Source: a virus. Taken from it: 64,000 nt of DNA. This document shows positions 1-64,000 of this stretch, piece after piece (the first letter of the stretch is position 1; the number at the start of each line of letters is the position of its first letter). Below the pieces are notes generated by a model that saw only the letters and a program-made list of their open reading frames with translations, searched no databases and was not told the origin of the DNA. The stretch covers positions 1 through 64,000 of IMG/VR virus record IMGVR_UViG_3300014913_000759; one strand, given 5' to 3'. The position numbers were made by a program, and so were the translations under genes.

Positions 1-152
1 ATATAATCTTCGAGCTCTGTCTCTATTGCCCAAAGATTGTGGCCAGGACCAATCTCCAGATGGAGTTTATCCATGAATTTATACGCACGTACTTCACCGC
101 TCTGGTAAAGCAATTCACCATCTCTAAAATAAATAAGTCCTCTTTTAGGCAT
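1..152 (-). CDS. Hypothetical protein, C-terminus cut by window edge
   Basis: The reading frame begins with ATG at 152 and stays open to base 1, giving about 50 visible residues that start MPKRGLIYFRDG. The start overlaps the stop of the upstream gene as TAATG, and an AAGGAAGAA ribosome site precedes it. The visible part looks like a small beta-rich domain. It shows no motif I can name, and the rest of the gene lies outside the window. Confidence 0.6.
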   Translation of the reverse strand, partial: MPKRGLIYFRDGELLYQSGEVRAYKFMDKLHLEIGPGHNLWAIETELEDY

Positions 153-430
153 TATTCTTCCTTATCAGATAGGTCTACCGTGCCTCTAAAACGAAGGTTG
201 ATGTTAATATTGACACCAACAGCCGCCTTTTCATCGATTTTTGCATCGCTTCCGTCCACGTAAGTTTCCAAGACCGGATGTGCATACTTAATACCTACGT
301 TGCCGGCGATAGCGTTGGGAAGATATATATCCAATAACGAATTTAGCTCGTCACGGACATAGGTTTCCCATTCTGCTGCCATTTTAGCAAGTTCCTCTTC
401 CGTTGGCTCAATTCTTTCTTCATCGGCCAT
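152..430 (-). CDS. Small acidic hypothetical protein (92 aa)
   Basis: The start at 430 was chosen because an AGGAGG ribosome site lies just upstream. A longer frame would begin inside the tRNA gene at 448-522. The N-terminus is Glu-rich and helical (MADEERIEPTEEE), followed by a region with alternating hydrophobic residues near the C-terminus that looks like beta strands. No known family is recognised. The stop overlaps the next start as TAATG, so translation is probably coupled. Confidence 0.7.
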   Translation of the reverse strand: MADEERIEPTEEELAKMAAEWETYVRDELNSLLDIYLPNAIAGNVGIKYAHPVLETYVDGSDAKIDEKAAVGVNININLRFRGTVDLSDKEE

Positions 431-447
431 GATAATTCCTCCTTTAA

Positions 448-522
448 TGGAGCGGATAACGGGACTCGAACCCATCCCTCCAGCTCGGCAAGCTAGCGTG
501 CTGCCGCTAACACCATATCCGC
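448..522 (-). tRNA. tRNA-Gly (anticodon GCC)
   Basis: The minus strand folds into a full cloverleaf of 75 nt. The 7-bp acceptor is GCGGATA/TATCCGC, the D arm is GTGT/GCAC, the anticodon stem is CTAGC/GCTGG with loop TTGCCGA, and the T arm is ATGGG/CCCGT with loop TTCGAGT. The discriminator is T and the 3' CCA is encoded. The anticodon GCC at loop positions 34-36 reads glycine GGC codons. The first tRNA base is also the last base of the stop codon of the gene upstream, so the tRNA must be cut out of a protein-coding transcript. Confidence 0.9.
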
Positions 523-989
523 TACTTCACTTCCTTTTTCATTTCCTTTTCTTGTTCGTATACATCCAAAGCAAGACGTCCAAGTTTCCTTGACCACTCA
601 GGATCGTCCTGGTTCAGCCTGATTTCTTCGTAGAAATCTTCGATTTCATGTCCAATAAGTTTAGCAGAGCCCTTCTCATCTAAAAATACATGGCGCATTT
701 CGTGAGATAGGATTCTCCTCTTGTCTTTCTCGCTAGCAAGTTCCCACGCTTTCTTGTTGACGGTGAGAATGTAGTCGTATCCGTCCACCGCAATGTCGTC
801 CTTGGTGAAAAACTTAATTTTTTCACTGGCCAAAGCGATGTCGGCTAGAATGAAACAGCCCTTACTAACCTTCTTTTTTGTATCGAAAACCAATTTGTAT
901 TTGAGATGTGCTTTATTAGGAAATCTATCTTCTAGGATCTCCAGAAACACCTCTACTAAATTTTCGTTACACTCTTCGTATCGCATCAT
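522..989 (-). CDS. Putative phage metallopeptidase (HExxH)
   Basis: This 155-residue protein carries the zinc-binding motif HEMRH (residues 96-100) and, fourteen residues further on, a second HE pair (His114-Glu115) that could supply the third metal ligand. This layout fits small phage metallopeptidases of the SprT-like/minigluzincin type. It has no signal peptide or membrane segment, so it is likely intracellular. The start at 989 overlaps the upstream stop as ATGA and has a GGAGAGGAG ribosome site. A consensus promoter lies about 50 bases upstream, so the gene is probably transcribed independently. The substrate is unknown. Confidence 0.6.
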   Translation of the reverse strand: MMRYEECNENLVEVFLEILEDRFPNKAHLKYKLVFDTKKKVSKGCFILADIALASEKIKFFTKDDIAVDGYDYILTVNKKAWELASEKDKRRILSHEMRHVFLDEKGSAKLIGHEIEDFYEEIRLNQDDPEWSRKLGRLALDVYEQEKEMKKEVK

Positions 990-1429
990 GTCCTTCTCCT
1001 CTCCTTAAAGATCAAATTTTCGTGCTCCAATACCTTATTATAAGCACGCCTGAACCTTTTGTCAAGTTTTTTTGCCGATTTTTTATTCTTTTTTCTTTGT
1101 TTGTCGAACTCTCCGTCATAAACATCGTCTTTAAGATTCTCATAAGGAAACTCTTCTTCCAGAAAAAAGAACGGCAATGATATACTTTTGGACTCTGTCT
1201 TTTTTGAAACAAAATCCGTGATCTTCATACAAACAAACACATGAAAGACGCCACCAAGATTACCATAATCCTTTCGCCATTTCCTAGGTATAGGTATATC
1301 CAACCTATTGATGGTGTCGCATATATACATCACCAGATTCTCAACAGCAACCATGTGCCACGGCACTTTCTCTAAATAAATAGTACCGGTATACCAATAA
1401 TCATTAAATCCTATAAACCACTGCTTCAT
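986..1429 (-). CDS. Hypothetical protein with basic C-terminus
   Basis: About 147 residues. The start at 1429 gives an ATGA overlap with the upstream gene and is preferred over one at 1450, which has no ribosome site. The N-terminal half is aromatic-rich (MKQWFIGFNDYWYTG). The C-terminal 40 residues are dominated by Lys and Arg, as in nucleic-acid-binding tails. No family is recognised. The 3' part of the gene contains a consensus promoter for the metallopeptidase-like gene downstream. Confidence 0.6.
   Translation of the reverse strand: MKQWFIGFNDYWYTGTIYLEKVPWHMVAVENLVMYICDTINRLDIPIPRKWRKDYGNLGGVFHVFVCMKITDFVSKKTESKSISLPFFFLEEEFPYENLKDDVYDGEFDKQRKKNKKSAKKLDKRFRRAYNKVLEHENLIFKERRRT
1037..1065 (-). 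promoter_or_regulatory. Consensus sigma70-type promoter for the HExxH gene
   Basis: Read on the minus strand, TTGACA (1060-1065), a 17-bp spacer and TATAAT (1037-1042) match both hexamers exactly. The predicted transcript starts near 1030 and leaves about 40 nt of leader before the ATG at 989. The promoter lies inside the 3' end of the preceding coding region. Confidence 0.8.
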
Positions 1430-1701
1430 GAGCGCTTTCCCATTGACCAATTTTCGTCAAAATAATCTTTGAGTTTTTTCAGATCGTTGACCAAGCTTTT
1501 GGATTCTTGTAGTCTCCTCTTGGCCCTCTCCTTGGCTTTAGCTCTTTTCTTTCTATTTCTCTTCCACTTTCTATAGCGCTCAAAGCATGCGGCCTGCTGC
1601 TGTTTGTGCTCCAACTTCGTGTCCTCTTTAGAAAAATACTTCATACAACGTGAGACGTAATCGTTCTGTGACTCGTCCTTGCTCGGTGTCGGTAATGGCA
1701 T
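1426..1701 (-). CDS. Small basic protein with phage 'P-x-P...RC...Q..AxC' motif
   Basis: 91 residues. The N-terminal half (PTPSKDESQNDYVSRCMKYF, then a Q-rich stretch and AACFERYRKW) follows a pattern I know as a short domain in phage head-maturation-protease and minor-head proteins: PxPxxxES..DFxxRC....Q..A.C...W. Here it stands alone. It is followed by a strongly basic, probably helical tail of about 45 residues. The start at 1701 has an AAAGGAGAA ribosome site. The function is unknown and the similarity is by pattern only. Confidence 0.55.
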   Translation of the reverse strand: MPLPTPSKDESQNDYVSRCMKYFSKEDTKLEHKQQQAACFERYRKWKRNRKKRAKAKERAKRRLQESKSLVNDLKKLKDYFDENWSMGKRS

Positions 1702-1761
1702 TCTATCTATTCTCCTTTCAATTTGTGTATATAAAAACAGGGCCTGTAGCAGAAAATTAGT

Positions 1762-2259
1762 TTATTCTACCTTAATTTTGACCGGCTTAACCTTATCCGG
1801 TTCCTCAAGCACCTTGCCTACTCGGCACGTCGCAATACCATCCTTGTGCGTACACGAGGCATCGGCCGCATCAATCTCCAAAGGAAATCGCAAAACTCTT
1901 CGAAAAGACCGACTCGAAATCTCCTTGAGAAGGTAATCACACTCTTCTTCATTCTCCTCTCGGTGCTCAAGTTTGATAAAAAGACAGTTATCTTTAAGCT
2001 CGAGTTCTAAATCTTCTTTGCCAAAACCTGCCATGGCAACTTCAATTTTGTAGGCATCATCTTCGTCGATGACGTTGACTTTTGGAAGCGTCATCTTCGG
2101 CTGCATCTCTTCAAAAACTTTGGTATGCCACATGCCGAAGTCGTTAAATCCATCCAAGAAACGCCTCTCAAAGTTATCAACCATGTCATGTAAACGATCA
2201 AAATTAATTAGTCTGCTCAATGAGCCATTTGGTCTAGTAATAAGATCTTTATTTTTCAT
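1762..2259 (-). CDS. Small heat-shock protein, Hsp20/alpha-crystallin
   Basis: 165 residues from the start at 2259, which has an AAGGAGG site. A longer frame to 2352 lacks one. The alpha-crystallin domain occupies roughly residues 55-155. It begins with LPKVNVIDEDDAYKIEVAMAG and continues with GFGKEDLELELKDNCLFIK, typical of bacterial Hsp20. It ends with a charged KPVKIKVE tail in place of a clear I-x-I anchor. Such proteins are ATP-independent holdases that form oligomers and protect unfolded proteins. In a phage it may assist virion protein folding together with the DnaJ-like protein at 34571-35368 (inference). Confidence 0.85.
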   Translation of the reverse strand: MKNKDLITRPNGSLSRLINFDRLHDMVDNFERRFLDGFNDFGMWHTKVFEEMQPKMTLPKVNVIDEDDAYKIEVAMAGFGKEDLELELKDNCLFIKLEHREENEEECDYLLKEISSRSFRRVLRFPLEIDAADASCTHKDGIATCRVGKVLEEPDKVKPVKIKVE

Positions 2260-2305
2260 GACTTTATCCTCCTTTACCTTATATATTAAACTACAAGCCC
2301 TGGTT

Positions 2306-2647
2306 TTAAATTTCCAGTCCGAAAAACGCATCACTTCCGTATGGTAAAACAAAAGCTCCCGGACACAGTCTCAGCATTAAGGCACATGCTGGGATGTTCC
2401 AGGAGTGGATTATTACTTTAGCATCGCTATTTATTGTCATGCCGCTGCCAAGATATGAGGCGACGTCGGAGCCGCTGCCATTATTCAAGCCAAGGTCATG
2501 GTCCAAAAACACATAATCATACATCTCTTCATTTAAATAAATGATAGCGTCTTGTGCATTCTCTGTAATTGTAAGTTCATAATCAGAGAACCTTTCCAGA
2601 AAGTACTTGACTCTTTCTGTGCTGTCCTCTAAAATCAAAATTCTCAT
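2306..2647 (-). CDS. Cyclic-phosphate-processing receiver-domain protein (cPPRD-like)
   Basis: 113 residues with a receiver-like fold: MRILILEDSTERVKYF at the N-terminus, FLDHDLG at about residues 49-55, and VIIHSWN near residue 80. The HSWN and LDHDLG signatures are those of the receiver-like family described as cyclic-phosphate-processing domains and found in phages and RNA-repair contexts. They differ from a classical phospho-acceptor response regulator, and no output domain is attached. A role in processing 2',3'-cyclic phosphates on RNA or nucleotides is known only as a prediction for the family. Confidence 0.65.
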   Translation of the reverse strand: MRILILEDSTERVKYFLERFSDYELTITENAQDAIIYLNEEMYDYVFLDHDLGLNNGSGSDVASYLGSGMTINSDAKVIIHSWNIPACALMLRLCPGAFVLPYGSDAFFGLEI

Positions 2648-2662
2648 AAATCCCAGCCTTTT

Positions 2663-2833
2663 CTATCCGCATGCACCACAATTGGTGGCTTTTATCTTTT
2701 CCACCAATCGTTTGATCTCGACAATCTTGCGTTGATGATCAATCTTAGCCTCGTCTCGATCAAGCTCCCACTCCATAATTTTTTCTTCTAAAAATTCCAG
2801 AACGTCTTGCCCGTCACTAGGTCGATTTTTCAT
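2663..2833 (-). CDS. Small coiled-coil protein ending in C-x2-C
   Basis: A 56-residue frame from ATG 2833 to TAG at 2663, found by reading the gap between its neighbours. Its start directly follows the upstream TAA, and a GAGGGTG ribosome site precedes it. The protein is almost entirely charged helix (EFLEEKIMEWELDRDEAK) and ends in TNCGACG, whose two cysteines could bind a metal or form a disulfide. The function is unknown. Confidence 0.65.
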   Translation of the reverse strand: MKNRPSDGQDVLEFLEEKIMEWELDRDEAKIDHQRKIVEIKRLVEKIKATNCGACG

Positions 2834-3232
2834 TTAGTCACCCTCTACATCCTGAATTTTGTGTATTTCTTCCGTTATCATCTGCCTGGTCATATTTTCC
2901 ACGGTGCTTCTAACGAAAAAGTATGATATTGTCATAAGACTAAAAGTTATAAGTACTACCGCAATCATAGTGGTTACGCGTGCTTTTATACTCTTAGTGG
3001 TTTTGCCTATACACGCTATGTTCTTTTTCATCTCGGCACAATCATAACCTCTAGTCACACACACAGAAGCCATGTCATTAAGGTCAGGCTGCTTTTCAAT
3101 ACACTTTGTTAAATCACCGACTACACGCGTTAAATCTTTTATAGCCTCAGTATTCTGGTCGCTAGAATTTTTGACCTGGTCAAAAAGCTTTATCGCTATA
3201 CTTTCAGGTATTTTATCGCCATCAGCTACCAT
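2834..3232 (-). CDS. Single-span membrane protein, hypothetical
   Basis: 132 residues from ATG 3232. Residues about 88-110 (VTTMIAVVLITFSLMTISYF) form one hydrophobic transmembrane helix. The polar region before it contains three cysteines and a Lys/Arg-rich juxtamembrane segment, which predicts the long N-terminal part is cytoplasmic. About 25 charged residues follow the helix. The shape resembles phage hemolysin-XhlA or holin-associated proteins, but no specific signature is present, so I leave it unassigned. Confidence 0.65.
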   Translation of the reverse strand: MVADGDKIPESIAIKLFDQVKNSSDQNTEAIKDLTRVVGDLTKCIEKQPDLNDMASVCVTRGYDCAEMKKNIACIGKTTKSIKARVTTMIAVVLITFSLMTISYFFVRSTVENMTRQMITEEIHKIQDVEGD

Positions 3233-3236
3233 GATT

Positions 3237-3443
3237 TTACACCCCATCTGGTGATTTTAGTTTATTACCGCACATCGGACAAAACTGTATTCCCAGACCA
3301 TATTTATGAACCTGAGTATGAGCCCTTTCTTTGGATAACTCTATCCAATTTATTATCCACCCATACTCAGGTATATATTTAAACAGGTCTTTGTGATTAC
3401 TCTTTAGATTTTTCCATTCCTCACATGTACAAAAATCAATCAT
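3237..3443 (-). CDS. Small zinc-ribbon-like protein
   Basis: 68 residues with CTCEEW near the N-terminus and CPMCGNKL near the C-terminus, a split Cys4 arrangement typical of small zinc ribbons. It lies 3 bases after the upstream stop and has an AGGTAATAA ribosome site. No enzymatic motif is seen. A nucleic-acid or protein-binding role would be usual for such folds. Confidence 0.6.
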   Translation of the reverse strand: MIDFCTCEEWKNLKSNHKDLFKYIPEYGWIINWIELSKERAHTQVHKYGLGIQFCPMCGNKLKSPDGV

Positions 3444-3446
3444 TTA

Positions 3447-3983
3447 TTACCTGAGTGTTCCGTCATAAGCTCTTGGGTAATCATACTTTCCACCGAAAGA
3501 TCTCCATCCCTCAGTTGGGTAATTCTTGCCTGAGACCCATGGGCCACGAGAAGCCTGTGTGTCAGAGACGTCCATCCCAGGCGCATCGATTTGCGCATTA
3601 GGTGTGTCACGACCCATAAGATCGTCCTTGCCACCCATGGACATACCCATTCTTACAAACTGTTCGTCGCGAATCGTCTTGACGGTGGAACCCCAAACAT
3701 AAGGATTCGGATTAAATTCAGCGTCAAAACCACGTGCAGTACCACGAAGGTCATGTACGCCAAAAGCATCGGCGCCTTCCATAATGCCCTTCATCTTGAA
3801 GCCATAATTAATACCCGTATAATCGTCACTTCTCCTGGTTCCGTATCTAAGTGCGCCAAAATTGGACATTTTCATATCCAGATTTCTCATCTGGTGCGAC
3901 GAAGACCCAGTGGCCCAATCGTGGCCGATTGCATGCGGCTCAAGTTGGAAAAAGTTCCATTCGTTAGAGTTAGTGTTAGACAT
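3447..3983 (-). CDS. Gly/Met/Asp-rich protein with its own strong promoter
   Basis: 178 residues, soluble and probably extended or low-complexity, rich in Gly, Met, Asp and Arg (for example MGMSMGGKDDLMGRD). It has no helix-rich region, cysteine or membrane segment, and no known family is recognised. It has a near-perfect promoter (4035-4063), a 5'-end hairpin (4012-4027) and a GGAGGAT ribosome site, which together predict very high expression. A virion-associated or scaffold-like protein is possible but not shown. Confidence 0.65.
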   Translation of the reverse strand: MSNTNSNEWNFFQLEPHAIGHDWATGSSSHQMRNLDMKMSNFGALRYGTRRSDDYTGINYGFKMKGIMEGADAFGVHDLRGTARGFDAEFNPNPYVWGSTVKTIRDEQFVRMGMSMGGKDDLMGRDTPNAQIDAPGMDVSDTQASRGPWVSGKNYPTEGWRSFGGKYDYPRAYDGTLR

Positions 3984-4011
3984 GTTTTACATCCTCCGTA
4001 AAATAATATGC

Positions 4012-4027
4012 GAGGCTTTAGCGCCTC
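4012..4027 (-). promoter_or_regulatory. Hairpin at the predicted 5' end of the mRNA
   Basis: A stem GAGGC/GCCTC with a 6-nt loop begins within one or two bases of the transcription start expected from the -10 box at 4035-4040. Such 5'-terminal stem-loops are known to protect mRNAs from 5'-end-dependent RNases. A similar hairpin follows the promoter at 5326-5354. Confidence 0.6.
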
Positions 4028-4034
4028 TACTTAT

Positions 4035-4063
4035 ATTATAGTACAGAGACCGCGATTTGTTAA
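4035..4063 (-). promoter_or_regulatory. Sigma70-type promoter for the gene at 3447-3983
   Basis: On the minus strand TTAACA (4058-4063), a 17-bp spacer and TATAAT (4035-4040), preceded by TGTAC. It lies in an 89-bp intergenic gap, one of the largest in the window, and has a 45-nt leader. Confidence 0.8.
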
Positions 4064-4072
4064 GAATTTTTT

Positions 4073-4633
4073 TTAAATAAAGTCAAAAAGTCTGACTTTT
4101 ATACCGCTCGTCTTCAACAAATAGTCCGTAGTTTTATCGTAAATAGTGAAACTTGTTACAATAAGTTCTTCTACACCAGCATTGATGATCTTAACCAGGC
4201 ATTTCGCACATGGAACTCCGCAGGTCATATACATCGCGCTTCCTCGAGTTTCAATACCCATACGCGCAGCGTTCAAGATGGCATTTTCTTCGGCATGTCC
4301 TGCTGGGCACCATTCAATACCCTCGCCGGAGGCCAGGTTTAAGAGCCTCCTTGGGCACTGGTCTTTGATTCTTGAATTAAATAGTTTACCGTCCGGATCA
4401 CTTTTGCGAACTAAGTCTGCGTCGGGCAAACTGTCCCAATAGGCTTCGAAGAGATTTGCATCCTCAAACCAGCGTTGGTTGCACGGAGGCACACCGCGTG
4501 GAGGGCCGTTATAACCAGTCGAAAAAACTGATTTATCCCTCACTAGGATGGCTCCGATCTGGCGAGAGTAACACTTACTGTTATTAGCTACGGCTTCGCA
4601 GATCCCATGAAAATATTCATCCCAACTAATCAT
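4073..4633 (-). CDS. dCMP deaminase
   Basis: 186 residues of the cytidine/deoxycytidylate deaminase family. The catalytic zinc site is complete: HAEENA (His113, with proton-shuttle Glu115) and PCAKC (Cys142, Cys145). An upstream GYNGPPRG segment is typical of ComEB/T4 Cd-type dCMP deaminases. The enzyme converts dCMP to dUMP, the substrate of the ThyA-family protein at 30672-31373. An insertion with additional cysteines (around residues 50-110) may bind a second zinc, as in the T4 enzyme. It overlaps the upstream gene by 8 bases. Confidence 0.9.
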   Translation of the reverse strand: MISWDEYFHGICEAVANNSKCYSRQIGAILVRDKSVFSTGYNGPPRGVPPCNQRWFEDANLFEAYWDSLPDADLVRKSDPDGKLFNSRIKDQCPRRLLNLASGEGIEWCPAGHAEENAILNAARMGIETRGSAMYMTCGVPCAKCLVKIINAGVEELIVTSFTIYDKTTDYLLKTSGIKVRLFDFI

Positions 4634-4988
4634 TTTCCTCTACCTCTCCGTAATACTTATACATCATATTAAATCCAGCCAATATGACGTTCTGTTTGTA
4701 CTGTATGAACGCCTGTCTCGCATCATATATATAATCATTTATGGACAAAACATCAACATAATGTCTAAACAACACCTCACGCATATACTCTCTCATGTCC
4801 TGTTCAATCATATCGGTGTCACGACTACTGTTAACTGCGTTGCTTAACGCCACAAGACGTTTGCTTAGTTCATTCTCAGCGGTGGCGGCATCCCGTCGAA
4901 CATGGATATCGGCTGCTTTTGCATCGATGTGTGTTACCATCCATAGTTGTCCACTGTCTGATGTTTCGACATTACTGAGCTTAATCAT
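4626..4988 (-). CDS. Hypothetical helical protein (120 aa)
   Basis: A mostly helical, soluble protein (residues 30-110) with no cysteine or catalytic motif. The start at 4988 has a GGGAGT ribosome site. It is translationally coupled to dCMP deaminase, which it overlaps by 8 bases. The family is not recognised. Confidence 0.6.
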   Translation of the reverse strand: MIKLSNVETSDSGQLWMVTHIDAKAADIHVRRDAATAENELSKRLVALSNAVNSSRDTDMIEQDMREYMREVLFRHYVDVLSINDYIYDARQAFIQYKQNVILAGFNMMYKYYGEVEEND

Positions 4989-5001
4989 TTCAGAAACTCC
5001 C

Positions 5002-5283
5002 TTACTTTTCGTCTGAATTTTCTTCAGTGTCCAATACTTCGTTCTCTAAAATAGAAGACCAAGACAAATCAACTTCATCTAGATTCTTCATAAGCTTTTC
5101 TTTATTCTCTTCTGTGCTATACTGCAAAAGAACCATGCGTTCGATTTGTGCACAGTTTGGACATTTAATATCCAGAACAATCGCCGCGTCCTCTGGTTGT
5201 GGTTTTATTAGGCAAAAACCCTTGGTTCCACAATCACATTCGTAAGTTATCTTGTTGTCCTCGTTTCCTGTTGCTCGAATCAT
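5002..5283 (-). CDS. Small zinc-ribbon-like acidic protein
   Basis: 93 residues from ATG 5283, which has an AGGAGG site. A longer in-frame start at 5337 falls at or upstream of the promoter. Cysteines are arranged as C-x-C (ECDCGTKG) and C-x2-C (IKCPNCAQ), a likely zinc ribbon, followed by a very acidic C-terminus. It is transcribed from its own promoter at 5326-5354. The function is unknown. Confidence 0.6.
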   Translation of the reverse strand: MIRATGNEDNKITYECDCGTKGFCLIKPQPEDAAIVLDIKCPNCAQIERMVLLQYSTEENKEKLMKNLDEVDLSWSSILENEVLDTEENSDEK

Positions 5284-5306
5284 AATGGTAATCCTCCTAT
5301 CCTTTT

Positions 5307-5318
5307 GAGGTAACCCTC
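5307..5318 (-). promoter_or_regulatory. Short hairpin at the predicted 5' end of the mRNA
   Basis: GAGG/CCTC stem with GTTA loop, starting at about +1 of the promoter at 5326-5354. Both its position and the preceding GTAGAGG sequence match the hairpin at 4012-4027. Confidence 0.5.
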
Positions 5319-5325
5319 TACCATT

Positions 5326-5354
5326 ATTATAGTACAAAAACTATGTTTTATTAA
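5326..5354 (-). promoter_or_regulatory. Promoter for the gene at 5002-5283
   Basis: TATAAT (5326-5331) preceded by TGTAC, a 17-bp spacer, and a weaker -35 of TTAATA (5349-5354). The -10 region and the downstream leader closely resemble the promoter at 4035-4063. Confidence 0.7.
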
Positions 5355-5628
5355 GTCTTTTCTTGTAATCTTCACTATAAATAACACATAATACCATAAT
5401 AACAATACTAAATAATATATTCAAACCGTTACAGAGCATTAGGCTTGGGCTACTGTTGTCATATCCATATCTAAACCAAGAAACTTGTCCAAAATATATA
5501 ACAAACCAAGCCAACAAGCTAATGTCGTCGCTAGACTTACGCTTAAGTAGCTTCAGGATCTGGGGTATCTCCGCTATCGCCGTCACAAACCCCACTATTA
5601 TCATCCAAATCTCCATCGGGCTCAGCAT
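5341..5628 (-). CDS. PQ-loop / SemiSWEET-like small membrane protein
   Basis: 95 residues with three predicted transmembrane helices, at about residues 5-25, 38-55 and 65-85. The first helix ends in the PQ motif (AEIPQILKLLKRKS), followed by SSDDISLLAW. This is the single triple-helix-bundle layout of bacterial SemiSWEET sugar transporters, which work as homodimers. The start at 5628 follows AGGTGGTG; a GTG at 5637 is also possible. The 5' end overlaps the preceding gene by 86 bases. A phage-encoded sugar or metabolite carrier is plausible beside a large glycan locus, but the substrate is unknown. Confidence 0.75.
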   Translation of the reverse strand: MLSPMEIWMIIVGFVTAIAEIPQILKLLKRKSSDDISLLAWFVIYFGQVSWFRYGYDNSSPSLMLCNGLNILFSIVIMVLCVIYSEDYKKRLNKT

Positions 5629-5815
5629 GTTCACCACCTACGGTTACTGTTAGCAATCCTGGCGCAGGGTAAAACCCTGTGCACGCTGTATTATTTTCGC
5701 ACGGTTTGCATGTCGTGCAGTCTCCCATTCCTTTCGGTCTCATCCAGGTTGGAAGAGAAAACTTCGGTCTAAACAATTGGTTTATACATTTTTTGTGTTC
5801 TTCACAAGCAGACAC
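5543..5815 (-). CDS. Cysteine-rich hypothetical protein
   Basis: 90 residues from a GTG start at 5815, which has a strong AGGAGG site 5 bases upstream. Seven of the eight cysteines lie in the first half (CEEHKKC, CTTCKPC, ACTGF). The C-terminal third is Asp/Gly/Pro-rich. It has no signal peptide or membrane segment, and no family is recognised. The last 86 bases overlap the PQ-loop gene in another frame. Both frames have good ribosome sites, so both are probably translated. Confidence 0.55.
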   Translation of the reverse strand: MSACEEHKKCINQLFRPKFSLPTWMRPKGMGDCTTCKPCENNTACTGFYPAPGLLTVTVGGEHAEPDGDLDDNSGVCDGDSGDTPDPEAT

Positions 5816-5827
5816 AATGGCCTCCTG

Positions 5828-6178
5828 TTAGTCTAACAATTTGCCAAAAAGAGGGATCATGGTACCCTCGACACCAGGTATTTCCGGAGTCACATCAACA
5901 ACAAAGGCTTTGCCGGCGAAACCCTTACTGTCCTTGGTCTCGCTGTACACAGCCTTAAGCCAGATGTATTTTGCTGCTCCGAATATGGAGGTTTTTCTTC
6001 CTGAATAATTATCGATGAGAATCCTTGCTTTGGTGGCATTGCCTTTCTTATAATAGGATCCATCATAAATATAGTCACTGTCGCCGCCTACCATTTTACC
6101 GCTTTCCATGATCATAAAGCCGCCGCCCTCACCGACTGGCGTCTTAAATGTGATTTTATACTTACCATCCTTTAACAT
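5828..6178 (-). CDS. GrlR-like small beta-barrel protein
   Basis: 116 residues from ATG 6178, one base after the RNase HII stop, with GGGGA as ribosome site. The pattern MLKDGKYKITF, then G-G-G, then GGDSDYIYDGSYYKKGN and a later SIFG matches the GrlR domain. GrlR is known from the LEE pathogenicity island as a lipocalin-like beta barrel that sequesters the activator GrlA, and related domains are widespread. No partner regulator is visible here, so the role is open. Confidence 0.65.
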   Translation of the reverse strand: MLKDGKYKITFKTPVGEGGGFMIMESGKMVGGDSDYIYDGSYYKKGNATKARILIDNYSGRKTSIFGAAKYIWLKAVYSETKDSKGFAGKAFVVDVTPEIPGVEGTMIPLFGKLLD

Positions 6179-6179
6179 T

Positions 6180-6791
6180 TTATTTCCCCACTTTCCTAAA
6201 AGATTTTCTATGGTATTCACTGGCGCCATAGAGTCTAATCATTTCGATGTGTTCTTTGGTTAAATAACCTTTGTTTTTTATCCAGTTATAAACTGGTAAA
6301 ACATAGTGCAACTCCGCCATAAGCTCGTCGCGCGTAGTCTTGGCTAAAATACTGGCTGCTGCAATAGAGATGGAAATATTATCACCCTTAATAATTTGTT
6401 GCTGTGGTAGGTGTAATTTTTTAATCTTTACGTTACCATCTATAAGAACATGATCTACATACTCCAAGCCGGCAATAGCCTTACGCATAGCTATCTTAGT
6501 TGCCTCTAATATATTAATTTCATCTATAATTTTGTTATCGATAACGCCGATGCCGTAATCACAGGTATTTATAATAACCTCACGCATAGATTCTCGGCGG
6601 CGAGGAGTCATCTTCTTTGAGTCTTTGACTTTTCCTTCAAGCGTGGACAAGGAAGCATCTGGCACCCTCACAGCGGCAGCGACTACAGGGCCTGCGCCGG
6701 GGCCTCGGCCTGCCTCGTCGACGCCTGCGATATAAGAGTACCCATCAGCCTTAAGCTTGTTTTCATAGTCATAAGATGGTAAAGTTTCCAT
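6180..6791 (-). CDS. rnhB: Ribonuclease HII
   Basis: 203 residues, near the usual length. The active site is complete: GVDEAGRG (Asp25, Glu26), LIDGN (Asp118), Asp137 in GDNIS, and the AAASILAKTTRDELM signature of the type 2 family. It cleaves the RNA strand of RNA-DNA hybrids and 5' of single ribonucleotides in DNA, which suits primer removal or ribonucleotide repair in the phage replisome. It starts inside a TAATG overlap with the upstream zinc-ribbon gene. Confidence 0.93.
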   Translation of the reverse strand: METLPSYDYENKLKADGYSYIAGVDEAGRGPGAGPVVAAAVRVPDASLSTLEGKVKDSKKMTPRRRESMREVIINTCDYGIGVIDNKIIDEINILEATKIAMRKAIAGLEYVDHVLIDGNVKIKKLHLPQQQIIKGDNISISIAAASILAKTTRDELMAELHYVLPVYNWIKNKGYLTKEHIEMIRLYGASEYHRKSFRKVGK

Positions 6792-7030
6792 TACTCGAGT
6801 CCCTCTATTATCTCTCGTGAAAGAGTCCTTATTGCTTTGAACTTCTCAAATCTTCCAAGGCTGTAAGTATTAATTTGCTGTTCGGCGAACTTGGTAAGGT
6901 TTTTTTGAATGTTTTTCTTACAAAAAGGACACCATACTTCAATAACAGGACCAAGTACTTTGGTGTTGTACATAGCCAATCCATGCATCTTGCCACAACG
7001 TAGACACTTAACAGTAATTTCACCCATCAT
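6791..7030 (-). CDS. Small zinc-ribbon protein
   Basis: 79 residues with two C-x2-C knuckles, CLRCGKMH at residues 9-16 and WCPFCKK about 25 residues later, giving a complete Cys4 zinc ribbon, then a helical C-terminus. A GAAGGAG ribosome site precedes the ATG at 7030, which overlaps the upstream stop as TAATG. The function is unknown. Confidence 0.65.
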   Translation of the reverse strand: MMGEITVKCLRCGKMHGLAMYNTKVLGPVIEVWCPFCKKNIQKNLTKFAEQQINTYSLGRFEKFKAIRTLSREIIEGLE

Positions 7031-7368
7031 TACTTGTCTCCTTCGTCTTCTTTTGTAGCCGTAGTGGTAAAGCGGCTTAGATCTCCCGTAAGAGGGTGAC
7101 CTGTACTCACTGGTGCAACTTGATTTTGTGCTGCCTTTTTTTGCGCCTCAGCTAACATGCTTTGAAGTAGTTCTTTGCGCTCCTTCTTACTCATCCAGAA
7201 CCAATCGGGCCTGCGAGTAGTGGGAATAGGCTGCTTAAAACCAACTTTTTCCACATCCTTCTTGAACTTGTCACAGACACGTCTTTTCTTCAGCTTTACT
7301 TTGGTCTTCTTAAAACTACAAAAGCCGCCTGTTTGGTTCAAACAAATACCACAAATCACTTTTCCCAT
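7030..7368 (-). CDS. Cysteine-motif protein with disordered C-terminus
   Basis: 112 residues from ATG 7368, which follows AGGCAGGTG; a longer frame to 7401 would begin within the promoter. The N-terminal 35 residues hold CGICLNQTGGFCSFKKTKVK and then RRVCDKF, a four-cysteine knuckle rich in Lys that I associate with small phage proteins of unknown role. The middle has an aromatic DWFWMSKKERKELL helix and the end is polar and low-complexity. It is driven by the promoter at 7390-7417. Confidence 0.6.
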   Translation of the reverse strand: MGKVICGICLNQTGGFCSFKKTKVKLKKRRVCDKFKKDVEKVGFKQPIPTTRRPDWFWMSKKERKELLQSMLAEAQKKAAQNQVAPVSTGHPLTGDLSRFTTTATKEDEGDK

Positions 7369-7389
7369 AATACACCTGCCTTTCCTAAA

Positions 7390-7417
7390 AACATAATACA
7401 TTTTTCACATATGTCAA
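7390..7417 (-). promoter_or_regulatory. Promoter downstream of the RNR gene
   Basis: TTGACA (7412-7417) directly abuts the RNR stop codon. A 16-bp spacer follows, then TATGTT (7390-7395). The -10 region GTATTATGTTTT is repeated almost exactly at the promoter at 43797-43824. The leader is about 15 nt. Confidence 0.65.
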
Positions 7418-9937
7418 CTATATTTCGCACGATCCTCCCTTACATTGAATCGGTTCCACGAGTCTATCAAACTTATAATCATAACAAGGAACATCTACAT
7501 AAAAAGATTTATCCATAAACTCCAAAAGATTAGGTATCGATACTTTTCTAACATATATTGTTCTGTCCTTATCTTGTAAAGTGGTTTCAACGCCAATTTT
7601 CTCAAAACACGAACGTAATTTTTCTACAGATTTTTTATCGAAACCATCTACATGAAATCTTACGTTTGTTCCATCTTTTTTTACTGAGCCATCTCCTACA
7701 AACCACTGCCTTAGAATGGTTGGTGTAAACTCTAAGTCTTCTGGTACCGTCTTCTTACCATTGGGATACCATTTTTTATACAAAACACCCAACTCAACGC
7801 ACGAAATTGATTTGTATCTATAGTAGATGGCGCTGTTTTCTCGGTGTTTATACTCGTCAATATTTCCAGACCTCACTAATCCCTCTGAAGAAAATACTCT
7901 ATCCAGCCAACACACATATTCATAATATTTTGAAGCGTGCGTATAACAACCTAAGTGTCCGCCGTTAACTTTATTAATGGAGCCATCACCTAACAACTCA
8001 CCTTCTATAAGTTCTAACAACAAAGGACTTATGGGAATGCTTCTATCCAATTTAATCAACTCTTCTCCTTCAAATTTAACTATATCATAGATTGTGTTTT
8101 CGTGACAACCAAAAATATTTCCAATCTCCTCATAAGTCATACCTTTATTATGTAAAAACCTTATCGTTTCTATATCTGGTACAAATCTTATATTTTTTCC
8201 TTTACCTTCGCGTACAGGAATACCATACTCTTTCATCCGCAGGGCGACAAGTGCTTGTGAAACTCCCAATTTTTTTGCCACTTTATGCTGCGGCAATCTT
8301 TGGTTAGTATACAAGTCTTCTAATATTTCCTTACTGATGTCATACTTTCTGCCCTTTTTTTCAACAGGTTTGTTTAAAACCTGTTGATTCTTACAACCGT
8401 CTCTATAAATCGCTATTGCTTTTAACCCAAATTTGTATGCCAGCTTTAAAATTTTTGATACATCCTCGACTGTTGCTGAGTGTGGTAAATTAATCGTCTT
8501 AGAAATTGATTGATCTATCCACTTACCAACAGTTGCCATGACTCTCAAATGCTCTTCTGGTTTTATTTCATGCGCCGTTACCAGAGCCCTAGGATAGATG
8601 TCTTTATACTCATCTTTAATACTAAAAGAATCTTTTATAACCTTATCTATAATTTTAGATTCATATTCAAAAGCGTAATACGGCTCTATAGAAAAATAAG
8701 AGTCGGATATTCGAGATGTAGACCCACTAGGTGCTATAGTCAATCTGTTAGAGCAGCGCATATATTTGTATTTCCCCTTAAATGAAGAATCGTCAAAATC
8801 CTGAAAGTTACCGCGCTCTTCGCCCAAATTTATACAACTCTCTAAAGACACTCGATTAATAAAACAAAACAAATTATCAATCATATCTATACTTTCCTGC
8901 GAGCCATAACGCAGGCCTAGCTTTATAAGAAATGGTGCCAGGCCGAAAAAATACAAACCTTGCCGCCTAGTTCTTAATGCAAACTCTCTGATTTCTGGTA
9001 TAGGGTACATACACATGTCAATATTGTTGTCAAGAAATCGGTGGCCTATATGTATTAAATATTCGAGTTTGTCCCAATCAACTTTTTTCTTGTTTTTTGG
9101 TCCCTTCAATATTTTATCTAAATTTATACCAGATAAATTACAACTTTCATACGGCGACATGCATATTTCATGGCATGGGTTTACTGAGTCTATAGGATAC
9201 TTAGGCAACGTATTAAACTTATTCATGGTGTCTATGAACACTATATTCGGGTCGCCTGCTCTCCAGTTTGATTCGGAAACAGCTTCCCACAATTCAATAG
9301 ACCTAGGATCGTCAGAGAAAAGCTTACTCATAAAATCGTCCGTACAAACCACAGAAATATTTATATTAGACCATTTATCGTTGTTTCTCTTCATATTAAT
9401 AAATTTTTCTACATCTGGATGCTCTATATCAAGAATGGCTGCTCCTGCTCCACGCCTTTTTCCGCCCTGTTTTATTGTTTCTATCATCTGGTCGAATAAA
9501 GTTATAAAGGAACAAACGCCAGAGCTAAATCCACCCGTTGACAGCCGAGCATTCTCTTCTCTTAGATTAGAAAAATTCCACCCGACCCCGCCTCCGTACT
9601 TAAAAATCATAGCACTATCACAAAAAGTTTTAAGAATAGACTCCATGCTATCCTTTATTGGTAAGGCAAAGCAAGAAGACAACATCGGAAATTCGGTGCC
9701 AGCGTTAAACAAAATAGGCGATGCTGGCATAAATTCTTGGTTTATCATACATTCATAAAAAAGTTCTTTATATTTTTCATAATCTCCTTTATCATAATTA
9801 TATTCTGCTCTAGCTATAAAATTTGCGACACGCCGGAATAATTCCTCCGGCGTTTTTTCTATATGATTGCCTCGAATATCTCTTAAAAAATATCTCTCTT
9901 CGAGTATCTGCAAGGCATTTTTTGAAAATTTGCCCAT
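7418..9937 (-). CDS. nrdJ: Class II (B12-dependent) ribonucleotide reductase with in-frame LAGLIDADG insertion
   Basis: Residues 1-526 form the RNR core. Cys89 (SSCFALP) is one of the redox pair, NPCHE (Cys255, Glu257) is the radical and catalytic site, and APSGSTS with SIEPYYAFEY forms the phosphate-binding loop. No NrdB-like subunit is in the window, and the N-terminal arrangement fits adenosylcobalamin-dependent NrdJ. It reduces ribonucleotides to deoxyribonucleotides. Residues about 527-826 are foreign: two helix-turn-helix segments, then LAGLIDADG motifs at 641-654 and 742-752. The protein ends with the expected redox tail Cys832-x4-Cys837. No canonical intein splice residues are seen at the junctions. 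The ribosome site is GGAGG. Confidence 0.85.
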   Translation of the reverse strand: MGKFSKNALQILEERYFLRDIRGNHIEKTPEELFRRVANFIARAEYNYDKGDYEKYKELFYECMINQEFMPASPILFNAGTEFPMLSSCFALPIKDSMESILKTFCDSAMIFKYGGGVGWNFSNLREENARLSTGGFSSGVCSFITLFDQMIETIKQGGKRRGAGAAILDIEHPDVEKFINMKRNNDKWSNINISVVCTDDFMSKLFSDDPRSIELWEAVSESNWRAGDPNIVFIDTMNKFNTLPKYPIDSVNPCHEICMSPYESCNLSGINLDKILKGPKNKKKVDWDKLEYLIHIGHRFLDNNIDMCMYPIPEIREFALRTRRQGLYFFGLAPFLIKLGLRYGSQESIDMIDNLFCFINRVSLESCINLGEERGNFQDFDDSSFKGKYKYMRCSNRLTIAPSGSTSRISDSYFSIEPYYAFEYESKIIDKVIKDSFSIKDEYKDIYPRALVTAHEIKPEEHLRVMATVGKWIDQSISKTINLPHSATVEDVSKILKLAYKFGLKAIAIYRDGCKNQQVLNKPVEKKGRKYDISKEILEDLYTNQRLPQHKVAKKLGVSQALVALRMKEYGIPVREGKGKNIRFVPDIETIRFLHNKGMTYEEIGNIFGCHENTIYDIVKFEGEELIKLDRSIPISPLLLELIEGELLGDGSINKVNGGHLGCYTHASKYYEYVCWLDRVFSSEGLVRSGNIDEYKHRENSAIYYRYKSISCVELGVLYKKWYPNGKKTVPEDLEFTPTILRQWFVGDGSVKKDGTNVRFHVDGFDKKSVEKLRSCFEKIGVETTLQDKDRTIYVRKVSIPNLLEFMDKSFYVDVPCYDYKFDRLVEPIQCKGGSCEI
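7460..8359 (-). mobile_element. In-frame HTH + LAGLIDADG homing endonuclease segment inside nrdJ
   Basis: About 300 residues lie between LNKPVEK and VEPIQ of the reductase. The order is HTH 1 (KVAKKLGVSQALVALRMKEYG), HTH 2 (YEEIGNIFGCHENTIYDIV), then an endonuclease fold with GELLGDGSI and RQWFVGDGSV. This resembles the LAGLIDADG_2 type, more familiar from group I introns. An intein would begin with Cys or Ser and end His-Asn, but neither is seen at the inferred borders. The domains fill the insertion, leaving no room for a ribozyme core. Borders are estimated from the VE dipeptide present on both sides. Confidence 0.65.
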
Positions 9938-9957
9938 CTATATAACCTCCGGTTTGT

Positions 9958-10395
9958 TTATCCAGTGTGACCAAAGCCACCTGTGCCTCTATCAGTATCT
10001 CCGCTCAATTCCAGCATTTCTATAAAGTGTGCTTTGTAAACCGGTGTGAAAATAATCTGCGCTATTCTATCACCTTTAAATATCTGAACTTCTTCTTTAC
10101 CTAAGTTTATCAGAGCCACACAAATCTCTCCTCTATAGCCTGAATCAATCGTTCCAGGCGTGTTAACAACTGTAAGGCCTTTCTTAAGAGCCAGGCCACT
10201 TCTTGGTCTAATCTGCGCGTCTACACCTTTAGAAAATTCCATACTAATACCTGTATGGGTTAGCCTTATCTCTCCTGGTTTAATAGTAAAGTCTTCTATA
10301 GAGAATAGGTCTGCCCCAGAGTCGTCATTGTGACTGTACGCTGGTGTCCTCGCATCCTTACTCATTTTCCTAAACAACACCTTTATGTCGTTCAT
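9958..10395 (-). CDS. dut: dUTP diphosphatase (dUTPase)
   Basis: 145 residues from ATG 10395, which overlaps the polymerase stop as ATGA and has a GGAGGAG site. All five trimeric-dUTPase motifs are present in order: DSGADLFS, PRSGLALKKGL, NTPGTIDSGYRGEI, RIAQIIF and the C-terminal RGTGGFGHTG. It hydrolyses dUTP to dUMP, keeping uracil out of DNA and supplying dUMP together with dCMP deaminase. It belongs to the nucleotide-metabolism operon with RNR. Confidence 0.94.
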   Translation of the reverse strand: MNDIKVLFRKMSKDARTPAYSHNDDSGADLFSIEDFTIKPGEIRLTHTGISMEFSKGVDAQIRPRSGLALKKGLTVVNTPGTIDSGYRGEICVALINLGKEEVQIFKGDRIAQIIFTPVYKAHFIEMLELSGDTDRGTGGFGHTG

Positions 10396-12302
10396 ATGTC
10401 TCCTCCGCACTTCTTGCAAACGACCTTCGTCCCATACTTATCATCAGTAGGAACAGCTGCCATTTCCGTTCCGCCACATTTCTTATCGCCATTGACTCTG
10501 CGCCCGCAAGCGTCTTTGAGCCAACAGTCTCCCACTAAAGCGTCTGATTCCATCGGAATGAGACTAAAGTATCTACCAAAACCATCTTTCAATGCATTTA
10601 CAGTAATCTCTGAAACTTCTTTAACCTGATCTTCACGAACTTCTACAATCACCTCATCGTGTACAGTAGAAATCAGCCGTGCGTTATAACCAGACAGCCG
10701 TTCAACCAAATAAATCATAGACTGTTTAATAGTATCAGCGTTGGCACCTTGGATACCAGCGTTTTTGGCCTGGCGCTCGATACTACGTTTTATAGTCTTG
10801 AAATTTGGATCAGTGTAAGATGGCATTCTGTAAAATCTTTTTCTGCCGCTAACTGTTTTACTGTATCTTTTGTAAACAGCATCTCTGGCTGACTGGTCTA
10901 AGAACTTTTTAACACCTTTATACCGTGCAAAATAATTCTTAATAATATCATCAGCTTCCTTCTCACTGATCTTAAGTCTTCTTGCTAAACCAAACTTAGA
11001 CAGTCCGTAACACAAACCAAAGTTAAGTGCTTTGGCGGCATCGCGCTGCTTAGGCAAGACTTGATCCATCGGAACACCAAAAGTCTCTGCTGCGGTTCTG
11101 GTATGTAAATCGATTCCTCTCGCATAACTTTCAACAAAAATAGGGTCTTGGGAAAGATTGCCCAAAATCCTCAACTCCGCACCACTCATATCAGCGGTGA
11201 TCAGCTTATAGCCTTCGGGAGCAATAAAACAACTTCTAAACATTTGTTTTTTCGGTATGTTCTGTAGGTTCGGCCTAGAGCTACTCATCCTACCTGTGGC
11301 TACCATCTGCTTGAACTGTGTGTGTAACCTACCGGTTGCCTCATTAATTTTATCTATCAGTGGTTCTGCGTAGGTTGAAACCAGCTTAGCATATTTACGA
11401 TAACCCAGTATAGAGTCGATTATAGGCATGCCTTTGTACTTGGCCAACTCGCCATTGCTCGTACTTTCCAAAGGCAATCCATACTTCTTAAGAGAGCTTA
11501 GAAGCTGCTTGGGGCTGTTGATATCGACCACTGATACACCAAACAATGTGGTCTGGTCTTCAACGTGCGCTAAAAGGTTGGCAATCTTTTTGCCCGCCTC
11601 CTGCATCTCCACCTCAGCATCACCCATTATTGCTCGCCACTTATGAACGTCCAACTTCATCCCGTTAAGTTCCATCTCACAAAGTGGCTTAGTAAATTCA
11701 AATTCTAACCGGCAAACATCTTCAAAACCATGCTCCACAATTTTAGGGAGCTGTAGGTTTCTAATCTCTGGCAGAACAGCAACGTCGTTTGAGGCATACT
11801 CAATCTGATAAGGCTGGAACTCTTGGTAATAATCTGCAAAAGTATCTCTGGGCTGCTTGTCCATAGCCAAACCTAGGTACTTCTTAACTAGGTAGTCGAG
11901 GCTCGACTTACCATGCAGCCCTAGATTAAAAAGCTGCTCGACAATCATTGTGTCATAGATATTTTCTACATAAAATCCAAAGTTTGCCTTTATCATCTCC
12001 ATATCGTACGATGCGTTCTGGAGAATCTTAAGCTGTTTGCCTGTGAGAATTGGTTTTAATACATCAATATGCAGGCTGCTGTGTGGCGTGTCGTGTCTAA
12101 CATCAAACACAAAAGCCTGGTTTGGTATGCCCAGCTGAACCAGTGAGACTCTAGAATTATGTGGGTCTAGGCCGGTGCCTTCCGTATCCATACTCAATAC
12201 GTCGTGATTTACCATTTGAGACATGGCCTTACGTGCCGATTCCTCGTCTGTTATATACTGGTACTTAGGCTTAGGCAAGGTGAGTACGCCGTCTGTTAAC
12301 AT
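10392..12302 (-). CDS. polA: Family A DNA polymerase with 3'-5' exonuclease
   Basis: 636 residues with no 5'-nuclease domain. The proofreading exonuclease lies at about residues 15-190, with DTEGTG (Asp39, Glu41), Asp117 and Asp173. In the polymerase domain, motif A is DMSGAELR (Asp371, Glu376), motif B is KQRDAAKALNFGLCYG (Arg420, Lys424, Phe428, Tyr432) and motif C is HDE (548-550). The Phe at 428 predicts discrimination against dideoxynucleotides. Residues 250-254 (QTTLF) resemble a beta-clamp-binding pentapeptide. The last 40 residues form a Cys4 zinc ribbon (Cys599, 609, 629, 632), an unusual addition. Replicative role inferred from its neighbours. Confidence 0.93.
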   Translation of the reverse strand: MLTDGVLTLPKPKYQYITDEESARKAMSQMVNHDVLSMDTEGTGLDPHNSRVSLVQLGIPNQAFVFDVRHDTPHSSLHIDVLKPILTGKQLKILQNASYDMEMIKANFGFYVENIYDTMIVEQLFNLGLHGKSSLDYLVKKYLGLAMDKQPRDTFADYYQEFQPYQIEYASNDVAVLPEIRNLQLPKIVEHGFEDVCRLEFEFTKPLCEMELNGMKLDVHKWRAIMGDAEVEMQEAGKKIANLLAHVEDQTTLFGVSVVDINSPKQLLSSLKKYGLPLESTSNGELAKYKGMPIIDSILGYRKYAKLVSTYAEPLIDKINEATGRLHTQFKQMVATGRMSSSRPNLQNIPKKQMFRSCFIAPEGYKLITADMSGAELRILGNLSQDPIFVESYARGIDLHTRTAAETFGVPMDQVLPKQRDAAKALNFGLCYGLSKFGLARRLKISEKEADDIIKNYFARYKGVKKFLDQSARDAVYKRYSKTVSGRKRFYRMPSYTDPNFKTIKRSIERQAKNAGIQGANADTIKQSMIYLVERLSGYNARLISTVHDEVIVEVREDQVKEVSEITVNALKDGFGRYFSLIPMESDALVGDCWLKDACGRRVNGDKKCGGTEMAAVPTDDKYGTKVVCKKCGGDI

Positions 12303-12311
12303 TATAGCTCC

Positions 12312-12599
12312 TTATAGCTTCATTACACCTCTTAAATTAATAGAGGACTCCGTGACGATTTCTACCTCATCGTGCGAATCTAAATACAAACCGCAACCAC
12401 AAAGACCTGGGTCTTCTGAAGATATGATAACACAATTCCTCGGATACAATCTTTTTGCGGGGTAGTTCATTCGAATATACAAATCTGTGCCAATAAGGAA
12501 CAAGTTACCAATGTCCACATCCCTAAATAGTCCTTCCTCGGTACAAAATATGTCTGTTTTAGTATACTTAGGGTACTCTGATAAACTCTTTTCGTTCAT
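12312..12599 (-). CDS. Hypothetical protein (95 aa)
   Basis: A small protein with alternating hydrophobic residues in the centre (GNLFLIGTDLYIRMNYPAKR) suggesting a beta barrel, and three cysteines, two of them in GLCGCGLYL. It lies between the clamp loader and polymerase genes and has an AGGAGG site at the right distance from ATG 12599. No family is recognised. The position suggests a replication accessory role. Confidence 0.6.
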   Translation of the reverse strand: MNEKSLSEYPKYTKTDIFCTEEGLFRDVDIGNLFLIGTDLYIRMNYPAKRLYPRNCVIISSEDPGLCGCGLYLDSHDEVEIVTESSINLRGVMKL

Positions 12600-12604
12600 T
12601 GCTA

Positions 12605-13663
12605 CTAACCTCCTTCGTTGAATTTCTTTATGGTGTCTATCACCTTAAACATATAATTATACATCCTATTATTCGCCGTCTTTCCGGTCTGATAAATAGG
12701 TTTGCCTACTACATCTAAAATGGCTGAGTATAATCTGCCTTTTCCATATGTGGGCGATCTCTTTAGGCACGCTGTAAAATACCCTTCGATTGCCAACCTC
12801 ACGCTTTCTGGCGGAATTTTCTTAAGTTTTCCATACAGTTGAACAGATTTTTTCCACTCACATTTATTCAGTGCTCTGCATATTTCAATAACCTCGGCAC
12901 TATCCTCATCAACCATAACACCAGTGACTTCTTTTGCTTCTTCCAACGTCCATGCACTCGAGTCGTTGATCGCCTTAAGCCAAACCAACGATCTTCTTGG
13001 TACTCCTTGTGACTCATCCGCAAGATATTTTAGAACCTCTTTGTTATATTCCATTCCTTCAAACTGCGCAACATTTTCGAGCAGTTCGTCAACCAATGCG
13101 ATAGAGATTCTCCCGAAATGCATCTTAGTACAGCGCTCATAAAATGCGGGATCGAGTTTTTCAGGCTCGTCAGTGCAGAATATAAAGTAGACGTGTTCAT
13201 AACCATCCTCAATTATTTTAAGAAGTGCATCCTGAGATGCCGGAGTAAGCTTGTGTGCTTCGTCAAAGATCATAACCTTGAAGCGTGACATGAATGGTGC
13301 CGTCGGAAGGTCTTCGATGATCTTCATGATGTCGCCTTTATTTCCATAAGCACCTACGTTTATTTCTTGTACATCCATGTGGTTATGGTTGAGAATTGAA
13401 GTACAGGATGGACACTTTAGACATGGATCTGTGCCCACGCCCTCCATACATGTCAGTCCTAAACCAATAACCCTCGCAGCTGTTGTCTTTCCGCAGCCAG
13501 GAGGGCCAGTAAATAGATGTGAATGAGGCAGTGTCTTGTTTTCTAGACCGCCTCTTATAAGCTTTTTGTTTGTTTCCTGACCTACAATTTCATCTACCTT
13601 ACATGGCCGATAGATGGTTTGCAAATCATTTGCGCCTGTCCGTGATTCTCTTTTAATTATCAT
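12605..13663 (-). CDS. dnaX: Clamp loader ATPase, DnaX (gamma/tau)-like
   Basis: 352 residues of the AAA+ clamp-loader family. Walker A is GPPGCGKT (53-60), the zinc-binding loop has Cys72, Cys81, Cys84 and Cys87, and Walker B is VMIFDEAHKLT (Asp135, Glu136). A YERC segment near residue 174 corresponds to the SRC arginine-finger region. About 140 helical residues follow, far shorter than bacterial tau. It would load the beta clamp encoded at 42515-43645. No separate delta or delta-prime gene is visible. Confidence 0.9.
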   Translation of the reverse strand: MIIKRESRTGANDLQTIYRPCKVDEIVGQETNKKLIRGGLENKTLPHSHLFTGPPGCGKTTAARVIGLGLTCMEGVGTDPCLKCPSCTSILNHNHMDVQEINVGAYGNKGDIMKIIEDLPTAPFMSRFKVMIFDEAHKLTPASQDALLKIIEDGYEHVYFIFCTDEPEKLDPAFYERCTKMHFGRISIALVDELLENVAQFEGMEYNKEVLKYLADESQGVPRRSLVWLKAINDSSAWTLEEAKEVTGVMVDEDSAEVIEICRALNKCEWKKSVQLYGKLKKIPPESVRLAIEGYFTACLKRSPTYGKGRLYSAILDVVGKPIYQTGKTANNRMYNYMFKVIDTIKKFNEGG

Positions 13664-13910
13664 TCCCTGTCTCCACCTTAGGTAGCTTCGGAGGCTTGGC
13701 CCAATGCGTTACCATTCCTGTATAATATTTATCATACGGTTCGAACTGAGAAGACCACCAATGTCCAAAAGAATCTACAAAGAAATAGGACATGGTGACC
13801 CATTTGTTTTCCAACACCACTAAATAAACTTCGTCTGATCCTGCCCAGCTATTCTCTTCACCATTAAACTGGACAGGGTCTCCGTCCTTCTCGATTTCGT
13901 GCCATTTCAT
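13653..13910 (-). CDS. DUF551-like phage protein
   Basis: 85 residues. It begins MKWHEIEKDGDPV and ends with VTHWAKPPKLPKVE, which resembles the conserved THWMPLPEPP ending of DUF551 proteins common in phages. The middle is aromatic-rich (YFFVDSFGHWWSS). Function is unknown for the family. The stop overlaps the clamp loader start by 11 bases. The ribosome site is weak (GGGAC). Confidence 0.55.
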   Translation of the reverse strand: MKWHEIEKDGDPVQFNGEENSWAGSDEVYLVVLENKWVTMSYFFVDSFGHWWSSQFEPYDKYYTGMVTHWAKPPKLPKVETGNDN

Positions 13911-13914
13911 AGTC

Positions 13915-14397
13915 TTAGTCCCATAGTGCGAAAAAATACCTTCTAAACAACCGCATGCCTAGGTTAAATTTTCTTCTTAGTGCTTCTTCTCTCGGCTTCC
14001 ACTCCTCTGGTGTATCGCCTAACTCCATAAAGTCGCCATCTATTAGTGCTCTACCGGCCTCAAAACCCTCGATGATTTTATCCAAGATCTCTTCCCACTT
14101 CCAGGTAGGGTTCTCTGCGTTCTCATCAAAGAGCTCTGCTGGTGCTCCGTGTAAATTTTTCTTCAACATCTTTACGCCGCCGACAATAACATCGCAGAGG
14201 TAGCCGTCGAAACTCCAAGTGTCCATATAAGAATAACCATTCTTGCCGCGAACAAAGAAACAGGGTAGTTTTACCCTGAAAAAGTACCGGACGTTATCAA
14301 CCTGACGATAACACCAGTAGTATACTTTTTCGTACCAAGGTGTTTCTCTACGAAGTTGCTCGAAAATAGTATCTATATCTTGAATTTTCTTCGTCAT
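13915..14397 (-). CDS. Conserved-type phage hypothetical protein
   Basis: 160 residues from ATG 14397 (GAGGAAAA site). The GYSYMDTWSFDGYLCDVI segment, followed by a helical region and a C-terminal helix rich in Arg and Phe, has the shape of a widespread phage protein group whose members usually read G-x-S-D-x-D-x-W-x-x-D. No catalytic residues or metal sites are evident, and no function is assigned. Its 5' end overlaps the 3' end of the propeller gene by 50 bases. Confidence 0.55.
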   Translation of the reverse strand: MTKKIQDIDTIFEQLRRETPWYEKVYYWCYRQVDNVRYFFRVKLPCFFVRGKNGYSYMDTWSFDGYLCDVIVGGVKMLKKNLHGAPAELFDENAENPTWKWEEILDKIIEGFEAGRALIDGDFMELGDTPEEWKPREEALRRKFNLGMRLFRRYFFALWD

Positions 14398-15010
14398 TTT
14401 TGTTTTCCTCAATAACTACTGCGCCGTTCGTAGTGGCAATGAGCAATAGATTTTTGTCGCCTTCTACGATGGCTAGGTCATTAATGGACACACCGCCGGG
14501 GATGATATCGCCCTTCTCATAAGTGTAGTCAGGTGTTGTCCAGTCATGTTCATAATCATAAACCGCCTTTAAGTTACTGTCTACGTAGTAAAATTCTCCG
14601 CTCGATGATTGAGCACATTTTGTTGGATTTGAAACGGAGGTAGTGTAAATCCTCGTCCCACTAACTATATTGAAGTGATCAACTCCTGAGGCCGTTGTGG
14701 CACACAAGAAATCGCCGGCTCCGTGAAGGTAACCGACATTGTTAGATGTCAAATTTGGATAGCTCTTGTACCCTATTATATAAGAGGTTAGATTAAAATT
14801 CCCAGATACACTGGAAGTCGGTAACCTCAGAATTCCAGAGTCTAAAGTCGCTATATAAAGATAGTCTTCATCAGCCCAGACAGAGTTCACACCGGTTGGG
14901 TATACTACTTCTGCCACCTGGCTTCCAGAAGCAGAGCTATAAATGTTTACGCCACTGGTAGTGGCACCGAAAACATACGGCTCTTTTATCCAAACATTCC
15001 TATTGCTCAT
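14348..15010 (-). CDS. Stand-alone beta-propeller-like protein, paralogue of a tail protein domain
   Basis: 220 residues of repeated beta-strand units, each near a TTSG or TASG motif: ATTSGVNIY, ATLDSGILRLP, ATTASGVDHFN, ATTNGAVVIE. It matches the C-terminal 220-230 residues of the protein at 56395-59364 along its whole length, sharing TASGVDHFN, PGGV.IND..VVEG and N..NSRY. It is probably a virion or fibre component or accessory. It is read from a consensus promoter whose start point coincides with the ATG, and no ribosome site is visible. Confidence 0.7.
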   Translation of the reverse strand: MSNRNVWIKEPYVFGATTSGVNIYSSASGSQVAEVVYPTGVNSVWADEDYLYIATLDSGILRLPTSSVSGNFNLTSYIIGYKSYPNLTSNNVGYLHGAGDFLCATTASGVDHFNIVSGTRIYTTSVSNPTKCAQSSSGEFYYVDSNLKAVYDYEHDWTTPDYTYEKGDIIPGGVSINDLAIVEGDKNLLLIATTNGAVVIEENKNDEENSRYRYYFRATS

Positions 15011-15017
15011 TATCTAT

Positions 15018-15045
15018 ATTATAATACTTTTTTAGGATTTGTCAA
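15018..15045 (-). promoter_or_regulatory. Consensus promoter with leaderless layout
   Basis: TTGACA (15040-15045), a 16-bp spacer and TATAAT (15018-15023). The ATG at 15010 lies 7 bases after the -10 box, so transcription should start at or next to the A of the ATG. The -35 box overlaps the 3' end of the upstream gene. Confidence 0.8.
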
Positions 15046-15544
15046 GCTTTTTTCTTCTAATTATTTCATTTTTTAAAAGATCATAAATCTCTGCCATTAC
15101 ACCATATCCTGCAAAGGATTCCAGCACATGACAACAATTTTTGATATCGCTGACGGCGTCGGACGGACACAAAGAAAAAGGAATCATTCTACAATTGTCT
15201 ATATCTGAAAAAGAATGGCCCACATACACCACTTCCTCAGGTGTAACACCGTACTTGATCATAGCTTTGGACAGTGCCTCTTTCTTGGTTTTCATACAAA
15301 AGAAAGGTATGTGTCTGGAAGCACAGAGATTCTTATTGACTGCCCAATCTGAAGACACAACAACGACCTTAAATGTGTTCTTTAGTTCATCTATGGCCTC
15401 AAAATCTTTCAAGTTATACTGCTTGAAGGCCACGGATGGCATGTCTGTGATACACACCAACCCTTCTGTGATTACACCGTCTATTTCAAGAGCGATCATC
15501 TTGATCTTTTTAGATTGTTCTTCGAAATCAATGTAATTTGCCAT
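15032..15544 (-). CDS. KdsC-like HAD-superfamily protein with altered catalytic residues
   Basis: 170 residues from ATG 15544 (AAGGTGGTG site). The fold signature is that of KDO-8-phosphate phosphatase/CMP-sugar HAD proteins: IALEIDGVITEG, VVVSSDWA, TKKEALSKAM and VVYVGHSFSDIDNC. In the family the first motif is D-x-D-G-V-x-T with the first Asp as nucleophile. Here that position is Glu20, and the usual metal-binding Asp of motif IV is His110. Catalysis as a standard phosphatase is therefore doubtful. The gene adjoins the sugar locus, which suits a sugar-phosphate or regulatory role. Confidence 0.7.
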   Translation of the reverse strand: MANYIDFEEQSKKIKMIALEIDGVITEGLVCITDMPSVAFKQYNLKDFEAIDELKNTFKVVVVSSDWAVNKNLCASRHIPFFCMKTKKEALSKAMIKYGVTPEEVVYVGHSFSDIDNCRMIPFSLCPSDAVSDIKNCCHVLESFAGYGVMAEIYDLLKNEIIRRKKLDKS

Positions 15545-15557
15545 AAATCTCACCACC

Positions 15558-15950
15558 TTAGTTGTGATTAAACCATTTTCCCCATATTCTTTCATAAAAA
15601 TAATACATAATAATTCGTGAATTCAAATAAATCACTGGTATTATTGCCATTGTTTTTATCTGGTGCGTGAAAAGCCACGCCATCAAACCCAACATGATAT
15701 GACATGTTATAATTTCGTACGTAAACGACTTCAGTATGCTCCGCCTTTTCTTGCCTAGAGCCCATTTGATCTTGGTCCATAATCTTTCATGTAGAAAATA
15801 TGTCAAGACACAAGTCGTATGATGGCCTATGGTTATTCCTGCCACAGCCACCTTATCTTTAGTGATTAAATATGTTAGTACCGCCAGCCAAATTATACCA
15901 GTGACTCTCCAAATTAAACTTTTTAGAAAACTTTCTCCGTGAGGTACCAT
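15558..15950 (-). CDS. DUF2061 membrane protein, two-repeat
   Basis: 130 residues with four predicted transmembrane helices in two similar halves. Each half starts with S-x-L-K-S (residues 7 and 71) and ends with HERLW or YERIW, the signature of DUF2061, whose function is unknown. It is strongly basic between the halves (ALGKKRRS). Members often sit near polysaccharide or nucleotide-sugar genes, as here, where it follows the heptose kinase gene by 27 bases. Confidence 0.75.
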   Translation of the reverse strand: MVPHGESFLKSLIWRVTGIIWLAVLTYLITKDKVAVAGITIGHHTTCVLTYFLHERLWTKIKWALGKKRRSILKSFTYEIITCHIMLGLMAWLFTHQIKTMAIIPVIYLNSRIIMYYFYERIWGKWFNHN

Positions 15951-15977
15951 ATCTTCTCCGCAATTTATTATCCCAAG

Positions 15978-16931
15978 TTATCTCACCACCTTATTATTTA
16001 GTTCCTCCTCTAACTCTACCAGTGATACCGTGGCTGTGCCCATTTTGCCAACCACAATCCCTGCAGCTACATTAGATATATAAGCTGCTTCTTTCATTGT
16101 ATATCCGGCCGATACAGCGAGTGTAAATGCTGCTATAACCGTATCGCCTGCACCTGATACATCAAAAACTTCCTTGGCTTCTGTATCAATATGATAGAAA
16201 TCACGGTGTTCGTGCAAATCCATACCGTGTTTGCCTCTGGTTATAAGAAGCTGTGGCAACTCGGCTTGTTCCATTATAATTTCTGCGGCATCTATGATAT
16301 TCTCTGAGCCCGAAGCGGCTACTGCCTCTCGATAGTTCGGTGTGATTATGTTTGCGCCTCTATATTTTGAATAATCCGTGCCGTTTGGATCGACGGCCAC
16401 AAATACGTTGGCTTCCTCTGCCTGCTCCATTATGGAATGAAAAACACCAGGAGTTACGACGCCTTTTCCATAGTCAGATATAATGACGGCGTCGAATCGG
16501 CCGATCTGACCTACCAAGCCTAAGAAATAACTCTCAATATCCTCAGTTAAATCATATGTCATCTCTCTATCAACACGGACTACCTGTTGGTCTCTAGACA
16601 CTATCCGAGCCTTGCGCGTTGTGACGCGGCCGGGATCTGTGACCAAACACTCATCAATATTTTCAGTTCTTTCCAACATACCCATGAGTTTCTTGGCATT
16701 TGTGTCATCACCAATCACGCCGGCCATCATAACTTTGGCCCCCAATGCTGCTAGATTGTTCACGACATTGCCTGCACCACCAAGGACAGAGTGCTCACCC
16801 TCCACCAGAACTACCGGTACCGGTGCTTCAGGAGACATCCTATCAATTCTACCGTAGACATACTCATCTATCATTACGTCGCCAACTACAAGAATATGCT
16901 GTCTATCGAAACTATTTACTTTTGTAATCAT
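15978..16931 (-). CDS. hldE: PfkB-type sugar kinase, D-glycero-D-manno-heptose 7-phosphate kinase-like
   Basis: 317 residues matching the kinase half of HldE/RfaE. The N-terminus is VVGDVMIDEYVYGRIDRMSPEAPVPV, the substrate loop GGAGNVVNNLAALG, and the ATP/anion-hole motif DVSGAGDT (about 258-265). SPEAPVPV is characteristic of heptose-phosphate kinases. It would phosphorylate heptose 7-phosphate at C1 toward ADP-heptose. The adenylyltransferase half is absent, and no GmhA, GmhB or epimerase for this pathway is visible, so host enzymes would be needed. It overlaps the UDP-glucose dehydrogenase gene by 20 bases. A ribosome site (AAAGGAG) lies 12 bases upstream. Confidence 0.85.
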   Translation of the reverse strand: MITKVNSFDRQHILVVGDVMIDEYVYGRIDRMSPEAPVPVVLVEGEHSVLGGAGNVVNNLAALGAKVMMAGVIGDDTNAKKLMGMLERTENIDECLVTDPGRVTTRKARIVSRDQQVVRVDREMTYDLTEDIESYFLGLVGQIGRFDAVIISDYGKGVVTPGVFHSIMEQAEEANVFVAVDPNGTDYSKYRGANIITPNYREAVAASGSENIIDAAEIIMEQAELPQLLITRGKHGMDLHEHRDFYHIDTEAKEVFDVSGAGDTVIAAFTLAVSAGYTMKEAAYISNVAAGIVVGKMGTATVSLVELEEELNNKVVR

Positions 16932-18831
16932 TTTTAGACGTAGCTCCTTTTATGCCCAACCAATCTTGGACTTCTCGAACACGATTATTTACTTTGTCTG
17001 CTGCTTTGCACATATCTAAGTCAACACCGTTATCGTCGCCCCAATGATAAAAAGCCTTAACATCTTTTGGAAAACAATTATGTGTTAGTATATTATTTGC
17101 CACATATTTACCACTTTCAGTCTCTATGGCGAAAACTGTTTTAGGTGTATTTATAATCTCTACAGACTTTACTTTTGTTGCCCAGCCCGTCGGCATGATT
17201 TTACAGTTGGGCGAATCATAAAAAGTATCTGTCTTATACCTACAAACATCAAAATTTAGTCTGTTGGTCCAAGAACACACACGCTCGACTGCCGCACGTG
17301 TAGAAATCCTGATGCTCTTGCCGTTCCTGCTAATATTAGGATTTATACCGTTGGCCAACAGTATACTATCCATTTTCATTATCAAATCGGTGCTTTCTGA
17401 ATGGCATTCTATCGTCCCATCACAGTAACTACCATCGCCGTCGAGCCAACCACCAATTATATTCCTCGTTAGATGTTCACTTAGGGCTGTATATTTTATA
17501 TTTTTGTCATGTGCATTATGGCCCAAATTTAACCTTTCAAACAATCTATACAGCCACATGGATCGTACACGCACAATCCAACAAACAGACCTACCAAAAG
17601 TGCCGTCAGTTGCTTGCAGACGTTTGTAAGGATTCAATCCATATTTAGACAAAGTATTACACACCTCATTGGCTAAGTGTTCCTCATGCTTTCCAAAACT
17701 GAAATAAACCTCTTCTTTTTTATTATATATATTTGAACAGCCCTCAGCTAAATACAAACCAATAACTCGGCATATAGGCTCATCTAAACCTACATATTCA
17801 TGCCATACTTTAACATAACCGTTGGGCCTTTTGCCCATAGCAATTTCTACCGAACCAAGTGTATTTTTTTCTGATGGAACATACAACCAACTATCATCTG
17901 TTATCTCGCACAATTTTTTTTCTTCAACATCTACGAAATCTTTAGTAATCATGTGTATGTGATCTTCTGACCCTTCCAACATTCTTCCGTTGCTCACAAT
18001 CTTTATTGTTCTATCCACCAGTCTAGATGATAAACCAGTTACTCTGGTATAGCTTGTCCCATCAAACACCAGCATACCTGGCGAAACGTCTTCAATATTC
18101 ACAAACTCATGTGTGTTTGTTATGAGCTTCGTTCCTGCCACCAAACACTTGCCCCCATAACCTCGATGGCCATCGTGGCCCGGCACATCTGCGTGGCTGT
18201 TTCCAATACGTTGATCGGAAAGAAACATCTTCTTCATATCATCATAAGGAACATTGATTTTCTCACACACATCATATATCTCGTTTAAGAAGGACACCTT
18301 TACAGCAAAGAAACAATTACACATATATTTAACCGCCTCAGCGCCTTCCCAAGTAGTATGATAAATAGGTGTGTGAACAAACCGAACCCTAAAAAGCTCT
18401 TCCAATATCTCCGTCACGCCGCGATCGCCGCCGAATATAAAACGTGCTGAGTTTATGAAGTCCAATTTGGCCTGACGTTCCGTCAGAAACTCTGGCATAA
18501 AAACAAAATCGTGGTCATCATATTTTTCAGCATACCTTCTGGTCGTTCCTGGGATAGCTGTGCTTCTTAAAACAATAATCTTACGTTCTTTTGCCACACG
18601 AACTATACTTTCTACGGCATCATCCATACTAGAAAGGTCTTGGCTGCCATCATCATTCATGGGTGTAGGAACACCCACAAAGATATAAGGTGTAGAATTT
18701 ACTGTGTCACCTAAAGAATCATATGAATTATCATACTTGTCGTAAATCTTAACGTTAGCATGTAGATAGAAGCCGTGAGTCATTGCTCTACCTAAAAATC
18801 CAAACCCAATTATACCAATAGTTGGTTTCAT
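16912..18831 (-). CDS. ugd: UDP-glucose/GDP-mannose dehydrogenase interrupted by an intein
   Basis: 639 residues before splicing. The host protein is residues 1-228 joined to 586-639, 282 residues in all. The Rossmann motif is GIIGFGFLG, then VPTPMNDDGSQD, and the catalytic loop GYGGK|CFPKD, where Cys586 is both the enzyme's nucleophile and the intein's +1 residue. The enzyme would oxidise UDP-glucose to UDP-glucuronate. Only 53 residues follow the catalytic Cys, against roughly 130 in bacterial Ugd (known of family), so the C-terminal substrate-binding domain is largely missing. A GGAGG site lies 10 bases before ATG 18831. Confidence 0.88.
   Translation of the reverse strand: MKPTIGIIGFGFLGRAMTHGFYLHANVKIYDKYDNSYDSLGDTVNSTPYIFVGVPTPMNDDGSQDLSSMDDAVESIVRVAKERKIIVLRSTAIPGTTRRYAEKYDDHDFVFMPEFLTERQAKLDFINSARFIFGGDRGVTEILEELFRVRFVHTPIYHTTWEGAEAVKYMCNCFFAVKVSFLNEIYDVCEKINVPYDDMKKMFLSDQRIGNSHADVPGHDGHRGYGGKCLVAGTKLITNTHEFVNIEDVSPGMLVFDGTSYTRVTGLSSRLVDRTIKIVSNGRMLEGSEDHIHMITKDFVDVEEKKLCEITDDSWLYVPSEKNTLGSVEIAMGKRPNGYVKVWHEYVGLDEPICRVIGLYLAEGCSNIYNKKEEVYFSFGKHEEHLANEVCNTLSKYGLNPYKRLQATDGTFGRSVCWIVRVRSMWLYRLFERLNLGHNAHDKNIKYTALSEHLTRNIIGGWLDGDGSYCDGTIECHSESTDLIMKMDSILLANGINPNISRNGKSIRISTRAAVERVCSWTNRLNFDVCRYKTDTFYDSPNCKIMPTGWATKVKSVEIINTPKTVFAIETESGKYVANNILTHNCFPKDVKAFYHWGDDNGVDLDMCKAADKVNNRVREVQDWLGIKGATSKNDYKSK
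17077..18147 (-). mobile_element. Intein with LAGLIDADG endonuclease in the ugd active site
   Basis: 357 residues (229-585 of the precursor). The N-terminal splice block is CLVAGTKLITN. Block B is EGSEDHIHMI. The C-terminal block is KYVANNILTHN followed by Cys, so all the splice residues (Cys1, block B His, His-Asn, Cys+1) are intact. The endonuclease motifs VIGLYLAEGCS (about 355-365) and IIGGWLDGDGS (457-468) keep acidic residues, so homing activity is likely. Insertion is exactly before the dehydrogenase catalytic cysteine, so no active enzyme forms without splicing. Confidence 0.93.
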
Positions 18832-18832
18832 A

Positions 18833-19804
18833 CTATAATTCCTCCATATACCACTTTATAGTTCTCTCTATGCCCTCTTCAATGGAAACTTTATTTTGCC
18901 AACCAAGTAAATTACGTGCCTTAGATGTGTCAGAAAAGTTTCTCTTTACATCACCCGGCCTTTCGTTTCCATACTTTACCTTTATGTTTTTTATGTCGTA
19001 TTTAGACAGGCCCTTTATAATCAAATCTGTTATTTTTTGTACACTAGTTTCTACATTCGTAGCAACTTGGAATATATTGCCGCCAACAGGCATATCTACA
19101 GCAAGCTGGATAGCGTCTATAAGATCGTCCACATAACAAAAATCACGCGTTTGCGAGCCGTCTCCATAAATCTCTAAAGTTTCTCCAGATACGGCCGCTT
19201 GTATAAATTTTGATATAAGCTGTGCGTATTTATTTTCTGACATAGGCCCATAAACATTACTGAACCTCAATGCCACAGTATCTACCCCATACGTTTCGTT
19301 GTATACATAACAATATTTTTCTCCAGAACATTTGCTTGCGCCGTATGGCGATATAGGTTTTGTAAAAAGCTTCTCGTGATATGGCGGTTCGTGGTCGCCT
19401 GGAACAGCGCTGCTGGACGCAAATATAAACTTCTTAACACCAGCATGTCTCGCACCTTCTAAATAGTTCAGCGTTCCGAAAACATTATTTAAGCAATCTT
19501 CCACAGGAAACTCCACAGACACAGGCACACCAGTGTTGGCAGCAAGATGTACTATCACATCTACATCCTGACAAATTTCTTTAGCAAAGTCCGCATCTAC
19601 TATGTCATCTATAAATAGGTGTACGTGTCCGTGTTCTACGTGGCAGCGTGGAGGCATGCCAAAACTGCAAACACGGGCCAACTTTTCCGTTGAGCCGGAC
19701 TTCAAATTATCAATGATCCTTACATAGTGATCACCCTCCTTAACCAGTCGTGCTACTAAATTTGTTCCTATGAATCCGCAGCCGCCCGTAATCAACCAAT
19801 TCAT
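18833..19804 (-). CDS. NAD-dependent nucleotide-sugar epimerase (SDR family)
   Basis: 323 residues of the extended short-chain dehydrogenase family. The NAD loop is TGGCGFIGTN, with HLAANTGVP, a Ser pair at 131-132 and the catalytic Tyr154-x3-Lys158 (YGASK). A C-terminal ERPGDVKRNFSD segment is typical of GalE/WbpP-like UDP-sugar 4-epimerases. dTDP-glucose dehydratases are less likely. It probably epimerises UDP-GlcNAc, UDP-glucose or UDP-glucuronate. The stop lies one base before the ugd start. The ribosome site is AGGAGG. Confidence 0.88.
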   Translation of the reverse strand: MNWLITGGCGFIGTNLVARLVKEGDHYVRIIDNLKSGSTEKLARVCSFGMPPRCHVEHGHVHLFIDDIVDADFAKEICQDVDVIVHLAANTGVPVSVEFPVEDCLNNVFGTLNYLEGARHAGVKKFIFASSSAVPGDHEPPYHEKLFTKPISPYGASKCSGEKYCYVYNETYGVDTVALRFSNVYGPMSENKYAQLISKFIQAAVSGETLEIYGDGSQTRDFCYVDDLIDAIQLAVDMPVGGNIFQVATNVETSVQKITDLIIKGLSKYDIKNIKVKYGNERPGDVKRNFSDTSKARNLLGWQNKVSIEEGIERTIKWYMEEL

Positions 19805-19807
19805 AAA

Positions 19808-21019
19808 CTACCTCCTAGGTTTTTTAGAGCCCTTTCTATCGACCTTCTTTCCTTTATCCCACATGGATGTGGCAATAATTTTGTCTCTGTCACATCTATC
19901 TACATACTTCTGCGCTATTTCCATCGCCTCAACCAACAAACCATCATCCAACGTTATTGGATTCAACCCCAGATCTAAAAAACTGTCGTTGACAAAAGCA
20001 AGGTCGTTTTTTGGTGCCTCGTTTCTTGGGTTCGCATAGTATCGAATCTCGGCGTCGGTGAGTTCGCAAATCTTGTTGGCCAGCACCAATATATTATGGC
20101 ATTCTGTCGTCTGATTGAAAATTTTGACACGCTCACCTCTCTCGGGAGGGTTTTCTATTGCCAACTTAACACAATTAACGGAGTCCTTCATGTGAATAAA
20201 AGCTCTTGTTTGACCACCCTGGCCATATACAGTTAATGGATGTCCCACGACTGCCTGCATAAGAAAACGATTAAGAACAGTACCATAGTCACCGTCATAA
20301 TCAAACCTATTGATCAGCCGCTCGTCCATCATGGTTTCGTCTGTAGCTGTTCCCCAAACAATGCCTTGGTGTAGGTCGGTGACTCTAACCTGGTCATTCT
20401 TATTATAATACAAAAACGCCAAAGCATCCATAGTCTTTGTCAGGTGGTATACGCTGCCGGGACTGGCTGGATACATGATTTCCAGCTCTTTTTCACCTTC
20501 GTCGGTATCCACTTTAACGGTTAGATATCCTTCTGGTATGGCCATCCCTGCTGTACCATAACCGTACACGCCCGTCGTACCTAGATGAACTAGATGTATA
20601 TCTTGACCAGATTCCACAATAGCACAAAGAATATTGTGTGTGGCATTGATATTATTGTTAACCGTATACCGCTTGTGATAAGAGGACTTCATGGAATACG
20701 GTGCTGCGCGCTGCTCGGCATAGTGTACAACCGCTTTAGGCTTGATACTATCAAGCAGAGACAACACCCGATGATAATGCAGAGACGTATCTATACACAC
20801 GTGTTTGATAGTTCTACCGGTAAGTTCGTTCCAAGCCTTTATTCGGACACCAAGCGGTGCTATTGGCGTTAGAGACTCACACTCTAACTCGATGTCTGTT
20901 TTTCTCCGAACCAAACTATCTACTATTGTGACATTATAGCCAGCATTTGATAAACGCAAACTCAAAGGCCAACCACAAAAACCATCCCCTCCAAAAACTA
21001 TAATGTCTTTTTTACACAT
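19808..21019 (-). CDS. sqdB: UDP-sulfoquinovose synthase-like SDR (SQD1/SqdB family)
   Basis: 403 residues from ATG 21019 (AGGGAGG site). Family-specific features run throughout: VFGGDGFCGWPLSLRLS, VDSLVRR, SLTPIAPL, HYAEQRAAPYSM, LGTTGVYG (Thr148/149), YHLTK (Tyr191, Lys195), LHQGIVWGTATDET, RFDYDGDYGTVLNRF and VYGQGGQTRAFIHMKD. The known enzyme makes UDP-sulfoquinovose from UDP-glucose and sulfite using bound NAD. Its product is the headgroup donor of sulfolipid or a sulfonated sugar for glycans. No sulfolipid transferase (SqdX/SQD2) is recognised among the neighbours, though one of the GT4 enzymes could use the product. Confidence 0.88.
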   Translation of the reverse strand: MCKKDIIVFGGDGFCGWPLSLRLSNAGYNVTIVDSLVRRKTDIELECESLTPIAPLGVRIKAWNELTGRTIKHVCIDTSLHYHRVLSLLDSIKPKAVVHYAEQRAAPYSMKSSYHKRYTVNNNINATHNILCAIVESGQDIHLVHLGTTGVYGYGTAGMAIPEGYLTVKVDTDEGEKELEIMYPASPGSVYHLTKTMDALAFLYYNKNDQVRVTDLHQGIVWGTATDETMMDERLINRFDYDGDYGTVLNRFLMQAVVGHPLTVYGQGGQTRAFIHMKDSVNCVKLAIENPPERGERVKIFNQTTECHNILVLANKICELTDAEIRYYANPRNEAPKNDLAFVNDSFLDLGLNPITLDDGLLVEAMEIAQKYVDRCDRDKIIATSMWDKGKKVDRKGSKKPRR

Positions 21020-21671
21020 TCTTATAACCTCCCTTTCGGTAACCTTTTTCTTCGCCAACATGTACGTAATGTTGCGCATCGTGACCAAGGACAAATTTTT
21101 TCAGGCCTAGTTTTTTCGATGCCGGTGTTAGTACCTTAGCTTCGTGCAGTGGCCTGTCCCAACCTATAGTATCTACAAGCTGCCTCACCAGTGAGGTATT
21201 AAATATACCAGTTGCTACCGAAAATAGATTAGATTCTGTAAGCCTAATACCATCAATCTCTGTCTTTCTTGGTTTATTGACAGGATTAATCGGACCCCTA
21301 CTCATCATTATTTCTACAATATTGTCATTGTTGCTTAAAATATCAAATAACGGGTCGATACCCACATTCTCTATAAATCTATTATCATCTTCTAAATGAA
21401 AAAAATAGTCCGACCTACACAAAGAGACCACGGGGCCAAAGAAGCATCCCGGTCCCATCCTGCTTTCACTGAAGATTATCTCGTCGAACCAATCTTTATG
21501 ATTTTCAATCCATTTCTTTCCCGCTACCTGACGTTTATCGTTATCTACTTTGTCCTCTAGAATAACATACCTAAAATTATGCCGGCTCTCTATCCTATCC
21601 ATGAAAGTATTAATAGAAACTTCAAGTATGTCCGGACGTGCGCAGCTATTTATTAGAACATCGATGTCCAT
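21012..21671 (-). CDS. GT-A glycosyltransferase (family 2-like)
   Basis: 219 residues. A GT-A nucleotide-sugar fold is shown by DIDVLINSCARPDILEVSI at the N-terminus and the metal-binding HLEDDNRF (about 93-100), where EDD takes the place of DxD. No membrane segment is seen. Donor and acceptor are unknown. It overlaps sqdB by 8 bases and the preceding transferase gene by 19, inside the glycan operon. The ribosome site is AAGGAG. Confidence 0.75.
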   Translation of the reverse strand: MDIDVLINSCARPDILEVSINTFMDRIESRHNFRYVILEDKVDNDKRQVAGKKWIENHKDWFDEIIFSESRMGPGCFFGPVVSLCRSDYFFHLEDDNRFIENVGIDPLFDILSNNDNIVEIMMSRGPINPVNKPRKTEIDGIRLTESNLFSVATGIFNTSLVRQLVDTIGWDRPLHEAKVLTPASKKLGLKKFVLGHDAQHYVHVGEEKGYRKGGYKNV

Positions 21672-22324
21672 TCATTACGCTCCTTTTTCAGCTTTACGTC
21701 TGTCATGCCATGGAAATGGAAGACTCTCGGTGTGATATTGTTATATTTTTTTGTTCTAATATTAAACTCTGGAGGTAGTGTATGAATCTGTAGTTCGGAG
21801 CACTGCCAAAGCGACACCCTAAAAGATGGTTGATCTTTGACAATACCTGTAAGTTTATACCAGTTGGCAAAATTTTTGTGCCAAATATCAAAAAATTTCT
21901 TCACTGAGTGGGACTTCCTAAACAATATAACGCCACCAGCATACTCAGGAAACCCATCAGGTATGTTTGCGTAGTCTGGGTAAGGTTTACTCTTTTTAGG
22001 ATCTTTTCTAATTAGATCTTGTGTTGCTGCAATGTCAAACCTATCCATTAGACCAAACAAACACTCGATGTCACCAACCACACCTGTATCACTATCCATG
22101 TAAAGCGTGTTTTCGTAAGGTGACTCCCACAAATACTCCTGTTTAAGTCTGGTGCTATGTGTAGAAATTATTTTTACATTATCAATCTGGTCCAAAGAAG
22201 GATCTTTGTCCGTAAAAAGAGTTATATGTAAATTTGGGTTTGTCAGCCTGATTGTTTTGACTGAATATCTTAATTCTTTTATACATTTATTACCAAACGC
22301 TATATACACAATACCATTCTCCAT
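21653..22324 (-). CDS. GT-A glycosyltransferase (GT8-like)
   Basis: 223 residues. VYIAFGNKCIKELRYSVKTIR opens a nucleotide-diphospho-sugar fold, NTLYMDSDTGV (about 92-102) gives the DxD metal site, and GGVILFRKS with a later HFHG near the C-terminus are usual for GT8-type enzymes. The protein is soluble. It probably transfers a hexose from UDP-sugar to an unknown acceptor. Confidence 0.75.
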   Translation of the reverse strand: MENGIVYIAFGNKCIKELRYSVKTIRLTNPNLHITLFTDKDPSLDQIDNVKIISTHSTRLKQEYLWESPYENTLYMDSDTGVVGDIECLFGLMDRFDIAATQDLIRKDPKKSKPYPDYANIPDGFPEYAGGVILFRKSHSVKKFFDIWHKNFANWYKLTGIVKDQPSFRVSLWQCSELQIHTLPPEFNIRTKKYNNITPRVFHFHGMTDVKLKKERNEWTSMF

Positions 22325-22325
22325 A

Positions 22326-22931
22326 TTATTTCTCCGCTATAATCCAAACCGACACTAGATTTTTTCCATCACAGGCCACTGCCTTCTTCTCTAAAGAGGA
22401 CCCAGGCACAACTTTTGCGCCTCCCCTACCATGTAATACGTCTAAAACAAAATTAATGTCTCCGGTGCCCCCATATTTATGTATCTTTGAAAAGTTTTCA
22501 CACAAAACTTTTAGACCGTCAGGAGTAAACCTCCAATAGTCCTGCGGGACTCCGTGCATGTAAAATATAAGAGCCGAAGTAAGAACCGCTATGCCACCTG
22601 GTCTTAAAACACGTCTGACCTCTTCGACACCTACCCATGGTTTTCTTACGTGCTCCAACACCTGGTCGGCCATTACATAATCAAAGCTATTATCGTCATA
22701 AGGCATTTTTTGTATATCAACTTCTGGATATGTGGGTGCTACAATTTTGCAGCCCTTTGGCAACATATCTATGAGAGCAGTGTTCTTTATTTTTATAGTA
22801 TCGTCGCCCTTGCCTTTTATAGAATCGCCGACTAATAAGCATCTGCCTACTGACAACTTGTTGGTTTTAAAAAACTTTTCTATGTCTGTATACATAGCGT
22901 ATCGTGAAAATTTATATCTTCTACTTGGCAT
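22326..22931 (-). CDS. SAM-dependent methyltransferase (type 11)
   Basis: 201 residues with a class I methyltransferase core: CLLVGDSIKGKG as a variant glycine loop, DYVMADQVLEHVRKPW, then VRRVLRPGGIAVLT and the YWRFTPDGL segment common in polysaccharide-locus methyltransferases. It probably methylates a sugar in the glycan made here. The start at 22931 has a GAGGGGAG site. Confidence 0.8.
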   Translation of the reverse strand: MPSRRYKFSRYAMYTDIEKFFKTNKLSVGRCLLVGDSIKGKGDDTIKIKNTALIDMLPKGCKIVAPTYPEVDIQKMPYDDNSFDYVMADQVLEHVRKPWVGVEEVRRVLRPGGIAVLTSALIFYMHGVPQDYWRFTPDGLKVLCENFSKIHKYGGTGDINFVLDVLHGRGGAKVVPGSSLEKKAVACDGKNLVSVWIIAEK

Positions 22932-23490
22932 TTTTATCTCCCCTCAGCACACACCATTTAAGAGCGCACCAAGGTTTTGTAGGGATTTTTATCTGTGAAG
23001 CAACAACATCGTGCTCGCTCTTCGGTAAGTTTATTTTTTTGTAATGCCACTCTATCCAAAGCTCATCCACATAAGCAAAAGATCCGTCGGTAAACATCTT
23101 AGGCAACACACTATACTCTGCGCCCTCTATGTCCATCTTCAGGATTATATAATCGTCTTTGGATAAATTATCTTTGACCCATTTAGAAAAATCTATAGCA
23201 GTTACTTTGGCTGGATGGTCTTTGTCCAACATTCCAGTACGCTTAGACTTGACTAGTGTTCCGCCATCTCTAAGAGCTGCTGAGCTTTTATAAAAACTAA
23301 GTTCGCCATCTTCAACCCAAACCGCACAATTAATAAACACCTGCTTATCTAAATCGCCAAAGTATTTGGAAAAATATGGATCAGCCTCGAAACTGTATAT
23401 AAAATATTCTGATTCTTTGTCGTACTCTTTTCTAAAATGTCTGGCCGAGCATCCATCGTGTGCTCCAGCATCCAAAAATACTTTAGCCAT
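22921..23490 (-). CDS. FkbM-family methyltransferase
   Basis: 189 residues. FLDAGAHDGCSARHF is the SAM glycine loop, YSFEADP the acidic ribose-binding strand, AIDFSKWV and LKMDIEGAEYSVLPKM the FkbM signature. FkbM enzymes O-methylate polyketides or sugars, and they are frequent in surface-glycan and phage glycosylation loci. It overlaps its neighbours by 8-11 bases. Confidence 0.85.
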   Translation of the reverse strand: MAKVFLDAGAHDGCSARHFRKEYDKESEYFIYSFEADPYFSKYFGDLDKQVFINCAVWVEDGELSFYKSSAALRDGGTLVKSKRTGMLDKDHPAKVTAIDFSKWVKDNLSKDDYIILKMDIEGAEYSVLPKMFTDGSFAYVDELWIEWHYKKINLPKSEHDVVASQIKIPTKPWCALKWCVLRGDKNAK

Positions 23491-24199
23491 TTAATATTTC
23501 CTTGCCTTTCTTAAGATAGTATTGAAACTCGCTCTGAAACTTTTCATTATCGAAATGGTTCGCTTTACAATGCCACATAACTGAATCATCAGCAAACATA
23601 TTCGGGTTGTTTCTATCTCCAAGATCGTTAAACTTAAGGTGCATTGGTACTAACTCTACGTTTTTAGAGTGTTTCTTATAGGCGCTCCACATGGCCACCT
23701 GGCCCTGGCCCCAAACAGGGTTAGCTTCGCAGCCTTTATACCAGTCATCAACAAAATCATATGTTTCCGGAGAACAGCCAAGATTAAATACCCCTGCATT
23801 TACTGCAGCATCAAACTGGTTTGCGTAGTTCGTTTGCCTGACTAGAATCTTTAGTTGTTTCGAACCGACTTCTAGAAACTCCGATAGGTTTTTGCGAACT
23901 AAAACGTCTGTATCTATCCAAGCCACAGACTCCCCATACGATTCTAAACAGTCTCTTAATATGGCTACTCTAAACATTATTAGCGCAAAACCTCGTTTAT
24001 CACCAGGGGTTTGTTCTAGTTCCCAGCTTTCAAAAATACAATTATCAAAAGATGTCTGTAGTTTTTCCCACAAACTATCAGGGTAATTTGCTAGAAAAAC
24101 CCTTATCGTGTGCTCTGGTGAATTTATCTTCAGGGAGGTTATGAAAGCCAGAAGCTGTTCGAAATAAAATTCATCTGGTGTAGAATTTGTTATAATCAT
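23483..24199 (-). CDS. GT-A glycosyltransferase, hypothetical specificity
   Basis: 238 residues from ATG 24199, which overlaps the upstream stop as ATGA and follows TGGAGG; a longer frame to 24295 lacks such a site. WIDTDVLVRKNL carries the DxD metal motif, and NAGVFNLGCSPETYDFVDDW is typical of GT8/GT77-like enzymes. It ends in a Lys-rich helix. Confidence 0.7.
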   Translation of the reverse strand: MIITNSTPDEFYFEQLLAFITSLKINSPEHTIRVFLANYPDSLWEKLQTSFDNCIFESWELEQTPGDKRGFALIMFRVAILRDCLESYGESVAWIDTDVLVRKNLSEFLEVGSKQLKILVRQTNYANQFDAAVNAGVFNLGCSPETYDFVDDWYKGCEANPVWGQGQVAMWSAYKKHSKNVELVPMHLKFNDLGDRNNPNMFADDSVMWHCKANHFDNEKFQSEFQYYLKKGKEILNG

Positions 24200-25140
24200 A
24201 GTGCCTCCAGATGGCCAACCAGACGTTTCATGTTGTCCTCTCGACTGCCAATCTCTGTCTTTAAACATTTCCTCATAGCCGGTATCAAATTCCAACTCGG
24301 ATTCTTTATCTTTTGTGCCGCATGTTCTATATCTCCGAACTTATAAATCATCGCCGTCTCATTGTTGAACGCATAATCTAAAATCATGCCGTTCAATTGG
24401 TGATCACTACAGACCACCAAACAACCGCATAGAGCTGCCTCCATAGGAGGATTATGTAGACCCTCACTATCCGTAGGCGCGAACCATATATGACAGCGAC
24501 TATAGAGCTGATTTAGCTGCTCCACATTCGCATTCTCAACAAACTCTGTTAGAAAACTCGTGTCGGCCGGCGTTGAATTGCCCATACCCACATATTCATA
24601 GTCGTCGCGGCCTAAAATTTTTGAAAGTTCTACAAAATCTTTCCATCTTTTTCTAGGTTGTGCGGTATGTAAACAACCAATCCTTATCTTCTTATCTCTT
24701 CTAAGTTTCCTGTCTTGCCACCAATCAAAATCCAGGCCTTGGTAAACTACTACAGAATCTGCATGAAATTCTTCTTTCAGTTTATGCTGCAATCCTTTAG
24801 CATTTACGATGTTTAGCATACGTGGATCTCTATAGAGATAACCCAGGTCTTGATCAGACATTGACCAGTTCTCGTGTGCTCTAATATACCAGGCCCTCTT
24901 TGGTACCGGTATCTGCAGTGTCTGTGCTGCGTCCGAGCACGCTACAGCGATCAGTGCTTCGGTGTCCTCATAAATACCATTGACAACCGGCCTGTGCTCA
25001 AACCAATTGAAATTGTCTATGCTGGCAGCTATCTCACAATCGTGGCCCAAAGAACGTAAAACCTCTACACTCTTGAGAATGGTCCTCGAGCCGCCGTTAT
25101 TTCCTAGACCGCTTACTAAGCTGTTGAACATTAATTTCAT
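24196..25140 (-). CDS. Glycosyltransferase family 4-like (GT-B)
   Basis: 314 residues. The N-terminal domain has a Gly-rich loop (GLGNNGGSRT). The C-terminal domain has RIGCLHTAQPRKRWKDFVE, a canonical GT4 donor region, and FAPTDSEGLHNPPMEAALCG, in which the E-x7-E pair binds the nucleotide sugar. The reaction is retaining transfer from an NDP-sugar. The 3' end abuts the preceding GT-A gene by an ATGA overlap, so the two are co-translated. Confidence 0.85.
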   Translation of the reverse strand: MKLMFNSLVSGLGNNGGSRTILKSVEVLRSLGHDCEIAASIDNFNWFEHRPVVNGIYEDTEALIAVACSDAAQTLQIPVPKRAWYIRAHENWSMSDQDLGYLYRDPRMLNIVNAKGLQHKLKEEFHADSVVVYQGLDFDWWQDRKLRRDKKIRIGCLHTAQPRKRWKDFVELSKILGRDDYEYVGMGNSTPADTSFLTEFVENANVEQLNQLYSRCHIWFAPTDSEGLHNPPMEAALCGCLVVCSDHQLNGMILDYAFNNETAMIYKFGDIEHAAQKIKNPSWNLIPAMRKCLKTEIGSREDNMKRLVGHLEAL

Positions 25141-26122
25141 CTACTTTATCCCTTATAAACTTTGCCGCGTGTTTTAGCGACAGATGATTTTCGTAATATT
25201 TTCTAGGCTCGTACATGTCTAAATTCTCTAGTACAAACCGAACCTTGTCCCAAAAATTTTCTTCTGTTGCTAACTCGCCAGTGGAAAATGGAGACGAAGA
25301 ATCTACTGGGCTGACAATATATTTACTGCGCCAAAACTTTACACGGCTCAATGCTACCACTGGAACATTGCATGCCAACATTTCCGGTATAACCCTTGGG
25401 CAAGAGTCTATTTCAGCTCTAGACGCCATTATACCAACTTTACATTTGGCAATGTTTTCTGCCATTTTTGGCCTTAGTACCCTATAAGAAGTAACATTAT
25501 CAGGGTACTTAAATTTCTTAGGGTTGTTGCCTAAATTCAAAAGTTTGATGTCCTTTGGAACAGTCGGGTATACAAAATCGTGGCCTTTAAAGTGTTGTGC
25601 GCCGTTGGCCGGAAAACACACGTCATATTCCTTTTCGACTTCTGACATCGGATAAAAGATATTGTCTGCTGCCGGCTTTATAAACAAAGTTGTTAGTGGT
25701 TTTGGAAACTTTTCTTTACAAATTTCTACCTGTTCGTGTGAATCCTGTAATATTATATCGTAATCGAAATACCCGGGTTGAGGCAAAAATCTTCTGCCGG
25801 CACCGTAATAAATCTTAATGGCAAATGGAAATCTATGCAGCACCTCATGGTACTCAGGAAATCCTCCTCGGCAAAATATAACATCTGGGCAAAAATTTGG
25901 TTGGTAGGTGGTAAAAGATGGTACCCACCTTTCCACAAAGTTGTGTGCGAACCTATGTTCTCTATCGCCTCCCCAATACCACAACTCACACTTATCTTCT
26001 TCGTTTGCCATAGAATAAAATAAATGAGTCCACATGTCATCACATTCTTCAAGCCTATCAAATACGATTTCCTGTGGATTTCTATCCCTCGGTACTTCCC
26101 CTCGGAGCATCAATAGGTTCAT
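25097..26122 (-). CDS. Glycosyltransferase, GT4/GT-B-like
   Basis: 341 residues. The C-terminal half reads as a GT-B donor domain: YDVCFPANGAQHFKGHDFV, a later CKVGIMASRAEIDSCPRVIPEMLACNVPVVA with an acidic residue in the position of the second E-x7-E Glu, and a Lys-rich end. The N-terminal half has several Trp/Tyr-rich segments. It is more diverged than its neighbours. It overlaps both adjacent genes by 41-44 bases. Confidence 0.75.
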   Translation of the reverse strand: MNLLMLRGEVPRDRNPQEIVFDRLEECDDMWTHLFYSMANEEDKCELWYWGGDREHRFAHNFVERWVPSFTTYQPNFCPDVIFCRGGFPEYHEVLHRFPFAIKIYYGAGRRFLPQPGYFDYDIILQDSHEQVEICKEKFPKPLTTLFIKPAADNIFYPMSEVEKEYDVCFPANGAQHFKGHDFVYPTVPKDIKLLNLGNNPKKFKYPDNVTSYRVLRPKMAENIAKCKVGIMASRAEIDSCPRVIPEMLACNVPVVALSRVKFWRSKYIVSPVDSSSPFSTGELATEENFWDKVRFVLENLDMYEPRKYYENHLSLKHAAKFIRDKVDEINVQQLSKRSRK

Positions 26123-27035
26123 TACAATACACCTCGCTTGCTTCGGACATAAACCGCGCCATAATAATTTGTTTTATACCGTGTAGGACAACCTCAGGGT
26201 CGATATCTCTACACTGCCAATCCTTACAATCCTTTTGCCAGCGTCTTGTTTTCTGACAAGGTCTACATTCCAGATCGTCTCTGGTAATAATGGTTGAATA
26301 CTTGTGGAAACGTTCGTCATAATTCTTCTTAATAGAAGTAGCCGTAAATATTACAATATTGTCTGTTTCCAGGGCATTAGATGCGTGATACATTCCGGAG
26401 TCGTTTCCGACGAAAAGCCTAGCATTCTTGATAAGACCTAGACTTTCCTGCAGGCTAAGACCTGTTCTATCTTCAGTGCCTTCAATATATTCTTCTTTGG
26501 CGCCGATGGAACAAACTTTGACACCCTCTAAATATTCAACAACTTTTTCGTAGTGAGTGTAGCTTTTCACCGACCAATTTGCGCTTCCATACCTATTATA
26601 ACCATTGTGCATGACAATGTCAAATTTTTCTTCTGTCTTTCCATATGCACAGATGCCGTGCCAAAGAATATTCTCTTCCTTGACACCGAGGTCTCTAGCG
26701 ATGTCCATATAGGTGTCCACTTCGCTGCGATCCACGCTCAGCGGCTGGATCTTGTTAAGAAGTGCCATGCGTGCGAATGGACCCTGACCGACTATATTCT
26801 GTGTCCACATAGTAGACACGTAACCGTCGTACGAAAACATATCCAGTTTGTTGATGTTCTGACCAACCACCCACTTGCCGACATACGGAATAAGCCTGTC
26901 TTTTATTCCGTAGCTACCATGCGCGTGCCAGAAGTCGACCTTGTGGCCGAGAACCTCAGTAAGTGTTCTAATTACTGGAATACACTGGATGATGTTTCCT
27001 ATTCCCTCTCCGTGGCAAAAAAGAAGTTTAGCCAT
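26082..27035 (-). CDS. Glycosyltransferase family 9 (heptosyltransferase-like)
   Basis: 317 residues from ATG 27035; alternative upstream starts at 27047 or 27098 exist. AKLLFCHGEGIGNIIQCIPVI is the GT9 N-terminal loop, and LFVGNDSGMYHASNALETDNIV is the ADP-heptose-binding signature. GT9 enzymes transfer heptose to lipopolysaccharide core or related glycans. This agrees with the heptose-phosphate kinase at 15978-16931. The C-terminus has four cysteines (CRPCQKTRRWQKDCKDWQC), a pattern shared with other GT9 proteins. Confidence 0.85.
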   Translation of the reverse strand: MAKLLFCHGEGIGNIIQCIPVIRTLTEVLGHKVDFWHAHGSYGIKDRLIPYVGKWVVGQNINKLDMFSYDGYVSTMWTQNIVGQGPFARMALLNKIQPLSVDRSEVDTYMDIARDLGVKEENILWHGICAYGKTEEKFDIVMHNGYNRYGSANWSVKSYTHYEKVVEYLEGVKVCSIGAKEEYIEGTEDRTGLSLQESLGLIKNARLFVGNDSGMYHASNALETDNIVIFTATSIKKNYDERFHKYSTIITRDDLECRPCQKTRRWQKDCKDWQCRDIDPEVVLHGIKQIIMARFMSEASEVYCNEPIDAPRGSTEG

Positions 27036-27903
27036 AATTGTAACCATACCTCCGGTGTAATATTGCTCTGTACCAAGCCTTGTGCCATCTCCTATCAAAA
27101 TTTGCTCTGGCGTTGCAAGAAGTACAAAGTGTTATCAAGTTTTCCGGTCCACAACTTTTCTTGTTATAATCAATGTGGTGTATATTCAAAGTTTTATAAT
27201 TATTACGGCAATCGGGGTTCAAGCATTTATGGCCATCTCTGTCCTTAATACTTTCTTTGTACTCTTTGTCCAACCAAATATCACAGTAAGGCTCACAAGT
27301 AATGCCACCCTTCCAATTGTGGTGTGTCGAGCCACTACTACGCTCAAACCAACATGCCCTACATCTAAAACCCCTAACCCAATCATTCCACGTAGTAGAT
27401 GCTGTATGTCCGTTGCTACAAATATAATATAATTTTGTTTTGTTATTTTTATAGGTCTTAGAAAGTAGTTTACATCCCTCTTTCCCAAAACTTCGCCTGA
27501 CAAACTCTATACTATGTTTTGCTGTGCCTGAGCATACAGCGCAGCGGGCGCCGTTCTTCCAAGAAACCCAACTAATTCTATATTCGTGCCCTTCGGAACA
27601 TATATATCTAAGTTTTTGTGTGTTGTTTTTATATTCGGTATTCAACAACATATAACCCTCAGAACTAAACGCACTTCTAACTGTTTCTATACCTAGCGAC
27701 ATTTTTGGTGCTGCTTTTTTATAACCACAGTAACGGCACCTCTGACCCCTCTTCCACCTATGCCAATTTGTACTACTTTTGTGGCCTTTTGGGCAGACGT
27801 ACTTCAACACAGACTCGCAGTTTTTATACTCGTCTGTCAAAAGGGTATAACCCTCCTTCTTAAACTGATCTCTTACAAACCCATATGTTAGTCTTCTAGG
27901 CAT
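27028..27903 (-). CDS. HNH homing endonuclease with three zinc-ribbon repeats
   Basis: 291 residues. Three modules of about 50 residues (9-59, 74-124, 133-184) share an F..EGY.LL..EYKNN..KL.Y.C..GH.....W..G.RC..C pattern, each with a probable Cys4/His zinc site for DNA binding. The HNH nuclease domain follows at about 215-275 (CLNPDCRNN, LNIHHIDYNKKS, NLITLCTSCN). The gene stands alone, interposed between two glycosyltransferase genes with 8-base overlaps, as expected for a free-standing homing endonuclease. Confidence 0.85.
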   Translation of the reverse strand: MPRRLTYGFVRDQFKKEGYTLLTDEYKNCESVLKYVCPKGHKSSTNWHRWKRGQRCRYCGYKKAAPKMSLGIETVRSAFSSEGYMLLNTEYKNNTQKLRYICSEGHEYRISWVSWKNGARCAVCSGTAKHSIEFVRRSFGKEGCKLLSKTYKNNKTKLYYICSNGHTASTTWNDWVRGFRCRACWFERSSGSTHHNWKGGITCEPYCDIWLDKEYKESIKDRDGHKCLNPDCRNNYKTLNIHHIDYNKKSCGPENLITLCTSCNARANFDRRWHKAWYRAILHRRYGYNYG

Positions 27904-28810
27904 TTTTCTTTCCTGATAGTTTCAATGTACCATCCCACTCTTCTAAAAGTGGTGAAAAAGATTTATAGTCATTATATTGCTTCGCAGCAGTGAGCTCATA
28001 CATTTTGTTGGCATCTTTTATTATTTCCCTCAGATTCTCTATTCTCTCATCAAAGTCCTGACCAGGAATCACACCACCGGGCCTATTTATACCAACAAAC
28101 CCAATGTGGATTTGACGATTTACATACGGATTTATAATCCATTTATCTTCTTCAATCATGGCCACTGAAGTTAAACGATTTATGAGCCCCGCTTGCTGCC
28201 AATGCATAGGCTTGTCCGGATCATATTTGTAACCTTTTTCCTGGTAGCCCTTTTCCTTATAGTGCTTGTCCATTGCAACAATAAAACCTGGTTCATTTTT
28301 ATAATAATCCATGATAGAATGCGGTGCTATATATTTATAGTAGAACTCCTTAGGTATAAGAGGCGCTAAAGCGGCATAATGATGTCCTTGATAAACCTCC
28401 GAAACTTTGCTGTCTACATCTTCTTTAGTAAATGGTGATAAAATTGAATACTTGCCCTTCGCTTCCGGCATATTCATAAGAAGATCCATATATTTAAAAT
28501 ACGTCTTATGAATCAAGATGTCATCCTCTATATAAACCACATAATCATCTGTCATCTTAAACGCTTTGGCCATACCTTCCAGTATGTTAACAGTCAATCC
28601 GTAGCGCTGTGGTCTAAACTCAAAGACACTTTCATAAGGATATTTCTGTAATAGATTGAGTACCTCTTGTGGGGTACCTGCTTCTACTAGAAAGAGTGTT
28701 ATGAACTGTCCTGGTAAAGAATAATAATCCCTAGCAGCTTTTTCGTATTCTAGAGATAGATAAAGCATTTCGGGGCGATTGTATATGGGTCTGAGTATAA
28801 TATTCGCCAT
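27896..28810 (-). CDS. Glycosyltransferase family 2-like (GT-A)
   Basis: 304 residues. NIILRPIYNRPEMLYLSLEYE opens the GT2 nucleotide-binding domain, VYIEDDILIHKTYFKYMD (about 91-108) carries the metal-binding EDD, and QQAGLINRL lies downstream. The protein is soluble and probably acts on an activated sugar or protein acceptor. It is coupled to the HNH gene by an 8-base overlap and to the methyltransferase by one base. Confidence 0.8.
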   Translation of the reverse strand: MANIILRPIYNRPEMLYLSLEYEKAARDYYSLPGQFITLFLVEAGTPQEVLNLLQKYPYESVFEFRPQRYGLTVNILEGMAKAFKMTDDYVVYIEDDILIHKTYFKYMDLLMNMPEAKGKYSILSPFTKEDVDSKVSEVYQGHHYAALAPLIPKEFYYKYIAPHSIMDYYKNEPGFIVAMDKHYKEKGYQEKGYKYDPDKPMHWQQAGLINRLTSVAMIEEDKWIINPYVNRQIHIGFVGINRPGGVIPGQDFDERIENLREIIKDANKMYELTAAKQYNDYKSFSPLLEEWDGTLKLSGKKNA

Positions 28811-29322
28811 TATAGTTTCCTCACTTTCATCTCAAAGTTGCTGCCTATTTCTTTGTAGTCAATTTCTTTTAGCCCGCAATCAGCACAAATTTTAGAGAAC
28901 CATGCTCTGTCAAATCCTACATAGTGAAAGTTCTGTGCGTAATCTTGGCCGCCAAAAAGAAGCCAAGAGATTGTGGCTGTGTGTGCTGGGTCTTTCTTCC
29001 TATTTACATACTGTTGACATATGTAAGCAAGATTAGGCATACGAAACTCGATTGTTCCGCCCTTCTTCAACACACTTGACCATTCCTTAATAAGTCTCTT
29101 TGTCTTAGAAGCGTGTTTATCGCCCGGCGGAAAATGCTCTATGACATCGCTCGCCAGAATGTAATCCACGCTCTCTGGTTTGAAAGGCAGTGGCTTACTA
29201 AGATCTGCACGAACATCCTGTTTAGGCAGACCTTTCCTCACGTCTACGTTAAAACACCTGTTCTGTGCTGGATATTTTCTATATGCGCGCTCTCCGCTTC
29301 CTAGATTAAGCGTTATCTTCAT
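28810..29322 (-). CDS. SAM-dependent methyltransferase (type 11)
   Basis: 170 residues. LNLGSGERAYRKY is the SAM-binding loop, FNVDVRKG the ribose-binding strand, DYILASDVIEHFPPGD the motif-II segment and VLKKGGTIEFRMPNL the following strand. It probably modifies a sugar or terminal residue in the glycan. It overlaps the adjacent transferase genes by 1 and 4 bases. The ribosome site is AAGGAG. Confidence 0.85.
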   Translation of the reverse strand: MKITLNLGSGERAYRKYPAQNRCFNVDVRKGLPKQDVRADLSKPLPFKPESVDYILASDVIEHFPPGDKHASKTKRLIKEWSSVLKKGGTIEFRMPNLAYICQQYVNRKKDPAHTATISWLLFGGQDYAQNFHYVGFDRAWFSKICADCGLKEIDYKEIGSNFEMKVRKL

Positions 29323-30440
29323 AGAGATTTAATCTCCTTCAACATCTTCTTGCCAACTTTTTCCCAGGTAAAGTTATTTCCGATGTATCTTTTCATTCTA
29401 CCTGCTTTTTCCTGCGCCTCATCTGGATTCTCATACACCTGTCTCATAAGTTGCGAGGCGTGGTGTACGTCTGCAGAAGCCCATAGCTGGTCACCCGTAT
29501 ACCAAGGGCCCCATATCATACCAAATACCGGCTGTAGTGTGTAATCGACTAGGTAGCTATTGTCGGGCTTTGCGTATTCCAAAGCGCCGCCGAATCCCGT
29601 CACTATGATGGGCTTACTGCAGGCACCTGCCGTAAAACCAGAAAGACCAAAACCTTCGCCCCTATCCAGAGATACAAAACAGTCTCCTCTTGCGTGTAGG
29701 CCCAAAATCTCGTTCCTCGTTAAAAGATCAAGAATTAGATAGACCTTGGCATGTGGATTTGGCATAGGCATGACCTGCTTCAGTCTTTTAATCGTCTGCC
29801 TGACAATGTCTTTGTCCTTGTCAGAGTAGTTAGTTCTATATGTTTTCATAACTAACGCTACGTTCTCATTGCTCTGGAAAGCGTGCCAGTATGCTCTCAG
29901 CATTGAGGTAGGATTCTTTCTTTCCATGAACTGAAATATACTATAGAATACAAAAGTATCATCATCCACACCTTTAATGTCGTACGGCTTAATGCCATCG
30001 AACTCGGCCATATCTATGCCGTGAGGAACCACACCAACTGGTACCTTTATACCGCTTTCCTTGTATACATCAGAGTTCCAGTCACAGCAGGTGAGAATCA
30101 TATCCATCTTGTTCATCATCTCTACCCAGTCTGGAGGCAGCTTAGTGGTTTCCCACACAGTGTACCCAATATTAACCTTATCAACCTCTTTCTTTGCTTC
30201 AAAGTGGTGTGGTGTGTTGTGGTTAATGACTATATTATAATCAATGTCCTTGTTTATAAGACTAGACAGCGTCTCGCCGTACTTCTCATTGACCGGTCTG
30301 ATCTCTTCAAAAGATACGGGCGCACACGTAATTGGTATGCCCATCTGATGAAGAGCCATTACATAGCCACGCGATGCCTCGCCGTATCCTGATCCGTCTA
30401 ACAACGGAGAAATATATTTAATCCCCTTTATTTCCATCAT
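29319..30440 (-). CDS. Glycosyltransferase family 4
   Basis: 373 residues. The GT-B fold is seen from DGSGYGEASRGYVMALHQMG (acceptor loop), VGVVPHGIDMAEFDGIKPY, FVFYSIFQFMERKNPTSML and CFVSLDRGEGFGLSGFTAGACS, where the E-x7-E-type Glu contacts the donor. A C-terminal region for membrane association is not obvious. It belongs to the same co-translated glycan operon; the start at 30440 has an AAAGGAG site. Confidence 0.88.
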   Translation of the reverse strand: MMEIKGIKYISPLLDGSGYGEASRGYVMALHQMGIPITCAPVSFEEIRPVNEKYGETLSSLINKDIDYNIVINHNTPHHFEAKKEVDKVNIGYTVWETTKLPPDWVEMMNKMDMILTCCDWNSDVYKESGIKVPVGVVPHGIDMAEFDGIKPYDIKGVDDDTFVFYSIFQFMERKNPTSMLRAYWHAFQSNENVALVMKTYRTNYSDKDKDIVRQTIKRLKQVMPMPNPHAKVYLILDLLTRNEILGLHARGDCFVSLDRGEGFGLSGFTAGACSKPIIVTGFGGALEYAKPDNSYLVDYTLQPVFGMIWGPWYTGDQLWASADVHHASQLMRQVYENPDEAQEKAGRMKRYIGNNFTWEKVGKKMLKEIKSL

Positions 30441-30672
30441 CGTCTCCTTTAAACAAGTCTTTTATATCTTTCATTCGTGATGCAATCATCACCTCCGGCA
30501 ACTTCTCATACATCTCGGCCAACTGTGCAAAATCAGCATCTGGGGCCATCAAATGGAACATAAGAAAAAGCTCTAAGCGTGTTATTTTATTGTCGAGGTA
30601 GCTTAGATACTCCCCCAAGGAGTACTCTATTTGCTCTCCATCAGATGTTCTGGTAATATATATGTTTGGCAT
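30418..30672 (-). CDS. Small acidic hypothetical protein
   Basis: 84 residues, largely helical, with an acidic C-terminus (DLFKGDDDGNKGD). It is translated from ATG 30672, overlapping the ThyA-family stop as TAATG, with a GAGGTCAG site. No motif is recognised. Its position next to a thymidylate-synthase-family gene suggests co-expression but not function. Confidence 0.6.
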   Translation of the reverse strand: MPNIYITRTSDGEQIEYSLGEYLSYLDNKITRLELFLMFHLMAPDADFAQLAEMYEKLPEVMIASRMKDIKDLFKGDDDGNKGD

Positions 30673-31373
30673 TACTCTGACCTCATTGTCCTTATTTTGG
30701 CCAGTTCCCAGGCGTAGTCATATAAATGTAGGCCTTTAGTGGCGGCCACCAACTCACCATCATCCACGCCTATTTCACTAGCCATGTATTCCTTGAGTAG
30801 TTGTAAGCCCCCTAAATTGGCGGGCAATCCATTATAGAGATCCCATGACCTGAAATAAACAAAGAAATGAAGTTTGCCGTTGCTAATTCTAGTATCAATA
30901 TGCCTCAGACATGGAGGGTCGCCAAGCAAAATATCAGATGGTGCTGATATAGACATAGCTGCCTGGTTAGTGCCATATCCTTTTGTTTTATACATATCAA
31001 TAACTTCATCAATCTGGTTGACCATTTTCGGAGACATTATTTCGTGCGTATAATATTGCCAACCGGCGAGGCGTTCTCCGTAAGTATAATCCTCGTTTGG
31101 TTGCTTCATGTTTGTCATAAGATATGGTAAATATTCCTCTATATAACCATCTGCCACGGGGTTTGGTATACCAAGTGAAGCAGGAATATCGGGAATAAGC
31201 GGCCTAACACCTGGGTATTTTACATGTATCGTGATGTAATCAAACTCCAGGCGTTGTTGGCCTACGTAACTACCGTGGTCAATAGTGTATTTATGGCCAC
31301 GGTCTAAAATCCCATACACACACTGAAACCATGCGTCCGGCAAGTCTCTTGCTTTTACTTCAACTAAATCCAT
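30672..31373 (-). CDS. thyA: Thymidylate synthase family protein (archaeal-type ThyA or dUMP hydroxymethylase)
   Basis: 233 residues, short like archaeal thymidylate synthases. The nucleophile is Cys155 (DPPCLRHID). The phosphate and base pocket is FRSWDLYNGLPANLGG (Arg175, Ser176, Asp178, Asn186), and a C-terminal HLYDY (His216, Tyr218) completes the site. Retention of Asn186, which in dCMP hydroxymethylases is Asp, indicates a uracil base: either dUMP to dTMP, or dUMP hydroxymethylation as in SPO1-like phages. It is flanked by glycosyltransferase genes, which leaves DNA-base modification open. Confidence 0.8.
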   Translation of the reverse strand: MDLVEVKARDLPDAWFQCVYGILDRGHKYTIDHGSYVGQQRLEFDYITIHVKYPGVRPLIPDIPASLGIPNPVADGYIEEYLPYLMTNMKQPNEDYTYGERLAGWQYYTHEIMSPKMVNQIDEVIDMYKTKGYGTNQAAMSISAPSDILLGDPPCLRHIDTRISNGKLHFFVYFRSWDLYNGLPANLGGLQLLKEYMASEIGVDDGELVAATKGLHLYDYAWELAKIRTMRSE

Positions 31374-32744
31374 CTATATTTCCTCCGCTTCAATAACACC
31401 CTCGTCTTCCTTTTCTTCCTCTTTCTTGGGCGCTGAGTCATTTTGAAGCTCTTCGTAAGCTTTATCGAAAATTTCTACCCACTGTGGTGCAATGCTTCTT
31501 TGCCAATCCATCGACATATTCACCCAACGATAGGCGTTTTCTGCTCTTTCCTTGGCCTCATCGTAGTTGTTATAGATGTGTAACATCTTTGCCACCATGT
31601 CTTCCACGTCTACCAAAGGACGAACCACTTCGTTATCATTAGGTACGACGGTAAACAGGCTTGGATTGGTGCCGCTATCAATCAGATAACCTCTCTCCTC
31701 AGTAATGAACTCAGTAAGTGCTGTGTTGTTCGGCATAAGAACCGGTGTTTTAGTTGCCATAGCCTCAATCCAGCTAAGACCAAAACCCTCACCGATACAA
31801 CTACTAACAACACAATCACTGATATTATAGATCATATTCACAATTTCCCTAGGATATCCTTGATTGGGACCAAAATTTTCAGGGAATATTACATCCTCTT
31901 TGATGCTTAAACCTTCTGCCTCTACAATCTGAGGTAGATCCCAGCCCTGGTCTTTCTTGGCCATATGCAGGTAGAGAATTGACTCCGGAACTTGCTTTTT
32001 GAACTCTCTAAAAGCCTTGATAGTCCTAGGAATGTCCTTGCGTTGCTGATTTCTATTTAAATTTGTCCATATAAACTTATCAGCGTGTGCACCAAAGTAT
32101 TTCTTCCTAAACGCCTGTACCTCTGAGTCTGGATGTGGGTAGTACTCACGTGTATTAACGCCGTGAGGAATTACCGACAACTCCGGAACATCTGGGTACA
32201 CTAATTCAGACATTTTCTTACCAAATTCACAATAGGCAACAGGATGATCTACAACACTGATGTTCTTAATCCACTGTGTCTTAGGCGTACCATCGATGGG
32301 ATAATAACAAATGGACTTAAACTTCTTTCCGCCCATTCTCAAATGTGGAATGAGTTCTGGTAAGAAGTCCATTATAAAAGTATCCTGCAAGAAAAACAAA
32401 AGATCGTACTCCATCTGAGGCATCATCTTACAAATTTTCTGTCTACCATATGGATCGTTCTGTGGGTTTGTACCGGTAGGCCAAATTCTGTAGGGATATG
32501 GATGTGGGTTGCCCCAATAATTAATACCAAGGATGTCTATATCATACCTACCAGTCCTGTACAAACCTTCAAATATGTTCCTTGAAACCGTACCAAAACC
32601 GGTGGCACAAGAAGGCGTATCACAATAAGCCAATACCTTTATCTTTTTCTCCGGCTGCTTTTGTGCTGGTGCCTTGGGTGTGGGCATCTTAAACGTCTTC
32701 TTTGGGCCCGATGTTTTCTTTTTATTCTTCTTATTCTTTGCCAT
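31374..32744 (-). CDS. Glycosyltransferase family 4 with basic N-terminal tail
   Basis: 456 residues. Residues 1-35 are Lys-rich and disordered (MAKNKKNKKKTSGPKK), an unusual nucleic-acid- or membrane-binding-type tail for a GT4 enzyme. The GT-B core has CATGFGTVSRNIFEGLYRTG (acceptor side), SVIPHGVNTREYYPH, FIWTNLNRNQQRKDIPRTI and CIGEGFGLSWIEAMATKTPVL (donor E-x7-E). The last 20 residues are acidic. It could act on DNA-bound bases or on a protein; the tail makes a DNA target worth testing. Confidence 0.85.
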   Translation of the reverse strand: MAKNKKNKKKTSGPKKTFKMPTPKAPAQKQPEKKIKVLAYCDTPSCATGFGTVSRNIFEGLYRTGRYDIDILGINYWGNPHPYPYRIWPTGTNPQNDPYGRQKICKMMPQMEYDLLFFLQDTFIMDFLPELIPHLRMGGKKFKSICYYPIDGTPKTQWIKNISVVDHPVAYCEFGKKMSELVYPDVPELSVIPHGVNTREYYPHPDSEVQAFRKKYFGAHADKFIWTNLNRNQQRKDIPRTIKAFREFKKQVPESILYLHMAKKDQGWDLPQIVEAEGLSIKEDVIFPENFGPNQGYPREIVNMIYNISDCVVSSCIGEGFGLSWIEAMATKTPVLMPNNTALTEFITEERGYLIDSGTNPSLFTVVPNDNEVVRPLVDVEDMVAKMLHIYNNYDEAKERAENAYRWVNMSMDWQRSIAPQWVEIFDKAYEELQNDSAPKKEEEKEDEGVIEAEEI

Positions 32745-32747
32745 GTC

Positions 32748-33917
32748 CTATTCTCCTTTTTTCTTTTTTAGCTTTCTGGTAGCTAAAAAAGGCCTTGTGA
32801 AATTTCTTTGTGCACTATCTTCTATAACGTCACGCACTCTAGGCCTCTTTTCAATGTATTTTTTCACTTGCGCTTTTTTCAGGTTAACCATCTTTGCTAG
32901 CTCTCTTTTTGGTACGTACTCGAGAACCTTTCTAACATCGTAGTCCACTCTTGAATTCGACCTGACATATAATTCTATTTGGCCATTGTTAACCTCCTTG
33001 CCGCCTCGCTTTATCTTCTCCATTATCAACATGGCCATTTCTCTTTCTCGAGCTTCGATGATCTTCTTTATGTCACGCATCTTCGTCCACTCGTTGATCA
33101 GATCTGCGTCACGATAACCCTCTGCGGCTTGAAAACTATAATTACCCTTCTCATATGCTTTCTTATAAGTGCGGCAGTAGTCCTTAAAATCGCACCAAGG
33201 ACAAAAAAGGTTGAGGCTTGGCTCAGCTTCTCTCTTCTTTAGTGCCACCATCTCATCGTGGAGTTTCTTTATGTAGTCCGAAAAAGCCTGCCTCTCAGCG
33301 GGGGTTCTATACGTATCCATTGGATCGTGTTTCAGGAAGTCCAGCCTTAATATAATACGTTTATATTGTGGCCATTTTATGCTCGCAACCAAGTCATAGA
33401 TAGAAAGCTGGATATCGTGCTTCATATCATCTACAGTCGGCATGGTGTTTGATGTTTTATAGTCCACCACAAGTAGCGTGTCTTCGTCTACCTCAGTTAC
33501 CATGTCCATGGCTCCTATAAGAGGGACTCCTTGGTCTGTATGAACCTCGTTGTCCTCATCGGTGCCGAAAAGCTGCTCCAACCCAATAATCTTTCTACCT
33601 GACTCTTTCCAAAAATTATTTAACTTTCTCTCAACTAATTCCTTTCCTAGAATATGAAGGCCATAATCTCCCAGGCCGTTTTTAACAGACATCTCGTCAT
33701 AATAATTCAGAATTTCTGCTCTATCTTCATTATTAAATTCTTCCTTGTCTTGCCAAATTTGGCCTGCGTATTCTAACGTCTCGTGACAAACCAAACCAAG
33801 CTTAAAAGATGGGTTTGTCATCTTAGGCAATTTATCATGGTAATTATACCAATACCTAAGTTTACACTCTAAAAACATATTTATGCGCGTTGCGCTTAAC
33901 TTGACTGTCCGTGGCAT
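32748..33917 (-). CDS. PD-(D/E)XK nuclease with Fe-S cluster (RecB/Cas4/AddB-type)
   Basis: 389 residues. The RecB-family nuclease core is complete: His45, IGAMDMV (Asp138), VVDYKTS (Asp152, Lys154) and QLSIYD (Gln170, Tyr174). Four cysteines arranged as Cys18, then Cys239, Cys242 and Cys248 match the iron-sulfur-cluster layout of AddB and Cas4. These nucleases resect double-strand DNA ends. It lies among recombination genes (RuvC-like, RecA), without a helicase domain, so a role in recombination-dependent replication is likely. Confidence 0.88.
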   Translation of the reverse strand: MPRTVKLSATRINMFLECKLRYWYNYHDKLPKMTNPSFKLGLVCHETLEYAGQIWQDKEEFNNEDRAEILNYYDEMSVKNGLGDYGLHILGKELVERKLNNFWKESGRKIIGLEQLFGTDEDNEVHTDQGVPLIGAMDMVTEVDEDTLLVVDYKTSNTMPTVDDMKHDIQLSIYDLVASIKWPQYKRIILRLDFLKHDPMDTYRTPAERQAFSDYIKKLHDEMVALKKREAEPSLNLFCPWCDFKDYCRTYKKAYEKGNYSFQAAEGYRDADLINEWTKMRDIKKIIEAREREMAMLIMEKIKRGGKEVNNGQIELYVRSNSRVDYDVRKVLEYVPKRELAKMVNLKKAQVKKYIEKRPRVRDVIEDSAQRNFTRPFLATRKLKKKKGE

Positions 33918-33921
33918 ATAC

Positions 33922-34110
33922 CTACTCTCCTTCCGCCTCTACTATAGACTTTTCTTCATAATCCTCATCTAAAGCATATCGAATGAGCTTTTTGCGGCCT
34001 CCGCCTATTGCCACAGTGCCACAAGGGCACTTAACATAACTATTAGCCGATTCAGAAAAAACATGTGCACCACAATGAATGCACTTTATACTGTTAACTA
34101 AAATTTTCAT
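33922..34110 (-). CDS. Small zinc-ribbon protein (DUF7695-like)
   Basis: 62 residues with VNSIKCIHCGAHVFSES, then YVKCPCGTVAIGGGRKKLIRY. The C-x2-C...C-x-C-G pattern with AIGGG resembles a short phage/bacterial family of unknown function (DUF7695-like, by pattern). It overlaps the RuvC-like gene by 4 bases (ATGA). The ribosome site is AAAGCGAGGAAG. Confidence 0.65.
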   Translation of the reverse strand: MKILVNSIKCIHCGAHVFSESANSYVKCPCGTVAIGGGRKKLIRYALDEDYEEKSIVEAEGE

Positions 34111-34598
34111 TTCTTCCTCGCTTTCTTTATCTCTTGTTCATAAAAACACACCGACTGCGACAGCGCGTCCGTCACGTCGTTGTCTTTCTTAAATTCAAAA
34201 TCGTTTAGGTCATAGAGATCCACCATAACCTTGAAAACATCTTCTTTCTTCTTACAACCGAAGTGTGCTCTTGGTGTATTTACATTCATTATGAATGGTT
34301 CTACACCCAATATGTCCATGCAACACATCTTCGCTACACCAGCAAATTCGCACAATACCTTCAGCGTCTTTACGTTTCTGCCGCAAAACCCGTTTTCAAT
34401 GACAACGTAAGATGGTTTATATCTACTAAGCAGTACTCTTATTTCTTCCTTAAAAGAGTGTAGGCGCTCGGCCCTGCCCTTTTTAGGATTCGTTTTTATA
34501 ACACCGTAGGCTTTCAGATTGTCTCGTACCGAGAAAGTCCAACCGGTGGATGCTGATGATACGTCCAGACTTAAGATACCATACTTTCTTTGCCGCAT
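34107..34598 (-). CDS. RuvC-like Holliday junction resolvase
   Basis: 163 residues of RNase H-like fold. Acidic residues fall where RuvC requires them: LSLDVSS (Asp12), VVIENGF (Glu68), and DNDVTDAL (Asp141, Asp144). Length and order match bacteriophage and poxvirus RuvC homologues that cut branched DNA. It would resolve recombination intermediates before packaging. It overlaps DnaJ by 28 bases, and the ribosome site TGAAGGAG is inside that gene. Confidence 0.83.
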
Positions 34599-35368
34599 GA
34601 GATCTCCTTCAACATTTTTATTTGTTCTTCCGTTAGATCCTCCTCTTTTGGGAGAATCATCCTATACTTTACAAAAAGATCTCCTTTCGGGCCTTTGTTG
34701 CGGCCAGTAGTTCCTTCGCCAGGCTGGCGCTCAACGTAGCCATCTGAAATACCTTTGGGTATATTCAATGTAATCTCTTTCTTTGTCTCTATCGAGCCTG
34801 TACCTTTGCATTCGTCACATTTTTCAACACCCAATTCGCCCAAACCCCTACAAGCGGAACAGGCCTCTGTCCTTGTAAAAAAAGTATTACCGTCTTGACT
34901 GGATTGAATTAGAACACCCTCACCATTACAATTAGGACACTCCTTCCATTCACTGTTTCCTGTCCCATTACACTTACCACATATATCGTTAAAAACCAAA
35001 TCAAAAACCATTTCGCCGCCAGTAATAAAGTAATACATAGGGATATCCTTCACAAACTTTAAATCTCGGCCCCTTGTTGGTGCGTGACGGTCTGGTCGAC
35101 GTGTTCGTGGTCCTGGTCTTCCTCCGAAAAAATCAAAACCCATAGCAGAAAAGGGATCTTGTGGTCGATCATACATTCTCCTCTTCTTATCATCTGATAA
35201 AACCGAATATGCTTCCGCTACATCCTTAAACTTCTCCTCAGCCTGTTTGTTATCTGGGTTTCTGTCTGGATGATACTTTTGTGCCAATTTTCTATAGGCA
35301 CTCTTAATATCTGCCTTAGAAGCATTTCGATCTACACCTAATGTTTGGTAATGATCTTTTCTAGCCAC
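34571..35368 (-). CDS. dnaJ: DnaJ-type co-chaperone, truncated C-terminus
   Basis: 265 residues, about 100 shorter than bacterial DnaJ. The J domain is residues 1-70 with HPD at 33-35. Four C-x2-C-x-G-x-G zinc repeats ([32 protein letters not shown]) lie at about 130-195. Only one C-terminal substrate domain is present, and the dimerisation part is missing. It starts with GTG at 35368, 12 bases after GGGAGGT. It would deliver clients to host DnaK, for replisome remodelling or virion assembly. Confidence 0.9.
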
Positions 35369-35744
35369 CGGTTTTTATTACCTCCCAAGTAAAACCACAG
35401 TCTGGACACTCCCATCTACCTGGCGCTGACTCGTGGCACACAGTCTGACAACGAAAACACTTATGAACGTAGTCTAGCATACTCGAGCTTTTGATTTCTC
35501 GTTGATCCATATTTAGAATCATGTCAAACTCCTGAAAAAACTCGTCGTCATCAAACATTTCCTCTAAACCCATATCAAAAAATGTAGTGTTCTCAATTAA
35601 CTCACCATCCACAGTCTTCCAGGCCATTCCACATTCCTTACAGACGTTATATTCAATTCTTATCTCGCCGCCGCAGTGTTTGCACGGTAGACTTTCTACT
35701 AATATTGTTCCGCCTGTATTCTTATCGCAATGAACACACCTCAT
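35361..35744 (-). CDS. Double zinc-ribbon protein
   Basis: 127 residues. Two zinc-ribbon halves flank an acidic middle: CVHCDKN, CKHCGGE and CKECGMAW in the first 40 residues, and CFRCQTVC with CPDCGFTW at the C-terminus. The acidic segment ([17 protein letters not shown]) may contact a partner. No catalytic motif is visible. It is coupled to dnaJ (8-base overlap). The ribosome site is AGGAGG. Confidence 0.65.
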
Positions 35745-35752
35745 ATGACCTC

Positions 35753-36166
35753 CTAAGCATCCATATCTGTAGGCTCAAGCATTTCGACCACTTGGCCAAT
35801 AATATCCACTTCCTTATCCCTAAAAACCAAAGCAATGGGGGCAAACAATTGATTTGGTTTGAGGTCTGGGTATTGTTTGGTCGCAAACAAAACCTTAGAG
35901 ATTGCTGGCATATACATAACATTATTCTTCTTATCCAACAAAGAAAACTCTCCATCCTTTGCGCTGTACATCTTGGGGTCAAGCTTTTCGTAAACACCCT
36001 TGCGGGGTACAGTCACCTTATACTCTTTTTTGTCTACCCTAAAAAGGTAATTTGCTGCCGGCAATAGGGCAATCGTCGGTGTGCCCATAAGTGCGTCGTT
36101 CTTGGTTCGGTCAGCAAGTGCGACCTGAACGTCTCGATCGTTTTTATCAACTGACTTCTTAGTCAT
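35753..36166 (-). CDS. Hypothetical replication-module protein
   Basis: 137 residues, beta-strand-rich from residue 28 onward, with KEYKVTVPRKGVYEKLDPK and LLDKKNNVMYMPAISKVLF. It has no cysteines. Position between SSB and the zinc-ribbon/DnaJ genes suggests a replication or recombination accessory, but no family is recognised. The ribosome site is AGGAGG. Confidence 0.6.
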   Translation of the reverse strand: MTKKSVDKNDRDVQVALADRTKNDALMGTPTIALLPAANYLFRVDKKEYKVTVPRKGVYEKLDPKMYSAKDGEFSLLDKKNNVMYMPAISKVLFATKQYPDLKPNQLFAPIALVFRDKEVDIIGQVVEMLEPTDMDA

Positions 36167-36177
36167 CTCGCAACCTC

Positions 36178-36492
36178 CTAATCATTCACCAATTTGAAAT
36201 TATCAACTAGAACTTCTGTCCAATACTTGTACTCAGAATTTCCACATCCACGACAGGAACCTTCATACCTTCTCTCTTCTATATGCCCATGAATCTTAAC
36301 AAAAGTATTTGAAGGCAGCTCAGCCAAACTTTCAGCAAGATCTTGCCAGGCTGCGATCTTAATGTATTGGAACTTACCACCCTCTAGTGGTATTGCTATC
36401 TTAGCTTTGAACAATTTACTATTGTTTCCTACCGTTTTAAAATCCGGATAAACAATCTTACCAATTAGTTCTACAAAATTTGAACCCTCCAC
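36178..36492 (-). CDS. ssb: Single-stranded DNA-binding protein, OB-fold
   Basis: 104 residues from a GTG start at 36492 with GGAGG 7 bases upstream. VELIGKIVYPDFKTVGNNSKLFKAKIAI, KIAAWQDLAESLAELP and FVKIHGHIEERRYE follow the SSB OB-fold strand order, with an added CRGCG loop. It lacks the long acidic tail and conserved tip of bacterial SSB, so partner recruitment must differ. It lies directly after the primase gene. Confidence 0.78.
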   Translation of the reverse strand: MEGSNFVELIGKIVYPDFKTVGNNSKLFKAKIAIPLEGGKFQYIKIAAWQDLAESLAELPSNTFVKIHGHIEERRYEGSCRGCGNSEYKYWTEVLVDNFKLVND

Positions 36493-36503
36493 AGGATCAC
36501 CTC

Positions 36504-37529
36504 CTAAACATAACCATTCAAATAAGATTTAAGTGTTTCTTCATCAAGATCGGCAGGGTCCTTTCCCTCTTCAACCATAAAGATGGTATAGATATTCTCT
36601 ATCTTACCTCTGAGTTCCTCTACTGCTCTAACCATTCCAGCTGCTCCAGGTGGATCACAATCAAAGAACAACACAATCCCCTTTGGTGCATACGTAAAAA
36701 GGAGATTACATTGGCCCGATGTTATGTGAGCACCCATCACGGCTCCGACATTTTTAATACCCATCTGATGTAAACGCCAAACAGACTTAAAACCTTCCAC
36801 TATTATAAGTGGCTTGTCTTTCAGATGTGCTTTGGCGTTATGTAAATTATAAATCACTTTATCTTTATCAAAACCTGTTGTGTGGATGTATTTAAAATCA
36901 TCGTCGTCCACATTATCTCTTACATCACGCAGACTGTAACCTACGAGTTTTTCATTAACGTCTCTTATAGGAATAACACCTCTTATGTAACCGTGACTAT
37001 CTGTATAGCCGCCGGCTATCTCAAAAAAGTCCAACGTTTCCCTGGAAAATCCTTTGCGAAGAAAATAATCTGTCCTAAGTCCCTTGAACTGTCGGAGGCA
37101 CTCTTCCGTGACTATCTCCGAATTAGATCGGGGCTTCCTTCTAGACTTTATAAACGCTTCTTTTTCTTTTTTCCTTTTATGTTCAAGATAATCACTGCTT
37201 CCAATATCACCAGTTATCGATTTTAGGTGGCGAACGGCGTCCATGAAATCTACGTTCATTCCGCCCTTTACCAAACCAATTATATCATTACCAAAGACTT
37301 CGTGACAACGGTGTGAAAAACAAACCCAAGTCCTTGTGTCTTTGTTAAATCTAAACGAGGTTTGGTTGTCGCCTCCGTGTATCTTACAGGCACCCCTAAT
37401 CTCTTTTCCAGACTCACGTGTTACACTAAAACCCAACGACTCGAGCAGATATCTAGGATCTACACTCTCCTTGAGTTTGTCCAACATCAATTTAAAATCT
37501 TCTTTATTTGAGTTCTTCATCACTGCCAT
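36504..37529 (-). CDS. dnaG: DnaG-type DNA primase
   Basis: 341 residues. The CHC2-type zinc finger has Cys48-x2-His51 and Cys70...Cys75. The TOPRIM domain has LIIVEGFKSV (Glu245) and FFDCDPPG (Asp290, Asp292). A C-terminal helicase-binding domain is not evident, as the protein is about half the size of bacterial DnaG. It makes RNA primers on the lagging strand and would act with the DnaB-type helicase encoded immediately upstream (26-base overlap). Confidence 0.88.
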   Translation of the reverse strand: MAVMKNSNKEDFKLMLDKLKESVDPRYLLESLGFSVTRESGKEIRGACKIHGGDNQTSFRFNKDTRTWVCFSHRCHEVFGNDIIGLVKGGMNVDFMDAVRHLKSITGDIGSSDYLEHKRKKEKEAFIKSRRKPRSNSEIVTEECLRQFKGLRTDYFLRKGFSRETLDFFEIAGGYTDSHGYIRGVIPIRDVNEKLVGYSLRDVRDNVDDDDFKYIHTTGFDKDKVIYNLHNAKAHLKDKPLIIVEGFKSVWRLHQMGIKNVGAVMGAHITSGQCNLLFTYAPKGIVLFFDCDPPGAAGMVRAVEELRGKIENIYTIFMVEEGKDPADLDEETLKSYLNGYV

Positions 37530-38889
37530 GGTTTACTACTTTCTCCCCGTAGGGTATAAGCTGATCAGTTATATCGGCCTCTTTGATAAGAAGCTTGGTC
37601 TTTTTAAATTTATAACTGATGCCTTGCTCTGGAGTCCTACCTCCACGCCTCGAATCCTTAATAACCAGCTTCATCTGACCACTATTTGGGCCGGCGTCTT
37701 CTATTTCTTCCGGCGGACGCTCCATCCAATGCATTATTATGTCAGCAAACCAAGAAATTCTATCGCTGCCTGCGACGTCGCCATCTCTGTTGATCTGTGC
37801 TGCGGCGAAAAACGGAATGCTCAAACGACCTGCCAAATCCTTAAGTCTTGTAGTTACATCACCAAGAATCTGCCACTCTCTGCGGGCACGATCTATGCTG
37901 CTTGTGTCTGGTTCTTTAATGTAATCAAAGAAACCCACACCAATATTCTCTTTTATTTTATATTTCTTATACAACGCGGTCAACTTGTCTATTGAATAAC
38001 CAGGCATGTGCTCATGGAAAAGCTTTCCTTTTTTAATTATTCGCACGCCTTGTTTGATTTTATTATATGTCTCAGCGTCGTAACCACCGTGTTTAATAAC
38101 ACGCTCCTCCACACCAGTTAACATGGCAATTATTCTTGGTCGCCACTCTTCAAAGTTCATCTCTGTATCAACATATAGCACTGGGATCTGAAGCCTGTAC
38201 GCTATGTGGGCAGCCACGTTGGATAAAAATGTACTTTTACCCATCTTTTTCCTGGCTGATATAACCGTGAGTGTTCCGGGGACTAGACCATCAATTTGGA
38301 AATCCAAAATTCGATACCCAGTGGAGATACCACTCATCTCTACTGGATTGGATCTTCTTTCTTCTATGTAGTCCATCAAACCATCTGCCATGTCTCGTGG
38401 CTCTGCAATAGACTTGGCACGTGTGGAGAGATCCATAACCTTGGACTCTACTAACCCTATTAAATCCTCGCTGGTTTTGCCGGTTTTAGCGTTCTCAGCG
38501 AGGGCATCCATGCTCATAAGCAGATCTCTGTGAAGTCTGTACTTGGTGCTGGACTCCATAACCGTATCTACATAGTGATTTAGATTCGCCTGCTCGAGGG
38601 GCATGTCAGCAATGCTTTCTATATAATCATACCCACCTATGTTTTTTAAAACACCGTTTGCTGTTGCTTCGTTCACAATGGTGGACACATCAAACTTTTC
38701 CAATCCACCCTTGTCGACCAGCATCTTAAGTATGGTATAAATTGCACGGTGGTCTGGATATAGAAAGTCGCTCTCTTCTACCTTAGAGCAGATCGTGTAA
38801 AAATTGTCTGCCCTTTTAATCGCATAACTCAGTAGAGCACGCTCATCGCCTGGCTTACAGAATAATTCTCTTGCTTCTTCTGCCGTCAT
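37504..38889 (-). CDS. dnaB: Replicative DNA helicase, DnaB-type
   Basis: 461 residues. The N-terminal helical domain (1-120) reads ERALLSYAIKRAD and FLYPDHRAIYTILKM, typical of DnaB. The RecA-like motor starts at GISTGYRILDFQIDGLVPG, with Walker A ARKKMGKST (212-220), then VLYVDTEM and IPFFAAAQINRDGD. It unwinds DNA at the fork and interacts with primase. No loader is visible unless the downstream coiled-coil gene acts as one. Confidence 0.92.
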   Translation of the reverse strand: MTAEEARELFCKPGDERALLSYAIKRADNFYTICSKVEESDFLYPDHRAIYTILKMLVDKGGLEKFDVSTIVNEATANGVLKNIGGYDYIESIADMPLEQANLNHYVDTVMESSTKYRLHRDLLMSMDALAENAKTGKTSEDLIGLVESKVMDLSTRAKSIAEPRDMADGLMDYIEERRSNPVEMSGISTGYRILDFQIDGLVPGTLTVISARKKMGKSTFLSNVAAHIAYRLQIPVLYVDTEMNFEEWRPRIIAMLTGVEERVIKHGGYDAETYNKIKQGVRIIKKGKLFHEHMPGYSIDKLTALYKKYKIKENIGVGFFDYIKEPDTSSIDRARREWQILGDVTTRLKDLAGRLSIPFFAAAQINRDGDVAGSDRISWFADIIMHWMERPPEEIEDAGPNSGQMKLVIKDSRRGGRTPEQGISYKFKKTKLLIKEADITDQLIPYGEKVVNHGSDEELK

Positions 38890-39356
38890 TATGAATACCT
38901 TTCTTTCCTGACCGTATAAAGCTCGTTCTCTCTCCTTGTTAGTTCACGTTTTAGTGTTGCAACAAGATCTGATATGGTTTTATCTATGCCTTCTACCAAA
39001 ACCAACTCATCTCTTATGCTATTAATCGCCTTGCTTATAACTTTTAACGTGTCAGATGTATCTATAATATGTATCGTCGCTGCTTGTTTAGTCTTACATT
39101 TCTTTAAAATCTCTTTGTTCTCCAAAATAATTTTATTTACTTCTGAGTCCAAAACTCTCTGTTTTTGATGCATATTAACTTTAGATTGATTTATCTCAGA
39201 TCTAAAATATACTAAATACTGCGAAAGTGCTGTTGCATATTTGCTGACAGTGGCGCTGTCCAGCGTGTCTAATTTCCTAACGTCGAACGCCATTATTGAT
39301 TCTATGTACTCAATATCTGGTTTTATATTCATATGTAACAACATTCCTTTATCCAT
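38889..39356 (-). CDS. Coiled-coil protein between RecA and DnaB genes
   Basis: 155 residues, almost entirely helical with long charged heptads (residues 30-150), and a TAATG-coupled start at 39356. It has no domain signature. Position beside RecA, SSB and DnaB is where phages commonly encode a recombination mediator (UvsY-like) or helicase loader; size and helical make-up would fit UvsY, but I see no diagnostic motif. Confidence 0.6.
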   Translation of the reverse strand: MDKGMLLHMNIKPDIEYIESIMAFDVRKLDTLDSATVSKYATALSQYLVYFRSEINQSKVNMHQKQRVLDSEVNKIILENKEILKKCKTKQAATIHIIDTSDTLKVISKAINSIRDELVLVEGIDKTISDLVATLKRELTRRENELYTVRKERYS

Positions 39357-39637
39357 TATGACACCTCTTCATCAACGCCTTGGATCTCGACATAACTTTC
39401 TGGATAGATTCCCGTACAAAAGTAATCAAACGCCTCTTCTCCGGTTTCCATGTCCCTGAACTTATGCCAATGTGATATATACCCTTTTTTATTTCCGTCC
39501 ATTTGTCGACAACCCAAAGAAAACTCGCAATATATTGGGTCGCCCGTCTTGGTTCCATCTTTTAATGGGCACCAATCAGGACAGTCCTTACCGCGTTTAA
39601 TTGGATCTCTTTCTTCTGGAATTAATATATTACTCAT
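39356..39637 (-). CDS. Cysteine-containing hypothetical protein
   Basis: 93 residues with CPDWCPLKDG, YCEFSLGCRQ and YFCTGIYP, five cysteines that could form a zinc site. The W-C-P and C-x-F pairs resemble small phage proteins with a Zn-knuckle. The stop overlaps the coiled-coil gene start as TAATG. The ribosome site is AGAGGAAGG. Confidence 0.6.
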   Translation of the reverse strand: MSNILIPEERDPIKRGKDCPDWCPLKDGTKTGDPIYCEFSLGCRQMDGNKKGYISHWHKFRDMETGEEAFDYFCTGIYPESYVEIQGVDEEVS

Positions 39638-39983
39638 AGAACCCTTCCTCTAAGGCCATATACAGCTTGTGCCTTATTAATTCCTCTGTTATTTCTTCGT
39701 AGTGATGAAATCTCGTAAATGAGATATCATTCTCCTGTGCATACTCGATCTTAATATTGTCACGATTTTTTTGTGCGATAAGTTTTTGCTTATCACCGTG
39801 AAAATACTTAATAAACCGAGTATGCTGTTCTCCTTGAACTTCTACTAGAATTCCAAGGTCTCGTATAAAGAAATCAAAAAACAACTTCTCTCCCTTATAC
39901 TTGACATAATACTCTTTTAAGATGACATTTCGAGGAAAAACTTTCCTGATCAGTTTGTAAACTTTGTCACTAATTCGACTCAT
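39630..39983 (-). CDS. Vsr/DUF559-like PD-(D/E)XK endonuclease
   Basis: 117 residues. LFFDFFIRDLGILVEVQGEQH supplies the D...E-x-Q core (Asp37, Glu48, Gln50), followed by an Arg/Lys-rich helix (AQKNRDNIKIEYA) and a conserved C-terminal YFRFHHYEEI-type end. Such small restriction-like nucleases are frequent in phages and act on mismatches or branched DNA. It is coupled to recA (14-base overlap). Confidence 0.75.
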   Translation of the reverse strand: MSRISDKVYKLIRKVFPRNVILKEYYVKYKGEKLFFDFFIRDLGILVEVQGEQHTRFIKYFHGDKQKLIAQKNRDNIKIEYAQENDISFTRFHHYEEITEELIRHKLYMALEEGFYE

Positions 39984-41028
39984 AATACTCCTTTAAACCA
40001 GTCATGAAAATAATTTTTTCTCTTATGTCCTCGTACAGATCTGTGTCTTCTTTCAATAATTCCTTGACATTCTCCTCACCTTGACCAAGCTTTCGATCAC
40101 CATAACTATACCAAGAACCGTTTCTATCGATGATACCAAGACTTATTCCCAACGTGAGTGCCTCCCAATGCAAGTCAAAGCCCTTGCCGTAAATCAAAGG
40201 GACTTGTGCCTTCCTATAAGGAGGTGCTAGTTTGTTCTTTACTACTTCAATCTTAGAGTGGTGGCCAATGGCTTCACCAGAGACGGGATCTATAATTCTA
40301 TTGGACTTATATTCGGCTCCCTTAATAGATATCCGGCCTGTTGCGAAGAAAGGAAGCGCTTCGCCGCCGGTTGGAGTTTCTGGATTGCCCATACCTCCAA
40401 CCTTATATCGGATTTGGTTGATAAAAATAACAAGTGTGTTTGTTTCATTAGCAATAGGTGTAATTTTTCTTAGTGCCTTGCTCATGAGGCGTGCGTGTAA
40501 GCCGATGAATGTATCATCCATATCGCCTTCCGCTTCTGCCTTTGGAATTAATGCACTTACAGAGTCGATTACCACCAAATCTACTGATGATGTCTTTAGG
40601 AGCGTTTCAGCCGCGTCAAGATTGTCCTCACCTGAATAGCCTTGAACAACGAGAATATCATCCAAGTTAGCCCCCATTTTCTTAACCAATGATGGGTCTA
40701 ATGCGTGTTCAGCATCTATAATAGCAGTGATTAGGCCACGGTTCTGTGCTTCGATCAGTGTGTGTAGTGCTAATGTGGTTTTTCCGCCAGATGGATTACC
40801 ATAAATCTCATAAACTCTTCCTCTTGCCATCCCACCTCTTCCCAAAGCTATGTCCACGCTTAAACTGCCTGTGGATATAGTAGGGATGATCATATCACTA
40901 TGATCACTAAGATAGCTTACAATGCTCCCATACTTCTTCTGTATCGCTTTTTTGGCGATGTCAAAACCAGTTGGGGTTTTGGCAGCGGAGCCCTTCGGCT
41001 CCGCCGCTGCTTTCTTCTTTTTAGGCAT
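39970..41028 (-). CDS. recA: RecA recombinase
   Basis: 352 residues, close to bacterial RecA length. Walker A is GNPSGGKTT (77-85), Walker B the LVVIDSVSAL segment, loop L1 about EAEGDMDDTFIG, loop L2 the NQIRYKVGGMGNPETPTGG stretch and the C-terminal domain ends at GLKEYYESN. A 20-residue Lys/Ala-rich N-terminal extension precedes the standard start. It catalyses strand exchange in repair and recombination-dependent replication. A GC-rich hairpin sits in its N-terminal coding region. Confidence 0.94.
   Translation of the reverse strand: MPKKKKAAAEPKGSAAKTPTGFDIAKKAIQKKYGSIVSYLSDHSDMIIPTISTGSLSVDIALGRGGMARGRVYEIYGNPSGGKTTLALHTLIEAQNRGLITAIIDAEHALDPSLVKKMGANLDDILVVQGYSGEDNLDAAETLLKTSSVDLVVIDSVSALIPKAEAEGDMDDTFIGLHARLMSKALRKITPIANETNTLVIFINQIRYKVGGMGNPETPTGGEALPFFATGRISIKGAEYKSNRIIDPVSGEAIGHHSKIEVVKNKLAPPYRKAQVPLIYGKGFDLHWEALTLGISLGIIDRNGSWYSYGDRKLGQGEENVKELLKEDTDLYEDIREKIIFMTGLKEYYESN
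40985..41004 (-). repeat. 8-bp GC-rich hairpin near the recA start
   Basis: A perfect stem GCGGAGCC/GGCTCCGC with a 4-nt loop lies about 25 bases inside recA, in the Lys/Ala-rich N-terminal extension. It is much more GC-rich than its surroundings and could pause ribosomes or RNA polymerase. Confidence 0.5.
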
Positions 41029-41042
41029 TTAGGGTATGCTCC

Positions 41043-41891
41043 TTATTCGCCTTTACCAGCTTCGTCACGAGAGGTGTCGATAGCCATGGTATGCTCGTCT
41101 CTATCTCTTTTACTCTTTCTCATATCGGCGCACTTCACGGATGTGTAGTTGTCGTCGAACAAGAAATTGAACACCTGATCTTCCAAGAAGCTGTAGATCG
41201 AGGTGATCGGAATAAAATAGGAAAGATGCGTGATAGCATCAGCGGAGAAGCCGCCCATGTTAACAGCGATTCTACTTGGAATACCGATAAATTCATACGT
41301 ATCGGCCAAGTAAAGTGATCCACCAGAATTTCCGTAGATCGTAGGAGCAGTAGACAACCAATATGGATAGTTGTCGATGATGTCAGTAAAACCTGTGAGA
41401 TTACCCTTGGTCGCCAGCGGTGGATGCCCCATGCCACAACCAACAGCGTAAACGTCCATAAACATCTTAAGACGTTTTTTGTGTTCGTCTTTAGGGAACA
41501 CGGTCGCTACAAACTCAAAAGGCTTGGTGCTTCTTACCCTGAGCAACGCGAGGTCCATGTCCTTATCGTAACACATAATTTCCGCTTTGTAGGCACTGTG
41601 GCCACTTTCCCAAGAACCGTACTCAAAATCAAACAACTCTACCGTACAGTCGGCCAGGACGTCAGTCTTGACCTCTCTCTTAAGTAGTGTGCTCCACTTC
41701 TTCTCAACGCGAATATTGTCGTTGATGACGTGGCAATTTGTCAGAACATAAGTTTCATGTCCTTCTTCGGGGCTCCCTTCAGGAACTGGTTTACTATAAA
41801 TGACCGTACCAGAGCCGCCGGCCTTGTCAGTTCTTACTCTAACCGTCGGATAGAGTAGATTTTCATGTCTCTCTTTCAAAAGATCGTCCAT
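41043..41891 (-). CDS. Trypsin-like serine protease
   Basis: 282 residues with a chymotrypsin/HtrA-type fold and an intact catalytic triad: LTNCHV (His54), DMDLALL (Asp113), YGNSGGSL (Ser189). It has no signal peptide, so it acts in the cytoplasm, and no PDZ domain. The last 60 residues are charged and hydrophilic (RKSKRDRDEHTM). It could process virion precursors or a host target. Location between beta-clamp and recA genes is unusual for such a protease. Confidence 0.83.
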   Translation of the reverse strand: MDDLLKERHENLLYPTVRVRTDKAGGSGTVIYSKPVPEGSPEEGHETYVLTNCHVINDNIRVEKKWSTLLKREVKTDVLADCTVELFDFEYGSWESGHSAYKAEIMCYDKDMDLALLRVRSTKPFEFVATVFPKDEHKKRLKMFMDVYAVGCGMGHPPLATKGNLTGFTDIIDNYPYWLSTAPTIYGNSGGSLYLADTYEFIGIPSRIAVNMGGFSADAITHLSYFIPITSIYSFLEDQVFNFLFDDNYTSVKCADMRKSKRDRDEHTMAIDTSRDEAGKGE

Positions 41892-41906
41892 AGTGTTCTC
41901 CTTTCA

Positions 41907-42512
41907 TTAATCCAAATTTCTTTCAATTTCATCCAAATCCCCGAAGCCGTCTGGCTCGGCATCGTATACTTTTTCCAAGTCTTCGATGTATTTCTTCCTC
42001 CTTTCTTCAGCGGTTTTTAGTTTGTTCTTATTTATTATCTGTATCGCTTTATCAGTTATCCAACCACAATTCTTTTGACCCAATATACCAAACGATATAG
42101 GAACAGTAAAATTAAACTCAGCTTCGTGATTAAAAATAGTGTCTATTATTTCGGCACACTCTTGAAGAGCGGCCTTGAAACCATAACCACAAGCATCCAT
42201 TCTAGATTTCACCAAAGCGCTGGCAAGTTTTCTGTGTTGTGCAAGATTTCTGTAACTGGTTTTCAGCTCAGGATGGAGCCTGTCAGATAAACCATAGAAA
42301 TGAAATATAAGATCATCCAATTTACTTATATTTGTGTGTGTTGGCTTGTCTGGTTCGACTACCTTAAACCCTTTGTACCTTAGATACTTTACACAGGCCT
42401 GCGACAACACTTTGTGCTTCTCTTCCACACTAGTGAACAAAGCACCTTGCTCCAGATCTTTAAGGGCCTCGGAAATTTCTTCTAAGATTACCTCAAGTGG
42501 TTTTTTGGCCAC
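41907..42512 (-). CDS. Helical hypothetical protein
   Basis: 201 residues, largely helical, from a GTG start at 42512 with AGGAGG before it. Two cysteines near YGFKAALQECAEI and an acidic end (DGFGDLDEIERNLD) are visible. It is located between the beta clamp and protease genes. No motif is recognised. Confidence 0.6.
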   Translation of the reverse strand: MAKKPLEVILEEISEALKDLEQGALFTSVEEKHKVLSQACVKYLRYKGFKVVEPDKPTHTNISKLDDLIFHFYGLSDRLHPELKTSYRNLAQHRKLASALVKSRMDACGYGFKAALQECAEIIDTIFNHEAEFNFTVPISFGILGQKNCGWITDKAIQIINKNKLKTAEERRKKYIEDLEKVYDAEPDGFGDLDEIERNLD

Positions 42513-42514
42513 GG

Positions 42515-43645
42515 CTATCTCCTCCTGATTGGTGTAATCAGGGCTTTCTGATCCTGGAAATTGCCGGAATCAAATATAAAAACGCCTTTTTCGTCTGAGA
42601 ATTTTATGAGTACTTTATCGTCATTGATGGCTTCTACTGTTTGATAGAGGAACTTACCATTAATATCGATAACAAATCCTTGTGTGTACTCAACATCAAA
42701 ATCACATTCGAAGCTGGCGTCATCATTGTACAGCTTTATTTTTCCATTTTGAATCTCAAATGTTAATCGATGATTATCATCACTATTTAACAGCTCTGTG
42801 AACGGAGAGATCACGCCCATCAAAGCCTCCTTGTCTGCCGAGATGGTGTGCTCAAAAGTATCCAGAACCTGTTTATACTGCGGATAGTCCTGACCAATAA
42901 CCAACCAACCATGAAAAACCACGTCTTCAAACTTGGCTTTTATTTCTCGGCCATCTATCTCAAAAAATATCTGTGTCTCCTCACCCAAGGCTCTCCTCAA
43001 ACCCATTATAAAATCGTATCTTAGAATAAAACTTTTGCCAACTAGGTCATTGTTATTCTTAACAGAATACTCCGAAAGAATACGGCCGTTGGTGCCACAA
43101 AAATAGATGTCATCCTCACTAAAAGAAACACTCATTCCTTGGATAAACGTCCTCTGCTCTGTCGGATCCATCGCATAAATAACTTTGCTGACTGCTTTTT
43201 TAAAGATACTTGAATTTAGAATGAAGTTTGCTTTGCCGAATGGCTTAGGCTTTTGCAGTCTCATGTCGTTGAAGGTGTCTAACTTCAGGCTTCCTCGGGA
43301 CTTCTTTCCGTTCTCATGGACAGTCTTGACTGTGACTTTAAGATGCTCATCATAAACAAAACGCACATCTTTGGTGCCATATTCGCCGTCCCATGGAGTA
43401 AAAGAACTTGCAAAAGACTTGATCTTACCATAAAGGGTGGTAACAGAGCCAGGCTTGCTGACCTCTGCCTTTTCGGAGAGAACCGTGATGGCCGTAGAGC
43501 TATTATTCGAGACAAAAAGGACGGTATTGTCCTCTTTGGCCTCAATAAAAACTTGACCGGTAAAGTCGTTGACATTGACTTTAGCGGTCACGGCTAACAA
43601 CCTAATAATCCTCTGTAACTCCTTAGTCTCAATACAAAAATCCAT
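42515..43645 (-). CDS. dnaN: DNA polymerase sliding clamp (beta subunit, DnaN)
   Basis: 376 residues from ATG 43645 (AAGGA 9 bases upstream; a GTG at 43651 is possible). The three-domain clamp is recognisable from domain ends such as TFIQGMSVSF, GRILSEYSV, KFEDVVFHGWLVIGQDYPQYKQVL and the terminal ALITPIRRR, in place of the usual V-x-P-M-R. It would encircle DNA as a dimer and tether polymerases. First gene of the replication operon, behind the promoters at 43715-43824. Confidence 0.88.
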   Translation of the reverse strand: MDFCIETKELQRIIRLLAVTAKVNVNDFTGQVFIEAKEDNTVLFVSNNSSTAITVLSEKAEVSKPGSVTTLYGKIKSFASSFTPWDGEYGTKDVRFVYDEHLKVTVKTVHENGKKSRGSLKLDTFNDMRLQKPKPFGKANFILNSSIFKKAVSKVIYAMDPTEQRTFIQGMSVSFSEDDIYFCGTNGRILSEYSVKNNNDLVGKSFILRYDFIMGLRRALGEETQIFFEIDGREIKAKFEDVVFHGWLVIGQDYPQYKQVLDTFEHTISADKEALMGVISPFTELLNSDDNHRLTFEIQNGKIKLYNDDASFECDFDVEYTQGFVIDINGKFLYQTVEAINDDKVLIKFSDEKGVFIFDSGNFQDQKALITPIRRR

Positions 43646-43714
43646 GCTCACAAATCCTTTCTCTATCGTTGTCTTCTACCTTAATAAGGTTAGTTTATTC
43701 GTGCCCTTATCTAC

Positions 43715-43742
43715 ATTATAAGCATAATTCGACTTTTGTCAA
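43715..43742 (-). promoter_or_regulatory. Consensus promoter of the replication operon
   Basis: TTGACA (43737-43742), a 16-bp spacer and TATAAT (43715-43720), both hexamers exact. The transcript should start near 43708. A hairpin ACCTT-AAT-AAGGT (43678-43690) and an AAGGA ribosome site follow. It heads the run dnaN to the glycan locus. Confidence 0.82.
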
Positions 43743-43745
43743 GGG

Positions 43746-43785
43746 CTTTTTTAATTTTTTTTTAAAAAAAATTTAAAACACTAAC
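43746..43785. other. AT-tract palindrome in the control region
   Basis: A run of eight or nine T followed by eight A, flanked by more A/T (T8A8 palindrome at 43756-43771), between two promoters. It could mark a weak terminator, a bend or a melting site next to the beta-clamp gene. No GC-rich terminator stem is present. Confidence 0.4.
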
Positions 43786-43796
43786 CCATGGTTTAA

Positions 43797-43824
43797 AACA
43801 TAATACAGGATTTGTATTTGTCAA
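43797..43824 (-). promoter_or_regulatory. Second promoter upstream of dnaN
   Basis: TTGACA (43819-43824), a 16-bp spacer and TATGTT (43797-43802). Its -10 neighbourhood GTATTATGTTTT is almost identical to the promoter at 7390-7417. Lies 8 bases beyond the stop of the tail protein gene, so it separates late and replication units. Confidence 0.65.
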
Positions 43825-43832
43825 GAAAAATT

Positions 43833-46424
43833 TTAAACAAATTCAGCCCGGTCATCATAACCCAAGATGAATTTCTGTGGTTGCGGTGAAATTGAGGCAG
43901 ATAGGCCGTCGTTTTCAGGCGTGAAATACTTCGGAACTATACGGCATGCCAGGTCTGAGTATGTTCCGACGGCCTTAATCATACTTGATAGTTCTGCGGA
44001 GTCATAAGACGTTACATAGTGTATGGCAAAACGTATAGCCTCATCTAAATTGTTAAACTTGGAAAGGTCGTATAGTGTCTTGAGACGGTGGAGTTTCCTT
44101 CTGACATTAAGTTCGATATCTTCAGGTATATATGAGGCCACGTCTATTTTCCATCTATTAGTGATGTCATATTTATATACTTTATTTTCGGCCTCTACCC
44201 AGAAATACTCAGGAACTATAGTCTGGAAATAGAGCTCCACCACATTATACCAATTGACCTGCTTGGCATGATTCAAATCATAAACCAGCTCCCTAACTTT
44301 AATATTATCAAACTCATACTCTTGTAACCATACCGGTGTTAATGTAGCACCCATATCGGTGTACACATATGTTCCAGTTATAGTGGCAGACAGGTAGGCA
44401 CGTTGTTTATAAACATCTATAACTATAGGTATTTTATCCTCAATTCTATAACCCGTACCTATAGTTAAGGACACCGGTATTCTATCTGCGTGTACATATG
44501 AGGCGGCGTAACCCACCGTTGCTCCAAGGTTGGCTTCGTATGTTGGAATATCTTTTCCTGTTATCTGTGCTGCCAACTCTTTGAGATATGAAAACTCCAT
44601 TGTTGCACTCATATCCTTGTGGCCCGAGCCTCTGCATATGAAGTTTATTATACCTCCCAAATTGGAATGTTCCATAGTAACAACAGACAATGCTGCCGTC
44701 ATAAATATCATCTTTGGATTAATAAACGCAGACAAAGATCTTGTGTAGCCTTGTGGTGTCAAATAGGCACCTAAATTTCCAGGACTATGTGCCGCTATAG
44801 ATAGTGCCAAATCGCCCTGCTGCATGAGAATTGTCGCTGGGTAGAGATATGCTGTTAAGTCTGAGGACACCTCTACTGCCTTCGCTGCCTTTATATATGC
44901 CGGCAAATCTTTAGGTTCACCGGTGATATTTATATAAGCTTGTAGATCATTTGGGCCATATTTACCATTAAGATATGCTGGCAGGTCTTTCGTGTCCCAA
45001 CCATGGATAAATCCTGACAGGTCTTCCGGCTCTATACAAAACACGTATGCTGTCAAATTCTCAAGATACGTTCCTCGAATGTAACCACTAAGGCCTTCAT
45101 ATTGCAGCGCTCTAATCCAACCGGCTAGATCGAACGTGGCCTCTCTAACCCACCCTTTAATAAGTGCTGTAATGTTTTTAGGTGGATGTGCGGCTACGTA
45201 CGCTGGCAACTGGCGCATGTCGTTCCAGTCTATAAATGCGCCTAGATCAGACTGCTGCCAACCATGAATATGGCCAGGAAGATGACCCATTGGCCACACC
45301 TTCAAATAGCCCGGCAAATCCTGTGGCGGTACTGGGTGTAGCTCCGCTGGAAGGTCGATGTACTGTAGCGCATTCAAGAAAGCAGGAAGATCTGCATCTC
45401 CTGGGTACATCTGTCTTAAGAAACCACCCAGATCTCGGAATTCTCTAGGCTGCGCAAAGATATATGCTGGCAAATCTTCAGAGAAAATTTTAGAAATTAT
45501 AGCTCCCAAGAAATCAACACACCTATAGCGCTGCCTACCTTGTACGTACTGCGGTACGCCATCATCATAACCTATAAAATAGGCTTTAGGCGTCAGTGCC
45601 TGACAGTAAGAACCAACAACACTTGCTCCAAGGCTGCTGGGGTGCGTTACTCCGCCAACAATATTAGCCGTTAAATCTCTATATTCACTAAATATTTCAT
45701 GACCTGCTATGATAAAAGAGCCCAGATCAGCCTGAGAGGATGTCCAGCCTCTAATCGTACTTGGTAAATCTTCTTGTGATGTTTTCCAAGCTCTTATGAA
45801 AGCAGGCAAAAAATCAACACATCTGTATATTGGCCTGCCACCCAGGAACTGCGGAACACCTTCATCGTATCCTATAAAATACTGCTTTGGTGAGAGTTGC
45901 TGACAACGTACACCCGTTATAGCGGTTGTCATGCCACCTATAACCCCGTACTCCGCGCCTCTAATGAACCCTGACAAATCTTTTTGGCCGTGAAAAAACT
46001 CCTCTTCTAAACCGGTAATCTCGGCTGTTATATCTTTTGTGGATTGCTGTAAAGAGCGCAGTCTTGCCGACAGAAAATCAACACATCTAAATTCCTGTTT
46101 AGTTTCTAAGAATTGTGGCTCGCCACTGTCATAACCTATAAAATAGCTCTTGGGGCCAAGCGACTGACATCTCACAGCCGCTATTGATGCGGTTAAATTG
46201 CTTGGTAGGTGGCCTGTGATTGAGGAGCCAAGCGAGCCTTGTGCCGTAATGGTAGAATATCCTAAAATAGACGCGCCTAGATTGCCATGACTATATAGTC
46301 CTGCATCGCCTGCAGGATAGAGCTTCTGGTATGAGCCATCCTTAAGTGCCCATCTAAGCACCTGGGAACCAGAATAGCCAGCAGGAAAGATCTTAGGGTA
46401 TGTAGTTTGTCCTAATATTGGCAT
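43833..46424 (-). CDS. Tail-associated protein with D-L-x-A-x-I repeats and threefold two-cysteine modules
   Basis: 863 residues. From about residue 48 to 650 the chain is a long series of short degenerate units (DLPAYIKA, DLGAFIDW, NLTAYVFC, DLSGFIHG and many more) spaced about 15-25 residues. Three copies of a 36-residue module with two Cys (85-121, 173-209, 273-309; core PK.YFIGYD.G.PQ and RCVDFL) lie in the first third, and a partial echo (QKFILGYDD) ends the protein. The family is not recognised. It is probably a fibre or spike built from a repeating fold. The ATG overlaps the upstream stop as TAATG. Confidence 0.7.
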   Translation of the reverse strand: MPILGQTTYPKIFPAGYSGSQVLRWALKDGSYQKLYPAGDAGLYSHGNLGASILGYSTITAQGSLGSSITGHLPSNLTASIAAVRCQSLGPKSYFIGYDSGEPQFLETKQEFRCVDFLSARLRSLQQSTKDITAEITGLEEEFFHGQKDLSGFIRGAEYGVIGGMTTAITGVRCQQLSPKQYFIGYDEGVPQFLGGRPIYRCVDFLPAFIRAWKTSQEDLPSTIRGWTSSQADLGSFIIAGHEIFSEYRDLTANIVGGVTHPSSLGASVVGSYCQALTPKAYFIGYDDGVPQYVQGRQRYRCVDFLGAIISKIFSEDLPAYIFAQPREFRDLGGFLRQMYPGDADLPAFLNALQYIDLPAELHPVPPQDLPGYLKVWPMGHLPGHIHGWQQSDLGAFIDWNDMRQLPAYVAAHPPKNITALIKGWVREATFDLAGWIRALQYEGLSGYIRGTYLENLTAYVFCIEPEDLSGFIHGWDTKDLPAYLNGKYGPNDLQAYINITGEPKDLPAYIKAAKAVEVSSDLTAYLYPATILMQQGDLALSIAAHSPGNLGAYLTPQGYTRSLSAFINPKMIFMTAALSVVTMEHSNLGGIINFICRGSGHKDMSATMEFSYLKELAAQITGKDIPTYEANLGATVGYAASYVHADRIPVSLTIGTGYRIEDKIPIVIDVYKQRAYLSATITGTYVYTDMGATLTPVWLQEYEFDNIKVRELVYDLNHAKQVNWYNVVELYFQTIVPEYFWVEAENKVYKYDITNRWKIDVASYIPEDIELNVRRKLHRLKTLYDLSKFNNLDEAIRFAIHYVTSYDSAELSSMIKAVGTYSDLACRIVPKYFTPENDGLSASISPQPQKFILGYDDRAEFV

Positions 46425-48400
46425 TATCCGCTCGTAGTTGCCACTGGTGTCATGAACATCGCACCAGCAACGTCGTAGTCTAATCCATATCTTCCTGGTT
46501 TATAGAAGGTAACCACAAACCTCTCGTCGGGCGAAGCCGGAACTCCAATCTCAAAATGGCCGTTAGCATCCGTAACATCAGAGACTACAAACTCGCCATC
46601 TAAATCAGAAACTATAACATTACAAGGTTCTGTTAATAATCTACTATATTTATCGTGAACTGTTCCAGAAATAACACTCGGTGGATAATTTTGTTCTGGA
46701 CCGTAGGACACTAACGTATCCCAGGTAGAGTTATAGCTGGCCTTTATATACGACCCCGACCTATCTGTTTTTGAAATTCTGACCTCATCTAATATACCAT
46801 CAAAAGAATAATAACCATCCATATATCCTATATAATTATACCCATCCGTATTGGCCACAGTGGTTGTGTTTGTTGCCACCTGGCTACCTGCCCACTCACC
46901 ATCTTTATATCTTTGTAGATTATCGCCAGTCCAGACAAAATCTATAGCTGTCCACACATCCTGTGATATAGATATGGTTCTGGAAGGCTGTGATGCGTCC
47001 GCCATCTCACACTGACAAACTATAACACTGCTACCACTGTTGCAGTAAACCCAAGGCACTCTTTGCCCACCACTGCCTCTAGCAAATATGGCCCTATATT
47101 GGTCGAATGGTACAACATCGGCTTTAAGAACAAAAGATAGTGTAAAAGATGATTTGCCATCTAATTCCGAAAGGTTGCCTCCCATATTCACATATTCGGT
47201 TGACGAAGGATCAAAATTCAAGCCGCGGCCTGCTTTAGCGGTTAACAAATTTGGCGTGCTGTTTGGTGTGCCATGATTGACTAAACTAGTAGAATCTTTT
47301 ACACTATTTGATCCGCTTGGACTAGAACCATCATTTTCCATATGGTACACACCAATGTAATCACTATCCCACACGTTTTTTGCTGCAGCATCTCCTAGTT
47401 CTCCAATATAATCAGTATTATCTGTTTTAGTGTAATCGTAGTATAGATATAGTTTAGTATCCCTATCTGCGTAAACCGTTGGTACCTTAGTCCATGCTAT
47501 ACACCTATTTAATCTAAATTGAAGGTCTTCCAGCTCGACAGGTAACTGTGTTCCATTTTCGTCTGTTATAGCCATCTTTTGTCGACCATAAAAATGCCGT
47601 ATGGTTCCTGAGTTTACAACAAAATTATCCACATACGCAACTAGTGTTGTATCTCCGCTTGAATAGTCGTAATTATATAGAAGGTGGAATGTTTCAGTGT
47701 TTGAACTCCAACTCCCAATTGAAGAGGAGCCTGCGGTTATCCATCCACCTCCTACATCATAGTACAGTGTCATAGTGCTTCCGCTTCTTATGTGCCGTGT
47801 TTTCCACGAGGTCGGATTGTGATAATAGGATGTACCATAAGTGCTTGCACCACCATTTACTATTCTAGATCTAAACATCATAGGGTTTGTTGGGCCATAA
47901 GAGGCGGAATCATATATTACCTGCATCATGGCGTAGTTGGTGCTTGGATTGTCTTTATCTCTTGTATAGGTATATAGTAAGAAATATTCAGAATCTGTTT
48001 CTGCAGCATCATAACCCGAATGATATTCTAGACTAAAAGAAGTTGTTATGAAATTCCATCTCGTATAGGCTCTAAGTTGTGCGTAAAGATTAGTACCTAC
48101 GGTGGTGCCACTCATGGTGAGTTTATTATCTGCTACATAAAAACTTGCACCAGTCGGTGTGCCGAGTGACCATGTTTTTAGGTTTATTTCGCCGCTAGTA
48201 AAATCATCACTAAAATCATAGTCGGCCTCACTAAGCTCAGCCTTCATACCCGACATTACATCAGCACTGTTGGTGCCGCAACTGTTTCTGAGATTTAAAA
48301 ACAGAGGAAAATCATTAATGTCTTCATCAATAAGATCGTGATCTATGGTTATCTCTATTCTTTTTGCCCAATCTGATAACCAACTACTATTGAATGTCAT
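46424..48400 (-). CDS. DUF2341/jelly-roll tail protein 1
   Basis: 658 residues. The DUF2341-like N-terminus (W..RI.ITIDHDLI...L.DFPL) is split by an inserted ConA-like jelly roll (about 63-262, DDFTSGEINLKTW) and resumes at GTQLPVELEDLQ to about 333. A LamG domain follows at about 345-560 (DSTSLVNHGTPN, ILDEVRIS). The last 80 residues form a carboxypeptidase-regulatory-like barrel (SGTVHDKYSRLLTEPCNVIV). This modular make-up is typical of cell-surface adhesins and phage fibres. Ribosome site GAGGATAC. Confidence 0.78.
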   Translation of the reverse strand: MTFNSSWLSDWAKRIEITIDHDLIDEDINDFPLFLNLRNSCGTNSADVMSGMKAELSEADYDFSDDFTSGEINLKTWSLGTPTGASFYVADNKLTMSGTTVGTNLYAQLRAYTRWNFITTSFSLEYHSGYDAAETDSEYFLLYTYTRDKDNPSTNYAMMQVIYDSASYGPTNPMMFRSRIVNGGASTYGTSYYHNPTSWKTRHIRSGSTMTLYYDVGGGWITAGSSSIGSWSSNTETFHLLYNYDYSSGDTTLVAYVDNFVVNSGTIRHFYGRQKMAITDENGTQLPVELEDLQFRLNRCIAWTKVPTVYADRDTKLYLYYDYTKTDNTDYIGELGDAAAKNVWDSDYIGVYHMENDGSSPSGSNSVKDSTSLVNHGTPNSTPNLLTAKAGRGLNFDPSSTEYVNMGGNLSELDGKSSFTLSFVLKADVVPFDQYRAIFARGSGGQRVPWVYCNSGSSVIVCQCEMADASQPSRTISISQDVWTAIDFVWTGDNLQRYKDGEWAGSQVATNTTTVANTDGYNYIGYMDGYYSFDGILDEVRISKTDRSGSYIKASYNSTWDTLVSYGPEQNYPPSVISGTVHDKYSRLLTEPCNVIVSDLDGEFVVSDVTDANGHFEIGVPASPDERFVVTFYKPGRYGLDYDVAGAMFMTPVATTSG

Positions 48401-48401
48401 C

Positions 48402-50633
48402 TTAGTATCCTCCTCCGCTTATTGTTGTACCGCTTAGTGTTGTCATATATTCTGCACCAGCCAGGTATGTAAGACCTTGATACGTTCCAGGAAAACTATA
48501 AGTTACTAGAACAGTGTCGCCAGGTTCTTTGCCGAAAATCTTCATGGAAAATAGGCCTGTACCGGAAGCTGCTGTTGTGTGTGCCAAAACTTTCCCTCCG
48601 ACCTCATCGAGTGCAACTACATAACATATGTCATCCATATGTAGACCGTATCTATTAGTACATTCACCTTCCACATAAGAATATGGGTCAAATGAAATCA
48701 ACCCATTAAATGTGTTGTGATGCTCGGCCTTCAGCCAGGCTGCTGATCTGGAGCCATTTGTTATTCTTACCTCATCTATTATTCCGTCCCAATACATACC
48801 AGAACCATCAATCCTTGCTCCTATATCCAATTCATTAGTTGTGTTTTCTTTAAAAACATCGACTAAAGAAGTAGTAGCTGAAACCGGCTGACCATCAATA
48901 TACAAGGTTGCAGTGTTGTTACCTTGTGTCGCTGTGTCCGTCGTAGCTACGACAGCAACGCTTTTAAATTCGCCATTGTTGATGGCGCTGGCCGTCGTAT
49001 ATATTTGTGAAACACCGCTAGTATTACCATAGTTATAATTTAAACATCCGGCTCCGTGGACGTAACCCATGTACAAACCCCAACCACCATTTGCATTGTT
49101 AGTTCCATGTCCAAGGATAGCTCTGCCGTCCGTGGCTGTGGTCTTAACAATAGCTGAAGCAGTAAAGGTTTTGTTGGAAAAGTTCATTGGGTCGCCTAGG
49201 TCTATATAATCGTCATTGCCATCAAAATCCAAAGCTTTGCCGGCTCTTCCGTCTACCAAATCGCCAGTCAACATAGATCCGCCAGATGTTCCGTGATGCA
49301 ATCTACCGGAAGAATCTTTTATAGCGTCTGTTCCGCCTGAAGGGTCTTGACTAAGACGATAAACATATTGAAAATCTATCCATACGCCGACAGCAGCGTT
49401 ACCAAATTGCCATCTTTCGGCATTTGTATTTGAATGTGTATACAATATAGAATACGGGTGAGTAGTGTCCCACCCACCATACCATAATCTATATACACCA
49501 TCATCATTTATAATACTAGCGGAATAGGTGCGTGTCGCGTCATAAGTTCCTTCTAGGCCGACATCAAAAACTCTCAGCGGTGTTGACCAGGACGTTCCAT
49601 TAGTAGACGTGGTGTGCAATAACCTGAAAACATTAGAAGAATCATTTCCAGAAGGGTACATTGTATAAGTTGTGCCTTCTTTTATAACGGGACCTGGGTA
49701 AATTTGTGAATAGGCATCGGAGGTTCCGAAGTTTATAACTTGCTGATGGCCTGTCCAAGTCGTGCCGTTAGTAGATTGTGCATAACAAACTCTATAAGCA
49801 AAGCCGTCTTGACCTCCATACCACATCTTATATGTGGTGCCATCTTTAATTACATAAGGGGTTGAGCAATGTACACTATCTGCCGATATATTTCCTGGCG
49901 CCATAACTTGTTGGAAATTTGACCAGCTTTCGCCATCTGTCGATGTACAGTAGATTATGCTCCAATATGACCCACCATGGCCAGCGTACCACATCTTATA
50001 TGTAGAGCCATCTTTAATGACTGTCGGAGATGTGGTGTGCACGGTATCGTAGGTGCCCTCTGAGCCTAAATCTATAATCATTTTATGGCCTTGCCAGTTA
50101 TTAAGAGTGCCTGACGAGACACAATAACCAATTCTCCATCTATCAGGCGTAATCGTTCTCATACCGTACCACATCTGGTAATCATCATTGTTTTTTAAAA
50201 CCGTGGGCCAGGACGCTGTTTTGTCGTCATATGTTCCTTCGGTGTTTGCTTGAACCTCCACAGTAGCGTGTACATCTGTAGCCTTACTCACGTAATCTAC
50301 GTTATCCGCTTTCGTAGAATCATAATATAAATACAATGTTGTATCTACACTAGAATACAGTGTCGGTACTTTAGTCCATAGGTGTGCAATCTCTTCCGTC
50401 GCATCCCAATACTCGACCTCCACCGGTAGTTGTGTTTCGCCGTCTGCGGATGTGATCGCTATTTTCTTATAAGAAGGCCCGACCTCATCAAACACAGGGG
50501 TAGCATCAAAGTCGCCTGCCGTACCCGTACCACTAGAGAGTGTAATCAAGACGGGAAAATCTGTTAGATTACTATCTATCTTGCTGCTGTCTAGTGTAAG
50601 ACGCATTATGTTTGACCAGTCTAACCAAGCCAT
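48402..50633 (-). CDS. DUF2341 tail protein 2 with five-bladed propeller
   Basis: 743 residues. Residues 1-120 are DUF2341-like. Residues about 125-402 hold five units near 142, 202, 257, 315 and 373, each with a P-x-V-I-K-(D/E)-G-x-x-Y-x-M-W-Y-like core. This resembles the five-bladed propeller of GH43/levansucrase-type glycan-active proteins, but no catalytic acid pattern is clear. A LamG domain follows (about 420-640, LDFDGNDDYIDLG), then a carboxypeptidase-regulatory-like end. Probably a carbohydrate-binding fibre protein. Ribosome site GTAGGAGG. Confidence 0.78.
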   Translation of the reverse strand: MAWLDWSNIMRLTLDSSKIDSNLTDFPVLITLSSGTGTAGDFDATPVFDEVGPSYKKIAITSADGETQLPVEVEYWDATEEIAHLWTKVPTLYSSVDTTLYLYYDSTKADNVDYVSKATDVHATVEVQANTEGTYDDKTASWPTVLKNNDDYQMWYGMRTITPDRWRIGYCVSSGTLNNWQGHKMIIDLGSEGTYDTVHTTSPTVIKDGSTYKMWYAGHGGSYWSIIYCTSTDGESWSNFQQVMAPGNISADSVHCSTPYVIKDGTTYKMWYGGQDGFAYRVCYAQSTNGTTWTGHQQVINFGTSDAYSQIYPGPVIKEGTTYTMYPSGNDSSNVFRLLHTTSTNGTSWSTPLRVFDVGLEGTYDATRTYSASIINDDGVYRLWYGGWDTTHPYSILYTHSNTNAERWQFGNAAVGVWIDFQYVYRLSQDPSGGTDAIKDSSGRLHHGTSGGSMLTGDLVDGRAGKALDFDGNDDYIDLGDPMNFSNKTFTASAIVKTTATDGRAILGHGTNNANGGWGLYMGYVHGAGCLNYNYGNTSGVSQIYTTASAINNGEFKSVAVVATTDTATQGNNTATLYIDGQPVSATTSLVDVFKENTTNELDIGARIDGSGMYWDGIIDEVRITNGSRSAAWLKAEHHNTFNGLISFDPYSYVEGECTNRYGLHMDDICYVVALDEVGGKVLAHTTAASGTGLFSMKIFGKEPGDTVLVTYSFPGTYQGLTYLAGAEYMTTLSGTTISGGGY

Positions 50634-50641
50634 ATATCCTC

Positions 50642-53128
50642 CTACTCACCTACAATTAGGTCTGTTGGGCTTCCTGTAAATGTTTCTGTAGCCACCAACA
50701 CATTATTTTCTATGTGACTTATAACATTATTAACCAAATAAAGATCCAAATTATCAAAAGTTGAATCTGAACTGGCCCAGATGCTGCCATAGTTGTCATT
50801 AGATCCTGCCGCAACGCGAGATGTATATGCTTCAGAGTTTTTCTCTTGCATCTCCCACTCAGCAATACATATTTTGCCGGTGTTGGCGTTCCAGTTGCCG
50901 ATCGCCTTCAGCTTATATTGATAATAATACGTGTTGTTAGTAAATGTATATTCTTGCCAGTTTGTATTACGTGGTGTATATGTGTTCTTTAAACCGATAA
51001 GCTCAGTCCAATTTGTTAGATCGTTCGAGCCATAGAATACGATTTGTTTTGGAAAATACGCATACATAGAATCAAAACCTACGGGTTTTAATCTCAGCTT
51101 TGATACTATTTTCTTGCCCACGCTAGCACTATTGCGTGACATTTTCCATTCTTGTAGTGCTATATTGGAACCATAGGTGTCAACAACATAAAGTCTATAA
51201 CTTCTGTATGCAATGTTGTTATCAAATACAACAGTTTGCCAAGTCGCAGACTGAGAGAACTGGCCGGTATGAAGAGTAACCCATTCCTCATCACGTGGAT
51301 GTAAAAAAGAACCCTCTATTCTATAATTTTTAGGCATTCCACTAAGTGTGTCTGACACACCTTTAACTGATAAAACCGCTACCTTGTAAATCTTAGATTC
51401 AAAATCTATGGCAGCCCAACCACTGGTAGTTGTAGACCGCCAAAAAGCGTTGCCAGACTCATCAGTATCATTGTCGGATAATTTGGACGCGTTTCTGTAT
51501 CTTACGTGTCCATCGTCATAATGTAAATAGTTTGTGTCAGTAACATCACCATTGTAGGAACCAAAATCTATAGTCAGCTCTATGCCTGCGCCGGCGGCGT
51601 CTCCGTCATCACTACACCAAATGTTATCTAGAGCGTTTATAATGTTGTCTGATAATTTTGTTGGGTCTCCGCCCGACACAGAGGTAGATGTGTGCTCATA
51701 GTTTACGAGTGTTAGATCTGGGCCATAATCATACTCTAGTACATCAGGGTCTATACGTTCCTCTGTCAAGAGATTACTAACGTCAAACTCCGGTTCTGGG
51801 GAAACATACTCTCTAATAATAACCCAGTCTATTTCACCGTTACTTCCGTACGTACCTCTTCCACGCACTCTAAAATTGTCAAGCCACGTATTGCCCTCAC
51901 AGGATCTTTCCCAAGAATCTAAATAATCTGTATATGTATTTCTTCCGCTTACACCTTGGTGTATGGTATCAGTAGGTTCATGATATGTAATTATATGTCT
52001 ATTATAGCTCTGACCTTCTATACCTTTTTCAGTGCCTGTGTCTGCTCCTGCTCCTCCGCACTCAAAATTATGTGTCCTGTATGTATCGCCGTATGCGCCG
52101 TAGCTTACATAATTTTCCCATGCCCAGTCGAAAATAAAATAATCGTACGACACGTATCCTGTACTTGGTGAAGCATCTTCTATCCAAACATATGTCTCCA
52201 GTGCCCAACTGCGCACACCATTAAATATGTTGCCTTTCGTTTGTATATAATCTGGCAACGGGCCAGGGTATACTCTAGAGCCCTTAATAGTATAAGAGCC
52301 AAAAACAGACCATTTGGAGGTATCTATAGATGTACCAAGAAAATCATCATAAAGTAAAAAATCAATAGAATCAGGGTCAGATATTCCTGAATCATTCTCT
52401 TTGCCCCAAAAAGCATACAGCTGTTTAGTTTCGTTTGCTGACAAAGAAGGTATATTAAGCCATACAATTGCCTCCTCATTAGCAACGTCCCACTTTTCGA
52501 TCCACATTTTCCATATATGACCACCGTTCCAATCCTCACCAACCCTAAAATCACCACTTCCATGCGCAAAGAGCTGGATGATTCCCAGACTAGTATATGT
52601 GTTGCCGTGGTTACTTAACACATCAAACTTATAATACCTATATGTTTCTGAGCTATCGACATCAAATGATTGTAGGTTGCCGTTTGCTGCCGCATTTCCT
52701 GTGAGTAGCTCATACCACACGCTATTGTCGTTGGAACCACTAAGCTTAAAACTATCCACCATCTGATCGTTGCCGGCGCTATTCCAACGTTGTAATTCTA
52801 ATCGGCCAACGGCCAACGATGTACCTAAATCCACTTTCCACCAAGCCGTAGAAACATTGATTCTCCAATAGTCATCAACATGGTTATAAGTAGAACAATC
52901 CTCAGGGCCACCTTGAAAAGCGGAAGACGCATAATGTGTCATATTCTCATTATTTGCCCTTGGGCCGCCAACAGAAAAACTTTTTGTCTGTGAAAAATCA
53001 AAAGTTGTAGCATCTAAAATTAACTTAACAGGATAATTCGTTAGATCCTCTCCAGATCTTTCCGTTATAGTTAACTCTTCTCTATACAAATAATGTGATG
53101 AATCTATGTTAGCAGCATAATCTGCCAT
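50642..53128 (-). CDS. DUF2341 tail protein 3 with F5/8C-like domains
   Basis: 828 residues. The N-terminal DUF2341-like segment is interrupted by a discoidin-like (F5/8 type C) domain at about 45-195 (WWKVDLGTSLAVGRLELQRW, FKLSGSNDNSVWYELL). A jelly roll opens at LYDDFLGTSIDTSKW. Two further discoidin-like units occupy about 475-650 and 660-800 (RIEGSFLHPRDEEW, FYGSNDLTNWTEL). Discoidin folds bind glycans. Start with a GTGAGGTAAC site. Confidence 0.75.
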   Translation of the reverse strand: MADYAANIDSSHYLYREELTITERSGEDLTNYPVKLILDATTFDFSQTKSFSVGGPRANNENMTHYASSAFQGGPEDCSTYNHVDDYWRINVSTAWWKVDLGTSLAVGRLELQRWNSAGNDQMVDSFKLSGSNDNSVWYELLTGNAAANGNLQSFDVDSSETYRYYKFDVLSNHGNTYTSLGIIQLFAHGSGDFRVGEDWNGGHIWKMWIEKWDVANEEAIVWLNIPSLSANETKQLYAFWGKENDSGISDPDSIDFLLYDDFLGTSIDTSKWSVFGSYTIKGSRVYPGPLPDYIQTKGNIFNGVRSWALETYVWIEDASPSTGYVSYDYFIFDWAWENYVSYGAYGDTYRTHNFECGGAGADTGTEKGIEGQSYNRHIITYHEPTDTIHQGVSGRNTYTDYLDSWERSCEGNTWLDNFRVRGRGTYGSNGEIDWVIIREYVSPEPEFDVSNLLTEERIDPDVLEYDYGPDLTLVNYEHTSTSVSGGDPTKLSDNIINALDNIWCSDDGDAAGAGIELTIDFGSYNGDVTDTNYLHYDDGHVRYRNASKLSDNDTDESGNAFWRSTTTSGWAAIDFESKIYKVAVLSVKGVSDTLSGMPKNYRIEGSFLHPRDEEWVTLHTGQFSQSATWQTVVFDNNIAYRSYRLYVVDTYGSNIALQEWKMSRNSASVGKKIVSKLRLKPVGFDSMYAYFPKQIVFYGSNDLTNWTELIGLKNTYTPRNTNWQEYTFTNNTYYYQYKLKAIGNWNANTGKICIAEWEMQEKNSEAYTSRVAAGSNDNYGSIWASSDSTFDNLDLYLVNNVISHIENNVLVATETFTGSPTDLIVGE

Positions 53129-53130
53129 AG

Positions 53131-56100
53131 TTACCTCACTGACGCCAAATCAGACACCGGCTCTCTTATTTGACCAGCTATTGGTTGTGAAAATGTAATC
53201 AAATTGTCTCTTTCACTTTCGTATTGGGCAGCAATGTAAGATGCGCCCTTAGTGCTGTCGAATACACGAACTTCATCCAATCTCCCAGTCCAAGTATTGC
53301 TCGAACCGGTACTATCGTGTCTTCTTCCTATAAACCACGTACCAGTAGTCGGTAATGTATGACCGCAGCCCGATATGTTGCTCTGAGAGCCATTAAGATA
53401 TATCCTAAAATCACTTGCTTCTGTAACTACGACGACGTGGACCCACGTGCCTGTAGAAGTAAACGTACCGTTTTGTAACAACCAGTGGTAAGTGCCTGCG
53501 TGGCCGCCTTTAAACTTGCTAGCCGGACCATCGTAAAACAGCGCAATCCTTATATTACCTGCTGACGTGCCCTGCGTTATTAAACCACAATAGTCCGACT
53601 TGCCACCAAGACTATTAGCATAGGCCCAACAGGAGATGGTCATCTGGTTGCCGGAAAAGGTCTGAGATCCTATATCTATATATTTATCACCAAAATATAG
53701 GCATTTGCCTATACCAAGCCTTCCATCTACTAGATCTCCAGAAGTCCACGTAGCACCAGCATTAGTAGGAGTTCCGTTTCTTATAGTTGTGGAAGAATCT
53801 AAAATACAACCGGATCCTCCCGTCGGATCTTGATTTAAATGATAGACCATACCACTATCGCTGGTTCCCCAAACGGCCTTGGCAGCCGTAGAACCAATAT
53901 CACCTACATATGTTGTGTTATCAGCCCAGCTGTTATTCCACTTCATATACAAGGTTGTGTCTTCCGTAGCAGAAATGGAGGGAACTTTAACCCAAAGCTC
54001 TGCTTCCTTGCCAGAATTATCCCACCTCTCTATCTCAACATAGCACTCGGTACCATCAGCAGTAACGACCTTTAGTTTCTTACTATTGGCGCCGAGGTCA
54101 TCGAAGATTGAGGTGTTATCATAATCATTTATGCCTGAAGAATCACTTAGCCTAACAAAAACAGGAAAATCTGTCTTAGTGCTGCTGATTTTTGAAGAAT
54201 CTATTGTTAGTTCCAACCCCGTGTCGCTATCAATAACTTCTGGTGAGCTTAGCCAATACTGTCTTACAACATCGTTATAAATTGCATTTAGTGCAGCACC
54301 TTCGCCTCTCGATGCTACCGCAAAACTTGTATTATAAAAAGTAGAATTAGGTTCTGCTGTAATAGCTATAAAGTTTGTCGATGTTCCTTTCAAAATTCTA
54401 CCTTGGTTGGTAAAAAAGTAATATGATGGTGACCACTCTTCGCTCGGTTCGCTGCCACTATAAGTTGTAAACCACCGATAGTAATGGCCGGTGAGTGGAG
54501 CGAGGCCACTCAATGTGGCAGTAAAACTACTTCCAGAAGTCTGTAGACCAATAGAAACGGAGCTTTGCCATGAGGCTTTAACAGTACCTTCATCGGAAGT
54601 ACCGTAATAAACCGACACAATACCGTCATGGTTACTGCTTGGTATTGAGCCATAGAGTGTGGCCTCATCGTGTGAAGGAAACGTTGGAGATGTTGTATTA
54701 GAAATCCCTACTAAATATTCGGCATCATCAAACGTCAGTAAGTTATCAAAAATACTTTGGTTGGATGTTCTTATCCAGTCACCGGAACGCGCCACATTAG
54801 AAATACGTACCTCGTCAATGGTTCCATCAAAATAACCGGGGTCATCCGTCTCAGCAGCGCCGAACCGAACATTGCTGGTCGAAGAATTTAACGTACCTGT
54901 AAATGTAGTGCTATTTTCTTCGTAGCCATCTATATAAACACGCACAGTATTTCCGTCCCAGGAACCAACTACATAATGATCAACATTGTCTGATAAATCT
55001 GTAGATCCGGTTACTGTTGTGAGCTCCGAATTAGTCCTAAAAGGTATAAAACTCAACTCTCCAGTGGCATTTTTTCTAAACTGCCACGAACGTTGGTCAG
55101 GATTATCATCTTTAGAAACTAACTGCGATGTGGCGGCTTGGTCGGTTTTTATAACAGCCTCTACGGTTATATAGTTTACATTAAATTTACTGTCATTTCC
55201 TGCCAATAAATATTCGTCGACACCATCTAACTCGTTGCTGGCGCCTATTAATGAGTATCTATAATCTGCAGTAACCATAGAACCTTTCGGTGTTGCATGC
55301 AACACATTTATAGAAGAATCCTCTATTCTATCTGTAACATCTTCGTAGGGCCGTTGCGACATATGCCATACACCAACATAATTATCCTCCCAAACTCCCG
55401 ATGCTGATGTCGGAGCAGCTGCTATGTAGGCAGTGTTGTTGTCCAACTCACTGTTATAATATAGATAAAGCTGTGTGTTGGTTCCGCTGGATAGAGTGGG
55501 TATTTTTGCCCACACATATGCCATTTCACGATTTGGATCCCAATAATCTATCTCCGCCGGGCATTGTGTCGTACCATCAGATATTGTAATGGCAATTTTT
55601 TGTTTATTTTCATCGGATCTCGCCTTAATAACTCCATCTGCAGAATTTATGGTGAAGTTGTCCCAGCTTACATCCCAAGTTGCAGCGTCTCTTCTTATGT
55701 ATCTTAGGTATACGCGAGCATCACCGGTAGTGGTGGTTTCGGTGGTATAACCAGACGAACTGCCTTCCCACTGCCACATCCCGCTACTCCAATAAAACAC
55801 TTTTGTAACAGTGCCAACACGTGTTATTCTAAATTTTCCTGGTCCATAGTCTGCTGTGCCGGTTTTTTCGTTAGATGGTGGGTTAGCTATGTATCTTGGA
55901 GACGTATCAGGCTTCATGGTTCTAGCAATATAAGCCGAGCCTCCACCATCATATTGTACTTGAAAATACATATAATGGTGGCTAGAAGTAGGTGCCGTAT
56001 GGTTGTTCATTTGCCAATCTACTTGTATATCAAAATCTCCAACTAACTTAAAATTACTCTTTGCGTACAGCTGATCTGTAGTGGAACCAACTGTATTCAT

Positions 56101-56391
56101 TCTAAGTTTGTTGCTAGATATATATGGGTAATCATCGTCGGTAAGACTCCACAAAAACCAACGAACTTCGTTTGGAGGATCGTTGTTCGTTCCAGTAAAG
56201 GTATCATCTGAGTCCACCTCAACTAAAAACTCATTAAAAACCTTAGTTAGATCTGCATTATTTCTACCAGAGGAGCTGGAGATCTTTATAAGTGCTGGAA
56301 AATCTGTAAGGTTTTCAGATAATCCACCAGATATAGTTGTGGGGTCTATTGTAATCGGTATTCTTCTTTTCCAACCAGGTAGCCAAGCCAT
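53131..56391 (-). CDS. Twin DUF2341/LamG tail protein 4
   Basis: 1086 residues containing two consecutive DUF2341+LamG pairs. The first DUF2341 (1-about 320) is split by a jelly roll, with LamG at about 340-560 (HMSQRPYEDV, TIDEVRISNVARSGDW). A fibronectin-III-like segment follows (about 565-675), then a second DUF2341 (720-835) and LamG (about 840-1065, GRLDEVRVFDS). Probably the product of an internal duplication. Carbohydrate-binding fibre role inferred. Ribosome site TTGGAGG. Confidence 0.78.
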   Translation of the reverse strand: MAWLPGWKRRIPITIDPTTISGGLSENLTDFPALIKISSSSGRNNADLTKVFNEFLVEVDSDDTFTGTNNDPPNEVRWFLWSLTDDDYPYISSNKLRMNTVGSTTDQLYAKSNFKLVGDFDIQVDWQMNNHTAPTSSHHYMYFQVQYDGGGSAYIARTMKPDTSPRYIANPPSNEKTGTADYGPGKFRITRVGTVTKVFYWSSGMWQWEGSSSGYTTETTTTGDARVYLRYIRRDAATWDVSWDNFTINSADGVIKARSDENKQKIAITISDGTTQCPAEIDYWDPNREMAYVWAKIPTLSSGTNTQLYLYYNSELDNNTAYIAAAPTSASGVWEDNYVGVWHMSQRPYEDVTDRIEDSSINVLHATPKGSMVTADYRYSLIGASNELDGVDEYLLAGNDSKFNVNYITVEAVIKTDQAATSQLVSKDDNPDQRSWQFRKNATGELSFIPFRTNSELTTVTGSTDLSDNVDHYVVGSWDGNTVRVYIDGYEENSTTFTGTLNSSTSNVRFGAAETDDPGYFDGTIDEVRISNVARSGDWIRTSNQSIFDNLLTFDDAEYLVGISNTTSPTFPSHDEATLYGSIPSSNHDGIVSVYYGTSDEGTVKASWQSSVSIGLQTSGSSFTATLSGLAPLTGHYYRWFTTYSGSEPSEEWSPSYYFFTNQGRILKGTSTNFIAITAEPNSTFYNTSFAVASRGEGAALNAIYNDVVRQYWLSSPEVIDSDTGLELTIDSSKISSTKTDFPVFVRLSDSSGINDYDNTSIFDDLGANSKKLKVVTADGTECYVEIERWDNSGKEAELWVKVPSISATEDTTLYMKWNNSWADNTTYVGDIGSTAAKAVWGTSDSGMVYHLNQDPTGGSGCILDSSTTIRNGTPTNAGATWTSGDLVDGRLGIGKCLYFGDKYIDIGSQTFSGNQMTISCWAYANSLGGKSDYCGLITQGTSAGNIRIALFYDGPASKFKGGHAGTYHWLLQNGTFTSTGTWVHVVVVTEASDFRIYLNGSQSNISGCGHTLPTTGTWFIGRRHDSTGSSNTWTGRLDEVRVFDSTKGASYIAAQYESERDNLITFSQPIAGQIREPVSDLASVR

Positions 56392-56394
56392 GGT

Positions 56395-59364
56395 TTATTC
56401 CTCCAACAAGTACCATTTATATCTAGAATTTGCTTCATTTCCAGGACGTTCCTCGATTAGAGCCACGCCACTAGACGTTGCTGCAAATATCAAGTTTGCT
56501 CCATTATATATAGATGTGCCCTCCACAACGGAGATATCATTTATCACACCTCCTGGAGGTAATAGCGTTCCAGATATTGTCGAATCATACTCATATCCGA
56601 TTGTACCTTCTGTCCAATCGCATTGATGGGTGTAGATGGTTACGATTTTTGTTCCCGCTGCGTAGTAGAAACGACCACGACAAGTCTGAAAGCACTTCGT
56701 TGCTGCAGCAGTCAGTCCGCTACTGTGGTCGTAAGAGCTAGATCTTCCTAAATTAAAATGATCTACACCTGAGGCCGTAACAGCACATACATAATCACCA
56801 CAGGCACTTATATCCTTTACGTAGTTGTCCAATATGTCTGGATATTGTTTCCACAATAAAACCTCACCAGTAAGATCTTGTGGTGAATATATGTTTTCAT
56901 TAGTAATAGTAGTAGTAGGTATATATAATATACCAGATGTTGTTGTACCTATCAACAGCTTCTCATTTGATTCAGCTATAGCATTTACACCACTTAATGT
57001 AGCGTACGCTATGTAATAGTCCGTACTTACATCTACATTATATATTTCTATACCAGAGGTAGATACGTTATAGATAGGATTATCATATATACAGTATACG
57101 GTATCTGGACTAGATAGTGGTGTTATCTCTAATGTACCATAAGTTAATAGACTATCTGTTATGGAAGCGTAGTCTGTTTCCATCCAGTTATCTGAACGTA
57201 CTGTAGAGGATATCCTTACTTCGTCTATCATACCATCGAAGTGTGCGCTACCTCCTGTTTGGCTTCCTATCTCTACTACTTGGTCATTGTCTGATTGGTT
57301 TAATGATGTATATGTTTGTGTACCCGTGAAGCCTACAGACTCTCCATTGATGTAGACAGACTCTACACCAGTGCCGTCTGAAAACGTAAAGGCCACGTGA
57401 TTCTCTCCGGCGCCGGAAATTGTACTGGCGCCTGTCAGTGCCTGTTCTGCCCAGGCCGTGCCATCACTACTACCTATTATCACCTGTAATTGGTCACTGG
57501 CTGTGGTTTTTAGTGCCCAAATTCTCCTGTCAGACGAACTATTGAATCTGGTAATGAGCGCGGAGACTTCTGACGCGTCTGGTTTGAAAAGAGTAGACAC
57601 TGTTAAATCGGTGGAGTCTAGACAGTCGTAGTCTCCTGTATATAATCTCTCGTCGGTACCGTTAAATTGCAATGCTCTGCCCAATGTACCGGTCACGGTG
57701 TTTGCCAAGCCCATATTTTCTGTTGTGACGTCTAGATGGTGTATAGAACCCTTCTGAGTTGCTGGATACCTATCCATATGCCATACGCCTATATGGTCAT
57801 CATCCCATACTTCCTTCTTTACAATATCTGTACCTACTTTTATATGGCCTACATTGGTTCTTTGCAATGCGGTTGCGGCGCCATAAGCCCTAAAAAATAT
57901 GTTTCCTGAAGGATACGTTTCACCTTTATTACCCCATACCTCTGTGTTCTCAACAACTTTGTGGCCATTCATGTAAACATCGACGATTCCAGAGCCCGTT
58001 GCTACCTCTGTCCAATCAACAACCCACGAGTACCAAACACCATTATCCATTGTATGTGGATAAACAAGATTCCATGTAGCCGTATCATCATATAGATATA
58101 GCCCTTCGGCCGCAAATGTCATAAGAAGTGCGGAATCAGGGCCTCTAAAATACGCTTGAAACTTGTCATTATCGGCATAAGTTCCGATTCTTCTATGGTT
58201 TAACTCGAATTCTATTACCACTCTTTCAGCATAACCGGATGTGAATGTTTTGTGTCTGCAGGCCCTATTGCTGCTACTATAATTGAAGCCACTGAAGAAT
58301 TCAAAACTGCCTCCTTCAACAGTCATCCTACTATCACCGTTAGCGTTATCTAGGTTTGTCCAACCAGAAAGACTCGAACAGTCGTCGTCAACAAGGTTGG
58401 CAGTGCTTTGAACTATGGGCGCACCGACATAATCTGTGTCTCCTGCTTGGTTTTCATCGTAGTATAGATATAATGTAGTATCAGTACTATTAGATAGGTC
58501 TGTTTTAGTCCATAATATAATCTCTTCGTTTTCAAAGTTCCAGCTTTCTATCTCTACTGGTAATTGTGTCTCTCCATCGTCTGTTGTTAATGCTATATTT
58601 CCTATATTATGGTTAAGAGTGTCTGGATCACCTATTTTAGAGTAGTCCTGGTATGTTCCTGTAAGTTCGCTAACTAAATCTCCTGATAGGTCTACATCCA
58701 TTATAACATTATCACCGGCGTCGAGAAATCTGCACCAGTATAATGTAAAACTTGTGTTGTACCCAGATAAATGGTCTCTTACATACCATACAAAAGTTAC
58801 GTAGTCTTGTAAACTATTATCTAGATCTAGTGTATCCTTTATTGTGTGCTGTGAGCTTGAGGATTCCTCATAGTCTAGTTGCTGAATAGTACCGTAGCCC
58901 GCTATAGACCAACTATCCTCGTAAGGGAAATTAGCTCCGTCCGTTCTATCAAACTTACCATCCATCACTTTTGCAAAGTACCCAACGTTTCCGTAATTGC
59001 CGCCTGTTTCCCAGCTAAATTCTACTTGCGTGCCGGGAGGTAAAAGCTCCTTATGTACTGAAAAGAATATATACATCGAGCCCTGCGCTGAATTATTAGA
59101 TGTTATTCGTGCCGAGGTGGATGTTGGTTTACTAAAAACAGAAGCAGGTGAGCCTGACTCGAAAACATCATGTTCTTTCAGACTAACACCAGGAATATCT
59201 GTATAATCAAACAAAGTCCCAAATAGTTGTGTAATATCAGCATTATTCTTGCCAGACGCCGCAGACAGCTTTACCATCAAAGGAAAATCAGACAAATCCC
59301 CTGGTATATCAGCTGGATCTATTGTAATTGGTAGTCTTTTTGACCATCCGTCTAACCAACTCAT
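56395..59364 (-). CDS. DUF2341/LamG tail protein 5 with C-terminal propeller-like domain
   Basis: 989 residues from ATG 59364 (TAATG overlap, GGGAGG site). The DUF2341-like segment is split by insertions and completed at TQLPVEIESWNFENEEIILW. A LamG domain lies at about 590-790 (ALQFNGTDERLYTG, MIDEVRISSTVRSDNW). The last 220-230 residues form a strand-rich propeller-like domain with repeats of TTSG/TASG. That domain is repeated as a separate protein at 14348-15010. Fibre role inferred. Confidence 0.78.
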   Translation of the reverse strand: MSWLDGWSKRLPITIDPADIPGDLSDFPLMVKLSAASGKNNADITQLFGTLFDYTDIPGVSLKEHDVFESGSPASVFSKPTSTSARITSNNSAQGSMYIFFSVHKELLPPGTQVEFSWETGGNYGNVGYFAKVMDGKFDRTDGANFPYEDSWSIAGYGTIQQLDYEESSSSQHTIKDTLDLDNSLQDYVTFVWYVRDHLSGYNTSFTLYWCRFLDAGDNVIMDVDLSGDLVSELTGTYQDYSKIGDPDTLNHNIGNIALTTDDGETQLPVEIESWNFENEEIILWTKTDLSNSTDTTLYLYYDENQAGDTDYVGAPIVQSTANLVDDDCSSLSGWTNLDNANGDSRMTVEGGSFEFFSGFNYSSSNRACRHKTFTSGYAERVVIEFELNHRRIGTYADNDKFQAYFRGPDSALLMTFAAEGLYLYDDTATWNLVYPHTMDNGVWYSWVVDWTEVATGSGIVDVYMNGHKVVENTEVWGNKGETYPSGNIFFRAYGAATALQRTNVGHIKVGTDIVKKEVWDDDHIGVWHMDRYPATQKGSIHHLDVTTENMGLANTVTGTLGRALQFNGTDERLYTGDYDCLDSTDLTVSTLFKPDASEVSALITRFNSSSDRRIWALKTTASDQLQVIIGSSDGTAWAEQALTGASTISGAGENHVAFTFSDGTGVESVYINGESVGFTGTQTYTSLNQSDNDQVVEIGSQTGGSAHFDGMIDEVRISSTVRSDNWMETDYASITDSLLTYGTLEITPLSSPDTVYCIYDNPIYNVSTSGIEIYNVDVSTDYYIAYATLSGVNAIAESNEKLLIGTTTSGILYIPTTTITNENIYSPQDLTGEVLLWKQYPDILDNYVKDISACGDYVCAVTASGVDHFNLGRSSSYDHSSGLTAAATKCFQTCRGRFYYAAGTKIVTIYTHQCDWTEGTIGYEYDSTISGTLLPPGGVINDISVVEGTSIYNGANLIFAATSSGVALIEERPGNEANSRYKWYLLEE

Positions 59365-62264
59365 TATGTAGGTACCTCCCACCATGCTTTTAAATTCGTG
59401 TTATAACTACCAGCCCAGCCCAAATCATTATCCGGAATATCGAGCTTCATATATGCATTTTTAGCTGTATTTGGATATATATTTGGTACTTCTATACTCT
59501 TTTGTAGATATATGTTTTGCACTTTTGGTGTTACGTAGTCGTAAAAAATAACATCGTCTACATTCTGATTGAATATAAAACTATCTATGTCCACGTCATT
59601 ACCTGCGCCATGGCCAGGCATATATATCCACACATAAAACGTATTTCCTATTGAATAGTTGGATGCATTACTTAGTTGATTGTATTGCCAAATACCACTG
59701 ATATAGTCGTAACATCTTAGCCTGTCGTTTGACATATCCCAATGGAGCCTGAGATATCCATAATCATTACCAGCAGTATAGGAGTTATATGACCCATATG
59801 TAGTTCCGTCCTTATTGATGCGTGCATAAAGATCCTGGGTGCCGTTTGTGCGACGCCTTATCAACCCCTCAATATAATCACCCTCATAGGCAGCGTCCAA
59901 AGCATAAAGCCTCATATATATATAGTGATACGTGTTAGGAGGATTCCAAGGACCGTCGAGCCGGTAATAAAATTGAAGATCTAAATCATGAGTTCCTCCG
60001 GTATCTATATACCATTTTTGAATGTCTGTGTTAGTAGGATGGCTCGACTGTATAGATTTACCACCGCCTACAGCACCGTAAAATCTCATTCTATTGCTTA
60101 ACGCGCTTATCGCCGACGTATCATCACTAACTCTCCATCGGTGTGCGTCTGGTGCTGTCCCATCTGATTGCGAAAACCAATCTTCTGGAGTCCAAATCTC
60201 ACTCGAATCTACAGCATGTAAATCTGACGGTCTATTTGCTCTAAGTGTAATTCTTGCTTGTGCATACTCGGCGTCAATCGGTACTGGGTACTTGTCTGGC
60301 ATAACCTCTTTCCACTCTAAATTTTGCCAGTGATTATCAATAGGAATAGGAAAATGGAATCCATGACCTGTATCGTCAAAAGCAAATTCTTGAACTGCTG
60401 GCAAATAACTGTAGCTTATATTGGTAGGCATAATCTCGCCTGCTGATGTTACGAATCTGTGTAAGTTGTTGCTAGTTCGAACCCACACACCGGTATCTGT
60501 GACCTGTAAAAATTTGTTTACATTTGCCACAGATGCTGTAAAATGAACAGTACCGTCAGTGGATATACGCTTGACGCTGTCACCATCTATGATATACATG
60601 GCATCGTCACCATCCATCGCTACTCTACGTAGACTAGATGTGCCAATACCCGTGAGTGTCTCGACCACACTTCCATCCGAATCCAAATGGACTAGATTGC
60701 CACCATCATCATCAGTTATATTTACGAACCAACAACCACCATCAGACATGGCCGATATACCATAAGGATCTGTTGCTGGGTATTGAACTTCCTCTGTTCC
60801 ACCTGACGTTATTAATTTAACAAAATCTGTGTTTCTATCTACATACCAAAGCTTATCCGTGCTAGTATCACAACTCATATCCCAGCACTGTCTTGATGTG
60901 GAGTAGTCCTCGTATGTCTGAGAGCTATATCCATTAGCAAAGTGCATGAGGTAGTAGCCAACACCTTGATTTAATGTATAACCACTTCTTGAGTAGTTGG
61001 TATAAACTAGCCACCATGTTCCGCCACTACCGTCCCACCTTATGTCGTAACAATTGTTGGAAATTTCTGTCGCTGCGTCTCTCTGTACCCAAACAGTGTC
61101 ATAATATGAGCCTCTTGGATATATTATAAAAGCCCTCAACTGTTTCCAATCAAAACCATATTTTGTACGATATACAAAACCCACTGTCCTACCAGTTATT
61201 GGATCAGTTTCTGCGCAACGAACGTAATAATTGTACGACGTGTGTGACCCATCACTCAAATACCCAGAAGTATAAACAGTACTACCATCATCCCTATGAC
61301 GGTCTATATAGTATAGCCACCTGTAACCCGCATTCGTGGCGTAGTGGAACGTCCTGATTAGAGCATAGTCTTTCGGTTTTTGACCAGAAGATCTCATCTC
61401 TATGGTTCTAACTGAGCGTTCCGCATCTTTGGTTGCAAAAGAATCGCCCTCTTCCGAATAGATATCTAAATAAACATAGCTGTTTTTTGAGCCGGCCTCA
61501 AATATTCTGGTCGTGTATGTACCAGACAACTCATTTTGTTGGAGCTGTAGTAGGCCTGAGCTAACTTCTGTCGTATCTAGGTTACCGTCCGTCGACCAGG
61601 TGTCTTCGTCTGCCAAAATTTGAGCGTTTTCTTTAACTCCGTACCAAGGACCACCCGATGTGGTGGAGAGCGTAACTAGTTCGTCTATAGTTGTTCCTTG
61701 TGGCTCCAAAACTACATATGCGGTGGCCTTTTGTGTACCACTGTTATAAATAGGAATGGTTTTTATATCTGCAGATCCACCAAGAACAGACGTGGATGCT
61801 GCAAATGAGGTTGCAGTGCCGTCCGTACCAAAATCCACTGTTTCATCCTCATTAAGAAGATTAAAGCCTTCTACGGTGCCACTAATACTAGTGCCGCTTA
61901 CCGTGTGCATAACTCTTAGATATCTGGGCGCTGAAAGTGCTGGCACTGAGGTATAGTAGTACCCAGCATTAATATTAGTAGTCAAAAGAGAGTAGTCATC
62001 TGGTGCATCGTTCTTGTAATAGAACGCTATACCTGAAGCAACCGTGCCCGAAGAAGACGTGCTGGAAAAATAGTACCTCAGCTCATCAACCTTAACACGA
62101 GCACCTAAATCACAGTCTAGACACAATATGTCGTCATCAGATATGTGTGATGTGCCGGTTAGGTTGGAAATAGAAACTATCTCCGAGACCTTAAGAGCTA
62201 CGTTTCCCGTTCCACTAGATGTGTTTGAATAAAGATTGCTATTTTCAGCAAGATTATAACTCAT
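59364..62264 (-). CDS. Large structural protein with propeller-like central region
   Basis: 966 residues. The N-terminal 200 residues are Ser/Thr/Gly-rich strands. A central region (about 280-620) holds repeated W/Y-containing blades with S.D G and NHL-like signatures (GISAMSDGGCWFV, HLDSDGSVVETLTG, RRVAMDGDDAMYIIDGD). The C-terminal 250 residues include a jelly-roll-like domain and end in KAWWEVPT. No enzymatic residues are recognised. Placed among fibre proteins. Ribosome site TTTAGGAG. Confidence 0.7.
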   Translation of the reverse strand: MSYNLAENSNLYSNTSSGTGNVALKVSEIVSISNLTGTSHISDDDILCLDCDLGARVKVDELRYYFSSTSSSGTVASGIAFYYKNDAPDDYSLLTTNINAGYYYTSVPALSAPRYLRVMHTVSGTSISGTVEGFNLLNEDETVDFGTDGTATSFAASTSVLGGSADIKTIPIYNSGTQKATAYVVLEPQGTTIDELVTLSTTSGGPWYGVKENAQILADEDTWSTDGNLDTTEVSSGLLQLQQNELSGTYTTRIFEAGSKNSYVYLDIYSEEGDSFATKDAERSVRTIEMRSSGQKPKDYALIRTFHYATNAGYRWLYYIDRHRDDGSTVYTSGYLSDGSHTSYNYYVRCAETDPITGRTVGFVYRTKYGFDWKQLRAFIIYPRGSYYDTVWVQRDAATEISNNCYDIRWDGSGGTWWLVYTNYSRSGYTLNQGVGYYLMHFANGYSSQTYEDYSTSRQCWDMSCDTSTDKLWYVDRNTDFVKLITSGGTEEVQYPATDPYGISAMSDGGCWFVNITDDDGGNLVHLDSDGSVVETLTGIGTSSLRRVAMDGDDAMYIIDGDSVKRISTDGTVHFTASVANVNKFLQVTDTGVWVRTSNNLHRFVTSAGEIMPTNISYSYLPAVQEFAFDDTGHGFHFPIPIDNHWQNLEWKEVMPDKYPVPIDAEYAQARITLRANRPSDLHAVDSSEIWTPEDWFSQSDGTAPDAHRWRVSDDTSAISALSNRMRFYGAVGGGKSIQSSHPTNTDIQKWYIDTGGTHDLDLQFYYRLDGPWNPPNTYHYIYMRLYALDAAYEGDYIEGLIRRRTNGTQDLYARINKDGTTYGSYNSYTAGNDYGYLRLHWDMSNDRLRCYDYISGIWQYNQLSNASNYSIGNTFYVWIYMPGHGAGNDVDIDSFIFNQNVDDVIFYDYVTPKVQNIYLQKSIEVPNIYPNTAKNAYMKLDIPDNDLGWAGSYNTNLKAWWEVPT

Positions 62265-62272
62265 AATTTCTC

Positions 62273-64000
62273 CTAAATACTAACAAACCAGCTCGCCAGA
62301 ATAGTAGCTTCTCTATTTTCTCTGCCAGTCAATGTATCCGGTAAAGAGGATCTAACATATACCGAAGCTGTGTTTCCTGGTGCTACGTCCTCATAAAGTA
62401 GCGGCAAACCAGGGTCTCCTACCCCATAAAAGGTTACATTATCCTTAGAGATCTCAATAAGTTCGTTCGGTTTCCACAATTTTTCTCGCACCTCTTCGGT
62501 GCCTGCCAATGAATCTGAGAAATCAGTTTTACAATAATTATGAATTTTGAAGTCCGAAACCACACCATCTACGGAAGAGGATTCGAATACGTCTCTTATT
62601 GCGTGTAACCCTTTGCCGCCTATAAAAAATCTAAATTTCTTACTATCACTAACATCCCACGTATCATATATTTTTGCAATCTCATAACCATTAAAGTAAA
62701 CTCTTAACGTACTGCCATCTGTATCTATTGCGGTACCGTCATTTGAATAAACAAACGCAAGGTGGAACATATCGTCTATATTCCAATAATCCGCCTCTAC
62801 GTCCATCATAATTGGTTCTTCACCAAGATTTCCAACATAAACTATGATGCCTTCGATTCCTATCATGGCACCAAATATATCGTTTGGAACATTTGCAAAG
62901 TGGAATAGTGATCTGTATTTAATATCGCTGTATGTGTCGGCACCCATGTAAATGTAGTCTGGCCTCAACCAAAATTCCACTGTCCCCTGTGTGAGTTTGA
63001 AGTCGGCCAACGGAGCACTGACATAATCATCTCCTGAGATATACAGGCCATAATCAAATCTACCTATGTCCTGGAACTGGTTACGTTCAATCTTCATGCT
63101 GTCTATGTACATAGTTATCGGATCTCCGGTGCCTCTGAAATACATGCCAAAGGATTTCAACTCCCTATACCTTATTATTCTTGGGTCAGGCAAACTATCA
63201 TCACTCTGACGAACATATAGAACGTCGGTTGCCGATTTAAACCTAAGGAACATATTATTCCAACCGTTGAACATGAGTGGTTTAAGAAAACTGATATCCC
63301 AACGATATTCTAAATAATCTGAACTGTTTACATCGCCAAAATAAATGTAGCCATAATCATCCAGCTTGTCGACATCATCTATATACAACCAAAAGGCCAA
63401 AGCATCTCTCCATGCTGCCTTCTCATCGGTTCCAAACGTGTCACCTTCCACAAGACGTAAGTGATCTATCCCAGAACCGGTAGGATAGTCCACTCTTAAT
63501 GTTCTTACTCCATCTTTTGTTCTATTATAATCATTACTTAGAGTGCTTAAGTCGGCTCTCCACCACCAATGATATTGTGTAGGATCTGGGTCTTCAGTAG
63601 TTAATATTTTGGCGTGCTTCAAATAATCCGGGCCACTGCCTAAATCTGTTGCCGTGTTTCTCTTTATAGCAACCCATCTATCGTGGTGCATATGTGCTCC
63701 TGCTCCCCATGAGCTAAAACTTATCTTCTTAGGATCGTCTAAAATAGAATCGGCCCAGGCAAAGTTACCTTCACTGTTATCCCAGTCTTTACTTGTATCC
63801 TCCGGATCAATACCAATTAGATTGTGGCCTGAGATCTGAAACTGATCCAAAAGATCTATAGCTATAATGGGATACTCTTCACTGCTTATATAATCAAAAC
63901 CATAGTATTCGTTAACCTCTACCTCACGCAAACAGGCTCCTTGAAAGTAGTCGTATGAACCGTCACCTGCCTCTGGTAAATAAATTTGTTCACCAGTTTG
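62273..64000 (-). CDS. LamG-containing structural protein, N-terminus cut by window edge
   Basis: At least 575 residues are visible, and the frame stays open through 64000 (QTGEQIYLPEAGDGSYD...). An internal TTG at 63931 with AAGGAG could be an alternative start, but the upstream reading looks genuinely coding. A LamG/ConA-like domain at about residues 300-470 of the TTG-based numbering has DYVSAPLADFKLTQGTVEFW, VYFNGYEIAKIYD and GVVSDFKIHNYC, the usual strand order. It probably belongs to the tail-fibre block. Confidence 0.7.
   Translation of the reverse strand, partial: QTGEQIYLPEAGDGSYDYFQGACLREVEVNEYYGFDYISSEEYPIIAIDLLDQFQISGHNLIGIDPEDTSKDWDNSEGNFAWADSILDDPKKISFSSWGAGAHMHHDRWVAIKRNTATDLGSGPDYLKHAKILTTEDPDPTQYHWWWRADLSTLSNDYNRTKDGVRTLRVDYPTGSGIDHLRLVEGDTFGTDEKAAWRDALAFWLYIDDVDKLDDYGYIYFGDVNSSDYLEYRWDISFLKPLMFNGWNNMFLRFKSATDVLYVRQSDDSLPDPRIIRYRELKSFGMYFRGTGDPITMYIDSMKIERNQFQDIGRFDYGLYISGDDYVSAPLADFKLTQGTVEFWLRPDYIYMGADTYSDIKYRSLFHFANVPNDIFGAMIGIEGIIVYVGNLGEEPIMMDVEADYWNIDDMFHLAFVYSNDGTAIDTDGSTLRVYFNGYEIAKIYDTWDVSDSKKFRFFIGGKGLHAIRDVFESSSVDGVVSDFKIHNYCKTDFSDSLAGTEEVREKLWKPNELIEISKDNVTFYGVGDPGLPLLYEDVAPGNTASVYVRSSLPDTLTGRENREATILASWFVSI

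What the first reader, a model, noticed from the sequence alone, without database searches (positions are those of the whole stretch)
7460..8359. LAGLIDADG endonuclease inserted in frame in RNR with no recognisable intein splice junctions
The class II RNR frame runs unbroken through an HTH+LAGLIDADG segment of about 300 residues into the correct C-terminal redox tail (Cys-x4-Cys). Neither border shows an intein Cys/Ser or the His-Asn end, and the domains leave no room for a group I ribozyme. The endonuclease may thus be carried as a permanent fusion in the flexible tail linker, with RNR still working, which would be a new way for a homing gene to persist. A highly diverged intein is the alternative.
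Basis: partly seen in the sequence, partly recalled or inferred. Interest (0 to 1): 0.8.

Follow-up and report, generated by a model that had tools for sequence, protein, structure and literature searches.

The report
Homing endonuclease fused inside ribonucleotide reductase
A virus carries a selfish DNA-cutting gene in frame inside the tail of the enzyme that makes its DNA building blocks, with no sign of the usual protein or RNA splicing that would remove it; the arrangement is unusual but so far known from one genome only.

Summary
The minus-strand ORF 7418-9937 (839 codons, one 92-kb virus record) is a class II ribonucleotide reductase (NrdJ). Its catalytic core (residues 1-526) and C-terminal redox tail (C832-x4-C837-E-I) are separated by about 300 in-frame residues (527-826, bases 7460-8359). 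Uninterrupted viral homologues of the same short-tail type have only 12-17 residues there (31 in one). The insert is a complete I-SceI-like LAGLIDADG_2 homing endonuclease with two N-terminal helix-turn-helices and both catalytic aspartates. The relatives found are autonomous ORFs; none is fused to a host protein. No intein profile matches, although the same scan rings on a real intein elsewhere in this virus. About 17 codons lie outside the two proteins, too few for a group I ribozyme. Best reading: a free-standing-type homing gene landed in the flexible tail linker and is translated as one unspliced chain. Whether the fused reductase works is unproven: only about 4-7 residues tether the tail to the folded nuclease, and an internal Shine-Dalgarno/TTG start could give a separate nuclease. 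New variant of a known kind (compare phage Aeh1 mobE in nrdA).

The parts
8360..9937 (-). class II RNR (NrdJ) core, residues 1-526; catalytic C89, N253-P-C255-H-E257, C266
   Evidence: Pfam and NCBIfam NrdJ_Z above cut-off; invariant catalytic residues; fold match to Thermotoga NrdJ
7460..8359 (-). in-frame insert, residues 527-826: complete HTH-HTH-LAGLIDADG_2 homing endonuclease
   Evidence: absent from uninterrupted homologues; relatives are autonomous ORFs; predicted fold mean pLDDT 87, I-SceI match
8225..8332 (-). first helix-turn-helix region, residues 536-571
   Evidence: Pfam HTH_50; helices in model
8051..8173 (-). second helix-turn-helix region, residues 589-629
   Evidence: Pfam HTH_23; helices in model
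7544..8014 (-). LAGLIDADG_2 domain, residues 642-798, catalytic D651 and D749
   Evidence: PF03161 E 1e-20; both Asp invariant in 30 sequences
7418..7459 (-). RNR C-terminal redox tail, VEPIQ-C832-KGGS-C837-EI, and stop
   Evidence: matches C-x4-C-x-[ILV] ends of nine short-tail viral RNRs
8361..8387 (-). perfect 11-bp inverted repeat with 5-nt loop on the 5' border of the insert (role unknown)
8355..8361 (-). A7 run (A AAA AAG in frame) at the 5' border; weak lead for slippage
8057..8070 (-). possible internal start: AAGGAG, 5 nt, TTG (codon 627), between HTH part and nuclease domain
   Evidence: 3 of 678 internal start codons in listed genes have so strong a site

Best explanation
A LAGLIDADG_2 homing endonuclease of a kind that normally occurs as a free-standing viral ORF has landed in the disordered linker between the barrel and the redox tail of a short-tail class II RNR, and is translated in frame as one unspliced chain. 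It has lost its own start and stop; both junctions keep the RNR frame. The RNR core folds independently, the nuclease sits in the linker, and the tail cysteines (C832/C837), which by analogy re-reduce the active-site pair (C89/C266), stay at the C-terminus. The nuclease would cut insert-free RNR genes of co-infecting viruses and be copied in by repair; being in frame in a tolerant linker takes the place of splicing. Shown: anatomy, frame, domain identity, borders, no intein profile, no room for a ribozyme. Inferred: single-chain translation, nuclease activity, homing into RNR, retained reductase activity.
For: Unbroken 839-codon frame. Core over the NrdJ_Z cut-off with catalytic residues intact. 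Tail matches nine uninterrupted short-tail RNRs with 12-17 (one 31) linker residues. The insert spans a whole nuclease from leader to YDYKF and its relatives are autonomous ORFs. Both catalytic Asp invariant; I-SceI-like fold. No intein profile with a positive control in the same virus. Linker residues 525-543 have low model confidence, as expected for disorder. Uniform base composition.
Against: Only one example. The last nuclease helix is predicted to reach about residue 827, leaving 4-7 residues before C832, less than in any homologue. The RNR core departs at 11 of 64 near-invariant positions. A strong internal ribosome site suggests separate nuclease synthesis. No expression data.
Confidence: 0.6

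Rival explanations
1. Separate products from one frame: the nuclease is also or mainly made alone by initiation at TTG627 (LAGLIDADG domain plus RNR tail), and an RNR core is made alone by linker proteolysis or slippage at the A7 run on the 5' border, where both other frames stop within about 12 codons. In effect a gene in pieces.
For: AAGGAG-5nt-TTG627 is among 3 of 678 internal sites so strong; HTH-less relatives exist; hairpin at the border; viral class II RNRs without a tail exist (L010, L017).
Against: Sites found after the fact; A AAA AAG occurs 5 times in 54 genes and has no downstream hairpin; nearly all other genes start with ATG; the full frame is kept open through both borders.
Confidence: 0.2
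2. The RNR is inactivated or on the way out; the insertion is a recent passenger in a dispensable gene.
For: Most divergent core of 81 sequences, 11-13 odd conserved positions; short tether between nuclease and tail.
Against: All catalytic residues and the tail are intact and there is no stop or frameshift; its relative L216 has a nearly equal branch.
Confidence: 0.12
3. A cryptic self-splicing element: a highly diverged intein, or a tiny or overlapping group I intron.
For: Splicing is the usual way such genes persist in RNR (PMC3653736); a relative lies in the split DNA polymerase locus of phage phiNIT1; Rfam can miss introns.
Against: No intein profile or border residues; about 17 unassigned codons leave no room for a ribozyme; no Rfam match at E<=5.
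Confidence: 0.04
4. Assembly or binning error that joins a nuclease to an RNR.
For: The source is a metagenomic virus record and no independent genome carries the fusion.
Against: Two joins, both in frame, the second restoring the proper RNR tail; uniform composition.
Confidence: 0.04

Closest known systems
Aeromonas phage Aeh1 nrdA interrupted by mobE (Friedrich et al. 2007, as cited in PMC3653736 and PMC2988022)
   Same: A homing endonuclease inserted in an RNR gene without an intron, with the RNR reported to remain functional.
   Different: There mobE (HNH) splits nrdA (class I) into two genes; here a LAGLIDADG nuclease is in frame in a class II RNR and the gene stays one ORF.
RNR inteins, e.g. 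Moorella phage MTATph1 RNR (L002)
   Same: An in-frame LAGLIDADG-type insertion in a viral RNR.
   Different: Inteins have Hint splicing blocks and sit at conserved active-site positions; here no Hint and a variable linker.
Free-standing LAGLIDADG_2 nucleases of viruses (L145, L160, phiNIT1 orf197b)
   Same: Same domain order and C-terminal CY-x-YK end; nearest relatives by sequence.
   Different: They have their own start and stop; this one has neither.
WHO elements of Torulaspora yeasts (PMC7282813)
   Same: LAGLIDADG homing elements that do not rely on splicing.
   Different: WHO lies downstream of the host gene and is expressed separately; here it is inside the host frame.

Membership tests
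Class II ribonucleotide reductase (NrdJ) | Profile match above curated cut-off | tested here: met
   TIGR02504 492 bits, cut-off 400
Class II ribonucleotide reductase (NrdJ) | Active-site cysteines and N-x-C-x-E | tested here: met
   C89, N253-P-C255-H-E257, C266
Class II ribonucleotide reductase (NrdJ) | Adenosylcobalamin-dependent activity | not testable with these tools
   needs an enzyme assay
LAGLIDADG_2 homing endonuclease | Family profile and two LAGLIDADG motifs with catalytic Asp | tested here: met
   PF03161 E 1e-20; D651 and D749 invariant; I-SceI fold
LAGLIDADG_2 homing endonuclease | Site-specific cleavage and homing | not testable with these tools
   no insert-free allele or activity data
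Intein | Hint blocks, N-terminal Cys/Ser and C-terminal His-Asn plus Cys/Ser/Thr | tested here: not met
   no profile match at E<=1; border residues absent; positive control in P0010
Group I intron with nuclease ORF | Ribozyme core flanking or containing the ORF | tested here: not met
   about 17 unassigned codons; no Rfam match (Rfam sensitivity limited)
Free-standing homing endonuclease gene | Own start and stop codons | tested here: not met
   open frame continues from and into RNR; TTG627 is only a possible nested start
Genes-in-pieces RNR (Aeh1 type) | Host gene divided into separate ORFs by the nuclease gene | tested here: not met
   one ORF of 839 codons

The most novel reading that the evidence does not exclude
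An active homing endonuclease persists as a permanent domain inside a working host enzyme with neither RNA nor protein splicing: in-frame insertion into a tolerant flexible linker as an alternative to introns, inteins, intergenic insertion and split genes.
Probability: 0.42. Interest if true: 0.75.

Novelty: new variant of a known kind. Interest (0 to 1): 0.6.

Why it matters
Homing genes inside essential coding sequences are thought to need a splicing device, or else they split the gene. A whole free-standing-type nuclease carried in frame in the redox-tail linker of RNR would, if the enzyme works, be another solution: tolerance by fusion. It might also hint at how intein-like arrangements begin. 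The case can be tested by expressing one gene, and it asks how much freedom the RNR tail really needs.

Tried and rejected
Close relatives of the fused protein in viral contigs: none, nor of the insert alone. DNA pattern for the exact tail CKGGSCEI: no hits. Intein: rejected by profiles and borders. Group I intron: rejected mainly for lack of space, because Rfam found nothing at the phiNIT1 locus either. Target-site duplication at the borders: best repeats are 5 of 6 bases, no better than chance. Programmed -1 frameshift at A AAA AAG: 5 such heptamers in 54 genes, so only a weak lead. An intact allele in a related virus: L170 (54% identical DNA polymerase, similar gene neighbourhood) has a different, Zn-tail class II RNR there, so it gives no empty site. 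A joint RNR + nuclease alignment for one structure prediction was misaligned; separate alignments were used. RNR decay inferred from odd conserved positions: not conclusive, because its clade is divergent too.

Full report
OBSERVATION. The minus-strand ORF 7418-9937 encodes 839 residues. The record (G000) is a 92,464-base virus contig with one match to this protein. Pfam assigns the RNR N-terminal and barrel domains to residues 3-511 and LAGLIDADG_2 to 642-798, with two helix-turn-helix regions between. NCBIfam places the core over the cut-off of NrdJ_Z, class II RNR. The model of the whole chain matches Thermotoga NrdJ (1xje, 3o0q); the model of the insert matches I-SceI and I-WcaI.

BORDERS. 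Two scans of viral contigs, each keeping its best 80 (overlapping sets), gave class II RNR loci. Most have a long Zn-finger type tail, but nine (L034, L061, L069, L081, L201, L214, L216, L231, L251) end in a short tail C-x4-C-x-[ILV], as the window protein does (C832-KGGS-C837-E-I). They have 12-17 residues (31 in L081) between the barrel end and the first cysteine. In a tree the window RNR groups with L214 and L251 (support 0.97) and then L216, all short-tailed and uninterrupted. The alignment puts the extra block at about residues 527-826, i.e. bases 7460-8359. Joining the flanks at the Val-Glu found on both sides gives a 17-residue linker, the commonest length. The tail is therefore very probably genuine.

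THE INSERT IS A WHOLE NUCLEASE. Scans found 28 and 42 viral loci (overlapping) and 5 cellular loci encoding relatives of the insert. The open frames carrying them, mostly 200-450 residues, are autonomous nucleases, many with N-terminal HTH repeats, and most end in a CY-x-YK[WF]-like motif plus a short tail. Nearly all of the insert aligns with them, including the N-terminal leader (KKGRKYDISKEILEDLY against MTVKGTQKYEIAKEELNRLY in L160) and the C-terminal YDYKF. L145 and L160 lie about 140-160 bases after an ORF that looks like a capsid gene (identified by reading the ORF only). No relative is fused to a recognisable host protein, and no RNR match was found in the nuclease loci of the first scan. 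One virus (contig of L098 and L214) has both a short-tail RNR and a free nuclease, about 5 kb apart. Both catalytic aspartates (D651, D749) are invariant among 30 sequences.

NO SPLICING DEVICE FOUND. No intein profile matches P0001 at E<=1. The same library finds Intein_splicing in the UDP-glucose dehydrogenase-like gene 16912-18831 of this virus (E 7e-5, below the curated cut-off), which shows canonical borders (GGK/CLVAG...LTHN/CFPKD). Rfam finds no intron at E<=5; this is weak evidence, since Rfam also found nothing at the phiNIT1 locus, where a relative lies between the parts of a split DNA polymerase gene. The strong argument is space: about 10 codons before and 7 after the nuclease are unassigned, far below any known self-splicing intron (general knowledge).

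MECHANISM. The simplest reading is one unspliced chain of about 97 kDa. The RNR core model is confident up to about residue 520, and residues 525-543 have very low confidence. The insert alone is predicted as an independent fold (mean pLDDT 87). The last predicted nuclease helix runs to about residue 827, so only 4-7 residues separate the folded nuclease from C832, while tails of homologues have 12 or more. Whether C832/C837 can still reach the active-site pair is open. Options are docking through the flexible upstream linker, service of a neighbouring subunit, or direct reduction: L010 and L017 seem to have no tail at all.

SEPARATE PRODUCTS? An internal AAGGAG-5nt-TTG at codon 627 lies between the second HTH and the nuclease domain. 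Only 3 of 678 internal start codons in the listed genes have so strong a site, and relatives without HTH exist. A perfect 11-bp inverted repeat sits on the 5' border (8361-8387), one of two in 64 kb with none in five simulations. RNA hairpins control mobE in Aeh1 (PMC2988022), so a regulatory role is possible. The A7 site beside it is not unusual. These were found after the fact and are leads only.

STATE OF THE RNR. All catalytic cysteines and the N-x-C-x-E motif are present, but 11 of 64 near-invariant positions differ, more than in any other sequence of the set, and the terminal branch is the longest. L216 of the same clade has an almost equal branch, so this may be lineage history rather than decay.

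KNOWN CASES. Phage RNR genes often carry introns and inteins; Aeh1 nrdA is split by mobE without an intron and still works (PMC3653736; PMC2988022). Phage homing genes cluster near RNR and other essential genes (PMC10448857). WHO elements are LAGLIDADG homing elements without splicing, but outside the host frame (PMC7282813). I found no report of a homing endonuclease kept in frame inside an RNR without a splicing domain, within an open-access library only.

VERDICT. Fusion without splicing is well supported by sequence; a working fused RNR and long-term persistence are not shown. New variant of a known kind, interest 0.6.

Noticed in passing
window 16912-18831 (-): UDP-glucose dehydrogenase-like gene with a canonical LAGLIDADG intein (GGK/CLVAG...LTHN/CFPKD); used as positive control.
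   Followed up: partly
window 27028-27903 (-): Likely second homing-type gene: CapR homology domain (Pfam) and an HNH-like C-terminus by eye.
   Followed up: no
L170:12926-15436: A related virus (54% DNA polymerase, similar gene order) has a different, Zn-tail class II RNR in the corresponding place: RNR exchange at one locus.
   Followed up: partly
L010:2992-4698, L017:17-1657: Viral class II RNRs that stop right after the barrel (DEQVLSVGS/G) with no redox tail and no tail ORF seen just downstream.
   Followed up: partly
L214:2498-4230: A 499-aa short-tail class II RNR overlaps a gene that looks like a glutaredoxin (CTHC motif, by eye), its possible reductant.
   Followed up: no
L145:3498-4385, L160:3492-4421: Free-standing LAGLIDADG_2 nucleases just after an apparent major capsid gene, in two viruses with similar gene order.
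   Followed up: partly
L002:2660-5011 (Moorella phage MTATph1): RNR with an apparent intein placed exactly before the catalytic cysteine (NP/C...HN/CGE); annotated only as RNR large subunit.
   Followed up: no
L153:3435-5167, L164:2133-5596: Two (L153) and three (L164) LAGLIDADG nuclease open frames close together in one contig.
   Followed up: no
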